Origin: Pseudobutyrivibrio xylanivorans DSM 14809
GTDB lineage: Bacteria; Bacillota; Clostridia; Lachnospirales; Lachnospiraceae
Direction of reading: 5' to 3'
Length of the DNA: 41,371 bases
Assembly: GCF_900141825.1 (NCBI RefSeq)
Contig: NZ_FQYQ01000023.1
Coordinates: 1 to 41,371 of the forward strand
The notes under the pieces are model-generated. The model worked only from the letters and a program-made list of their open reading frames with translations, was not told where the DNA came from and did not search any database. Position 1 is the first letter of the stretch; each line of letters begins with the position of its first letter. The position numbers and the translations under genes were made by a program. Positions 1 through 41,371 of this stretch are shown in pieces.

Positions 1-35
1 CCAGGCGTAGATTTCATTTTCCATGCAGCAGCACT
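1..35. repeat. Left copy of 35-bp exact terminal repeat
   Basis: Bases 1-35 are identical to 41337-41371 and lie in the same frame of capE. This is the signature of a circular molecule, a tandem array or a loop in an assembly graph. It is coding sequence, not a recognisable recombination site. Confidence 0.97.
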
Positions 36-801
36 TAAGCAGGTTCCATCTTGTGAGTTCTTCCCAATGGAAGCTGTTCGTACAAACGTAGAGGGAACCG
101 ATAACGTGCTTCACGCAGCTGTTGAGGCTGGCGTTCAGCGAGTTGTTTGTCTTTCAACAGATAAGGCTGCATATCCAATCAATGCCATGGGTATTTCAAA
201 GGCTATGATGGAAAAGGTTATCGGCGCTAATGCTCGTGTAGCTGCTGGTAAAACTACTATCTGCACCACACGTTATGGTAACGTTATGTGCTCTCGTGGT
301 TCGGTTATTCCTCTTTTTATCGACCAGATTAAGGCAGGAAATCCTATCACAATCACAGACCCTAACATGACTCGTTTCCTTATGAATCTTGATGAGGCAG
401 TTGCTCTTGTTATGTTCGCATTCGAGCACGGCGAGCCAGGTGATTTATTCGTTCAGAAGGCAGATGCCTGCACAATCGGCGACCTTGCAAAGGCTGTTCA
501 GCAGACATTTGGCGATACAGGTACAAAGATTATCGGAACACGTCACGGCGAGAAGCTTTATGAGACACTTCTTACAAATGAGGAGTGCGTTCGTGCCATC
601 GATATGGGTGATTACTACCGAGTACTTCCTGATGGTCGTGATCTTAACTATGACAAGTTCTTCGTTGATGGCCAGGTTCAGACAATGGCTTCTGATTCTT
701 ACACATCACACAATACAAAGAGACTTGATGTTCAGGGCACAATTGACAAGATTATGGGGACGGACTATGTGAGGGAGATGCTGGAGAGCTGGAAAAAGTA
801 G
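1..801 (+). CDS. capE: UDP-GlcNAc 4,6-dehydratase/5-epimerase CapE (FnlA/WbjB-like), 3' part
   Basis: This is the C-terminal 266 residues of a short-chain dehydrogenase of the CapE/FnlA family, open from the first base. The family converts UDP-GlcNAc to a 4-keto-6-deoxy sugar, the first step towards UDP-N-acetyl-L-fucosamine. Visible marks are FIFHAAALKQVP at the edge, the STDKAAYPINAMGISK segment carrying the catalytic Lys region, RYGNV, and a GTRHGEKLYETL substrate-loop motif. The missing start lies at 41094-41336: positions 1-35 repeat 41337-41371, and the joined frame gives 347 residues, a normal family length. capF and capG lie just upstream across that junction. The next gene (921) is unrelated AT-rich cargo, so the sugar operon appears to end here. 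Confidence 0.93.
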   Translation, partial: PGVDFIFHAAALKQVPSCEFFPMEAVRTNVEGTDNVLHAAVEAGVQRVVCLSTDKAAYPINAMGISKAMMEKVIGANARVAAGKTTICTTRYGNVMCSRGSVIPLFIDQIKAGNPITITDPNMTRFLMNLDEAVALVMFAFEHGEPGDLFVQKADACTIGDLAKAVQQTFGDTGTKIIGTRHGEKLYETLLTNEECVRAIDMGDYYRVLPDGRDLNYDKFFVDGQVQTMASDSYTSHNTKRLDVQGTIDKIMGTDYVREMLESWKK

Positions 802-920
802 GCTATTGGATATAAATGCCACTATTATATAATAAAATAAACAATCTGTGGTATATGTTGAGGGTAAATTTTTGAGATAAAAGAAAGATGATGAGGGAAA
901 ACTAAGAAAGAAGGCTTGAT

Positions 921-1643
921 GTGATAGAGGAATTTCACGAAATATGTAATGTATTGGTTTCAAAATTGAATTCAAGAAATGTTAAGATATCTAGAGATGT
1001 AGTAGTTGAGGGCATAGCTCTTGCAAATCCGGTAGTCGGAGTGGCGGCAACAGGGGCAAATTCGTTCTTGGATACATTGGATAACTATTTGCTTAGTCGG
1101 TTGCTGATGGGTTTGTCAAGTGGTTTGAATCAGGAGAAACAAATTAATGATTTATATAATTTTGTGAAAACTTCTGAGGAAAGAGCTTTTTTAGTCGGTA
1201 CAATATTTAAGCAAACTATGGCTTCTCAATCTCCAAAAGCTTGTGTTGTTATGGGCAAAATTCTAGCAAATCATATAGGTGATAATGAATCAGATTTTAC
1301 TAGAGATGAAATAATAGCGCTTACAGCCTTGGCAAATGCAACGGATTATGATTTAGAAAGTTTCAGTATCATAATGAGGCAATGTGTTAAGAATGATGAG
1401 AATGGCGCTAAAAGAATATCATATAATAAATCGATAGATAAAATTGAAGATATGATTCCTGAACTTAATAGCACATGTGCATGGTGTACATATAATCGCT
1501 TATTTACATACAATCCAATGGAATGGGGAAGTTTTGACGGTGAAAAGTTGATTGTTGATACACATTATAAGATAACGGCCTCATCAGAAATTTTAATTAG
1601 ATGGATAGATGAGGTTAAGCAGATTTGGGATTATGGCAAATAA
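921..1643 (+). CDS. Conserved-looking hypothetical protein, 240 aa
   Basis: I do not recognise this family. The start is GTG, with AAGAAAGAAGG ending about 6-8 bases upstream; the ATG two bases earlier is followed immediately by a stop. Residues about 27-50 form a Gly/Ala-rich hydrophobic stretch (GIALANPVVGVAATGA), a possible single membrane-associated helix. The rest is soluble, mostly helical in character, with a CxxC pair (CAWC) near residue 188 and acidic residues in the second half. Codon use is AT-rich and unlike capE just upstream, suggesting separate acquisition. It lies 329 bases before an ATPase/nuclease-like pair on the same strand, so it may belong to that cargo, but no overlap or shared leader proves this. 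Confidence 0.75.
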   Translation: MIEEFHEICNVLVSKLNSRNVKISRDVVVEGIALANPVVGVAATGANSFLDTLDNYLLSRLLMGLSSGLNQEKQINDLYNFVKTSEERAFLVGTIFKQTMASQSPKACVVMGKILANHIGDNESDFTRDEIIALTALANATDYDLESFSIIMRQCVKNDENGAKRISYNKSIDKIEDMIPELNSTCAWCTYNRLFTYNPMEWGSFDGEKLIVDTHYKITASSEILIRWIDEVKQIWDYGK

Positions 1644-1972
1644 ACATTGAGTGAGATTAGGCAATTGAGTGGGAAATCCACTTTATTGGAATCGGAATAA
1701 GATTATGTGACATATAAAAATGAAGAATTTTTTGCGCACTGGAATTTCAATGGTAGAAAGTAATACTTTATTATTTGCATATAAGCTTATGGGTATTGAA
1801 ATATACGTACATGGTTTATGTAAATAATGAGTGAAGTTTTTAGGCAACAATACACTGTCAATTATATATATTATAGAAGATTGTAGTGGATGATATATAA
1901 AATGAAATGACTTATTATAAATTTTAAAGAGCTTGAAATTCAAAGGCTTTGAAAGTTATGGAGGGACTATAG
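1644..1972. other. AT-rich intergenic stretch, no convincing gene
   Basis: This 329-base gap is very AT-rich. A 35-codon plus-strand frame (1720-1827) and an 86-codon minus-strand frame (1683-1943) are open, but neither has a ribosome site or a recognisable product. I see no strong terminator. The only clear signal is the GGAGG at about 1960 that serves the ATPase start at 1973. Confidence 0.5.
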
Positions 1973-3265
1973 ATGGAAAAAATATTAATTGAAAATTTAG
2001 GACCTATTAAACACTTTGAAACTTTTTTGGAGAGTGATTTATATACTGTCATAGGTGAACAAGCTAGTGGGAAAAGTACTATAGCAAAATCAATCTTTTT
2101 CTTTAAAAGTATAGGGGAAGAATTTGAAAAATTTCTTATGGATGAATTGAGTATTTTCGCAGGAGGGGAAATAGATGTTTCTCTAATTAGTTTCAAAAAA
2201 AGACTTAGAACAAAATTTATAGAATTGTTTGGGACAACAAAACATATGATGCCTTTTAAAATGAAGTATGTGTCAGATAATGATGAAATAGTTATTTCGT
2301 TAAGACGAGGTTATGCAAATATTGCATTTTCTAAAGAATTATCAAATCAATGTTATTCCGCAATTATGGCGGCTAGAGATTATGCCGAAATGATGACTGC
2401 CGGAACTGAAATGGCAGATTTTGGATTATGGATAAAACGACGTGATGATTTATCTGATGTGATAAAAAACCTATCAAGAAAAGTTTTCAAACAAGAGTAT
2501 GTATCGATATTTGTTCCAGCTGGCAGGAGTATTTTGGCTACAAATTCAGAATTTTTTCATGCGTTTACACCTAATAAATATGATATATTAATGAATGATT
2601 TCATTGAGAGAATAAGATTACTACAAAAACAATATTCACAGTCACTAGAAGATATTGTAGAGGACAGAAAAAAATTAAGTACAGTTGAGATAGATTTTGA
2701 TAGTGTAAAAAGAGCTAAAAGTTTAGTAAGAAAAATTCTTAAAGGTGATTATATAAATGATCAGAATGGTGAAAGAATCTATTATGATGGAAGACGATAT
2801 GTAAAATTGATTCAAGCTTCCTCAGGACAGCAAGAAGTACTGTGGATAGTATTATTATTATTTTCTATTATATTAAATAAGCAGAAGGTTTTTTTGACTA
2901 TTGAGGAGCCAGAAGCACATGTGTTTCCTAATGCGCAGAAGGATATTATAGAATTGATAGCTTTAATGATAAATTCGACGGATAGTACAGTGGTATTGAC
3001 TACCCATAGTCCGTACGTATTGACGGCAGAGAATTTGTTAATGTATTCATCTAAAGTAGAAGGGGATAGTGAATTAGAAAAAAGTGTAGTAGATAGGAAA
3101 TATCGAATAGATTATAAAAAAGTACAGTCTTATTTGATAAAAAACCAAGAAATAGAAAATATAATGGATTATGAGAATGCAATGATAGATGCGACTAAAA
3201 TTGATGAGGTATCAATGTTAATAAATGAATCCTTGGATAAATTATTAGATTTGGAGGAAAACTGA
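1973..3265 (+). CDS. AAA/ABC-type ATPase (AAA_15/AAA_21, OLD-like), candidate defence component
   Basis: This 430-residue P-loop ATPase has the SMC/ABC head layout. It has an N-terminal strand typical of such proteins (IENLGPIKHF), Walker A GEQASGKST at 28-36, a long central insert of about 200 residues, an ABC signature SSGQQ near 283, Walker B FLTIEEPEAH near 307, and an H-loop TTHSPY near 343. The start is well placed behind GGAGG. Proteins of this type pair with nucleases in systems such as PARIS, Septu and Gabija, but here there is no OLD/TOPRIM domain in the same chain. The stop overlaps the next start (TGATG), so the two genes are translationally coupled. That partner looks like a PD-(D/E)XK protein. 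A defence role is inferred, not shown. Confidence 0.88.
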   Translation: MEKILIENLGPIKHFETFLESDLYTVIGEQASGKSTIAKSIFFFKSIGEEFEKFLMDELSIFAGGEIDVSLISFKKRLRTKFIELFGTTKHMMPFKMKYVSDNDEIVISLRRGYANIAFSKELSNQCYSAIMAARDYAEMMTAGTEMADFGLWIKRRDDLSDVIKNLSRKVFKQEYVSIFVPAGRSILATNSEFFHAFTPNKYDILMNDFIERIRLLQKQYSQSLEDIVEDRKKLSTVEIDFDSVKRAKSLVRKILKGDYINDQNGERIYYDGRRYVKLIQASSGQQEVLWIVLLLFSIILNKQKVFLTIEEPEAHVFPNAQKDIIELIALMINSTDSTVVLTTHSPYVLTAENLLMYSSKVEGDSELEKSVVDRKYRIDYKKVQSYLIKNQEIENIMDYENAMIDATKIDEVSMLINESLDKLLDLEEN

Positions 3266-3774
3266 TGTGTGATTTATTTACAGATTGTGTCGAAAACATT
3301 CAGCTGAAAAGCATACCTCATACTAATTGCAGTAGTTTAAATTGTTTTGAACATTCTGATACTAGAAAAAATGTTAAGGTTGAAGAGAATAAGAAGAAAT
3401 ACTTAATAAATAATTCGTTAGCAAAAAAACTTACGGTGCTGAAAGTTGATGGAGGAATGATAGACAATTCAAGTCAAACTAAATGTGACTATTTAGTATT
3501 GCAAATTGAAGATAAGATAAGTATATTTGTTGAATTAAAAGGTTCTGATGTAAAGCATGCTTTTGAACAGTTAAGTGAGACGATAAATAGTATGAATGCG
3601 TGCTTGGAAGATTATTCAGTCTATGCAAGGGTGATTTGCTCATCGAAGCAAAATGTGCCCAATTATAATGCTTGCCCACAGTATGTAAAATTAAAAAAAA
3701 TATTGAAGAAACACGATGGTGATTTAGAGATAAAGAGTATGGAGTTGACAGAAGATATTGCAAAATTTTACTGA
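3265..3774 (+). CDS. Probable PD-(D/E)XK nuclease-like partner of the ATPase
   Basis: This 169-residue protein starts inside the stop of the preceding ATPase (TGATG), which implies co-translation in fixed ratio. The N-terminal 50 residues are rich in Cys and charge (CDLFTDC, NCSSLNCFEH), possibly a small metal-binding or interaction segment. Residues 73-95 give the pattern CDYLV then FVELKG: Asp75, Glu90 and Lys92 fit the D-x14-E-x-K core of the PD-(D/E)XK fold, followed by a helix containing AFEQL. No family name comes to mind, and the fold call rests on this short motif. Alternatives are a non-catalytic sensor or an immunity-like partner. Confidence 0.8.
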   Translation: MCDLFTDCVENIQLKSIPHTNCSSLNCFEHSDTRKNVKVEENKKKYLINNSLAKKLTVLKVDGGMIDNSSQTKCDYLVLQIEDKISIFVELKGSDVKHAFEQLSETINSMNACLEDYSVYARVICSSKQNVPNYNACPQYVKLKKILKKHDGDLEIKSMELTEDIAKFY

Positions 3775-3810
3775 AAGATTTCACTTTATAAGTAGGTTGA
3801 TTAGACACTT

Positions 3811-3915
3811 GTGAATGCGATGATTACGTTTGATTGGGGGGCCGCTGAGGATAATAGAACAATTGATAGTATCATAATTACATCTTATAATGACAAGAAA
3901 TATAAAATATATTAG
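3811..3915 (+). other. Short open frame, possible gene remnant (34 codons)
   Basis: A GTG-initiated frame reads MNAMITFDWGAAEDNRT onward and ends at 3915. The composition is protein-like, but there is no ribosome site. It could be the tail of a decayed gene between the ATPase pair and the small membrane ORF. Support is weak. Confidence 0.2.
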
Positions 3916-3935
3916 GAAAATCGTATTCAAAAAAG

Positions 3936-4148
3936 ATGAAGATGAATCGCTGGCTGGAACGCATGGATATTATCCTACTATTATATTCAGGCTATCTTAT
4001 TAGAATCATTGTAAATGCTCCATATGGAGCATTTACGTTTAACTATTACTTTTTGTTCGAGGCAACCGCCATTACAAGCAAGTACTTGTTTGCCGCTGGT
4101 TTGATGGTCTACAGATTGATTTTTTCAGCTGTTGGAGCAGAGGAATAA
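3936..4148 (+). CDS. Small membrane protein, 70 aa, unknown
   Basis: The frame encodes about 70 residues with two hydrophobic segments (about 11-28 and 38-65), a basic start (MKMNRW) and an acidic end (GAEE), a normal topology for a small two-helix membrane protein. I do not recognise a family. No good ribosome site precedes either candidate ATG (3936 or 3942). The frame contains a 26-bp perfect palindrome (4011-4036) encoding part of VNAPYGAFT, which either shapes the codons or suggests that the DNA here has another role. A promoter and hairpin for the next gene begin right after the stop. Confidence 0.5.
   Translation: MKMNRWLERMDIILLLYSGYLIRIIVNAPYGAFTFNYYFLFEATAITSKYLFAAGLMVYRLIFSAVGAEE
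4011..4036. repeat. 26-bp perfect palindrome
   Basis: Two 13-base arms (GTAAATGCTCCAT and its exact reverse complement) meet with no spacer. It could be a dimeric-protein operator, a cruciform or a recombination site. It lies inside the 70-residue frame. Confidence 0.9.
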
Positions 4149-4152
4149 ATAG

Positions 4153-4198
4153 TGTATAATTTGGACTGTGAGGTATAATCTTCACAGTCTTATTTTTT
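4153..4198 (+). promoter_or_regulatory. Promoter followed immediately by hairpin and T-tract
   Basis: A TATAAT -10 box lies at 4155-4160, with a possible weak -35 TTGGAG 17 bases upstream. Only three bases after the -10 box an 8-bp stem begins (GACTGTGA 4164-4171 with TCACAGTC 4182-4189), followed by TTATTTTTT. A transcript from this box would start within the stem. The same layout recurs at 31629 and 33139. It may act as a leader or attenuator, or the hairpin may simply end upstream transcripts. Confidence 0.6.
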
Positions 4199-4216
4199 GC
4201 GAAGGTTTTGGTACAT

Positions 4217-5437
4217 ATGAATATATTGTTTTTGTCATTACTAGATTTTAATTCATTAGATGAAAGAGGGATATATACAGATTTATTGCGGTATATAGAG
4301 TATGCGGGGCATACTGTATTTGCAATATCTCCAGTTGAAAAGCGAAATGGTGGTGAAACCAGGTTGATTCGCGAAGAAACATCTTGTATTTTGAAGCTAA
4401 AAATAGGAAATATTCAAAAGACAAATGTAGTAGAAAAGGGTATCACTACGGTTACTCTTGAGAGGCGGTTTGTTAATGCTATTAAGAAGTATTTTGGGGA
4501 TGTTAAGTTTGATTTATTACTTTATCCTACTCCGCCAATCACCTTTTGTGGAGCGGTGGAATATGTAAAGAAGAGGGATGGGGCTAAATCATATCTTATG
4601 CTCAAGGATATATTCCCACAGAACTCAGTGGATTTAGGAATGCTCAGTACTGGAGGTTTGAAAGGGCTGATATATCAGTATTTTTGTGCTAAGGAAAGAA
4701 AACTATATGAGATTTCAGACCGAATTGGATGTATGAGCCAGGCTAATGTGGATTATGTGTTGGAGCATAATTCTTGGTTGGATGCTGAGAAGGTGACCAT
4801 GTGCCCTAATGCTTTAGAGGTAATTGATAAATCTGTGGATTCTAACACCAGAACAGCAATCAGGAATAAGTATGGAGTGCCTTTGGATAAAAAGGTTTTT
4901 GTTTATGGAGGTAATCTTGGAAGACCTCAGGATATCAAGCATTTAGTTGCTTGCATTGATAGCCAGAAAGAAAAGGATGACGTGTTTTTCCTGGTTGTAG
5001 GTGATGGCACTGACTATGATGTTATGGCTGATTATGTGACTACTGCGTCTCATGATAAGGTACGTTTAATGCAACGCTTACCACGTGAGGATTACGATAC
5101 ATTAGTTGGAGCATGTGATGTTGGCCTGATTTTCTTAGATCACAGATTTACTATACCAAATTTTCCTAGTCGATTATTAAGCTATATGCAGGCAAAATTG
5201 CCAGTGCTTGCAGTTACGGATGCGAACACGGACATTGGTCGAATAATAGAAGACGGCAATTTTGGATGGTGGTGCGAGAGCGATTTTGTTGATAAGTTCG
5301 TGACTGTCATGGAACAGGTTATGCATGCGGATTTGAGCATTGGACAGAATGGGTTCGAGTATATGAAAGAGCATTACAATGCTGAGAAGGTGGCGAAACA
5401 GGTATTAGCTGAGGTGGAGCGGATTAGATATAAATGA
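4217..5437 (+). CDS. wbuB: GT4 glycosyltransferase, WbuB-like (probable FucNAc transferase)
   Basis: A GT-B fold glycosyltransferase of about 406 residues. The N-terminal half is acceptor-binding (MNILFLSLLDFNSLDERG). The C-terminal half is nucleotide-sugar-binding, with VYGGNLGRPQDIKHL, VGDGTDYD and FPSRLLSYMQAKLPVLAV, all typical of the WbuB branch. WbuB adds L-FucNAc to the lipid-linked sugar, which fits the capEFG genes. I chose ATG 4217 rather than the TTG nine bases earlier, because the AAGG ribosome site would sit only three bases from that TTG. It overlaps the next gene by four bases (ATGA). Together with capE (ending at 801) it brackets the inserted 921-4148 cargo. Confidence 0.88.
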   Translation: MNILFLSLLDFNSLDERGIYTDLLRYIEYAGHTVFAISPVEKRNGGETRLIREETSCILKLKIGNIQKTNVVEKGITTVTLERRFVNAIKKYFGDVKFDLLLYPTPPITFCGAVEYVKKRDGAKSYLMLKDIFPQNSVDLGMLSTGGLKGLIYQYFCAKERKLYEISDRIGCMSQANVDYVLEHNSWLDAEKVTMCPNALEVIDKSVDSNTRTAIRNKYGVPLDKKVFVYGGNLGRPQDIKHLVACIDSQKEKDDVFFLVVGDGTDYDVMADYVTTASHDKVRLMQRLPREDYDTLVGACDVGLIFLDHRFTIPNFPSRLLSYMQAKLPVLAVTDANTDIGRIIEDGNFGWWCESDFVDKFVTVMEQVMHADLSIGQNGFEYMKEHYNAEKVAKQVLAEVERIRYK

Positions 5438-6051
5438 AAAAAATTGTGATAATAGGTGCTAGTGGGCACGGAAAAGTGATTGCTGATATAGCACTACGTT
5501 GCGGATATGACGAAGTCGCATTTTTAGATGATAATCCTACAATTAAGACAGTGGGAGAATATGAGGTTTTGGGCGCAAGTGATTTGGCTAGAGAGCTAGC
5601 ATCTGAAGGTTATGATTTTGTAGTAGGTATCGGTAATGCTGGCATTCGTGAAAGGATACAGAATAGATTACTAGATGTTGGTTGCAATGTGGTAACTCTA
5701 GTGCATCCGAGTGCGACTGTTGCTTATGACGTCACAGTTGGTAGGGGCACAGTTGTAATGGCTGGTGCAGTTATTGAATCGGGAACCGTTATAGGGCATG
5801 GATGCATTATTAATACGTCGGCGAGTGTTGGATCTGATAACGAGATTGATGATTATACACATATATCAGTAGGTTCAACTTTAGGAAATAAGGTCTGTGT
5901 TGAATCAAAGTCTTGGGTTGGTATTGGCGCTAAAGTATCTGATGAGGTCAAAATATGTAGTGGTGCAGTGATTGGTGCCGGAACGAATGTGACTGAGGAT
6001 ATTATTGAGGATGGAATTTATGTAGGCGCGCCAGCTAAGAGGATAAAATAA
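5434..6051 (+). CDS. Sugar O/N-acyltransferase, NeuD/PglD family
   Basis: This 205-residue protein has an N-terminal Rossmann-like sugar-nucleotide domain (KKIVIIGASGHGKVIADIA) and a C-terminal left-handed beta-helix of hexapeptide repeats (from about residue 90: VHPSATVAYDVTVGRGTVVMAG, then GAGTNVTEDI). PglD relatives acetylate the 4-amino group of UDP-4-amino sugars to give bacillosamine precursors; NeuD relatives acetylate sialic acid. With a 4,6-dehydratase, an aminotransferase and PglC-type enzymes in the same window, a PglD-like role is the better guess. It is coupled to the upstream glycosyltransferase by ATGA. Expected family length is about 200 residues. Confidence 0.9.
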   Translation: MKKIVIIGASGHGKVIADIALRCGYDEVAFLDDNPTIKTVGEYEVLGASDLARELASEGYDFVVGIGNAGIRERIQNRLLDVGCNVVTLVHPSATVAYDVTVGRGTVVMAGAVIESGTVIGHGCIINTSASVGSDNEIDDYTHISVGSTLGNKVCVESKSWVGIGAKVSDEVKICSGAVIGAGTNVTEDIIEDGIYVGAPAKRIK

Positions 6052-6063
6052 ATAAATGAAATT

Positions 6064-6083
6064 CATTGGCGAAGCCGATTTTA
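6064..6083 (+). repeat. Short copy (D) of the GGCGAAGCC repeat
   Basis: ATTGGCGAAGCCGAT forms a small stem with a GAA loop. It matches the first module of the longer elements at 8205 and 30134, but the later modules are missing. It follows the acyltransferase stop. Confidence 0.55.
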
Positions 6084-6139
6084 AGTATCTACATATATTT
6101 TATGGGATTATAAAAAATGTAACGTGAGGAAAGAAATTC

Positions 6140-6622
6140 ATGTGCTTGAATATTAAATTTATAAAACCTAAGAAGAAGTATATCAAATTTACAGGTAAAG
6201 CAATGTATTTTTGGGATATCATGAAAATATTTACGAGGCTTATTAGTACTGTTGCAATACAGTTGGTTCCTATATGGATACTAATTATTTTAAGCCGTTG
6301 TTTGGATGTTAGTTTTCGAATCAATGCATTTTTGGAAAATATTTTGGTGTATAACATAGTAGTGGGGGGAACGTTTTTAATAGAAGAAAAGCAAGAAAAT
6401 GGTAACGGTAGGCAACATATAAAATTATTATCGGTATTAATTGTAATATTGGCTTCTGTGACTTATGCGGGACTATTATTGACCACAGATTCTATAGGAT
6501 CTGCTGGATTAAAGATTAAGGAAGAGACATTTTTAAAGTTTACAGTGGCTATATCACAATTCACAATGCTAATACAGTATTTTGGGATAGAGAAGGATAG
6601 CGTAAGTGGAGGTATGGACTAG
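6140..6622 (+). CDS. Unknown membrane protein, 160 aa, first gene of RCC1 operon
   Basis: This polytopic membrane protein has a basic N-terminus (IKFIKPKKKYIKF) and about four hydrophobic segments (roughly residues 28-50, 65-77, 93-112 and 130-150). GAGGAAAG sits about nine bases before the ATG. The stop TAG is followed directly by the next ATG, and the third gene follows after nine bases, so the three form a tight operon. I do not recognise the family. Base composition is AT-rich, like the other cargo and unlike the glycosyltransferases around it. The operon may build an envelope-associated assembly that includes the RCC1 lipoprotein; this is inferred from order alone. Confidence 0.75.
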   Translation: MCLNIKFIKPKKKYIKFTGKAMYFWDIMKIFTRLISTVAIQLVPIWILIILSRCLDVSFRINAFLENILVYNIVVGGTFLIEEKQENGNGRQHIKLLSVLIVILASVTYAGLLLTTDSIGSAGLKIKEETFLKFTVAISQFTMLIQYFGIEKDSVSGGMD

Positions 6623-7027
6623 ATGATAAAATTTATAAGCGATTATTTTATCATAATAAGCAGTTTTTTAATAATCGTTGTAATATTAGGATTATACACA
6701 AAACATTATCATAATATGAGAAAGCATTACATAGTGATAAATGAAAGTGGAAACTTAAAGAAGAAGTTTATATGGTGGAAAGAAATAAATATAGAATGTG
6801 GGGATTGTAATGTAAGAATTGAATATAAAAATGGCGGTTTTTATTTGGAGGATAATAGGCTTAGAAGTGGAGATGTTATACACAGAGGTGAAGAAATAAC
6901 AATAAAATATCTTGAGAAAGAGGCCGTTTTTCCATGGAGAATGCTTCCATCTTTAACAATAATTTTATTGTTTACATTATTTCTTTATTATATTTTAAAT
7001 TATGTTAGCATAACGTACAGAATGTAG
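6623..7027 (+). CDS. Unknown membrane protein with central soluble domain, 134 aa
   Basis: One membrane helix near residues 7-25 and another near 108-127 flank a domain of about 75 residues. That domain (IEYKNGGFYLEDNRLRSGDVI then GEEITI) loosely resembles the beta-strand pattern of FHA or small beta-sandwich domains, but the canonical FHA Ser/His residues are not evident, so I do not assign one. GGAGG lies 10 bases before the start, inside the previous gene's end. It is the middle gene of three tightly spaced frames. No family recognised. Confidence 0.72.
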   Translation: MIKFISDYFIIISSFLIIVVILGLYTKHYHNMRKHYIVINESGNLKKKFIWWKEINIECGDCNVRIEYKNGGFYLEDNRLRSGDVIHRGEEITIKYLEKEAVFPWRMLPSLTIILLFTLFLYYILNYVSITYRM

Positions 7028-7036
7028 GTAAAGAGA

Positions 7037-8182
7037 ATGTTAATAAAAAATATTAGAAAAAAGATATCATATGTAATTATATTGTTTGTTCTAATAGCAA
7101 TGACATCTTGCGGAGATAGTGCGTCATCAAATAGTAATAATCAGCATGAAGAGAACAATTCTAATTACAAAGATATATTAGAAGAAGGGGATGTTATCGA
7201 AGATAGTGATAAAGAAGAGACAAGTGATTGTGAAGATGCACAAGAAGAAAAAATAGATGAATTTATAGCAGAGAGGGCAACGACCATTTCTGCTGGAATC
7301 AGGGCTATATCAGTTATAGGAGATAATAGCGAAGTGTCTTTTTATGGCGATGGTTTTGCTGGACAGGACGCATCAAAACAATGGAAAGATATGTTGTCAA
7401 TTTCGGTGTTTGGAAATTATGTAATTGGACTAAATTGTGATGGGGAAGTAAAAATATGTGGAGATAGTACGGAAAAGCTAAATATTTCTGATTGGGAAGA
7501 TATAATAGCTGTGGATACAGGGGAAAACTATGTTATAGGTTTAGATAGAAATGGGAAAGTTTATACGGCGGGGCATAACGGTGACGGCCAGATTGATGTT
7601 GACTCATGGGAAAACATTAAATTGATTTCCGCTGCATGGAGACATACCGCTGGAGTTTCTGAAGATAATCATATATACATTACTGGATACAAAGCAAAAA
7701 AACAGGAAAATGAATTGAATAATCAACTGAAAGGTAACTATGAGATAGTAAAAGTTGCAACGGGAGGTGGTTATGAGAAATATAGTGGTCATACGGTAGT
7801 ATTGACTTCTGATGGAAGAGTATTCGCATCTGGTGATAATACATATGGACAGTGTAATGTGGAAGACTGGTCAGATATTGTTGATATTGCGGCTGGGGAT
7901 TGGCACACTGTTGGTGTGAAGGCTGATGGAACCGTTGTTGTAACTGGTGATGCGGGAACTAATTATAGTGGTAAAAATTCATTTGATAAATGGAAAGATG
8001 TAATAGCGGTAAGTGCTGGTAGAGGATATACGTTAGGTCTTACTGTTGATGGAAAGGTATTAACTGCGGGTTATGACAAACAGAATGAAATGGGAGTACT
8101 AAAAAAAGAAACTCAGGAAATGAAGCGTATTAAAATCTATGATGAATGGTGGACTATGAAAAATACGAATATAAAAAAATAG
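7037..8182 (+). CDS. Lipoprotein with seven RCC1-like repeats (beta-propeller)
   Basis: The N-terminus is basic, then hydrophobic, then a lipobox ending in Cys (AMTSC, residues about 21-25), which predicts a lipid-anchored surface protein. A low-complexity acidic linker covers about residues 28-80. The rest holds seven recognisable RCC1 units; their cores are FGNYVIGL, TGENYVIGL, AAWRHTAGV, the GHTVVL unit, AGDWHTVGV and AGRGYTLGL, plus a first degenerate unit near residue 92. Each is followed by a DG.V...G strand. Seven units are enough for a closed propeller, which usually mediates protein binding. It is the last gene of a three-gene operon. Its partner is unknown. Confidence 0.86.
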   Translation: MLIKNIRKKISYVIILFVLIAMTSCGDSASSNSNNQHEENNSNYKDILEEGDVIEDSDKEETSDCEDAQEEKIDEFIAERATTISAGIRAISVIGDNSEVSFYGDGFAGQDASKQWKDMLSISVFGNYVIGLNCDGEVKICGDSTEKLNISDWEDIIAVDTGENYVIGLDRNGKVYTAGHNGDGQIDVDSWENIKLISAAWRHTAGVSEDNHIYITGYKAKKQENELNNQLKGNYEIVKVATGGGYEKYSGHTVVLTSDGRVFASGDNTYGQCNVEDWSDIVDIAAGDWHTVGVKADGTVVVTGDAGTNYSGKNSFDKWKDVIAVSAGRGYTLGLTVDGKVLTAGYDKQNEMGVLKKETQEMKRIKIYDEWWTMKNTNIKK

Positions 8183-8204
8183 GGTAACAATGTAAAGCTT
8201 ATTT

Positions 8205-8310
8205 CATCGGCGAAGCCGATTACAATCCATCCTTGCTCGCGTAAGCGAGTGGTCTAGGGAGTTCGGGTAGACCTGGCCACGGAGTGGGCGGGTAGGAATG
8301 GTCATATAAT
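8205..8310 (+). repeat. Structured intergenic repeat, copy A, before first PglC-like gene
   Basis: Modules in order: stem ATCGGC-GAA-GCCGAT (8206-8220); stem GCTCGC-GTAA-GCGAGT with a GNRA-type loop (8235-8250); GGTC (8251) that can pair with GACC (8270); then CCAC-GGA-GTGG (about 8277-8287) and a degenerate AATGGTCATA. Copy B at 30134 has the same order before the second PglC-like gene. It may be a repeat family, a non-coding RNA or a leader. Confidence 0.6.
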
Positions 8311-8340
8311 AATTAAAAATAGTTTGTAGGATAAATACTT

Positions 8341-8979
8341 ATGTATGCAAATTGCTTTAAGAGAATAATAGATTTTGTTTTATCTTTAGTGGGGATAATT
8401 GTGCTGTCCCCACTATTTGTGATTTTAATATTGTTAGGATTCATATTCATGGGAGGCAATCCATTCTTCACACAGGAGCGGCCTGGATATCATGAGCGTG
8501 TATTCAAGTTGGTGAAGTTTCGCACAATGGATAATCGCAAGGATGCGTCAGGGCAGTTGCTGCCAGATGAGGTGCGATTGAATAAATATGGACGGTTTTT
8601 GCGTAGTACGTCGTTAGATGAGTTGCCGGAGCTTTTTAATATCCTTATGGGGCATATGGCGATTGTTGGGCCACGACCTTTGTTGGTGAAGTATCTTCCG
8701 CTTTACAATGAGGAGCAGTGCCACCGTCATGATGTGCGTCCGGGGCTTACTGGCTATGCGCAGGCTCATGGGCGCAACAGCGTGTCTTGGGAGGATAAGT
8801 TTGCCATGGATGTGTGGTATACACGGAATGTGTCCTTAGGGCTGGATGTGCAGATCTTGATTGATACTGTGAAGTCGGTGGTGAAGAAGGAGGGCATCAG
8901 CTCTGAGACTTCGGCTACCATGGAGGCGTTTATGGGGACGCCGGATGGGGTGGAGAGTAGCTGGAAGGGGCCAAGGTAA
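8341..8979 (+). CDS. Initiating phosphoglycosyl transferase, PglC-like, with unusual GHM motif
   Basis: This is a small monotopic phosphoglycosyl transferase (bacterial sugar transferase family), 212 residues, close to PglC size. An N-terminal re-entrant membrane helix (about 12-36) is followed by FRTMD (60-64), the catalytic SLDELP with Asp93-Glu94, and VGPRPLL (109-115). Such enzymes transfer a phospho-sugar from UDP-sugar to undecaprenyl phosphate to start polysaccharide or glycan assembly. The normally conserved GDM is GHM here (His105), whereas the paralogue at 30283 keeps GDM. That may lower or change activity. A structured repeat precedes it and no clear promoter is seen. The C-terminus ends normally at SSWKGPR. 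Confidence 0.93.
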   Translation: MYANCFKRIIDFVLSLVGIIVLSPLFVILILLGFIFMGGNPFFTQERPGYHERVFKLVKFRTMDNRKDASGQLLPDEVRLNKYGRFLRSTSLDELPELFNILMGHMAIVGPRPLLVKYLPLYNEEQCHRHDVRPGLTGYAQAHGRNSVSWEDKFAMDVWYTRNVSLGLDVQILIDTVKSVVKKEGISSETSATMEAFMGTPDGVESSWKGPR

Positions 8980-9203
8980 TAGATATAAAGAATCAATTCT
9001 TAGATTTGTTAAGGTTATATTGTACTGTAGTTGCGCGTGTATCTAAATTCTTTATTAGAACATAAATGCTTGGAGTTGTCATGTATTTGAGACCTAAATT
9101 CGGCGATTTGTTTATATAAGATAAACGTTGAGGCTGCAGGGCTCGATTGATAGTATGTGAGTAGAGCTATAAGTGATGTTGGCTTCGGGGAGGTAATGAT
9201 AAA

Positions 9204-10133
9204 ATGATTGAAAAAATGGGGGCTGGAATAGATAATTCGAATCACGATTTATATAAGTTTTTTAAAAGAGCGAATGATGATATTGCAAAAGAGTATAGCC
9301 GCATATGCGAAAGAGTTAGTGAAGATCCTGGAACGGCTGGTGACCAAGGAGAGGAAAACTGGAAAGAACTATTGTCAAACTGGCTGCCCCAGTATTTTCC
9401 AATTGTTACTAAAGGAAGAATAATTGGGGAAAACGGATTAACTAGCCCACAAGTTGATTTATTGGTGTTATCCCCAGATTATCCTAGACAATTACTAAAT
9501 TGTAAAGAATATTTATCAGGTGGAGTACTTGCCGCGTTTGAGTGTAAGACAACCTTAAGAACGGCTCATTTGGAAAAATTTATGATAAATTCGGCTAAAA
9601 TAAAACAAATTGGTGGACAACGAGGTACTACATTACATGGGGAGTTAAATAGTAATATTTACTATGGACTGCTAGCACATTCACACTCATGGAATAAAAA
9701 GAATTCTCGCCCGGTACAAACTATAAATAATGGTATTTATCGTTATGACAAAATGCATATATCACATCCGTATGAGATGCCCGATATAATTTGTATTGCA
9801 GATTTAACAACATGGAGTTCAGCTAAATTTCTAAGCCCTAAAAATGGGACTATGATAGGAATTGATGATTGTATAAAAACGGTGTATTTTCAAGCAGTAT
9901 CAACCAATGGAATGTATACTCCGGTAGGAGAGTTAGTATTTAACATGTTAGATTATTTGGCTTGGGATTATGTGAGTATAAGAAAGCTTGTTTCGTACAT
10001 GAGAAAAATGAATATAGCAGGAAGTGGTCAAGGGGATTCTAGAACATGGAATATAGATTGTTTATCGAAAAAAGTTCAAAAAGGGCCGTATACTAATGGT
10101 GGATTTTGGAATGAATGGAATATATGTCAATAG
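9204..10133 (+). CDS. DUF6602-like PD-(D/E)XK protein, candidate defence partner of SIR2
   Basis: The 309-residue protein shows the layout I associate with DUF6602: a helical N-terminus with GTAGDQGE near 43-50, then LPQYFPIVTKGRII, then a nuclease-like core in which Gln83-x-Asp85 (SPQVDLLVL) and Glu113-x-Lys115 (AFECKTTL) form a PD-(D/E)XK signature. DUF6602 proteins are repeatedly seen in accessory and defence regions, but biochemical activity is not established to my knowledge. GGGGAGG lies 10 bases before ATG 9204; the ATG at 9197 hits a stop at once. The SIR2 gene follows after 150 bases on the same strand, and both are AT-rich, so they may be co-inherited. Family name is from memory. 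Confidence 0.82.
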   Translation: MIEKMGAGIDNSNHDLYKFFKRANDDIAKEYSRICERVSEDPGTAGDQGEENWKELLSNWLPQYFPIVTKGRIIGENGLTSPQVDLLVLSPDYPRQLLNCKEYLSGGVLAAFECKTTLRTAHLEKFMINSAKIKQIGGQRGTTLHGELNSNIYYGLLAHSHSWNKKNSRPVQTINNGIYRYDKMHISHPYEMPDIICIADLTTWSSAKFLSPKNGTMIGIDDCIKTVYFQAVSTNGMYTPVGELVFNMLDYLAWDYVSIRKLVSYMRKMNIAGSGQGDSRTWNIDCLSKKVQKGPYTNGGFWNEWNICQ

Positions 10134-10283
10134 ACTGATGTAAATTTCAATATTTAAATGCTTATAATGTGCATACATGATATCTATGATGTAAAATTTG
10201 ACACGGTGAATTAGTATTATTTCTATAATATGTGGTAAAATTAACATATTAAATATATTATAGGGTGAACGTAGGAAAAAGAT

Positions 10284-11870
10284 ATGGGAGTATTAGAAGA
10301 AATTGTAGAATCAAATAGACTTCCAGTTTTATTTATTGGAGCTGGGTTTTCTAAACGGTATTTATATCGCTATCCATCATGGATGGAACTGTTGGAATTA
10401 TCGTTTGCAAAATTTGAACCAGATGTATTTCAACTTCAAAAACATATTGATGGGTGTAAACGTAAGGGGATGAGTGAGTTTGAGATAAATGCATATCTAG
10501 GAACAGTTATAGAGGATGGATTTAATCAGGCTTTTTTTGATAGAAAAATTTCAATAAATGTTGGAAATAAAAAGAATCCAAGTTGGGTTAAAAGAAGAAT
10601 ATCTCCATATAAAATGTTTTTGGCTGATTTTTTTAGGAGGCAAAAATTAAATCGTTCTCCAGAACTTTCAGAAGAACTAGATAAATTGAAAAAATTAAAG
10701 AGTAAAATTGCGGCCGTCATCACAACAAATTATGATTCATTTCTTGAAAATCAAGTTTTTACTAATGATTACAATGTTTTCGTGAGACAGCACGAGCTTT
10801 TTTCACCAGATAGTTATGGCATAGCCGAAATATATAAAATTCATGGTAGTGTGACAGATGCTGAGTCAATAGTTATAACTGAGCAAGATTACAAGAATTT
10901 TAAAGAGTCTAGGAAGCTTATTATTGCTAAAATGCTTACATTATTTTCGGAGTCACCAATTATTTTTATGGGATACTCATTTAGAGATGAAAACATCAAA
11001 GAAATAATTGAGGATTTTTTGAGTTGTCTTTCGGATGAACAGCTCTCTAATATTAGAAAACATTTTATATTTATAAGTTATAAAAAAGATGAGCAAAATT
11101 TAGTTGAAATTGAGAGGACTATTACCACTAAGAATAATATAGAAATACCATTTGTGGAAATTCAGACGGACAATTATGGGCTGGTATATGATCAGTTGGC
11201 TAGAATTACGCCTGGAATATCACCTCTAAGGGTAAGAGAAACTAGAAGATTGGTAAAAACAATTGTGGATCAAAAAATGACCTCTGCTGAAGCTCAATCT
11301 ATAATAGTTGGAATAGATGATCTTTCTAAAGTGGATTTGACATCAAAGCCGTTGGCGATTGCGATAGGTTATAAAGATAATATTTTAAACAAATATGGAT
11401 ATGGCTTGTTGGAGGATAATCAAATTTTTGAAGATATAATTTTTGATAATAAGAAATTTGATTGTGAAGCCATGTGTTCTGAACGATATAAGAATATTGC
11501 AATTACAAGATTGTTACCGGTTTTTAAATATGTTAAAAATCAGCATATTATAGAAGATAGTAAATTAGATAATTATGTAAAAACTCATGATTCATTAGAT
11601 AAAATTGTTTCAAGAAAAATAGCAGAGACTTTTAAAAATTTTCCTGAGTATGATAGTTATGAGCAATTGTATCGAAACATGATAAATGCAGAAAATTGCC
11701 GAAAAACGGCAATGTCTATTTTGAAAAATATGGATAATCTAACCATTGATGAATTAAGAGAGGCTTGCAAGTATTTATTCGAAAAGTATCCTAATGAATT
11801 TGCGACTGAAACAAATGCTAAAAGATGTATATTATGTTTGGATATTAGAGAGAATTATCTGAAGAAGTGA
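10284..11870 (+). CDS. SIR2-family protein (probable NADase), candidate anti-phage effector
   Basis: The N-terminal 240 residues form a SIR2-like domain: GAGFS at 19-23 for NAD binding, TTNYD at 147-151, IHGS at 186-189 with the likely catalytic His, and GYSFRD at 230-235. The remaining 290 residues are a helical region that I do not recognise, probably a sensor or oligomerisation domain. In DSR, Thoeris ThsA and short-pAgo systems, such domains cleave NAD+ during phage infection; that function is inferred here. A separate promoter is possible: TTGACA at 10198 and TATAAT at 10224, though the 20-base spacer is long. A hairpin terminator follows the stop by a few bases. Confidence 0.9.
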   Translation: MGVLEEIVESNRLPVLFIGAGFSKRYLYRYPSWMELLELSFAKFEPDVFQLQKHIDGCKRKGMSEFEINAYLGTVIEDGFNQAFFDRKISINVGNKKNPSWVKRRISPYKMFLADFFRRQKLNRSPELSEELDKLKKLKSKIAAVITTNYDSFLENQVFTNDYNVFVRQHELFSPDSYGIAEIYKIHGSVTDAESIVITEQDYKNFKESRKLIIAKMLTLFSESPIIFMGYSFRDENIKEIIEDFLSCLSDEQLSNIRKHFIFISYKKDEQNLVEIERTITTKNNIEIPFVEIQTDNYGLVYDQLARITPGISPLRVRETRRLVKTIVDQKMTSAEAQSIIVGIDDLSKVDLTSKPLAIAIGYKDNILNKYGYGLLEDNQIFEDIIFDNKKFDCEAMCSERYKNIAITRLLPVFKYVKNQHIIEDSKLDNYVKTHDSLDKIVSRKIAETFKNFPEYDSYEQLYRNMINAENCRKTAMSILKNMDNLTIDELREACKYLFEKYPNEFATETNAKRCILCLDIRENYLKK

Positions 11871-11878
11871 GAAAGAAA

Positions 11879-11935
11879 AAAGCTAGTGAACCTTTCCTAG
11901 TAAAACCAGGAACATCGCTAGCTTTCTTCTTTAAA
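11879..11935 (+). terminator. Intrinsic terminator after SIR2 gene
   Basis: AAAGCTAG (11879-11886) pairs with CTAGCTTT (11918-11925), with an inner TTCCT/AGGAA stem and a T/C-rich tail. It begins nine bases after the SIR2 stop. Confidence 0.7.
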
Positions 11936-11941
11936 TAATTA

Positions 11942-12000
11942 AGAACATTTAATGTTCTATGTTCTACGTAACAACTGTTGATAAATTCATTGATGAATTT
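11942..12000. promoter_or_regulatory. Two inverted repeats in leader of the AAA/PD-(D/E)XK gene
   Basis: AGAACATT-T-AATGTTCT (11942-11958) and AAATTCAT-TG-ATGAATTT (11983-12000) are both exact 8-bp-arm dyads. They lie in a 200-base AT-rich leader with no gene, so they are candidate operators for 12134, or minor hairpins. Confidence 0.4.
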
Positions 12001-12133
12001 TTACAACTTAATTAATGTTACATTGTATTTATCGGAAAGTCAACATGTTTTTTTAGTACAATTGAGGATGTGTTGCTGTAATCTAGAGAAATTATACTTT
12101 ATATTGTGCTTTTTTGAAAAAATGGAGTGAAAA

Positions 12134-13741
12134 ATGGGAATATATTTAAATCCTGGAAACGAAGAGTTTAAAAGGATTATTAAATCAAACTACATAGACA
12201 AGACAGGACTAATAAGCATTATTAACTCAAAAATTGGTACAAAAAAGAATCTTGTTTGCGTTAGTCGTCCGAGAAGATTCGGCAAATCATATGCTGCTCA
12301 GATGCTGTGTGCTTATTATGATTGTACCTGTGAGTCTAAAGAACTATTTGCAAAGTACGGAATTGCAGAGCTGGATGACAGGCTAAGTTACCTAAATGAA
12401 TTTAATGTAATCTATCTAGATATTACGAGTTTTATTTCTGATCGTACCAGTAAGGGTGATAGCATCAATTCTGTAGTCAACGATATACAGGATGCTGTGA
12501 TAAAAGATGTTTCTGATATTGTAGAAGTGAATCCGCAAGATTCATTTACAAATATTCTTCTGAAATATGTAGAGCAATCTGGCAAGAAGATTATTTTTAT
12601 CATTGATGAATGGGATGCCATCATTCGAGAAGCAAAGGATAATAACGAGGTTCAAACGGCATATTTAAACTTACTAAGGAGTTTGTTTAAAAATGGCAAT
12701 TTTACTTCTAGAGCTGTAGCTGTAGCCTATATGACAGGTATTCTTCCAATTAAAAAGGATGGAACAGAGTCGGCTGTTTCAGATTTTGATGAGTTTACAA
12801 TTATTAATCCAGGTAAGTTTGCGGAGTACACCGGTTTCAATGCTGATGATATAAGAACAGTTTGTCAGCAGAATGAAACAGGTATCACAGTAGATGAATT
12901 GAAGGAATGGTATGATGGCTATTCTTTTGATGGAGTGAACCCAATTTATAATCCATATTCAGTAATGCAGGCGATTGAAATGGGAAGGCTGGAATCATAC
13001 TGGCGTAAGACTACAGCAGCAGAAACATTGTTTACATACATAAATATGGATTTTAAGGGCTTACAGGAAGATATTGCCAGGCTGATTTCTGGAGAGCAGT
13101 TGCATGTAGATATTAATAATTTCAATAATGATGTAGAAACGTTTAATAGTAAAGATGATGTTTTAACATTGCTGATTCATTTGGGATATTTAGCCTATGA
13201 TAATGACACGCAGATGGTTAGAATTCCTAACAAAGAGGTCAGAACAGAGTTTGATTCTTTACTAAAGAATGAGAGTAAATCTAAACTGGCTGATTTGGTT
13301 AAAAGGTCTGATAATCTTTTTCAGGCAACTCTTAATTTGCAGGGAGATATGGTTGCGAAGGTTATCGATAATATAAGATGTTCAGAGTATGCGCCAACTT
13401 TCTATAATAATGAGCAGGCACTTAGATATGTTATAAAATTTGCTTACATATGTTGTGTTGATTCTTATCAAAAAGTTGAAGAGTTACCATCAGGTAAAGG
13501 TATAGCTGATGTGGTATATCTACCGAAGAAAGGCTCGAATTTACCAGCTATGGTGGTTGAACTTAAGTGGAACAAAACGGAAGAGGCTGCAATACAACAG
13601 ATTAAGGACAAGAAATATCCAACTATTTTACAGGATTATGTAGGCGATATCTTGTTGGTTGGAGTTAATTATGACGAGAGCGTAAAAGAGCATGCTTGTG
13701 TCATAGAGAGAATAGCTAGACAATGTATTTTAGGAACATAA
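12134..13741 (+). CDS. AAA-ATPase_like / PD-(D/E)XK nuclease-like fusion protein (DUF1703-type)
   Basis: This 535-residue protein belongs to a large family common in gut Clostridia and Bacteroides: an N-terminal AAA-ATPase_like domain and a C-terminal PDDEXK_9 domain. It shows the YIDKT start motif near 20, Walker A-like RPRRFGKS at 45-52, Walker B IFIIDEWD near 155-162, WYDGY and YNPYSV near 265-280, and a nuclease-type core late in the chain (IADVVY, then VVELKW). The biological role is unresolved; a mobile or conflict-related role is often proposed. The start has GGAG about eight bases upstream. It is AT-rich but less so than its neighbours, and it ends just before the superoxide dismutase promoter. 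Confidence 0.9.
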   Translation: MGIYLNPGNEEFKRIIKSNYIDKTGLISIINSKIGTKKNLVCVSRPRRFGKSYAAQMLCAYYDCTCESKELFAKYGIAELDDRLSYLNEFNVIYLDITSFISDRTSKGDSINSVVNDIQDAVIKDVSDIVEVNPQDSFTNILLKYVEQSGKKIIFIIDEWDAIIREAKDNNEVQTAYLNLLRSLFKNGNFTSRAVAVAYMTGILPIKKDGTESAVSDFDEFTIINPGKFAEYTGFNADDIRTVCQQNETGITVDELKEWYDGYSFDGVNPIYNPYSVMQAIEMGRLESYWRKTTAAETLFTYINMDFKGLQEDIARLISGEQLHVDINNFNNDVETFNSKDDVLTLLIHLGYLAYDNDTQMVRIPNKEVRTEFDSLLKNESKSKLADLVKRSDNLFQATLNLQGDMVAKVIDNIRCSEYAPTFYNNEQALRYVIKFAYICCVDSYQKVEELPSGKGIADVVYLPKKGSNLPAMVVELKWNKTEEAAIQQIKDKKYPTILQDYVGDILLVGVNYDESVKEHACVIERIARQCILGT

Positions 13742-13746
13742 TCTGG

Positions 13747-13754
13747 TGTATAAT
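13747..13754 (+). promoter_or_regulatory. -10 box of the superoxide dismutase promoter
   Basis: TGTATAAT ends 30 bases before the sodA start, with GGAGG between them. The -35 region would fall inside the end of the previous gene and is weak. Confidence 0.55.
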
Positions 13755-13783
13755 GTAGAAAAAGTTTCAAGGAGGGATTTACA

Positions 13784-14401
13784 ATGTTTGAACAAATTAG
13801 ATTAGACTATGCAACTAATGCTTTGGAACCATGGATTGATCAGACTACAGTGGAGACTCATCATGGTAAGCATCATGCTACTTATACTAAGACATTTAAT
13901 GAGCTGGCGGAGAAGGCTGGTATGGCTAATCTTCCAGTAGAGGAGTTGTTGGCTTCACTAGATAAAGTAAGTGATGCTACCCTTCGTCAGGGATTGAAGA
14001 ATCAGGGCGGTGGATATTATAATCACAATCTCTATTTTGAAATGTTCTCTCCAAATCCTGCAAAGACACCTACAGGCAAATTGGCTGAAGCTATTGATAA
14101 AACATTCGGTGGATTAGATGCATTAAAAGAGCAGCTTACTACAGCAGCTACCACACAATTTGGCTCTGGATGGGCGTGGCTTTCTACTGATAAATCAGGA
14201 AATCTTGCCGTTTCAAAGACTGGAAATCAGGATAATCCTATTTCAGAGGGTACAGGTATGATTCCGATTGTTGCTTTGGATGTTTGGGAGCACGCTTATT
14301 ATCTTAAGTATAAGAATCTGAGAGCGGATTATATCAAGGCTTTCTTTGAGGTGCTGGATTGGGGCAAGGTTAGTGCAAGATATGAAGAGATAGTGAAATA
14401 A
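13784..14401 (+). CDS. sodA: Superoxide dismutase, Fe/Mn family
   Basis: The 205-residue length and sequence match the Fe/Mn superoxide dismutase family. Metal ligands are visible as His in ETHHGKHHATY (about 26-31), His in YYNHNLYF (about 75), and Asp/His in LDVWEHAYYLKYK (about 164-168). The GSGWAWL signature is also present. The enzyme is cytoplasmic and removes superoxide, a sensible function for an anaerobe with transient oxygen exposure. Sequence alone does not settle iron or manganese. It has its own promoter and a strong SD (GGAGG), and a terminator follows. It sits between accessory cargo and polysaccharide genes with no pathway link to either. Confidence 0.96.
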   Translation: MFEQIRLDYATNALEPWIDQTTVETHHGKHHATYTKTFNELAEKAGMANLPVEELLASLDKVSDATLRQGLKNQGGGYYNHNLYFEMFSPNPAKTPTGKLAEAIDKTFGGLDALKEQLTTAATTQFGSGWAWLSTDKSGNLAVSKTGNQDNPISEGTGMIPIVALDVWEHAYYLKYKNLRADYIKAFFEVLDWGKVSARYEEIVK

Positions 14402-14422
14402 ATAGATATTCAAGTTTCAATA

Positions 14423-14453
14423 GACAGCATGTAAGAGTGCTGTCTTTGTTTTA
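14423..14453 (+). terminator. Intrinsic terminator after sodA
   Basis: GACAGCA (14423-14429) pairs with TGCTGTC (14438-14444) around an 8-base loop, followed by TTTGTTTT. It separates sodA from the convergent membrane gene. Confidence 0.8.
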
Positions 14454-14485
14454 ATCATGCTGTCATAAAAATAATAGAGAACACT

Positions 14486-15958
14486 TTACAGGAGTGATGG
14501 TATAAATGCCATGTGGATGCTATAAGACATTATAGCTATGGCCATTACCATGGCGCATACTAAAGCACAGAATTTTAAGCGATAATAATAATTATCGCTT
14601 TTTTTCATATATTTTAGTCTGCAGAACAAGAAACTAAGTACAGCAAGAAAATTTAGCAAACCATATTCGAAAAGAAAATGAAGATACATGTTATGGGAGT
14701 CTTTAAGAAGGATATCGACATACATATTTCCATACATATCGTGGAATAAATTTTGATTGCTATTATATAAATTTTTGAAGCTGCAGGCACCTTGACCCAG
14801 TAGTATATTGATTATATTTCCATGTGAAAAAAGGTATAGATGGCACTTCCAAATATATCCTCGGCCTGAACCCCAATTATTATCAAAATATAGGAAGTTA
14901 GAAAAAAATGAGAGGAATGGTGAGGTCGAAAGTCTGTCGCAAGACACAGTCTTTGTGATAATTGCGATATAAACAGGTGCAGAAAAGATAAGCATGATTG
15001 TTGCCATCAGGAGTATTTTCAACCATTTAAATGACGCTGCTTTTGTGTTAATCAGGAGCAAGAGCAAAGAAACAATTAGCAGTAGTACAATAACTGGTAG
15101 TGAAGTGACAAGCATGTATATGGAAGAAAGATTTCTTGTTACACTTAAATTTCGACGCATCACATAAATTATAGAAATACCTATTGTTACAAATAGTAGT
15201 GTGTAAAATGAGGAGTTACGGTATTCTTTTATTTCTATGGACACTAGTAAAATAAGGAGTATTTCGACGATAAAACCAACCAGCGCGGTATCGGAACTAC
15301 TGATAATGACTCCTAAGGTAGACATGATAATGCCTAAAGCTCCTAGAGTATTCCACCACTTTTTTGTGAGAAGAAAGACTGAAAATGGAAGCATGACAGC
15401 AAAATAAAAGCCAGCACAATCAACATTACTCATAGTAGAGAGAAAGGTTAATGAAGAGTAACTTGGACTGATTGAGTCATACATATGAATAAAATCGTAG
15501 TTGAGGAATTGTATGAAAGCTATTCCGCCAACAATTATTAGCCCTACACTGGAACAGGCACAAAAAAGAACTTCGTTAATTCGCTGAGTACGTATAAGAG
15601 CAAAAACAATAATGAGAGTTTCAATATATAAAAAACTGGCGGCATAGTCGTTAATGCCAAAGAAGGTTTCGTGGTATCTGCCATTTATGATGAATGTTAT
15701 AAGGGTAAGCAATGATATAGTTGCTAAAAGACGTTTTTCTGTTTTGACTAAATTTAATTGAGGTAAAGGTTGTTTCTTACATTTTATATATATGAAAATG
15801 ATAGTATTAGAGATTATAAAAAGGAATGATACTGCGTAAAAGGCGATTAATTTTGCGTTGCCGATATCTGCATATGCTTCACGGAATATAGCTGGGTAAA
15901 TAATGAAAATAAACACCCAATACATATTTTGTATAGTTTGTAACCATTCGTTTTGCAT
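14486..15958 (-). CDS. O-antigen ligase/polymerase-like (Wzy/WaaL) membrane protein
   Basis: About 490 residues with roughly a dozen transmembrane helices and a large periplasm-facing loop. The loop carries FDNNWGSGRGYIWK near residue 370 and DSHNMYLHFLFEYGLL near 435, the Arg-containing and His-containing loop motifs typical of the Wzy_C/O-antigen ligase superfamily. It probably polymerises or ligates lipid-linked glycan units outside the membrane. I prefer the start at 15958 (MQNEW), preceded by GGGGAT, over the ATG nine codons upstream, which lacks a ribosome site. It is a paralogue of 17281-18729; both share the NNWG/RGY.WK loop. The two copies flank a secreted protein. Confidence 0.85.
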   Translation of the reverse strand: MQNEWLQTIQNMYWVFIFIIYPAIFREAYADIGNAKLIAFYAVSFLFIISNTIIFIYIKCKKQPLPQLNLVKTEKRLLATISLLTLITFIINGRYHETFFGINDYAASFLYIETLIIVFALIRTQRINEVLFCACSSVGLIIVGGIAFIQFLNYDFIHMYDSISPSYSSLTFLSTMSNVDCAGFYFAVMLPFSVFLLTKKWWNTLGALGIIMSTLGVIISSSDTALVGFIVEILLILLVSIEIKEYRNSSFYTLLFVTIGISIIYVMRRNLSVTRNLSSIYMLVTSLPVIVLLLIVSLLLLLINTKAASFKWLKILLMATIMLIFSAPVYIAIITKTVSCDRLSTSPFLSFFSNFLYFDNNWGSGRGYIWKCHLYLFSHGNIINILLGQGACSFKNLYNSNQNLFHDMYGNMYVDILLKDSHNMYLHFLFEYGLLNFLAVLSFLFCRLKYMKKSDNYYYRLKFCALVCAMVMAIAIMSYSIHMAFIPSLL

Positions 15959-16070
15959 AACAATCCCCAATCTACACATAGTCATTCTAAAGAAAAGGGG
16001 CTGAATTACTTCAACCCCTTACAATATTAAGTTTATGAAATATTTATCACATACGTTAGTTTATAAATTT

Positions 16071-17051
16071 TTATCTTCTTCGTGCTCTTACAGGTGCTGG
16101 TTTTTCAACTGCAAATGCAAATGTACCGAATGAATCTGTGCCCCATACTACACGGCCCTGGTCGATGAGGGTCTCGCATACTGTAATGGTTCCATCATCA
16201 TTGAACTTATAAACCTTAAGTACCATGCCTTCTGGAACTACTAGGTCAGCAGGCATTGGAAGTGACATGCACACCTTGCCATCAAGAGTCTTGATTGCTG
16301 TAGCCTGTTTAGAGAATACATTGAAGTCATAAACCTTCTTAACCTCTGCATTTGGTCTCCAGATACCAAGGATTGCTGTGGCAACTGAATATGTCTGAGA
16401 AGTTGGTGCGGCCTCAACTGCATTGAGTTTTGCTCCTGAAGGGATAAGGCCTACACTACCAGTCATAAGTGTATTCGAGCCATCGACTGCAGAGAACATA
16501 GTAAGTGGTTTTCCGTCAGCTGAGGTGATATTAGCTGGAAGAGCCACTTCTGTAGTAGATGCAGCAGATGAAGATGATGATCTCTGTTCGCTAGGACTAG
16601 CATTCTGCTTAGAAGACTCAACAGGGACAGTTACAGTACATTTCGCTGTAAGTGTTGTGCCTGAATTATCTAATGATGCAGTAATGTCGGTTGTACCAGG
16701 CTTTAGCGCTAAAGCCCAAAATGTAGTACCATAATTATAGATTCTTAAGAGTGAAGAATCTCCAACTGACCATTGGACTCCTTGGATAAGATTATTTCCA
16801 GGGTCGCTAATGCCTTCAAGAGATACTTTTAACTGCAGTTCACCACCAACATAAACAGTGGCAGCTGAAGATGTAAGCTTAAGAGCTGGATCTGACTGTG
16901 TTGCACCAGAACCACCCTGTCCGCTATCTGGAGATGCTTCTGAACCTTCATCAGAAGCGAAAGTGTTCATGCTAGGTGTAATGAGAAATACAGCGCCGGC
17001 TACAATTACTGTGGCAATTGCAAATACAAAATACTTTTTCAAATTCTTCAT
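16071..17051 (-). CDS. Secreted protein with bacterial Ig-like (Big_2-type) domain
   Basis: A clear signal peptide (MKNLKKYF, hydrophobic core to about 32, then Ala-Ser) starts this 326-residue protein. A Ser/Gly-rich spacer follows. An Ig-like domain lies at about 57-142 (LKLTSSAATVYVGGELQL ... PGTTDITASL ... CTVTV). A Ser-rich low-complexity linker (about 145-165) leads to a C-terminal beta-rich region ending FGTFAFAVEKP and a basic tail (RARRR). No sortase motif or transmembrane anchor is seen, so it is either released or bound to glycan. AGGAGGT sits just upstream of the start. It lies between two ligase-like genes on the same strand, hinting at a cell-surface polysaccharide connection. 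Confidence 0.82.
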   Translation of the reverse strand: MKNLKKYFVFAIATVIVAGAVFLITPSMNTFASDEGSEASPDSGQGGSGATQSDPALKLTSSAATVYVGGELQLKVSLEGISDPGNNLIQGVQWSVGDSSLLRIYNYGTTFWALALKPGTTDITASLDNSGTTLTAKCTVTVPVESSKQNASPSEQRSSSSSAASTTEVALPANITSADGKPLTMFSAVDGSNTLMTGSVGLIPSGAKLNAVEAAPTSQTYSVATAILGIWRPNAEVKKVYDFNVFSKQATAIKTLDGKVCMSLPMPADLVVPEGMVLKVYKFNDDGTITVCETLIDQGRVVWGTDSFGTFAFAVEKPAPVRARRR

Positions 17052-17280
17052 AGGTAAAAATACCTCCTACTCTTTTCCCTCGGTGTGATAAATATTTTCA
17101 AACCTAAGTATTTCGCACTCGAATGTGCGACTCTAACGCCACTGTACCACCATAATTTTTGTATTTCTACAAATACATAGAAAATACATAAACATTTAAA
17201 GTTGTGTTCTAGATATTGTTCGAGGCGTAAATCGGTTTACATAATAAGTAGAAGGGAATCAAACATTATATTTGTTAGGG
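17052..17280. other. Leader/intergenic between secreted protein and ligase-like gene
   Basis: About 230 bases without a gene. On the minus strand it is the upstream region of the secreted-protein gene. It contains a stem TCGCAC/GTGCGA (about 17113-17130) that could form in the leader RNA. I do not match it to a known riboswitch. Confidence 0.4.
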
Positions 17281-18729
17281 TTACAGCAATACTGTTAACC
17301 ACCCTAATGTAACATTTTGAAAAGCTAAAAACATGGATGCTACCATAGCTCCAATAAGGCTTATTGCTTTCAATTTTGCAAACAGATTATCGTTGATAAG
17401 ATTTCTTTTGATTCGCATAATCAAAAATGCCATAGTAAGTCCTAAGCCTACGAGGCCATATTCGCACAAAAAGTGCAGGAAGAAATTGTGGGCATCATAG
17501 TTTGAATAAATACCAAGTTCCAGTGAAGTATTATAGAATTTATCAATATATGCATCAGCAAAGCCACTACTGCCAAGTCCAAAAAGTTTTTGGGAAATTG
17601 GGCTATCAGCAAAAATTCTAACAGCGCTTTTCCAGAGATACCCTCTATCTGTACCCCAGTGATTATCGAAATACAGGACACGTCCAATAAGTGTGTCTGG
17701 TCGTTGATTAGTTATGGTATATGTGAAGATGATAATTGGAAGTATGCATAGAGCTATTAGGGCTATGATGCAGATGATGCGGGATATTTTATTTATGATG
17801 GTGTCGCGATGTTTTATGTGGAGAATAAGGGGAATGGCTGAATAGCAGATTAATACGCAGAGTAATATTGGGTTTATTAGTAATCGCTCATGAATATCTA
17901 GAGGTCTTGAATCTTGAATTAGTTGAGTGAGACCTACAAGGGTGAAAGCAACACCGATGAGTAATAGTGAAATATGAAAATAGAATGCTAAATCATTTCG
18001 TCTCAGCGTGATGATACCTAATAAAATAACGACTACTGCAAAAGACAGAATTGTACCATCCGTATTAGATATTAATGCTAATATGCTGCAAAAAAAGATG
18101 CCACATCCACCAAGGACTTTGGTGAGTGCGGAATATTTTTCGGATGTCATAGCAAGGCTATAGAAACACAGTGGGAAAACCATCACTGCGTAGCATCCAA
18201 GATTGCCAATGTTTCCAATTGTACCCAAGAATAAGCTTCGCTCATCTTCGGCAACTGCTCCAAGTAATCCCAAAGGGTCGAGACCTATAAATTGAAGAGT
18301 TGAGAATAGTGAAACTGCGATTACACCGAGAGTAATAGCAGTGCTATAGAAAAAAGCAGATTCGCCCGTTTCTATTAGTAACACAGAAAGGGATGTCAGT
18401 ATCAAAATGAACAGAAAAATCAGGCCTGTGCCATATTCAGCTTCGCTGGTTAGAATTTCACTAGTATGTCCATTTAACATAAAAGTAATTAGCATGCTTA
18501 TAGATAAGGCTCCAAGCAATATAAGTTCTTTTGGTTTTTCTAAATATTTATATCTCAGAACAAAAGCATAGATAAAGACACTTAGAATCAATAGAGCTGA
18601 AAGGACATAAAAAGTTATCAGCTTAGTGTTGCTGATATCAAAGTACATATCGTGCATTATTAGTGGATAGAGGATGAACATCCCGATAATATAGATTTTA
18701 CCAATATAGTTTTTGATTCTATTTTCCAT
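17281..18729 (-). CDS. O-antigen ligase family membrane protein (Wzy/WaaL-like)
   Basis: About 482 residues with around twelve transmembrane helices. The key loop has FDNHWGTDRGYLWKSA near 350 and YDAHNFFLHFLCEYGLVGLG near 427, matching the Wzy_C/O-antigen ligase family. Probable role: extracytoplasmic polymerisation or ligation of lipid-linked glycan to an acceptor. The start at 18729 (MENRIKNYIG) is supported by GGGGGACT directly upstream; the in-frame ATG eight codons earlier has no such site. It resembles the gene at 14486-15958 in length, topology and motifs, and the two may be an old duplication with different substrates. It is divergent from the nucleotidyltransferase operon. Confidence 0.87.
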   Translation of the reverse strand: MENRIKNYIGKIYIIGMFILYPLIMHDMYFDISNTKLITFYVLSALLILSVFIYAFVLRYKYLEKPKELILLGALSISMLITFMLNGHTSEILTSEAEYGTGLIFLFILILTSLSVLLIETGESAFFYSTAITLGVIAVSLFSTLQFIGLDPLGLLGAVAEDERSLFLGTIGNIGNLGCYAVMVFPLCFYSLAMTSEKYSALTKVLGGCGIFFCSILALISNTDGTILSFAVVVILLGIITLRRNDLAFYFHISLLLIGVAFTLVGLTQLIQDSRPLDIHERLLINPILLCVLICYSAIPLILHIKHRDTIINKISRIICIIALIALCILPIIIFTYTITNQRPDTLIGRVLYFDNHWGTDRGYLWKSAVRIFADSPISQKLFGLGSSGFADAYIDKFYNTSLELGIYSNYDAHNFFLHFLCEYGLVGLGLTMAFLIMRIKRNLINDNLFAKLKAISLIGAMVASMFLAFQNVTLGWLTVLL

Positions 18730-18787
18730 AAGTCCCCCGTTAAAAATGACCATCTCTATCTTTTTAGTATACTAGAAAAAGTACTAC

Positions 18788-18798
18788 TGTGGTATAAT
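18788..18798 (+). promoter_or_regulatory. Extended -10 promoter of the nucleotidyltransferase operon
   Basis: TGTGGTATAAT has the TGn extension directly before TATAAT (18793-18798). AAGGAG follows at 18815-18820 and the ATG at 18830. No clear -35 box, as expected for an extended -10. Confidence 0.65.
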
Positions 18799-18829
18799 TA
18801 TCAATAGTCTGATTAAGGAGAAAAATGAC

Positions 18830-19561
18830 ATGAATAAAATTGATGTTGTTATAACTATGGGAGGACTGGGTTCCCGTTTTAGAAAAATGGGATACACAGT
18901 GCCTAAATACATGATTGAAGCTAAAGGCAAGACTTTGTTCGAGTGGTCACTTATTAGTTTGGAGGGCTACAAGAATGAGGTTAATCAGTACGTTTTCATT
19001 GCTATGAAGGATGAGGCTGCTGATGTAGAGGCATTTATTAGTGGCAAGTGTCAGGAGCTCGGTATTAAGAATTATCATGTGATAGTGCTTGATTATCTTA
19101 CAGATGGCCAGGCTACCACAGCTATGAAGGCTGCCGAGTATTGGAATAGAGACAATGCATTGTTGATTTACAACATTGATACATATGTAGAAGCTGGTGA
19201 GATGAATTCTGCAGAGCTTAAAGGCGATGGTTTCATTCCTTGCTTTCAGGCAGAGGGAGACCACTGGAGCTTTGTGAGATTAGATGATGCTGGCAAGGTA
19301 GTGGAGATTAAAGAAAAGCAGAGAATTTCTAATTACTGTACACTTGGGGCATATTATTTTAAGACTTGCGGATTGTACGAGGACTTATATAACGAGTACT
19401 ACAGCAAGACTCAGGAATTGGTAAATGGTGAGAAGTATGTGGCCCCATTGTATGATTACTTACTGAAGAAGGGCGGAGAGATTTATATCTCTGATATCGA
19501 CCCTAAGAGAGTTCATGTGCTTGGAACACCTGAGGAGCTTCAGACTTTTTTAAATGAATAA
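18830..19561 (+). CDS. Sugar nucleotidyltransferase (NTP_transferase fold)
   Basis: This 243-residue protein begins with the nucleotide-binding signature MGGLGSRFRKMGYTVPKYMI, a variant of GGxGxR..P...PK. It continues with a sugar-binding GQATTAMKAA, an NIDTYV motif in place of the usual D-x-D metal site, and a C-terminal FxLGTPEELQTFL-like ending (HVLGTPEELQTFL). Such enzymes activate sugar phosphates with CTP, UTP or dTTP for capsule synthesis; which substrate is used cannot be read from sequence. It has its own extended -10 promoter, and the Wzz-like gene follows after 28 bases, suggesting one operon through 22599. Confidence 0.85.
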   Translation: MNKIDVVITMGGLGSRFRKMGYTVPKYMIEAKGKTLFEWSLISLEGYKNEVNQYVFIAMKDEAADVEAFISGKCQELGIKNYHVIVLDYLTDGQATTAMKAAEYWNRDNALLIYNIDTYVEAGEMNSAELKGDGFIPCFQAEGDHWSFVRLDDAGKVVEIKEKQRISNYCTLGAYYFKTCGLYEDLYNEYYSKTQELVNGEKYVAPLYDYLLKKGGEIYISDIDPKRVHVLGTPEELQTFLNE

Positions 19562-19589
19562 AACTATTTATTGAAGGGATAATTATTTT

Positions 19590-20624
19590 ATGAATGAAAA
19601 TTACGTACGTGAAATTGATTTGATTGATTTATTTGTAGATTGGTTGAGCCATTGGCGTTCATTGCTTGCATTCCTTATTGTTGGGGTGATTTTAGCAGGT
19701 GGGTACATGTTCCTTGGAAGTACCCCATCAGCTCCAATTGAGCTTGATGTTGTTCAAGAGGAAGAAGAGGAAGAAGAGGAGCTAACTGCAAGAGAGATTA
19801 AGGCAGTAGAGGAAGTAATAGCTCTTAATGATGAATATGAAGAGAATGTAAAGCTATACGAAGCCGAAAAGGATTCTATGGAACCTAAGGACAGAGCTGA
19901 AGCATTCTATTATATTGTTGCTACAAAGAATAGTGTTGAAGGTCGAAAAGGGACGCTCAACGAGGCACAGTTAAAATATTTATATGGTGATGAAGACACT
20001 GATGATTCAAAAGATGCAAAAGAAGAAAATGTGGAGAGTGCAACTGAGAGTGTGGCACCAGCAGGACCATCTAAAACAAAAGCGCTCCTTATAGTTATTC
20101 TCGCAGTAATTCTTCACTTCATTGTTTTCGCTTGTCGTTATATCTTCGATAACAAAATCAAACACACAGATACACTTTCAGCTATGACAGGTGTACCAGA
20201 GTACACTCGTATGGTTGATTGGAGTATGGTTGATTCTAAGAAAGGGCTTGATAAGCTAGTTAATAAGATGAGATTTGCTGGTATTCGCCGCACGTCTCTG
20301 ACACAAATCGTAGAAATTAATTCATCTGCAACAATCGAGAAGCTTAAGAACAAGAACTACAGCTCAATTGCTGTTGTTGGTACAGGAATTGATTTAGAGC
20401 GCAACATTCTTTCTAATCAGATTTTAAAGGACAAGCCAGATGCTACAGTAAAATCTATCGACAGCATCACCCACAGCGTAAATGGTGCAGATGATATTGC
20501 AGGTGTGGATGCAGCTATTCTTGCTGTAAAGGTTGCTCACACTCGCTACAATGATTTTATGGAAGAACTTCAGTCACTTCGTGACAGAGGTGTTGATGTT
20601 CTTGGCATCGCAATTTTTGAATAA
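19590..20624 (+). CDS. Wzz/polysaccharide co-polymerase-like membrane protein with degenerate kinase-like C-terminus
   Basis: The N-terminal region EIDLIDLFVDWLSHWRSLLAFLIVGVI is a Wzz-type start with a first membrane helix (about 26-43). An external segment of about 110 residues follows, with an unusually acidic run of Glu near 60-67, and a second helix lies near 165-183. The cytoplasmic C-terminal 160 residues (SSIAVVGTGIDLERNILSNQI) have the order of a BY-kinase/P-loop domain, but I see no intact Walker A GK[ST]. It probably sets glycan chain length or scaffolds assembly and lacks kinase activity. It lies between the nucleotidyltransferase and the PglF-like dehydratase. Confidence 0.78.
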   Translation: MNENYVREIDLIDLFVDWLSHWRSLLAFLIVGVILAGGYMFLGSTPSAPIELDVVQEEEEEEEELTAREIKAVEEVIALNDEYEENVKLYEAEKDSMEPKDRAEAFYYIVATKNSVEGRKGTLNEAQLKYLYGDEDTDDSKDAKEENVESATESVAPAGPSKTKALLIVILAVILHFIVFACRYIFDNKIKHTDTLSAMTGVPEYTRMVDWSMVDSKKGLDKLVNKMRFAGIRRTSLTQIVEINSSATIEKLKNKNYSSIAVVGTGIDLERNILSNQILKDKPDATVKSIDSITHSVNGADDIAGVDAAILAVKVAHTRYNDFMEELQSLRDRGVDVLGIAIFE

Positions 20625-20640
20625 ACGAGGTTGACCTTTA

Positions 20641-22599
20641 ATGTTAAAATTTTTAGAGAGAATAAAGCATTGGCATCTCATAGCATATATCTTATTAGCC
20701 TATGATTTGGTGACAGTAATACTTTCTTATTTCCTGGCTTTGTGGCTCAGGTTTGACTGCCGATACACACATATACAGCATCCATATTTGGAGATGTATA
20801 GCAGTGCTATCATTCCATTCGCTTTATTTACGGTAGTAATCTATTGGCTTCTTGGACTGTATCGCAGTATTTGGCGTTTCGCCAGTTTCTTTGAATTAAA
20901 ACGTTTGATTTACGCTACTCTTATTACTTTTGCGGCAAACGTAGTTGTTGTTACTACATTGGTGTACAGAATGCCAATTTCCTACTATGTATTTGGAATT
21001 GGCTTTCAGTTCTTCTTTGCAGTGATGATTCGATTTTCATATCGATTTGTGCTTCTGCTTCGTACTACTCAGAATGTAGCATTGCAGGATGAGAAGAAGG
21101 TACTTCTTATTGGCGCAGGAGCTGCAGGAAGAATGATCCTTCGTGATGTAAATTTCGTGGAAGGTGGGGCCCAAAGCAATTCAAAGATTGTGGCTATCAT
21201 AGATGACAATGAAAACAAGTGGGGACGCTATATTGATGGCGTAGAGGTTATCGGTGGCCGCGATAAGATTCTCAAAGCAGTAGAAGAATACGGCATTGAA
21301 GAAATCTTCATCGCTATAGCAAGTCTTTCACCTAGAGAGAAACGTAATCTTATCAACATTTGTCAGCAGACTGACTGTAAGATTAAACAGCTTCCAAACA
21401 TGTATGCTGAAAAGGCAGGTGTTATCAGTGCTGGAAATCTTCAGAACATTACCATCGAAGATGTGCTTGGTAGAGATCCTATCAGCCTCCATCAAGAAGA
21501 TGTGGCTGAACAGATTCAAGGCAAGGTTGTTCTTGTTACTGGAGGCGGTGGCTCCATCGGCTCAGAACTTTGTAGACAGATTGCAAAATATCAGCCTAAG
21601 CAGCTTATCATCTTTGATGTATACGAGAATAATGCATATGATATTCAGCTAGAACTTAAGAAGAAATATCCATATTTGAATTTGGTTACATTGATAGGCT
21701 CAGTTCGTGACGCACGTCGTATCGAGTCAGTTTTTGAGACCTACAGACCAAATATATGTTATCATGCAGCAGCTCACAAGCATGTGCCTCTTATGGAGGA
21801 CAGCCCTTGTGAGGCTATCAAAAATAATGCAGTTGGAACCTACAAGACAGCATACGCTGCTATGAAATTTGGTTGCGACCGTTTTGTTCTTATCAGTACA
21901 GATAAAGCTGTAAATCCTACAAATGTTATGGGTGCCACAAAACGTATATGCGAAATGATTATTCAGACCTTCGACCATATGGTTAGTACTCATCAGGAGG
22001 ATAAGCTTCCTTGTTTGATTACTCATCATGTTGGAGAAAAAGAATTCCAGCCAGGTCATGTGGAGGCTGGTTCTGCTCACACAGAATATGTAGCAGTTCG
22101 TTTTGGAAACGTTCTTGGTTCTAATGGCTCAGTAGTGCCGCTGTTTAAAAAGCAGATTGCAGAGGGCGGTCCTGTTACCCTTACTCACAAGGATATCATC
22201 CGATATTTCATGACTATTCCGGAGGCTGTTTCACTTGTTCTTAAGGCAGGAGCCAATGCATCTGGTGGTGAGATATTCGTACTAGATATGGGAGAGCCCG
22301 TAAAGATTCTTGATCTTGCCAGAAACATGATTGAGCTTGCAGGCCTTCGTCCAGATATTGATATCGAAATAAAAGAAATTGGTCTTCGCCCAGGCGAGAA
22401 GCTATACGAAGAAAAGCTTATGAGTGAAGAGGGCTTAAAGGAAACAGAGAATCATATGATTCACGTGGCCGAGCCTATTAAGTTTGACTCAGAAGAGTTT
22501 ATCCGTCAGCTTCACGACCTCATGGGACTTGCCTATGCCAATGAGGCAGTTGAGACTGTACAAAAGATTAGAGAAACTGTAGTAACCTTTAGGGGTTAA
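20641..22599 (+). CDS. Membrane UDP-sugar 4,6-dehydratase (PglF/WbpM/CapD-type)
   Basis: The 652-residue protein has four N-terminal membrane helices (about 14-145), a first nucleotide-binding domain (VLLIGAGAAGRMIL near 158), and a C-terminal SDR domain with GGGGSIGSE near 302, AAAHKHVPLME near 380, STDKAVNPTNVMGATKR near 420 and RFGNVLGSNGSV near 490. This architecture matches PglF and WbpM, which make UDP-4-keto-6-deoxy-GlcNAc. The product could be aminated by the DegT enzyme at 35025 and acetylated by the enzyme at 5434. An insert of about 30 residues (DKLPCLITHHVGEKEFQ onward) before the VRFGNV motif is longer than I expect. It is distinct from the soluble CapE. Confidence 0.93.
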   Translation: MLKFLERIKHWHLIAYILLAYDLVTVILSYFLALWLRFDCRYTHIQHPYLEMYSSAIIPFALFTVVIYWLLGLYRSIWRFASFFELKRLIYATLITFAANVVVVTTLVYRMPISYYVFGIGFQFFFAVMIRFSYRFVLLLRTTQNVALQDEKKVLLIGAGAAGRMILRDVNFVEGGAQSNSKIVAIIDDNENKWGRYIDGVEVIGGRDKILKAVEEYGIEEIFIAIASLSPREKRNLINICQQTDCKIKQLPNMYAEKAGVISAGNLQNITIEDVLGRDPISLHQEDVAEQIQGKVVLVTGGGGSIGSELCRQIAKYQPKQLIIFDVYENNAYDIQLELKKKYPYLNLVTLIGSVRDARRIESVFETYRPNICYHAAAHKHVPLMEDSPCEAIKNNAVGTYKTAYAAMKFGCDRFVLISTDKAVNPTNVMGATKRICEMIIQTFDHMVSTHQEDKLPCLITHHVGEKEFQPGHVEAGSAHTEYVAVRFGNVLGSNGSVVPLFKKQIAEGGPVTLTHKDIIRYFMTIPEAVSLVLKAGANASGGEIFVLDMGEPVKILDLARNMIELAGLRPDIDIEIKEIGLRPGEKLYEEKLMSEEGLKETENHMIHVAEPIKFDSEEFIRQLHDLMGLAYANEAVETVQKIRETVVTFRG

Positions 22600-22627
22600 A
22601 ACTCACAATTCAATAGGTATAAAAATA

Positions 22628-22657
22628 GAGCATCCTCAAATGAGGATGCTCGCTTTT
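22628..22657. terminator. Bidirectional terminator between convergent genes
   Basis: GAGCATCCTC and GAGGATGCTC form a perfect 10-bp stem around AAAT (22628-22651), with T-rich sequence on one side and A-rich on the other. It serves the dehydratase and the convergent secreted-protein gene. Confidence 0.88.
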
Positions 22658-22666
22658 GCGTAAAGC

Positions 22667-23200
22667 TTATTTAATTTCAACACCTGGATGAGAATTAGGA
22701 GTCATTACTGGAATAGCTCCCTTCTTAGCAAATTGCTGACCCTTTACGAAATCGTAAACGCTGTAAACATTTGCATTTGCCCAAAGAGCACCTTCCTTTG
22801 TAGGAACTGGTCTCCAAGCCTGCTCCTTCTGGTGTGTGCAGTAGTACATGTAGTAGCCTACGATGTCATCGCCATAGATTGGCTGAAGATCATAGTTTCT
22901 ACTAGCGTAAGCATCTACATTGAAATAAGTAGATGGCTGTCTCTGCTCCCAGATACCAAATGTGATGAAATGTGTGTAAAGTGTTGTAGGATCGTCGCCT
23001 AATTCCTTTACTACATCTGGGTACATCTTTGCGTACTGCTCAGGATAGAAGATAGTACGGATAGTCTGGATTTCCTCTGCTGTAAGGTCACGACGATGAG
23101 CCTCGCCCTCAGCTGACATAGCGCAACTATTTACCGTAAATACGGATACGGCTACAACTGTTGCCAAGGCTAATGATAAAACCTTTACGAATCTTTTCAT
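22667..23200 (-). CDS. Secreted protein with 'YPDV-LYTHF-G-E-R' repeat unit
   Basis: A signal peptide covers about residues 1-27 (MKRFVKVLSLALATVVAVS...CAMSA). After it, residues 45-95 contain FYPEQYAKMYPDVVKELG then LYTHFITFGIWEQR, and a second looser copy follows (FNVDAYASRNYDL ... YYMYYCTHQKEQAWR). The same unit is seen in 36427-37041. I know it from extracellular proteins of Butyrivibrio-like bacteria, where it is often tandem, but I cannot name a function. GAGGT precedes the ATG. The gene is convergent with the dehydratase and separated from it by a strong hairpin. No anchor is visible. Confidence 0.82.
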   Translation of the reverse strand: MKRFVKVLSLALATVVAVSVFTVNSCAMSAEGEAHRRDLTAEEIQTIRTIFYPEQYAKMYPDVVKELGDDPTTLYTHFITFGIWEQRQPSTYFNVDAYASRNYDLQPIYGDDIVGYYMYYCTHQKEQAWRPVPTKEGALWANANVYSVYDFVKGQQFAKKGAIPVMTPNSHPGVEIK

Positions 23201-23385
23201 AAAACCTCACCTCTCATATTTATTCTTATACTCTAGGAATGTACAAACTCCTATTTCAAATATAGTCTAAAGTACCTGAATATTCAATGGTTATAGATTA
23301 AAAAACACCAAAATTTCATATACTGAGGATTGAGGTGGTACCTTTTCAATTGTAAAAATGATAAACTAACAATATTACATAAGTG

Positions 23386-23394
23386 GTGTATAAA
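23386..23394 (+). promoter_or_regulatory. -10 box overlapping the first possible ATG of the GT39-like gene
   Basis: TGGTGTATAAA ends at 23394, where the upstream ATG begins. Transcription would start near 23401, beyond that ATG. This supports the internal start at 23424. Confidence 0.45.
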
Positions 23395-23423
23395 TGTTGA
23401 TTAAAAGTGAATGGAGAAATGGA

Positions 23424-25265
23424 ATGGCAAAATTTAGAGACTTATTAGTGAAATTCTATAGATTTATGATACTTGTATTTGGCGTTTTTGAAATCTCAGT
23501 CATCTGGGCTATGAGTATGTTTTTTACATGCTTTATTTCCAGTGATGAAAATGAGATTACGTTTTTTTGTAAGGATAAGGCACCGTTAAATATACTGATA
23601 GTAATTGTCTTTTTTGCAATTACATTTGTGTTGGCTAAAAAATCCGTAATCACGAATTTTATTGGTAAATTGAATGATGACGCATTTTTTAATCAAGCTA
23701 AAGTGATAATTCTTTGGATTATTACAATCATGGGAATCCTTTGGGTTCTTATTACCCAGTATGTGCCAGGTTCTGACCAGCTGGATGTTATGTCTAGTGC
23801 ATATAAGTATGGTGTTGGAGACACTGCTGTTGTGGCAGCTGGAGGATATCTTGACAGATGGCCACATAACATTGGAATAGCCACAGTAGAAAGGGTTATC
23901 AGCTTTTTTGTTGGTGATTTTAATGTTGTGTTCATGCAGCTTTTGAATGTCCTTGGAATCACATTGATTTACAAGAAGATGGTGGATACATGGGAAAAGC
24001 TTGGCGGTTCACGTTTTTCTCAGATTTGTACATTAGGATGTGGAATTATCTTTTACCCATTAATAATGTATGCATCTTTTGTGTATGGAAATATCTGGCA
24101 TGTTACATTAGCGTTGATTTCATTTGATGCTTTGGTGGATTATTTTGATACTAAGAAGAGTCTTTGTTTGGCGAAGTGTGCACTGGCCATTGGTTTATCC
24201 TATGTGGTAAAGAGTAGTGGAATCCTCTTCTTTGTGGCACTGGTTATCTATGCAATAGTTCGCGGAGCAATAGAGAAGACTAAGTTTTATAAAGTTTTGC
24301 TGGCTATTGTAATAATGTGTGTATCTCTTGGTATATTTGCAACTGTTCCAAAGGTAGTTTTGGCGAAATCCATGAAGACAGAACTGAGAGAGTCTACTGG
24401 AATATGGGCGCTTATTGCTATGGGATTACAGGAAGACGGTGCCACTGCTGGCTGGTATAACGGATATCCTTTGAATGTATATTATGAGAATAATTGTGAT
24501 GGACCTGCTTCAGAGAAAGCAGCGAAAGTAGAATTAAGTAATAGATTGAACTATTTGTTTGGTGATAAACATCATGCCTATGAATTCTTCTCAAAGAAAA
24601 TTGCTTCCACATGGATTGAGCCTACATATCAGTCGTATTGGATTAGTCAGGTAAGAAATCACCGTGTTACTTTTCCTAAATGGTTAGATTCGTTTATGAG
24701 TGCAAAGGGATACACCACAGCAGCAAAAGTATTTGATATTTTCCAGATATTGATTTTTACAGGAACAATTTTGTGGATGATATTAGAAGATAAAAGGAAA
24801 TTTGTGGATAAAGCATTTTTACTTTTAAGCTTTATAGGAGGATTTACCTTCCTTCTGTTTTGGGAGACAAAGGCTCAGTACACAGTAACATATTTCGTAT
24901 TACTGTTCCCTTATGCTTTGACAGGATTTGAGCTGTTGGCTGGAAAATGTGAAGCTGCCTCAGCGATTAAGTCGGCTAATAAGCCTGTGCTGATTTATAG
25001 CGCACTGATTATCGTATTTTATTTGGTGGGATATAAGCTTGATGCATCACACTGTTTATCAAATCAAAATGCGGCTTATGATTTTTATGTGAGTCAATGG
25101 ACTGAGTCAGGATTCAATGAATCGGTTTATGAGATAAATAATATTAGAGCACAAATGAATGCATATAATGAACGTATAGTAGATTATATTCAGAGACTAG
25201 AGGCAGAACAAAAGAAAAACGCTGAATATGAGCGCTTGTTAGATGAAAATGGTATAGCCCACTAA
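23424..25265 (+). CDS. Polytopic membrane glycosyltransferase-like protein (GT39/ArnT-like)
   Basis: About 613 residues with 11-13 transmembrane helices, a large outer loop with VPGSDQLDVMSSAY near 125 (an acidic loop-1 site as in GT-C enzymes), and a final cytoplasmic-type coiled coil (YIQRLEAEQKKNAEYERLL). GT-C enzymes move sugars from polyprenyl-phosphate donors onto glycans or proteins; the GtrB-like GT2 genes at 34051 and 37555 could make such donors. Family placement is moderate. I chose the start at 23424 (MAKFRDLL), eight bases after GGAG, because a -10 box overlaps the earlier ATG at 23394. Confidence 0.78.
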   Translation: MAKFRDLLVKFYRFMILVFGVFEISVIWAMSMFFTCFISSDENEITFFCKDKAPLNILIVIVFFAITFVLAKKSVITNFIGKLNDDAFFNQAKVIILWIITIMGILWVLITQYVPGSDQLDVMSSAYKYGVGDTAVVAAGGYLDRWPHNIGIATVERVISFFVGDFNVVFMQLLNVLGITLIYKKMVDTWEKLGGSRFSQICTLGCGIIFYPLIMYASFVYGNIWHVTLALISFDALVDYFDTKKSLCLAKCALAIGLSYVVKSSGILFFVALVIYAIVRGAIEKTKFYKVLLAIVIMCVSLGIFATVPKVVLAKSMKTELRESTGIWALIAMGLQEDGATAGWYNGYPLNVYYENNCDGPASEKAAKVELSNRLNYLFGDKHHAYEFFSKKIASTWIEPTYQSYWISQVRNHRVTFPKWLDSFMSAKGYTTAAKVFDIFQILIFTGTILWMILEDKRKFVDKAFLLLSFIGGFTFLLFWETKAQYTVTYFVLLFPYALTGFELLAGKCEAASAIKSANKPVLIYSALIIVFYLVGYKLDASHCLSNQNAAYDFYVSQWTESGFNESVYEINNIRAQMNAYNERIVDYIQRLEAEQKKNAEYERLLDENGIAH

Positions 25266-26959
25266 TAGAGGCTATCCATATAATCATTCATACACTTCAA
25301 TCTTTCTAATACATAATTTTCAAAATCATCAAGTTTTTTATCAGGGGTGTAGTAGTTACCATCCCACCAACGGTCCATGGTACGCATATAAGCACCTGAG
25401 TTATAAATGGCATCCTCGTATTTTGCGATGGATGCCTTTATTGCATCATCGGACCATACAGTATTTCTAAGCTCGTCATATCTTGCCTGTAATTCGGGCA
25501 AAATATCTTCATCTCCACATTCCATTAAAAAGTACACAGGTGACCATTCTATTGGAAGGTCATAATCAGGTGAATTGAAATATGATGTGATGCCATGATT
25601 TCCCTGGCCATCTACATATCTGTTCCCGAAGGTTTGATCCATATCCCATGGACATAAGAGGAGCTTATAGCCATCGATACCTGTGTCGGAAAGCTTTGTG
25701 GCTGAATATAGATTCTTCACTTGGTTCGTATATACGTTATCAACGGCTTGAGTGAGCTTATAGAAAAACCAAAGATCGATAGCGTCATCCATGTCGCAGG
25801 TACTTCTGATGGTGTTGGGATCTTTGGAATATGCCATCTCATAATAAAGCTCATGGAGTTGTTCAAAGCCTTCCATGGAGCCATCCTCCAAAGAGTAGCC
25901 AGGAAGCCATAAATCTCCAGAATCTGTAGGTTCCAAATCAAGGGAGAATTCTGTGCCTGACCAGTCTTTCTTCTTAAAGAGAGTCTCTTCGTCCTGGATA
26001 TCGAACTGTTTGTTATCGATAGGATAAGTCAGGGCATATAGACCGTGGTAACGATTGTTTATAAAAAGTTCTATGTATTTGTATTCGTTGGAATTAGGGG
26101 CGTTCCATTCATTTCTGTCGTAGGCCATATCGTGCCATAGATTCATGGAAAAGACAGTTCTGATTTTCTCATAATCTGAGTATGGAGAATAAAGAATCCA
26201 GTCATCATCTTCACGGAGACCCAGAAGATTCTTTTTTGACTTAGTCGAATGGTCTTCACCATTTTCTAAAAGTGAAAGACGATAGCTTTTTTGTGGAAAA
26301 CCTATTGTAGTTCCGCCGCGAGTGTGGATTTTTGCAGGACTTTCAATGAGTCGGGATGCATCATCAAAATCAGCGGAGTTATCGTAAAGAGACATGGTGA
26401 CAGATGTGTAATTATCGATTGCGTAAGTGTCATCAAGTCCTAATTCTTTTACTGTTTCTGCTGACACATTTATATTCATCACTGGAAGAGTGGTGATTAC
26501 AAGATTTGAAATGCTGATAGAGATGCCTGATTTTATGACGAGCTTTGGCTCGCAGCTTGGGGCGGTGCTTGTAGTGTTTCCGGTATACAGGGCGAGCTTT
26601 GGCTTGGATTGTTTTAAGGCAGCCTTAAATGAGATAGAAGGCATGCGGATTATGGTTTTGCTTTCAATTTCGGCGTCGTCTTCAATCGCTGAATAATAGA
26701 AGGTGTCTGTGGCCTGGTCATATATTAGCTTTTCATCATTGAAATAAATGTCAGAGAAGAGGGCAGGGGTGTCCTCAGAGGTTTGCTGTTCGTATTTACG
26801 TAGCGCTGTTTCATCTATCTGCACATCTTCCCATGCGTAGCTAGGGTTCATACGGCTGTCGATTATAAGCAGGCCTGCAATGACGAATATGGCGAAGCAG
26901 AGCGTAATGATAGATTGTATGAACTTTGGTGATTTAAATTTCAATGATAAAAAAGCCAT
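25262..26959 (-). CDS. CotH kinase family protein (second copy)
   Basis: This protein of about 565 residues has an N-terminal membrane helix (about 14-35) and an extracytoplasmic CotH-type domain. Marks are TRGGTTIGFPQKSYRLSL near 215-235, LLGLREDDDWIL near 250, NLWHDMA, YIELFINNRYHGLYAL near 300, and the catalytic-type LCPWDMDQTFGN near 440. CotH proteins are atypical protein kinases in spore coats; in other Firmicutes they sit beside VTC and DUF4956 genes, as here. Start 26959 (MAFLSLK) has AAGGA just upstream and lies 10 bases after the previous stop. The extreme C-terminus overlaps the convergent GT39-like gene end by four bases. Confidence 0.9.
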   Translation of the reverse strand: MAFLSLKFKSPKFIQSIITLCFAIFVIAGLLIIDSRMNPSYAWEDVQIDETALRKYEQQTSEDTPALFSDIYFNDEKLIYDQATDTFYYSAIEDDAEIESKTIIRMPSISFKAALKQSKPKLALYTGNTTSTAPSCEPKLVIKSGISISISNLVITTLPVMNINVSAETVKELGLDDTYAIDNYTSVTMSLYDNSADFDDASRLIESPAKIHTRGGTTIGFPQKSYRLSLLENGEDHSTKSKKNLLGLREDDDWILYSPYSDYEKIRTVFSMNLWHDMAYDRNEWNAPNSNEYKYIELFINNRYHGLYALTYPIDNKQFDIQDEETLFKKKDWSGTEFSLDLEPTDSGDLWLPGYSLEDGSMEGFEQLHELYYEMAYSKDPNTIRSTCDMDDAIDLWFFYKLTQAVDNVYTNQVKNLYSATKLSDTGIDGYKLLLCPWDMDQTFGNRYVDGQGNHGITSYFNSPDYDLPIEWSPVYFLMECGDEDILPELQARYDELRNTVWSDDAIKASIAKYEDAIYNSGAYMRTMDRWWDGNYYTPDKKLDDFENYVLERLKCMNDYMDSLY

Positions 26960-26969
26960 ATAAATATCC

Positions 26970-28604
26970 TTAAGGTAAGCTGTTGATATAAGTGTCCATT
27001 GCAATTAGTCGTGCCAATACATAAGTTTTAAATTCGGAAAGCTTGATATTTGAATCGTTGTAAGCACCGTCTTTATATTTGTCTCTGGTTCGTGCAAAAG
27101 CACCTGAATCGTAGATTTGTTTTTCGTAGGTGTCGATTTTTTCTGAGATACATTCATCGGACCAGGTGGTGTTTCGTAATTCCTGATAGCGTTCTTTAAT
27201 CTGATTGTTGATCTCGGTGTCACCTGTGTACTGAAGGCGGTAAACTGTGCCCCAGCCGATAGGAATATCATAATCAGGGCTGCCGTACTGTCCTGTAGTG
27301 CCTTCGCCGATATAGCGGAAGGTCTGATCCATATCCCATGGAGTGAACAGAAGCTTGTGCCCAGCGATTCCTGAGTCGGAGTTCTTTACAGATACGTACA
27401 TGTTTTTAACGTTTCCATAATTTACATTATCCACCGCCTGTGAAAGCTTATAAAAGAGCCACAGGTCGATTGAATTATCTACATCAGAAGTCATCCTGAT
27501 GATGGCTGGCTCCACCGAGTAATTCATGTTCATGTAAAGCTGAAGTAGGTAGTTGAAATCCTCGCTGGTGCCATCCTTTAGCTGATAGCCAGGAAGATAA
27601 TCGCCGTTACCATCGTTTGTCAGTGCTGTATCCAATTCACTCATGGACCAGTCTTTTTTCTTAAAGCTGCTTTCACCCTCTTTAATCTTGAATTCTTTAG
27701 AATCTAATCTATAACAAAGTCCGTATAGGCCGTGATAATGGCCGTTGAAGAACAGCTCTACAAAAGCATACTTAGTAGAATTGTTTACCTTCCATTCATT
27801 ATGACCAGTGGCACTGTCGTACCAAAGATTAGTGGCAAAAACATTTCTTACTTTTTCGTAGTCCTTATAGGTGGCGGAAAGAATCCAGTCATCATCTTTG
27901 CGAAGGCCAAGGAAGTTTTCCTTATTATTTTCACCATCTAGGTCGTTTTTATCTGCCAACAGGGACAGGCGGTATCCTTTCATAGGATAGTTTACAGTGG
28001 TCTGTCCGTGGCGTTTTACCTTTGCGTCAGATTTAATCACGCGGCTGGCACCATCAAAATCTGCCCTGTTATCAAACAGGTATACCGTGCTTCCTGTGTA
28101 ATCCATGATGTCGAAGGTATCATCTAGCCCAAGCTGGCTCACCATATTATCGTCTATACGAATATCCATCACAGGAAGAGTGGTGCAAATGAGGTTTGAG
28201 ATACTGTAGGAAGTGTTATCGTAGATGATAAGCTCTATAGGTGTGTTTCTGGCGATGGTGTTGTCATCAATGGCTGGGCCGTGAAGAGCCACGTTTATGC
28301 CAGTATCTGTGATGGCTTCAGGATTGTAGCTATCTGCATTATTTTCAATTAAAGAATAATAGAAAGTATTTGTATCGCTGTCATAGATAAGTGGCTGCTT
28401 ATCAAAGTAAACATTTGTTGTAAGTGGTATGGCTGAAGGTGAAAATTTGGAAGTGATTTTTGTATAAAGCTCATCGTTTATGTATAAATCATTGGCTTCG
28501 GTGAAGGTACCCTCAGAAGATTTGCCTGAGATAATAACTACCGAGGCGATGATTAAAGATATTAAAATAATGATGGTTGATTTGATTTTTATAGACATAT
28601 TCAT
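26970..28604 (-). CDS. CotH kinase family protein (first copy)
   Basis: A paralogue of the downstream gene, with an N-terminal membrane helix (about 8-28) and the CotH core: TTVNYPMKGYRLSL, FLGLRKDDDWIL, NLWYDSA, FVELFFNGHYHGLYGL and FTPWDMDQTFRY. The last motif has Arg where the other copy has Gly after TF, so the two may differ in activity or partner. The TTG nine bases from the strand's first open codon is unlikely as a start; AAAGG precedes ATG 28604 by 11 bases (a second ATG follows at 28598). It is transcribed divergently from the VTC/DUF4956 pair, with a TATAAT on this strand about 30-40 bases upstream. Confidence 0.9.
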   Translation of the reverse strand: MNMSIKIKSTIIILISLIIASVVIISGKSSEGTFTEANDLYINDELYTKITSKFSPSAIPLTTNVYFDKQPLIYDSDTNTFYYSLIENNADSYNPEAITDTGINVALHGPAIDDNTIARNTPIELIIYDNTSYSISNLICTTLPVMDIRIDDNMVSQLGLDDTFDIMDYTGSTVYLFDNRADFDGASRVIKSDAKVKRHGQTTVNYPMKGYRLSLLADKNDLDGENNKENFLGLRKDDDWILSATYKDYEKVRNVFATNLWYDSATGHNEWKVNNSTKYAFVELFFNGHYHGLYGLCYRLDSKEFKIKEGESSFKKKDWSMSELDTALTNDGNGDYLPGYQLKDGTSEDFNYLLQLYMNMNYSVEPAIIRMTSDVDNSIDLWLFYKLSQAVDNVNYGNVKNMYVSVKNSDSGIAGHKLLFTPWDMDQTFRYIGEGTTGQYGSPDYDIPIGWGTVYRLQYTGDTEINNQIKERYQELRNTTWSDECISEKIDTYEKQIYDSGAFARTRDKYKDGAYNDSNIKLSEFKTYVLARLIAMDTYINSLP

Positions 28605-28722
28605 AAAATAATTGCCTTTCAAGTTACATATGTAATATTATAGCAATATCGGATTGTTAAGCAATATATTCACATTTTATAAGCATGGAGGATGGCCGCC
28701 GGTGGGTGGCTAGAGTTTTGTA
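28605..28722. promoter_or_regulatory. Divergent CotH/VTC control region with tiny upstream ORF
   Basis: On the minus strand TATAAT (28634-28639 complement) with a weak TTGCTT 16 bases upstream faces the CotH genes. On the plus strand TTGTTA (28656) and TTTATAAG could serve VTC. A GC-rich stem GCCGCC-GGTG-GGTGGC lies at 28695-28710. A 12-codon frame from ATG 28685 (MEDGRRWVARVL) ends in TAATG, overlapping the VTC start. Confidence 0.45.
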
Positions 28723-29412
28723 ATGGAATATCGGCATGAATTGAAATTCATGGTATCAGATTTGACCATCGAGAAGCTTCGGCACAGGCTGGAGCCAGTG
28801 ATGGAAAAGGATGAGTTCCATGATGATTTCTATACAATAAGAAGTTTGTATTTTGACGATTTGTTTGACAGTTGCCTGAATGAAAATCTGGCAGGTACGG
28901 ACGACAGATTCAAATACAGAATTCGTTTTTACGATGATAATAAAGATTATATTAATCTGGAGAAGAAATATAAGAAGCGAGGCATGACCAAGAAAGAGTC
29001 CCAGCATTTGTCATTGGAGCAGGTGAAGAGCTTTATGGAAGGCCTGGATGGCTTGGGAACTGGTGCTGGCGATTCGTTCGCGGCTGATTTGTCCACAGAG
29101 CTGATGGCTGCAGGTTTGAAATCTGGCATGAAGCCTAAATGTATCGTGGAGTATGATAGGCTGGCATTTGTAGAGCCAGCAGGGAATGTGCGAATCACCT
29201 TCGATATGAATCTTCGCGGTAGCACTGATGTGGAAAGATTTTTGGATACAACAGAGGAGTTTGCACTTCCAGTTGTGGAGCCGGGAATGCACATACTAGA
29301 GGTGAAGTACGACGAGTTTCTGCCAAAATATATTTTACAACTGGTGGATTTAAACAATTTACATAGACAATCATTTTCAAAATATGCAATGGTGAGAGAG
29401 GTGTTAGGATGA
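28723..29412 (+). CDS. VTC-domain protein (polyphosphate polymerase domain-like)
   Basis: The 229-residue protein matches the VTC domain: RHELKFMVS at 4-12, IRSLYFDD near 43-50, FKYRIRFYDD near 66-75, LEKKYKKRGMTKKES near 82-96, EYDRLAF near 144-150 and LEVKYDEFLP near 193-202. These are the strands of a tunnel-shaped triphosphate-binding fold with conserved basic and acidic residues. Yeast Vtc4 makes polyphosphate; the bacterial enzymes beside CotH and DUF4956 are not firmly characterised to my knowledge. There is no strong SD directly before ATG, and a 12-codon upstream ORF ends at the start (TAATG). The 3' end overlaps the DUF4956 gene by ATGA. Confidence 0.92.
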   Translation: MEYRHELKFMVSDLTIEKLRHRLEPVMEKDEFHDDFYTIRSLYFDDLFDSCLNENLAGTDDRFKYRIRFYDDNKDYINLEKKYKKRGMTKKESQHLSLEQVKSFMEGLDGLGTGAGDSFAADLSTELMAAGLKSGMKPKCIVEYDRLAFVEPAGNVRITFDMNLRGSTDVERFLDTTEEFALPVVEPGMHILEVKYDEFLPKYILQLVDLNNLHRQSFSKYAMVREVLG

Positions 29413-30080
29413 GTTTTTCAGATATTATTAAAAAATCAGTACTTGAAAGTTTCGCAGCCACAGATATGTCGGCTAAGTTTGTAGCAGTAATTCTGATTGA
29501 GACATTTATTATCGCTTTGTACATCTTCCTGGTGTATCGCTTCATGACACGCTCAAGCTTTTACAACAAGGGCTACGCCGTTTCTATGGCGATGATTTCT
29601 GTAATCACGGCGGGAATCATTTTGGCTATGCAGTCTAATCTGGTTATTTCTTTAGGTATGGTCGGTGCCCTTTCTATCGTCAGATTCCGTACAGCCATCA
29701 AGGAACCGATGGATTTGCTTTTCTTATTCTGGTCAATCGGCACAGGTATCGTGGTTGGCGCAGGGCTTTTCTCTATGGGCGTGATGATAGCCGTATTCGT
29801 TACTGTTGGATTGGCATTTTTAAATATGGTGCCAGCGTTATCATCACCTGAGTTATTAGTACTTAAGATGGATGGCGCGGCTGAACCTTCTGTTATGTCT
29901 ATCGTGAAGAGCGGCACAACAGCATTCAAAGTGGATTCAAAATCTATCACAAAGGGTGCTACTACTTTGGTCATCGAAGTGAAGACAAAGGACGGCAGCT
30001 CGCTTGTAAATAAGATTTCTGATGTGGACGGCGTGATTTCAGCTACACTGATGCATCATGAGGGTGAAGTGAAGAATTAA
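29409..30080 (+). CDS. DUF4956 membrane protein
   Basis: The 223-residue protein has three or four transmembrane helices in the first 140 residues, with the family hallmark MVGALSIVRFRTAIKEPMDL near 80-100 between helices. The C-terminal 80 residues are a soluble ferredoxin-like domain (VIEVKTKDGSSLVNKISDVDGV). DUF4956 genes are regularly next to VTC genes, and here the two are coupled by ATGA. The triad with CotH suggests a membrane-linked phosphate or phosphotransfer process in the envelope, but the reaction is unknown. No terminator is seen before repeat copy B, 50 bases downstream. Confidence 0.92.
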   Translation: MSFSDIIKKSVLESFAATDMSAKFVAVILIETFIIALYIFLVYRFMTRSSFYNKGYAVSMAMISVITAGIILAMQSNLVISLGMVGALSIVRFRTAIKEPMDLLFLFWSIGTGIVVGAGLFSMGVMIAVFVTVGLAFLNMVPALSSPELLVLKMDGAAEPSVMSIVKSGTTAFKVDSKSITKGATTLVIEVKTKDGSSLVNKISDVDGVISATLMHHEGEVKN

Positions 30081-30133
30081 AAAATTATTATATAGTTATT
30101 TGGATTATAATATTTGTTGGATTGAGGGAAACT

Positions 30134-30240
30134 CATCGGCGAAGCCGATTATAATCATTCCTTACTCGCGTCAGCGAGTGGTCAGGGAGACGGGCAGACC
30201 TGCGAAGGTCGTGAGCCGCTGGAAATGGTACCATAAAAGA
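30134..30240 (+). repeat. Structured intergenic repeat, copy B, before second PglC-like gene
   Basis: Same order as copy A: ATCGGC-GAA-GCCGAT (30135-30149); ACTCGC-GTCA-GCGAGT (30164-30179); GGTC (30180) able to pair with GACC (30197); then GACCT-GCGA-AGGTC with a GNRA-type loop (30197-30210); and ATGGTACCATA (30225-30235), itself nearly palindromic. The small acyltransferase-like frame starts 14 bases later. Confidence 0.62.
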
Positions 30241-30248
30241 GGTAGTGC

Positions 30249-30314
30249 ATGAAGAAATTGATAATCATAGGTGCTGGAGTATATGTACGCAAGATGTTTA
30301 AAAAGAGAAATTGA
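30249..30314 (+). pseudogene. Truncated NeuD/PglD-like start overlapping the second PglC-like gene
   Basis: MKKLIIIGAGVYVRKMF is the N-terminal beta-alpha start seen in NeuD/PglD acyltransferases (compare MKKIVIIGASGHG at 5434). It has an AGAGG site upstream but stops after 21 residues. From the Val-Tyr codons onward the bases are the out-of-frame start of the PglC-like gene (ATG 30283). It looks like a recombination scar; it may still be translated and couple to the overlapping start. Confidence 0.5.
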
Positions 30315-31551
30315 TTGTGTTTTAGCTTTAGTGGGGATAGTCGTGTTGTCTCCACTTTTTGTAATTTTGATTGTGTTGGGCTGTATTTTTATGAGGGGAA
30401 ATCCTTTCTTTACGCAGCAGCGACCAGGATATCATGAGAGGGTTTTCAAACTGGTTAAGTTCAGAACCATGGACAATCATAGGGGTGCTGACGGAGAGTT
30501 GTTGCCGGATGAGGTGCGGCTGAATAAGTACGGGCGATTCCTTCGGAGCACATCATTGGATGAGTTGCCGGAACTGTTCAATATTTTGAAGGGGGATATG
30601 GCCATAGTAGGGCCACGTCCGTTGTTGGTGCAGTATTTACCTTTGTATAATGAGGAGCAGCGACGTCGCCATGATGTTCGTCCAGGGTTGACAGGATATG
30701 CCCAGACTCATGGACGTAATAGCGTATCATGGGAAGATAAGTTTGCGATGGATGTGTGGTATGTGAGGCATGTGTCCTTGGCGTTGGATCTACAAGTGCT
30801 GGTGGATACGGTGCGAGTGGTGCTGAAGCGCGACGGTATTAGTTCGGAGACAGCTGCTACCATGGAGGCGTTTACAGGGACGCCGGAAGGGGTTGTGGCT
30901 GAGTGGAATATTATCAATACAGGTAAGTCCATTAAAACATTCAATTATTTGTATGATGATAATTTATTTGATTCCAAAAGGGAAAAAGGTATAGATATTC
31001 CTAGGAATATAAACTGCATATATTTAATTTGGCTTATCCCATTGGTGCTTTATTTAATGGCATTATATAAAAATAGTCTTGGTTATGCTGGTTTGTTTGG
31101 TGGATTGACAATTGTCTTATTGTTTGTGATTACTAAATTAGATTTTTATAAAAATCGAAATAGATATGAAAGTGCAGAGCAGGCCAGAATTGAGGCATTA
31201 GAAAAGACAATTTCACAGTTTTTTGATAAGCCAGCTTTGACTTATGAAATAAAAAAATCAGCAGCTGAATGGTATCTTTCCGAAAGCAAGAAAATGCCAT
31301 TAGCTATAATATTAGGCATAGTTTCGAGAATATGGTTATTGGTAATTTCATTTACAGTTTTCTTGATAGGGTCGCTGTATCAACCTGCAGAAGGATGGGA
31401 CCTGAGAATATTAGTTCTCATATTTGTGTTACAGCTTTTTGCGGATTCTGATTTGTGTAAGGCGGCTTTAGATTTGAGTGAAAGCCAGAATTACCGTTTA
31501 GTCAAAAGATATAAGGATTATATAGTGAAGAGCGAGCTGGAGAAATCATGA
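30283..31551 (+). CDS. PglC-like phosphoglycosyl transferase fused to a C-terminal membrane domain
   Basis: Residues 1-205 are a PglC-type phosphoglycosyl transferase: membrane helix about 12-36, FRTMD at 60-64, SLDELP with Asp93-Glu94, GDM at 104-106 and VGPRPLL at 109-115. It is a close paralogue of 8341-8979, which stops near residue 212. Here the chain continues to 422. The extra 210 residues include about four membrane helices (INCIYLIWLIPLVLYLMALY, a second near 265-285, then two near 345-395) and a charged helical stretch; I do not recognise this domain. Base composition changes from GC-rich to AT-rich near 30905, which suggests gene fusion. ATG 30283 aligns with the paralogue's start and has GGAG upstream. 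Confidence 0.9.
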   Translation: MYARCLKREIDCVLALVGIVVLSPLFVILIVLGCIFMRGNPFFTQQRPGYHERVFKLVKFRTMDNHRGADGELLPDEVRLNKYGRFLRSTSLDELPELFNILKGDMAIVGPRPLLVQYLPLYNEEQRRRHDVRPGLTGYAQTHGRNSVSWEDKFAMDVWYVRHVSLALDLQVLVDTVRVVLKRDGISSETAATMEAFTGTPEGVVAEWNIINTGKSIKTFNYLYDDNLFDSKREKGIDIPRNINCIYLIWLIPLVLYLMALYKNSLGYAGLFGGLTIVLLFVITKLDFYKNRNRYESAEQARIEALEKTISQFFDKPALTYEIKKSAAEWYLSESKKMPLAIILGIVSRIWLLVISFTVFLIGSLYQPAEGWDLRILVLIFVLQLFADSDLCKAALDLSESQNYRLVKRYKDYIVKSELEKS

Positions 31552-31614
31552 TTGCGCTAGCGAGAGGTCTGGGAGGGGGCAGACCTGCGTAGCTGCTCGG
31601 AATGGTACCATAAG
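31550..31614 (+). repeat. Structured intergenic repeat, copy C
   Basis: AGGTCTG (31565-31571) pairs with CAGACCT (31580-31586), followed by GCGT and ATGGTACCATA (31602-31612). It resembles the 3' half of copies A and B, with a diverged GCG-CTAGCGAG module first. It starts at the stop codon of the fused PglC-like gene. Confidence 0.55.
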
Positions 31615-31668
31615 AATAATATATAGTGTATAATTGAGCTGTAGTGTTTACTGCAGCTTATTTTTTAT
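31602..31668 (+). repeat. Left direct repeat with promoter, hairpin and T-tract, before DUF4869 pair
   Basis: ATGGTACCATA, then 16 bases, then TATAAT (31629-31634), then stem AGCTGTAG/CTGCAGCT (31637-31658) and TTATTTTTT. The same string in the same spacing recurs at 33112. The -10 box and the stem are almost adjacent. Confidence 0.7.
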
Positions 31669-31684
31669 GATTGGGAGACTTAAA

Positions 31685-32137
31685 ATGTTAACTATTATAT
31701 TTGGTGATTATAAGGATGCTAATTACATAAGTAATCCTGACATGTTTTTTGATAATACATATGAGGACAAGTGGTTGGAATCAGACTTGGCCAAAGACAT
31801 AGTGAAGGATATAGATAAGTCGGATTTGGAAGGCCCAAATCTTGTGGTTAGTCCTGTATTAGGATCTATTCCTGTTACTAGAATATCTGGAGGTGCGAAG
31901 ACATTAATACAAATAGCCTTTGATAGTGACCATATTTTCAATGCATCAGCTTGTGGAGATAATTGTGCAAAGTGGCTTTTAAAGATTGGTAATGATAAGG
32001 ATATAGTTGTGAGAATGGGGCATGTTATGCATTTTCCGGAGGAATCATTTGATATTAAAATAGCCAATACTGGTGACATTGTACATACACCGTATGAACT
32101 GGTGGAAAAAGTAATAACGGAAGGTTTATTAGATTAA
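31685..32137 (+). CDS. DUF4869 family protein
   Basis: The 150-residue protein from ATG 31685 (MLTIIFGDYKDANYIS) matches the DUF4869 family as I know it from gut Clostridia. Hallmarks are the N-terminal LTIIFGD, NTYEDKW near 24-30, VSPVLGSIPVTRISGGAKTL near 56-75 and FNASACGDNCAKWLL near 86-100. The function is unknown. GGGAG lies about eight bases upstream; the earlier in-frame ATG (31667) and the TTG (31634, inside the hairpin) are less likely starts. The P-loop ATPase gene follows after 26 bases with its own SD, so the pair is likely an operon. Both lie between direct repeats. Confidence 0.85.
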   Translation: MLTIIFGDYKDANYISNPDMFFDNTYEDKWLESDLAKDIVKDIDKSDLEGPNLVVSPVLGSIPVTRISGGAKTLIQIAFDSDHIFNASACGDNCAKWLLKIGNDKDIVVRMGHVMHFPEESFDIKIANTGDIVHTPYELVEKVITEGLLD

Positions 32138-32163
32138 GAGATAACCGTCGGAGGTCTGTTTGA

Positions 32164-33123
32164 ATGGTTGGAAGATATGATATAGAGCTGTATAACAATA
32201 AAGTTCATTATCATTTGAATATTAAAAGGAATATTACGGTTTTGAGAGGAGACAGTGCCTCGGGAAAGTCGGAGTTCATTAGATTGCTGAGCGCCTACAA
32301 CGCAAATCCTGAATCATCGGGTATAACGTTGATAAGCGAAAAGGCTTGTAGCGTGTTGACTGAAGAAAACTGGAAATTATTTATAGAGTCATACAATGAG
32401 CGAATATTTTTTATAGATGAAGGAAATACATTTTTAGCTACAGAGGAATTCGCAAAGGCGGTAAAGAAAGCAGATCATTATTTTGTGATAATCTCCAGAG
32501 AACGTTTGCCGCAGCTGTCATATAGCGTTGAGGAAATATATGGTTTGCGAGAAGGAGATGAAGCTGGTAAATATAGAAATGCTACAAGAATATATAATGA
32601 AATGTATCAGCTTTATAATAATCAATTGGGAAATATTGCGGAGCCCGAGGTTGTTATTACTGAGGATTCGAATTCTGGATGCGAGTTCTTTTGTGAGGTT
32701 TATCCAGATAAATGCATTTCTGCAGGTGGAAAAAGCAATATTCAGGGAAAGATTGTTGGGGCTAAAGAGAATCAAATCTTAACCATAGTTGATGGTGCTG
32801 CGTTTGGGCCTGAGATGCAGGCTTGTATGGAGCTAATAAAAACATCGCCAAAGTCTATTTCGTTGTATGCACCAGAGTCATTTGAGTATTTAATTCTAAA
32901 GTCTGGTCTTATTGAGGTCCCTAAAGATATATTGGAAGAAACATGGAATTATGCCGATAGCAAAGAATTTTGTAGCTGGGAAGAGTATTATACTGCGGAA
33001 TTATCCGATAGAACTAGAAATGGTGTTGGACAGTATTCCAAGAAAAAGTTGAATAAGTATTACATTACTAAGGGGAACTTGGATAAAATCTGTAAATGCT
33101 TGCCTTGGAAGATGGTACCATAG
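32164..33123 (+). CDS. P-loop ATPase partner of DUF4869
   Basis: The 319-residue protein has an N-terminal P-loop domain: Walker A GDSASGKSE at 29-37 and Walker B IFFIDEG at 81-87, followed by a sensor-like ISRERLPQL near 109-117. The C-terminal 170 residues are not recognised (LLIE.. and SWEEYYTAEL helices). I recall such ATPases beside DUF4869 genes in Lachnospiraceae, usually unannotated. A conflict or defence role is possible but unproven. The last three codons (Met-Val-Pro, stop) are encoded by the ATGGTACCATA repeat, so the native C-terminus may have been changed by a recombination event. GGAGG precedes the ATG. Confidence 0.78.
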   Translation: MVGRYDIELYNNKVHYHLNIKRNITVLRGDSASGKSEFIRLLSAYNANPESSGITLISEKACSVLTEENWKLFIESYNERIFFIDEGNTFLATEEFAKAVKKADHYFVIISRERLPQLSYSVEEIYGLREGDEAGKYRNATRIYNEMYQLYNNQLGNIAEPEVVITEDSNSGCEFFCEVYPDKCISAGGKSNIQGKIVGAKENQILTIVDGAAFGPEMQACMELIKTSPKSISLYAPESFEYLILKSGLIEVPKDILEETWNYADSKEFCSWEEYYTAELSDRTRNGVGQYSKKKLNKYYITKGNLDKICKCLPWKMVP

Positions 33124-33183
33124 GAATTTAATAAGGTGTATAATTGAGCTGTGGCATAAGTCACAGCTTGTTTATTTTCTATG
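33112..33183 (+). repeat. Right direct repeat with promoter, hairpin and T-tract, before rubredoxin-flavoprotein
   Basis: ATGGTACCATA (33112-33122) is followed by TATAAT at 33139-33144 in the same 27-base offset as the left copy, then stem AGCTGTG/CACAGCT (33147-33168) and T-rich sequence. It overlaps the stop of the ATPase gene and supplies the probable promoter of the next gene. Confidence 0.68.
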
Positions 33184-33209
33184 TTTACTGAAATGTAGGA
33201 GGGGTTGTT

Positions 33210-33848
33210 ATGGCAGAAATGAATACTAAAGCGATGTATAAGTTATCTTATGGTTTGTTTGTATGTACGGCGGTACGTGATGGTAGAGCTAATGGCTGCA
33301 TCATCAACACAGCTATTCAGGTGGCATCGGAACCAAATCGTATTTCTGTAGCGATTAATAAGGCGAACTTCACTCATGATATGGTAAAGGAGACAGGTGC
33401 TTGCAACATTTCTGTCATCAGCCAGGATGCGACCTTTGATTTGTTTAAGCATTTTGGATTTCAGTCAGGTCGTGATGTAGACAAGTTTGCTGATTATCCA
33501 AAGGAGAATTATCAGCAGGCGGACAATGGGATTCCTTATATTGTGACTGGGACAAATGCGTACTTCTCACTGAAGGTGGTGGAGGCAGTTGATTTGGGTT
33601 CGCATACTTTGTTTATCTGTGAGCCTACATTTATGACTGTACTTTCTGATGTGCCATCGGTGACATATGAGTACTATCAAAATAATATCAAGCCAAAGCC
33701 TGAGGCTGTTGGAACGACGCCTAAGGGGGAGATTGTATGGAGATGTCGCATATGCGGATATGAGTGGGTAGGCGAGGAACTGCCGGATGATTTCATCTGT
33801 CCAATTTGTAAGCATCCGAAGGCGGACTTTGAGAAGGTTGTGAGGTAA
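33210..33848 (+). CDS. Flavin reductase-rubredoxin fusion (high-molecular-weight rubredoxin-like)
   Basis: Residues about 1-160 form a flavin reductase-like FMN-binding barrel (SYGLFVCTAVRDGRANGCIINTAIQV is the typical start). Residues about 170-212 form a rubredoxin domain with CRICGYEW and CPICKHP, the two Cys pairs that bind iron. The fusion resembles Hrb of Moorella, which passes electrons from NAD(P)H to flavodiiron oxygen or NO reductases; no flavodiiron protein is visible here. It is cytoplasmic. A strong GGAGG precedes the ATG, and a promoter-hairpin repeat lies upstream. With sodA it is the second oxygen-defence gene in the window. Confidence 0.94.
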   Translation: MAEMNTKAMYKLSYGLFVCTAVRDGRANGCIINTAIQVASEPNRISVAINKANFTHDMVKETGACNISVISQDATFDLFKHFGFQSGRDVDKFADYPKENYQQADNGIPYIVTGTNAYFSLKVVEAVDLGSHTLFICEPTFMTVLSDVPSVTYEYYQNNIKPKPEAVGTTPKGEIVWRCRICGYEWVGEELPDDFICPICKHPKADFEKVVR

Positions 33849-33902
33849 AGAAACTAGAATTCCTGAGAGGAATGTTTGTATAGGAATATAACTAAAGAAA
33901 AG

Positions 33903-33931
33903 GCGGACGTAAAATATACGTTCGCTTTTTT
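33903..33931 (+). terminator. Intrinsic terminator after rubredoxin-flavoprotein
   Basis: GCGGACGTA pairs with TACGTTCGC (33903-33925, one G-T pair), followed by six Ts. Confidence 0.85.
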
Positions 33932-34001
33932 GATGAAAAAATAATGACTAGACGAGAACGAGAGATTACTGATAAAAAGAAGACCACTCCCTGTTGCATT
34001 A

Positions 34002-34010
34002 TGTTATAAT
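34002..34010 (+). promoter_or_regulatory. Extended -10 promoter of GT2 gene
   Basis: TGTTATAAT carries the TGn extension before TATAAT (34005-34010). The start codon is 41 bases downstream, with AAGG between. Confidence 0.6.
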
Positions 34011-34050
34011 ACATAAAGCTAATTAATAATTATTTGGAAAAGGTTTTTAT

Positions 34051-34989
34051 ATGGACAAGAAATTACTTACAATCGTAGTGCCTTGCTACAACGAGCAGGA
34101 GGCACTGCCACTGTTTTATCAGGCTATAATCGAAATGGAAAAAAATGGGGAGCTTGCTCCTGTTGATTTAGAGTTTGTATTTGTGGATGATGGTTCCAGA
34201 GATAATACACTGGAGGTGTTCCGAGGGCTTTCGGCACAGGATTCGCGAATTCACTATGTTTCATTTTCTAGGAATTTTGGCAAAGAGGCTGGCATCTACG
34301 CAGGCCTTGAGAAATCAACAGGTGATTACGTAGTTATCATGGATGCAGATTTGCAGGATCCACCTGCTATGCTTCCTGAGATGCTTTCATATATCGGCAC
34401 AGGCGAGTACGACTGCGTTGCTACCCGTCGAGTTGATAGAAAAGGTGAGCCACCAATCCGTTCTTGGTTTGCCCGCAAGTTCTATCGCCTTATGAACAAG
34501 ATTTCCAACGCTGACATCGTGGACGGTGCCCGCGACTACCAGATGATGACTCGCAAGGTTGTAGATGCAATCCTTGCTATGAAGGAGTATAATCGTTTTT
34601 CAAAGGGTATATTTGGTTGGGTAGGCTTTAGACGTAAATGGCTTGAGTTTGAAAATGTTGAGCGTGTAGCCGGAGAGACAAAATGGTCTTTCTGGAAGCT
34701 TTTCATTTATGCCATCGATGGCATCGTGGCCTTTTCAACAGCACCACTTATCATGGCATCCATCTTTGGTCTTATCATGTGTCTTGTGGCATTTATCTTC
34801 ATCATTGTCATTATTGTTCGCACAATGATTTTTGGTGATCCTACAAATGGTTGGCCATCAATGGTATGTATTATCCTTTTGGTTTCAGGTATTCAGCTCT
34901 TGTGCATGGGTATCTTGGGTGAGTATCTTGCCAAGACATATCTGGAGACAAAGAATCGTCCAATCTATCTTGTGCAGGAAGAGAAATAA
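34051..34989 (+). CDS. GT2 polyprenyl-phosphate glycosyltransferase (GtrB/DPM1-like)
   Basis: This 312-residue enzyme has a GT-A domain (VVPCYNEQEALP near 9-20, FVDDGSRDNT near 49-58, MDADLQDPP near 99-107) and two C-terminal membrane helices (about 232-258 and 272-295). This is the architecture of GtrB/YkcC-type enzymes that load a sugar onto undecaprenyl phosphate for use by GT-C transferases outside the cell. The GT39-like gene at 23424 could be such a user. A paralogue is at 37555 on the other strand. It has an extended -10 promoter, and the DegT gene follows 35 bases later, probably co-transcribed. The sugar is unknown. Confidence 0.93.
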   Translation: MDKKLLTIVVPCYNEQEALPLFYQAIIEMEKNGELAPVDLEFVFVDDGSRDNTLEVFRGLSAQDSRIHYVSFSRNFGKEAGIYAGLEKSTGDYVVIMDADLQDPPAMLPEMLSYIGTGEYDCVATRRVDRKGEPPIRSWFARKFYRLMNKISNADIVDGARDYQMMTRKVVDAILAMKEYNRFSKGIFGWVGFRRKWLEFENVERVAGETKWSFWKLFIYAIDGIVAFSTAPLIMASIFGLIMCLVAFIFIIVIIVRTMIFGDPTNGWPSMVCIILLVSGIQLLCMGILGEYLAKTYLETKNRPIYLVQEEK

Positions 34990-35024
34990 ATAGCTATTAA
35001 ATTTTTATATAGAGGTAAATTCAA

Positions 35025-36323
35025 ATGTATACAAAGAATTTTGAGAAGTTTGAAGAGCGAGTTTTCCTTGCTACTCCAACAATGCATGGCGAGGAGCTAA
35101 AATACATTCAGGAGGCATATGACACCAACTGGATGACTACAGCGGGAACAAACATCACTGAGGTTGAGAAGCTTTGCGCTGAGAAGGTAGGCGTGAAATA
35201 CGCAGTTGGTCTTTCAGCAGGTACAGCATCACTTCATCTTTCAATGAAGCTTGCGGGTATCGAGGCATATGGTATGCCTGAGGTTGGCCATGGTTGTCTC
35301 GAGGGACACAAGGTTTTCTGTACAGATATGACTTTCGATGCCACAGTTAATCCTGTAGTTTACGAGGGCGGCATCCCAGTTTTCATCGATACTGAGGATG
35401 ACACTTGGAACATGGATCCAGTGGCTTTAAAGAAGGCATTTGAGATTTATCCAGAGGTAAAGGTAGTTGTTTGTGCACACCTTTATGGTACTCCTGGAAA
35501 GATAGATGAGATTGGTGCGATTGTTAAGGAACACGGTGCTATTCTTATCGAAGATGCAGCTGAGTCCTTCGGTGCTACATACAAGGGTGCCCAGACTGGT
35601 ACTTTCGGTAGCTACAACACTATTTCATTTAACGGTAATAAAATAATCACTGGTTCTTCAGGTGGTTGCTTCCTTACAAATTCTAAGGAGGCAGCAGAGA
35701 AGGTTCGCAAGTGGTCTACACAGGCCCGCGAGGCAGCTGCTTGGTATCAGCACGAGGAGCTTGGTTATAACTATAGAATGAGCAATGTAATCGCTGGTGT
35801 TATCCGCGGTCAGCTCCCATATCTTGAGGAGCACATCGCTCAGAAGAAGGCGATTTACGAGAGATATAAGGAAGGCTTCAAGGGCTTACCAGTTCAGATG
35901 AATCCAATGGATCTTGAAAACTCTGAGCCAAACTACTGGCTATCATGTCTCATTATTGATAAAGATGCTATGTGCCCACAGGTTCGTGGTGAGCACGAGG
36001 CTCTTTTCACACCAGAGCACGGCAAGAGCTGTCCAACAGAGATCCTTCAGGCAATCGCAAGCATCAACGGCGAAGGTCGTCCAATCTGGAAGCCAATGCA
36101 CATGCAGCCTATCTACCGTCTCAATCCATTCATCACACGCGAGGGTAATGGACGTGCGGTTACAAACGCATACATCGCAGGCGGCGTAATGGGTGCTGAT
36201 GGCAAGCTTCTCGACAGAGGTGTGGACATCTTTGAGAGAGGTCTTTGCCTCCCATCTGATAATAAGATGACACCTGAGCAGCAGGATAGAATCATTGAAG
36301 TTGTTAGAGCTTGTTTTGAATAA
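35025..36323 (+). CDS. PLP-dependent sugar aminotransferase (DegT/DnrJ/EryC1/StrS)
   Basis: The 432-residue protein shows the DegT fold: TPTMHGEELKYIQEAYDTNWMTTAG near the start (substrate and dimer contacts), LSAGTASLHL near 64-73, EDAAESFGATYKG near 177-189 with the PLP-ring Asp, and SFNGNKIITGSSGG near 204-217 containing the PLP lysine. Such enzymes aminate UDP-4-keto-6-deoxy sugars, as PglE does in bacillosamine synthesis. The dehydratase at 20641 can supply its substrate. It is longer than the usual 370-390 residues, with inserts near 90 (MPEVGHGCLEGHKV) and 318-345. A strong terminator follows. Confidence 0.92.
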   Translation: MYTKNFEKFEERVFLATPTMHGEELKYIQEAYDTNWMTTAGTNITEVEKLCAEKVGVKYAVGLSAGTASLHLSMKLAGIEAYGMPEVGHGCLEGHKVFCTDMTFDATVNPVVYEGGIPVFIDTEDDTWNMDPVALKKAFEIYPEVKVVVCAHLYGTPGKIDEIGAIVKEHGAILIEDAAESFGATYKGAQTGTFGSYNTISFNGNKIITGSSGGCFLTNSKEAAEKVRKWSTQAREAAAWYQHEELGYNYRMSNVIAGVIRGQLPYLEEHIAQKKAIYERYKEGFKGLPVQMNPMDLENSEPNYWLSCLIIDKDAMCPQVRGEHEALFTPEHGKSCPTEILQAIASINGEGRPIWKPMHMQPIYRLNPFITREGNGRAVTNAYIAGGVMGADGKLLDRGVDIFERGLCLPSDNKMTPEQQDRIIEVVRACFE

Positions 36324-36336
36324 TGTGTTAATAGAG

Positions 36337-36364
36337 GGTATCACCATAGGGTGATACCTTTTTT
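36337..36364 (+). terminator. Intrinsic terminator after DegT gene
   Basis: GGTATCACC and GGTGATACC (36337-36358) form a perfect 9-bp stem, followed by six Ts. Confidence 0.9.
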
Positions 36365-36381
36365 GATTAATAATTTAAAAG

Positions 36382-36390
36382 TGTTATAAT
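36382..36390 (+). promoter_or_regulatory. Extended -10 promoter of secreted protein
   Basis: TGTTATAAT carries the TGn extension (TATAAT 36385-36390); AGGAGG at about 36417 and ATG 36427 follow. Confidence 0.6.
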
Positions 36391-36426
36391 CAAGTAGTAG
36401 TATTTGTAAGCCTAAAAGGAGGATTT

Positions 36427-37041
36427 ATGAAGAAATATATTAATAAGATTTTAGCAGGTTCTTTGTTTCTGTCTTTAGCATGTGTTGCATTCATAGCTCA
36501 CCCAGTTACCGCTGAGGCTAAGGTTTATAACTATGACATCACTGAGGAGAATTTTCCTGCAGCAGATTATGCTGCCCGCTATTCTGATGTGAAAGCAGCA
36601 TATGGCGATGACGCAGCTGCCCTCTATAACCACTACAAATTCTTCGGAGTAGAAGAAGGCCGCATCGTGAAGATTACAAAGGATGTGCTTGTATCTCAGG
36701 CAAATGCTGAGTCAGACGTTGTTGCATATAAGATTTTCGCGCTGGATGTGCTGGACACTATTGTTACAGACGATATGTCAGACGCCCAGAAGGTGAAGGC
36801 TGTAGAGTCTTGGATGAAGACCAACATCACCTACGGCTCATGCGGCGACACCCGCAGCTACCACATCACTGGCCCTATGACAAATCAGCCTACATTAGAT
36901 GAAGGCTACGCTGAGACTTTCGAGTTCTTCATGGATGCACTGGGAATTCAGGCCATCACAAATAGTGATTTGAAGACTAACAAAGTGGAAGTTGATGGCG
37001 TTTGGTATGATGTGAATATACCTGGTGGGGTATTGTATTAG
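36427..37041 (+). CDS. Secreted protein: YSDV repeat plus degenerate transglutaminase-like domain
   Basis: A signal peptide covers about 1-31 (MKKYINKILAGSLFLSLACVAF..AEA). Residues 41-76 hold one unit of the same repeat seen in 22667-23200: FPAADYAARYSDVKAAYG then LYNHYKFFGVEEGR. From about 115 the chain resembles a transglutaminase-like (cysteine protease fold) domain: QKVKAVESWMKTNITYG, DEGYAETFEFFMDALGI and VDGVWYDVN. The expected catalytic Cys before GYA is replaced (LDEGYA), and no His follows in the usual HAWN place, so it is probably non-catalytic. AGGAGG precedes the ATG. No cell-wall anchor motif is visible. Confidence 0.82.
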   Translation: MKKYINKILAGSLFLSLACVAFIAHPVTAEAKVYNYDITEENFPAADYAARYSDVKAAYGDDAAALYNHYKFFGVEEGRIVKITKDVLVSQANAESDVVAYKIFALDVLDTIVTDDMSDAQKVKAVESWMKTNITYGSCGDTRSYHITGPMTNQPTLDEGYAETFEFFMDALGIQAITNSDLKTNKVEVDGVWYDVNIPGGVLY

Positions 37042-37097
37042 GATATTGAATTTGGGGTGGTAATGCCCCCAGGTTGAGATATTGATTTTGAATTAGA

Positions 37098-37132
37098 AAA
37101 GCCTGTGGCTGGCGCCACAGGCTTTAGTTTTT
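37098..37132. terminator. Bidirectional terminator between convergent genes
   Basis: AAAGCCTGTGGC and GCCACAGGCTTT form a long stem (37098-37125), with A/T-rich tails on both sides. It serves the secreted-protein gene and the convergent 133-residue gene. Confidence 0.88.
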
Positions 37133-37532
37133 ATTTGAACAGTCCAAGGATTTTTCCTAGGAACCCTTCATCCTTCTTCTTTTTGCTGAAATCTATTTTT
37201 GAATACTTTGACAGCACATCTGCCTCCGCATCCATTTTCTCTTTGAAAACGGACATCCAAACAACATCTTCATCCTTGCCTTGAAAATGTTCGAAAGCAA
37301 CTTTTCCATCTTTTAAAGAATTGAATCTGGCCTGTAGATGCTGTAATCGCTTGAAGGTGTCATCCCACTCAGGAATATGCTCTCTGGCTTCAGTGTAGCA
37401 CTCCTTCATCTTAGCCATGTATTTTGCCACGCCACCTTCCTCAAGCTTAAACTTCTGAGCAAGCATGTCATCGAAAAGAATGTAAGCATCGTAAAATCGT
37501 TCATTAACTATTCTGTTTTTTGTACTAAGCAT
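37131..37532 (-). CDS. Small conserved-looking cytoplasmic protein, 133 aa
   Basis: A soluble, charged, mostly helical protein with no signal peptide or membrane helix. Notable segments are RFYDAYILFDDMLAQKFKLE near 12-31 and the aromatic-rich DDTFKRLQHLQARF near 57-70. The tail is basic and amphipathic (KKKKDEGFLGKILGLFK) and could touch the membrane. I do not assign a family with confidence; similar small proteins occur in Lachnospiraceae. GGTGGGG precedes the ATG. It lies 22 bases downstream of the GT2 gene on the same strand, so it is probably its operon partner and may be an accessory factor. Confidence 0.75.
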   Translation of the reverse strand: MLSTKNRIVNERFYDAYILFDDMLAQKFKLEEGGVAKYMAKMKECYTEAREHIPEWDDTFKRLQHLQARFNSLKDGKVAFEHFQGKDEDVVWMSVFKEKMDAEADVLSKYSKIDFSKKKKDEGFLGKILGLFK

Positions 37533-37554
37533 AACTCAACCCCACCTATGTAAA

Positions 37555-38517
37555 TTACTTAAGTTCTTCCCCGTCTTTTGTAATTATACTATCAACTATG
37601 TATATTGGTCTATTCTTAACTTCTGCAAAAATTATTGCCAAATATTCGGATATAAATCCTAAAATTATGAACAGTACTCCGAACATGAAGCACAGAACGA
37701 CGATAAGTGTTGAATAACCGTTAGGCGCTGTGCCAAGGAAATACTGAACAATCGAATAGATTATCAAAATGAATGCAAGGAGCAGCGAAAATACTCCGGC
37801 GTAAATTCCCATCTTCAACGGCACATCTGAGAAATTGCAGATGGCGTTAAGTGAAAGCTTTACGAGAGCACGTAAATTGTAATTGCTCTCGCCGGCCACT
37901 CTGGCGCTTGCCTCGAATTCTAATGTAGTCTTTTTGAAGCCTACATTCTGCACATAGCCTCTGAGGAATCTTACACGCTCGCGGTAATCCCGCTTAAGTA
38001 TCAATGCCACGCGGCGTGAAATCGCAAAGAAATCCGAAGAGTTATTCTCGAACTTAGTCTTTCCTGATAATGCATTCATCACCTTATAGAAAGCAACAGA
38101 TGTGATTCTCTTGAAGATTCCTGCGTCAGCTCTTGCTGTACGAATCATGGAAACAACGTCATATCCCTCATCAAATTTCTCAATGATAGCTGGAATAGAT
38201 TCTGGTGGATGCTGAAGATCTGCATCCATGCAAACCACGCCATCGCCAGTGGAATAATCGATTCCTGCAATCATGGCAGCCTCATGTCCACGGTTCGCAG
38301 CGAAATTTACAACTGCCACCTTTTCATCCTGACTTGCAAACTCCTTTAGCAAATCAAGGCTTCCATCTCGGCTACCATCATTTACAAAAATCAATTCATA
38401 ATCCCAGCCTGTGCGCTGAGAAGTCTCTTTAAGAATAGGAGTAGTGTGCTCATAAAACTGTCTGAGCCCAAGCTCCTCGTTATATACCGATACTACTACT
38501 GAAAGTTTTTTAGTCAT
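37555..38517 (-). CDS. GT2 polyprenyl-phosphate glycosyltransferase (GtrB/DPM1-like), second copy
   Basis: A 320-residue GT-A enzyme with VVSVYNEELGL near 8-18, FVNDGSRDGS near 44-53, MDADLQHPP near 97-105 and two C-terminal helices (about 232-258 and 268-292), as in GtrB. It has the same architecture as 34051 but diverged sequence (NFAANRGHEAAMIAG versus SFSRNFGKEAGIYAG), so donor sugar or partner may differ. It probably makes an undecaprenyl-phosphate sugar in the cytoplasmic leaflet. It is divergent from capF, with about 190 bases between start codons, and is followed by the small 133-residue gene. Confidence 0.93.
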   Translation of the reverse strand: MTKKLSVVVSVYNEELGLRQFYEHTTPILKETSQRTGWDYELIFVNDGSRDGSLDLLKEFASQDEKVAVVNFAANRGHEAAMIAGIDYSTGDGVVCMDADLQHPPESIPAIIEKFDEGYDVVSMIRTARADAGIFKRITSVAFYKVMNALSGKTKFENNSSDFFAISRRVALILKRDYRERVRFLRGYVQNVGFKKTTLEFEASARVAGESNYNLRALVKLSLNAICNFSDVPLKMGIYAGVFSLLLAFILIIYSIVQYFLGTAPNGYSTLIVVLCFMFGVLFIILGFISEYLAIIFAEVKNRPIYIVDSIITKDGEELK

Positions 38518-38651
38518 GATATTTGGTTTCGTCCCTTTAAATTTTATATTGTTTCCGCCAAAAGCTAAACATAAGCTATTATAACATTTTTAAAAGCTTT
38601 TCCTCAAGATTTGCTACACCATGTGCACCTCTTTTGTTATTCCAACTAGTG

Positions 38652-38660
38652 TGGTATAAT
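38652..38660 (+). promoter_or_regulatory. Extended -10 promoter of capF operon
   Basis: TGGTATAAT has the TGn extension (TATAAT 38655-38660). Transcription would begin near 38667. The leader of about 44 bases ends in AGGAG before the TTG start. Confidence 0.65.
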
Positions 38661-38710
38661 TTACAAGATTATGGGTGCCTAGGCACTTTTGGAAAATAGG
38701 AGAGACTATT

Positions 38711-39931
38711 TTGAAAATTCTGGTTACCGGTGCAGCCGGTTTTGTTGGAAAAAATCTTGTGGAAACATTGAAGTGTGCTTCAGATGGAAGAGACAAGTTT
38801 CACGCTTTTGGCGAAGAGCTTACCATCTTTGAGTACGACAGGGGTTCCACTCCTGAGGAATTAGACCGCTACTGCAGCGATTGCGATTTTGTTTTCAATC
38901 TGGCAGGGGTCAATCGTCCTAAAGACAATAGCGAATTTATGGAAGGGAACTTCGGATTTGCCAGCACCCTTCTCGATACATTAAAAAAGCATAATAATAC
39001 CTGCCCGGTGATGCTTTCATCATCTATTCAGGCAACACTTTTGGGTCGTTATGCAGGTAGTGATTACGGCGCAAGTAAGCTGGCTGGAGAGGAGCTGTTC
39101 TTTAAATACAGCTACGAGACAGGGGCAAAGGTTTTGGTTTACCGCTTCCCAAATCTTTTTGGAAAATGGTGCAGACCAAATTACAATTCCGCTGTGGCTA
39201 CATTCTGTAATAACAAGGCAAACGGCTTGGAGATTACAGTGAACGACCCATCCACAGAACTGACGCTTGTTTATATCGATGATTTGGTAAATGAGATGTT
39301 TGATGCCCTTCAGGGAAATGAACACCGCTGTGATTATGATGAGGAAGGCAATGTGGTTCCTGATACAGCTGGAAAGTATGCTTATGTTCCAGTGACACAC
39401 ACAGTCACGCTTGGTGAGATTGTGGAGCTGCTCGATAGCTTCGTGGAGCAGCCAGACACACTTATGATGCCAGCCATTCCAAATGGCAGCTTTGCAAAGA
39501 AGCTTTACAGCACATATCTTAGCTACCTGCCAAAGGATAAGGCGATTATTGATTTGAAAATGAACTGCGACCAGCGAGGAAGCTTCACAGAGCTTCTTAA
39601 GACTCCAGACCATGGCCAGTTCTCTGTTAATATCAGCAAGCCTGGTATCACAAAGGGTCAGCATTGGCATCACACCAAATGGGAATTCTTCATCGTGGTT
39701 TCAGGCCATGGAAAGATTCAGCAGCGTCGTGTTGGAGTTGATGAAAATGGTCAGCCATTCCCAATAATTGAGTACGAGGTGAGCGGCAAAAAGATTCAGG
39801 CTGTTCACATGCTCCCAGGCTACACACACAACATCATCAATCTTTCTGAGACAGAGGATTTGGTGACACTGATGTGGGCTAACGAATTATTGGAGCAGGA
39901 TAGACCAGATACATATTTTGAAGAGGTATAA
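38711..39931 (+). CDS. capF: CapF/FnlB/WbjC-like NAD(P)-dependent reductase with C-terminal cupin domain
   Basis: About 406 residues from a TTG start at 38711 (KILVTGAAGFVGKNL), seven bases after AGGAG; the GTG 36 bases earlier lacks a site. The N-terminal SDR domain (to about 285) binds NAD(P) through GAAGFVG. The C-terminal cupin (about 290-405) has QRGSFTELLK, QHWHHTKWEFFIV with the metal-binding His/Glu set and PGYTHNIINLS. CapF epimerises and reduces the CapE product on the way to UDP-L-FucNAc. It is the first gene of the capF-capG-capE operon, behind an extended -10 promoter; the next gene starts one base after the stop. Confidence 0.93.
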   Translation: MKILVTGAAGFVGKNLVETLKCASDGRDKFHAFGEELTIFEYDRGSTPEELDRYCSDCDFVFNLAGVNRPKDNSEFMEGNFGFASTLLDTLKKHNNTCPVMLSSSIQATLLGRYAGSDYGASKLAGEELFFKYSYETGAKVLVYRFPNLFGKWCRPNYNSAVATFCNNKANGLEITVNDPSTELTLVYIDDLVNEMFDALQGNEHRCDYDEEGNVVPDTAGKYAYVPVTHTVTLGEIVELLDSFVEQPDTLMMPAIPNGSFAKKLYSTYLSYLPKDKAIIDLKMNCDQRGSFTELLKTPDHGQFSVNISKPGITKGQHWHHTKWEFFIVVSGHGKIQQRRVGVDENGQPFPIIEYEVSGKKIQAVHMLPGYTHNIINLSETEDLVTLMWANELLEQDRPDTYFEEV

Positions 39932-39932
39932 A

Positions 39933-41090
39933 ATGTTTAAAAATAACGGGAAATTAAAGTTATTAATCATCGTGGGCACACGTCCAGAAATCATTCGTCT
40001 TGCAGCTGTTATTAAGAAGTGCCGCAAGTATTTCGATTGCGTTCTTGCTCACACAGGTCAGAATTACGACTACAATCTTAACGGAGTATTCTTCAAGGAT
40101 CTCCAGCTTGATGACCCAGAGGTTTACATGGATGCAGTTGGCGACAACCTTGGTCAGACAGTAGGAAATATCATTGCAAAGTCATACGAGCTTATGGTGG
40201 AGATTCAGCCAGATGCTCTTTTGATTCTTGGCGATACAAACTCATGCCTTTCAGCTATCGCTGCAAAGCGTCTTCACATTCCAATCTTCCACATGGAAGC
40301 TGGTAACAGATGTAAGGATGAGTGCCTCCCAGAGGAGACAAACCGCCGTATCGTAGATATTATTTCAGATGTAAATATGGCATATTCTGAGCATGCTCGC
40401 CGCTATTTGGCAGACTGTGGTCTTCCAAAGGAGCGTACATATGTGACAGGATCTCCTATGGCAGAGGTTCTTCACGATAACTTAGAGGCTATTGAGGCAT
40501 CAGACGTGCTTACAAAGCTTGGCCTTGAGCCAAAGAAATACATCCTTCTTTCTGCTCACAGAGAGGAGAACATCGACACAGAAAAGAATTTCACATCGCT
40601 TTTTACAGCAATCAACAAGCTTGCTGAAAAATATGACATGCCAATTTTATACAGCTGTCACCCACGTTCAAGAAAGCGTCTCGAGGCCACAGGCTTCAAG
40701 CTTGACCCACGAGTTCGCATGCACGAGCCACTTGGCTTCCACGATTACAATCATCTCCAGATGAATGCCTTCGCGGTTGTTTCAGACTCAGGTACACTTC
40801 CAGAGGAATCAAGCTTCTTTACAAGCATTGGAAAGCCATTCCCTGCAGTGTGCATCCGCACATCGACCGAGCGTCCAGAGGCACTTGATAAGGCTTGCTT
40901 CTTCATCGCTGGTATCGATGAGGCATCACTTCTTCAGGCAGTTACAACAGCCATCGACATGAACGAGGCTGGTGATTATGGTATCCCAGTTCCTGATTAT
41001 GTGGAGGAGAATGTGTCTACAAAGGTTGTTAAGATTATCCAGTCTTATACTGGTATTGTGAATAAAATGGTTTGGAGAAAGGACGTTTAA
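39933..41090 (+). CDS. capG: CapG/FnlC/WbjD UDP-N-acetylglucosamine 2-epimerase-like
   Basis: This 385-residue protein belongs to the non-hydrolysing UDP-GlcNAc 2-epimerase family: VGTRPEIIRLAAV near 16-28, HTGQNYD near 47-53, LGDTNSCLS near 95-103, FHMEAGNRC near 117-125, PEETNRRIVD, SAHREENID near 205-213 and SDSGTLPEESSF near 285-296. In the FucNAc pathway it performs the final C2 epimerisation to UDP-L-FucNAc. I chose ATG 39933, just after the capF stop and behind AGAGG, over the overlapping TTG 39918. capE starts three bases after its stop, so expression is coupled. Confidence 0.95.
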   Translation: MFKNNGKLKLLIIVGTRPEIIRLAAVIKKCRKYFDCVLAHTGQNYDYNLNGVFFKDLQLDDPEVYMDAVGDNLGQTVGNIIAKSYELMVEIQPDALLILGDTNSCLSAIAAKRLHIPIFHMEAGNRCKDECLPEETNRRIVDIISDVNMAYSEHARRYLADCGLPKERTYVTGSPMAEVLHDNLEAIEASDVLTKLGLEPKKYILLSAHREENIDTEKNFTSLFTAINKLAEKYDMPILYSCHPRSRKRLEATGFKLDPRVRMHEPLGFHDYNHLQMNAFAVVSDSGTLPEESSFFTSIGKPFPAVCIRTSTERPEALDKACFFIAGIDEASLLQAVTTAIDMNEAGDYGIPVPDYVEENVSTKVVKIIQSYTGIVNKMVWRKDV

Positions 41091-41093
41091 AAA

Positions 41094-41371
41094 ATGAATT
41101 GCGATTTATTCAAAGATAAGACTCTTATGATTACTGGAGGTACAGGTTCTTTTGGTTCTACTGTACTTAAGCACTTTTTGGATTCTGATTTAAAGGAAAT
41201 CCGTATTTTCTCACGTGATGAGAAGAAGCAGGATGATATGAGACATCAGCTTCAGGCTGAGCACCCAGAGTATGCTTCAAAGGTAAAGTTCTACATTGGT
41301 AACGTCCGCGATATGCGCTCTGTTCAGGATGCTATGCCAGGCGTAGATTTCATTTTCCATGCAGCAGCACT
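41094..41371 (+). CDS. capE: UDP-GlcNAc 4,6-dehydratase/5-epimerase CapE, 5' part
   Basis: The first 92 residues of CapE, cut by the window end. GGAGAAAGG lies about 10 bases before ATG 41094. The NAD(P)-binding MITGGTGSFGSTVL (about 11-24) and FSRDEKKQDDMR (about 39-50) are characteristic of CapE/FnlA. The last 35 bases repeat bases 1-35 in frame; joining 41094-41336 to 1-801 restores a 347-residue enzyme. It is the third gene of capF-capG-capE. Confidence 0.94.
   Translation, partial: MNCDLFKDKTLMITGGTGSFGSTVLKHFLDSDLKEIRIFSRDEKKQDDMRHQLQAEHPEYASKVKFYIGNVRDMRSVQDAMPGVDFIFHAAA
41337..41371. repeat. Right copy of 35-bp exact terminal repeat
   Basis: Identical to bases 1-35; see the left copy. 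If the molecule is circular, its length is 41,336 bases. Confidence 0.97.

Follow-up and report, generated by a model that had tools for sequence, protein, structure and literature searches.

The window, by which we mean the whole 41,371-nucleotide stretch of Pseudobutyrivibrio xylanivorans DSM 14809 DNA analysed, is the entire contig C24 of a draft of 57 contigs (3,420,924 bases in total), and it both begins and ends inside a capE gene of the UDP-GlcNAc 4,6-dehydratase type. Positions 1–801 (plus strand) hold the 3' arm of one copy, capE X (Polysacc_synt_2 family), the 5' arm of which is on contig C50. It is followed at 921–1643 (plus strand) by a gene without a Pfam family, which had only one weak match (34%, in G025) in the 28 other genomes of the genus and is thus nearly strain-specific. 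At the other end of the window, two genes that we take to be capF (38675–39931, plus strand; Epimerase and Polysacc_synt_C domains) and capG (39918–41090, plus strand; UDP-GlcNAc 2-epimerase family) precede the 5' arm of a second copy, capE Y (41094–41371, plus strand), which runs on in contig C18. Together capE, capF and capG presumably represent the UDP-L-FucNAc-type gene set (fnlA-fnlB-fnlC), with which they share the three gene families and their clustering; here, however, the order is the one shown by several relatives (capF-capG-capE), and the window has a further capE at its opposite end. Defence-like genes are found at 1973–3774 and 9204–11870. They encode an AAA ATPase and its partner, which match PADLOC AriA/PDC-M29A and, weakly, PDC-M29B; a product of NucC-like nuclease type with DUF6602; and a SIR2-domain protein that matches PDC-S25 at 1e-113. 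Two adjacent CotH kinase genes stand beside a VTC-domain gene and a DUF4956 gene at 25262–30080; these gene types are also grouped on pNP95, a plasmid of P. xylanivorans MA3014.

The sequence-only reading had noted that the last 35 bases of the window equal the first 35, and an exact comparison of the ends confirmed this: bases 1–35 are identical to bases 41337–41371, the only exact terminal overlap when lengths of 1–2999 were compared. No other contig of the draft has overlapping ends of its own (49 of the 57 contigs were readable, the other eight being N). The same reading had proposed that joining the ends restores capE, starting at 41094 and ending at 801, and that the window might therefore be a circle of 41,336 bp. 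Joining does yield 347 codons in frame, but the same number results from each of the three remaining pairings of the capE halves carried by the window, C50 and C18, and the intact frame is therefore no argument for a circle. Moreover, a search of the draft with the window ends showed that both run on into other contigs, and on C50 and C18 capE enters different flanking DNA, contrary to what a circle would show.

All four contig ends lie inside one exact 155-bp stretch within capE (hereafter R), which has two distinct entries and two distinct exits, with mismatches directly beyond it at –61 and +95 (window base 1 counted as 0). C50 (reversed) and C18 carry the whole of R and overlap each other by exactly 155 bases, and the window shares exactly 95 bases with each: positions 1–95 (plus strand; bases 61–155 of R) are identical to the last 95 bases of C50 reversed, and positions 41277–41371 (plus strand; bases 1–95 of R) to the first 95 bases of C18. 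The overlap at 41337–41371, to which no strand is assigned, is the portion of R present in both ends of the contig, and its length follows because two 95-base pieces, one from each end of a repeat 155 bases long, have 35 bases in common (2 × 95 – 155). Overlaps of exactly 95 bases occur at five contig-end pairs of the draft, in a survey in which 98 of the 114 contig ends were readable and 24 of the 98 had any exact dovetail of at least 20 bases. The self-overlap of the window is thus shorter than the overlap between neighbouring contigs, and the 95-base overlaps lead to C18 and C50; the ends of a circular replicon would join only each other, but both ends of the window share 95 bases elsewhere. 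These features match those of a two-copy repeat left unresolved by a k-mer graph assembly, with fixed 95-base end overlaps and an exact 155-bp repeat having two entries and two exits; we found no difference, the short self-overlap being what arises when a repeat is shorter than twice the fixed overlap. The idea that the positions of the cuts betray a chimeric window-to-window edge was dropped in view of the 155-base overlap between C50 reversed and C18, the cuts being those of a plain two-in, two-out repeat. The 155-base end overlap between C31 and C54 was rejected as a parallel case, since it belongs to a dispersed repeat with 17 matches.

The figure of 95 equals K–1 for K = 96, the value with which ALLPATHS-LG presumably works, and hence would give 95-base overlaps; a statement of this value was not found in the parts of the literature searched. 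For this strain (P. xylanivorans Mz5T, DSM 14809) Table 1 of PMC7523725 names vpAllpaths r46652 as the assembler, and SPAdes was dropped as a candidate on that account. In the description given for another JGI genome, Velvet contigs served for the simulation of 1–3 kb pairs with wgsim, followed by Allpaths-LG (PMC4711178), and the name vpAllpaths suggests that this pipeline was used for Mz5T as well. The Illumina short-insert libraries of the Hungate1000 project are described as having an average insert of 270 bp (PMC6118326). Breaks at exact repeats are routine in this draft: in a sample of 1,000,613 bases (about 29% of the draft, the capE repeat included), each of the 16 exact repeat pairs of at least 96 bp had one or both copies no more than 251 bp away from a contig end, several of these pairs being copies of the same few repeats, and no pair of at least 96 bp had both copies well inside contigs. 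The break in capE therefore needs no special cause. The same 1.0-Mb sample led us to reject the idea that failure at a repeat of merely 155 bp marks a mixed population.

Three arrangements are compatible with R: a linear C50-window-C18, the window as a circle beside a joined C50-C18, and a tandem array. The gene order in other genomes bears on which joints are native. Twenty-seven other genomes, two of which belong to other genera, supplied 29 capE loci, three of them truncated by contig ends. In 11 of the 29, viewed with flanks of about 1.5 kb, capG lies upstream of capE and the EamA gene of C18 downstream, although in G007, one of the 11, another gene intervenes in the capG-capE-EamA order. 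Among eight genomes with long flanks, six have capG-capE followed by EamA (G003, G005, G009, G010, G012 and G028), with some 1.5 kb intervening in G012. The order in G022 and G015 is instead capE-capF-capG-EamA, and in G022 a further capE follows a capG. A single unbroken alignment spans the joint between the window end and C18 in two genomes, G009 (89.6%) and G010 (82.0%; a single contig of 3,164,379 bases), and in G005 the alignment across this joint is split within capE. Because relatives keep the capG-capE-EamA order, the joint of the window end with C18 is most likely native, a conservation that also speaks against the circle proposed earlier. With two entries and two exits, C50 would then join the window start by elimination. 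This second joint was seen in no relative examined, and neither the gene at 921–1643 nor the FrhB gene of C50 lies beside capE in any of the 29 loci. In G015, the capE pieces of which are located at contig ends or close to them, there was no exact overlap among the three ends tested.

We therefore regard the linear order C50 (reversed)–capE X–window–capF–capG–capE Y–C18 as very probable, with the window presumably on the chromosome and in single copy. In this order the contig would end on both sides inside the 155-bp exact repeat common to two directly oriented capE genes; an assembler working with 95-base neighbour overlaps would have been unable to match entries to exits and would have cut all four, leaving the whole repeat on C50 and C18, 95 bases of it at each end of the window and hence 35 in common. 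The matching ends are then most likely an ordinary assembly effect, with probably no DNA circle behind them, and they show nothing new in kind. That the assembly had gone astray through two similar copies of capE was among the possibilities raised from the sequence alone; in substance this holds, but no loop was closed, the repeat having been cut instead. This guards against wrongly reporting a 41-kb circle that lacks replication genes, and it provides a simple check of circularity for draft contigs, in which a self-overlap is compared with the fixed overlap of the assembler and other contigs with the same ends are sought.

The two capE copies have a history of their own. With matches accepted at E up to 1e-80, capE is matched more than once in three of the 29 genomes examined in the genus (G015, G022 and the genome of the window, G000, where copy X consists of C50 plus the window start and copy Y of the window end plus C18), and not at all in three of the 29. 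Copies X and Y differ at only 5 of 293 positions (98.3% identity) in a 5' tract from –198 to 94 (window 41139–41371 and 1–95 against 1–293 of L005, from C50), and at 88 of 706 thereafter (3' arms, 87.5%; window 96–801 against 156–861 of L006, from C18). The tract is more alike, and stands out more from the 3' arm (by 10.8 points), than in any of the 253 pairs among 23 capE genes of relatives, where the maxima are 97.6% and 8.6 points, a comparison that leans in favour of the tract because its limits were chosen from the X–Y mismatches themselves. A recent exchange between the copies in the 5' tract, by gene conversion or crossover, is likely on this comparison, and it would at the same time have created the exact repeat at which the assembly broke. 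The underlying biology to which this points is modest: a second capE, the first part of which was recently homogenised with the native copy.

The 3' arms are less straightforward. The window-start arm is closer to the native capE of G009 (91.6%) and G005 (92.3%) than is the C18 arm (86.4% and 88.7%), whereas the C18 arm is the nearer of the two for the other 21 of the 23 capE genes, and the arms are therefore of mixed history. Against the native capE of G009, the window's own two arms reach 91.8% and 91.6%, the C50 arm 88.9% and the C18 arm 86.4%; the neighbours of copy Y, compared with the corresponding genes of G009, reach 93.3% (capG), 91.2% (both EamA genes), 93.2% (PglD) and 87.0% (capF). 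Possible causes are a swap of 3' arms between the two sites and a replacement, from an outside source, of the arm on the EamA side. Of all the observations, only these proximities could be read as favouring a window-to-window joint.

A further reading deserves mention, namely that the direct capE copies act as a recombination handle, so that some cells of the population carry the intervening 41.3-kb block of polysaccharide and defence-like genes in duplicate, or have excised and re-inserted it. Both the homogenised 5' tract and 3' arms that look exchanged relative to their neighbours would be accounted for in this way, but we consider it improbable. Duplication of a capsule locus is known in Haemophilus influenzae type b, where, as could also happen here, a surface polysaccharide locus between direct repeats can be duplicated by unequal crossover; in the present case, however, no amplification is shown and the repeats are diverged capE genes, and no paper combining all the queried features was found in the literature searched. 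If true, such recombination would offer a rumen bacterium a route for altering its surface polysaccharide.

Tandem amplification, in which unequal crossover between the capE copies has duplicated the 41,336-bp unit in all or some cells, so that a window-to-window joint coexists with those to C50 and C18, appears very unlikely: the repeat graph permits that joint and the direct copies have probably exchanged sequence recently (5 of 293 against 88 of 706 mismatches), but nothing in the contigs requires it in a draft routinely broken by exact repeats.

Least probable of all, and only slightly behind, is a 41,336-bp circle formed by the window apart from a chromosome that runs from C50 (reversed) through capE into C18; the repeat graph allows this, the two capE arms on the window come closer to the native gene of G009 than those on C50 and C18, and a related locus lies on a plasmid in MA3014, yet such a circle would part capG-capE from the EamA genes that come next in 11 of the 29 loci, and its 35-base self-overlap falls short of the 95 bases that lead to other contigs. 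The earlier observation that the window lacks genes for replication, partition, mobilisation, integration or transposition proved true for the ORFs scanned: no replication, partition, relaxase, integrase or transposase family was detected (Pfam, E up to 0.001) in these 38 ORFs (the window has 56 ORFs of at least 90 aa, many of them nested or antisense), and the lack of a replication or partition family is a further point against a circle. On the other side, the MA3014 paper reports several plasmid replication genes in the Mz5T draft and states that extrachromosomal elements need experimental validation (PMC7523725).

The only plasmid record with similarity to the window (plasmid collection, 'near' mode) was that of pNP95 from P. 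xylanivorans MA3014 (NZ_CP043029.1). Like the window, it carries many polysaccharide genes, a related capF-capG-capE-EamA locus among them, but it is a circle of 82,698 bp with integrase and transposase genes, and at the DNA level it matches only 15% and 5% of two window parts; a replication gene is absent from its listed features (L310, L311), in a feature table that is incomplete. The related locus is thus on a circle in one relative, but on a different and larger one, where capE still runs into EamA, which argues against the window as a circle. The PglD, Cys/Met enzyme and MBOAT genes that follow EamA in C18 are, in G003 (taken to be MA3014), on the largest contig, of about 3.39 Mb, which is taken to be the chromosome.

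C50 also carries, on the minus strand at 2177–2255 of L005, a stub of the capE 5' end, in which 51 bases are 92% identical to the capE start of the window and 16 codons are followed by a stop. Directly after this stub lies a perfect 12-bp inverted repeat with a 4-base loop, which at up to three mismatches occurs a single time in the draft.
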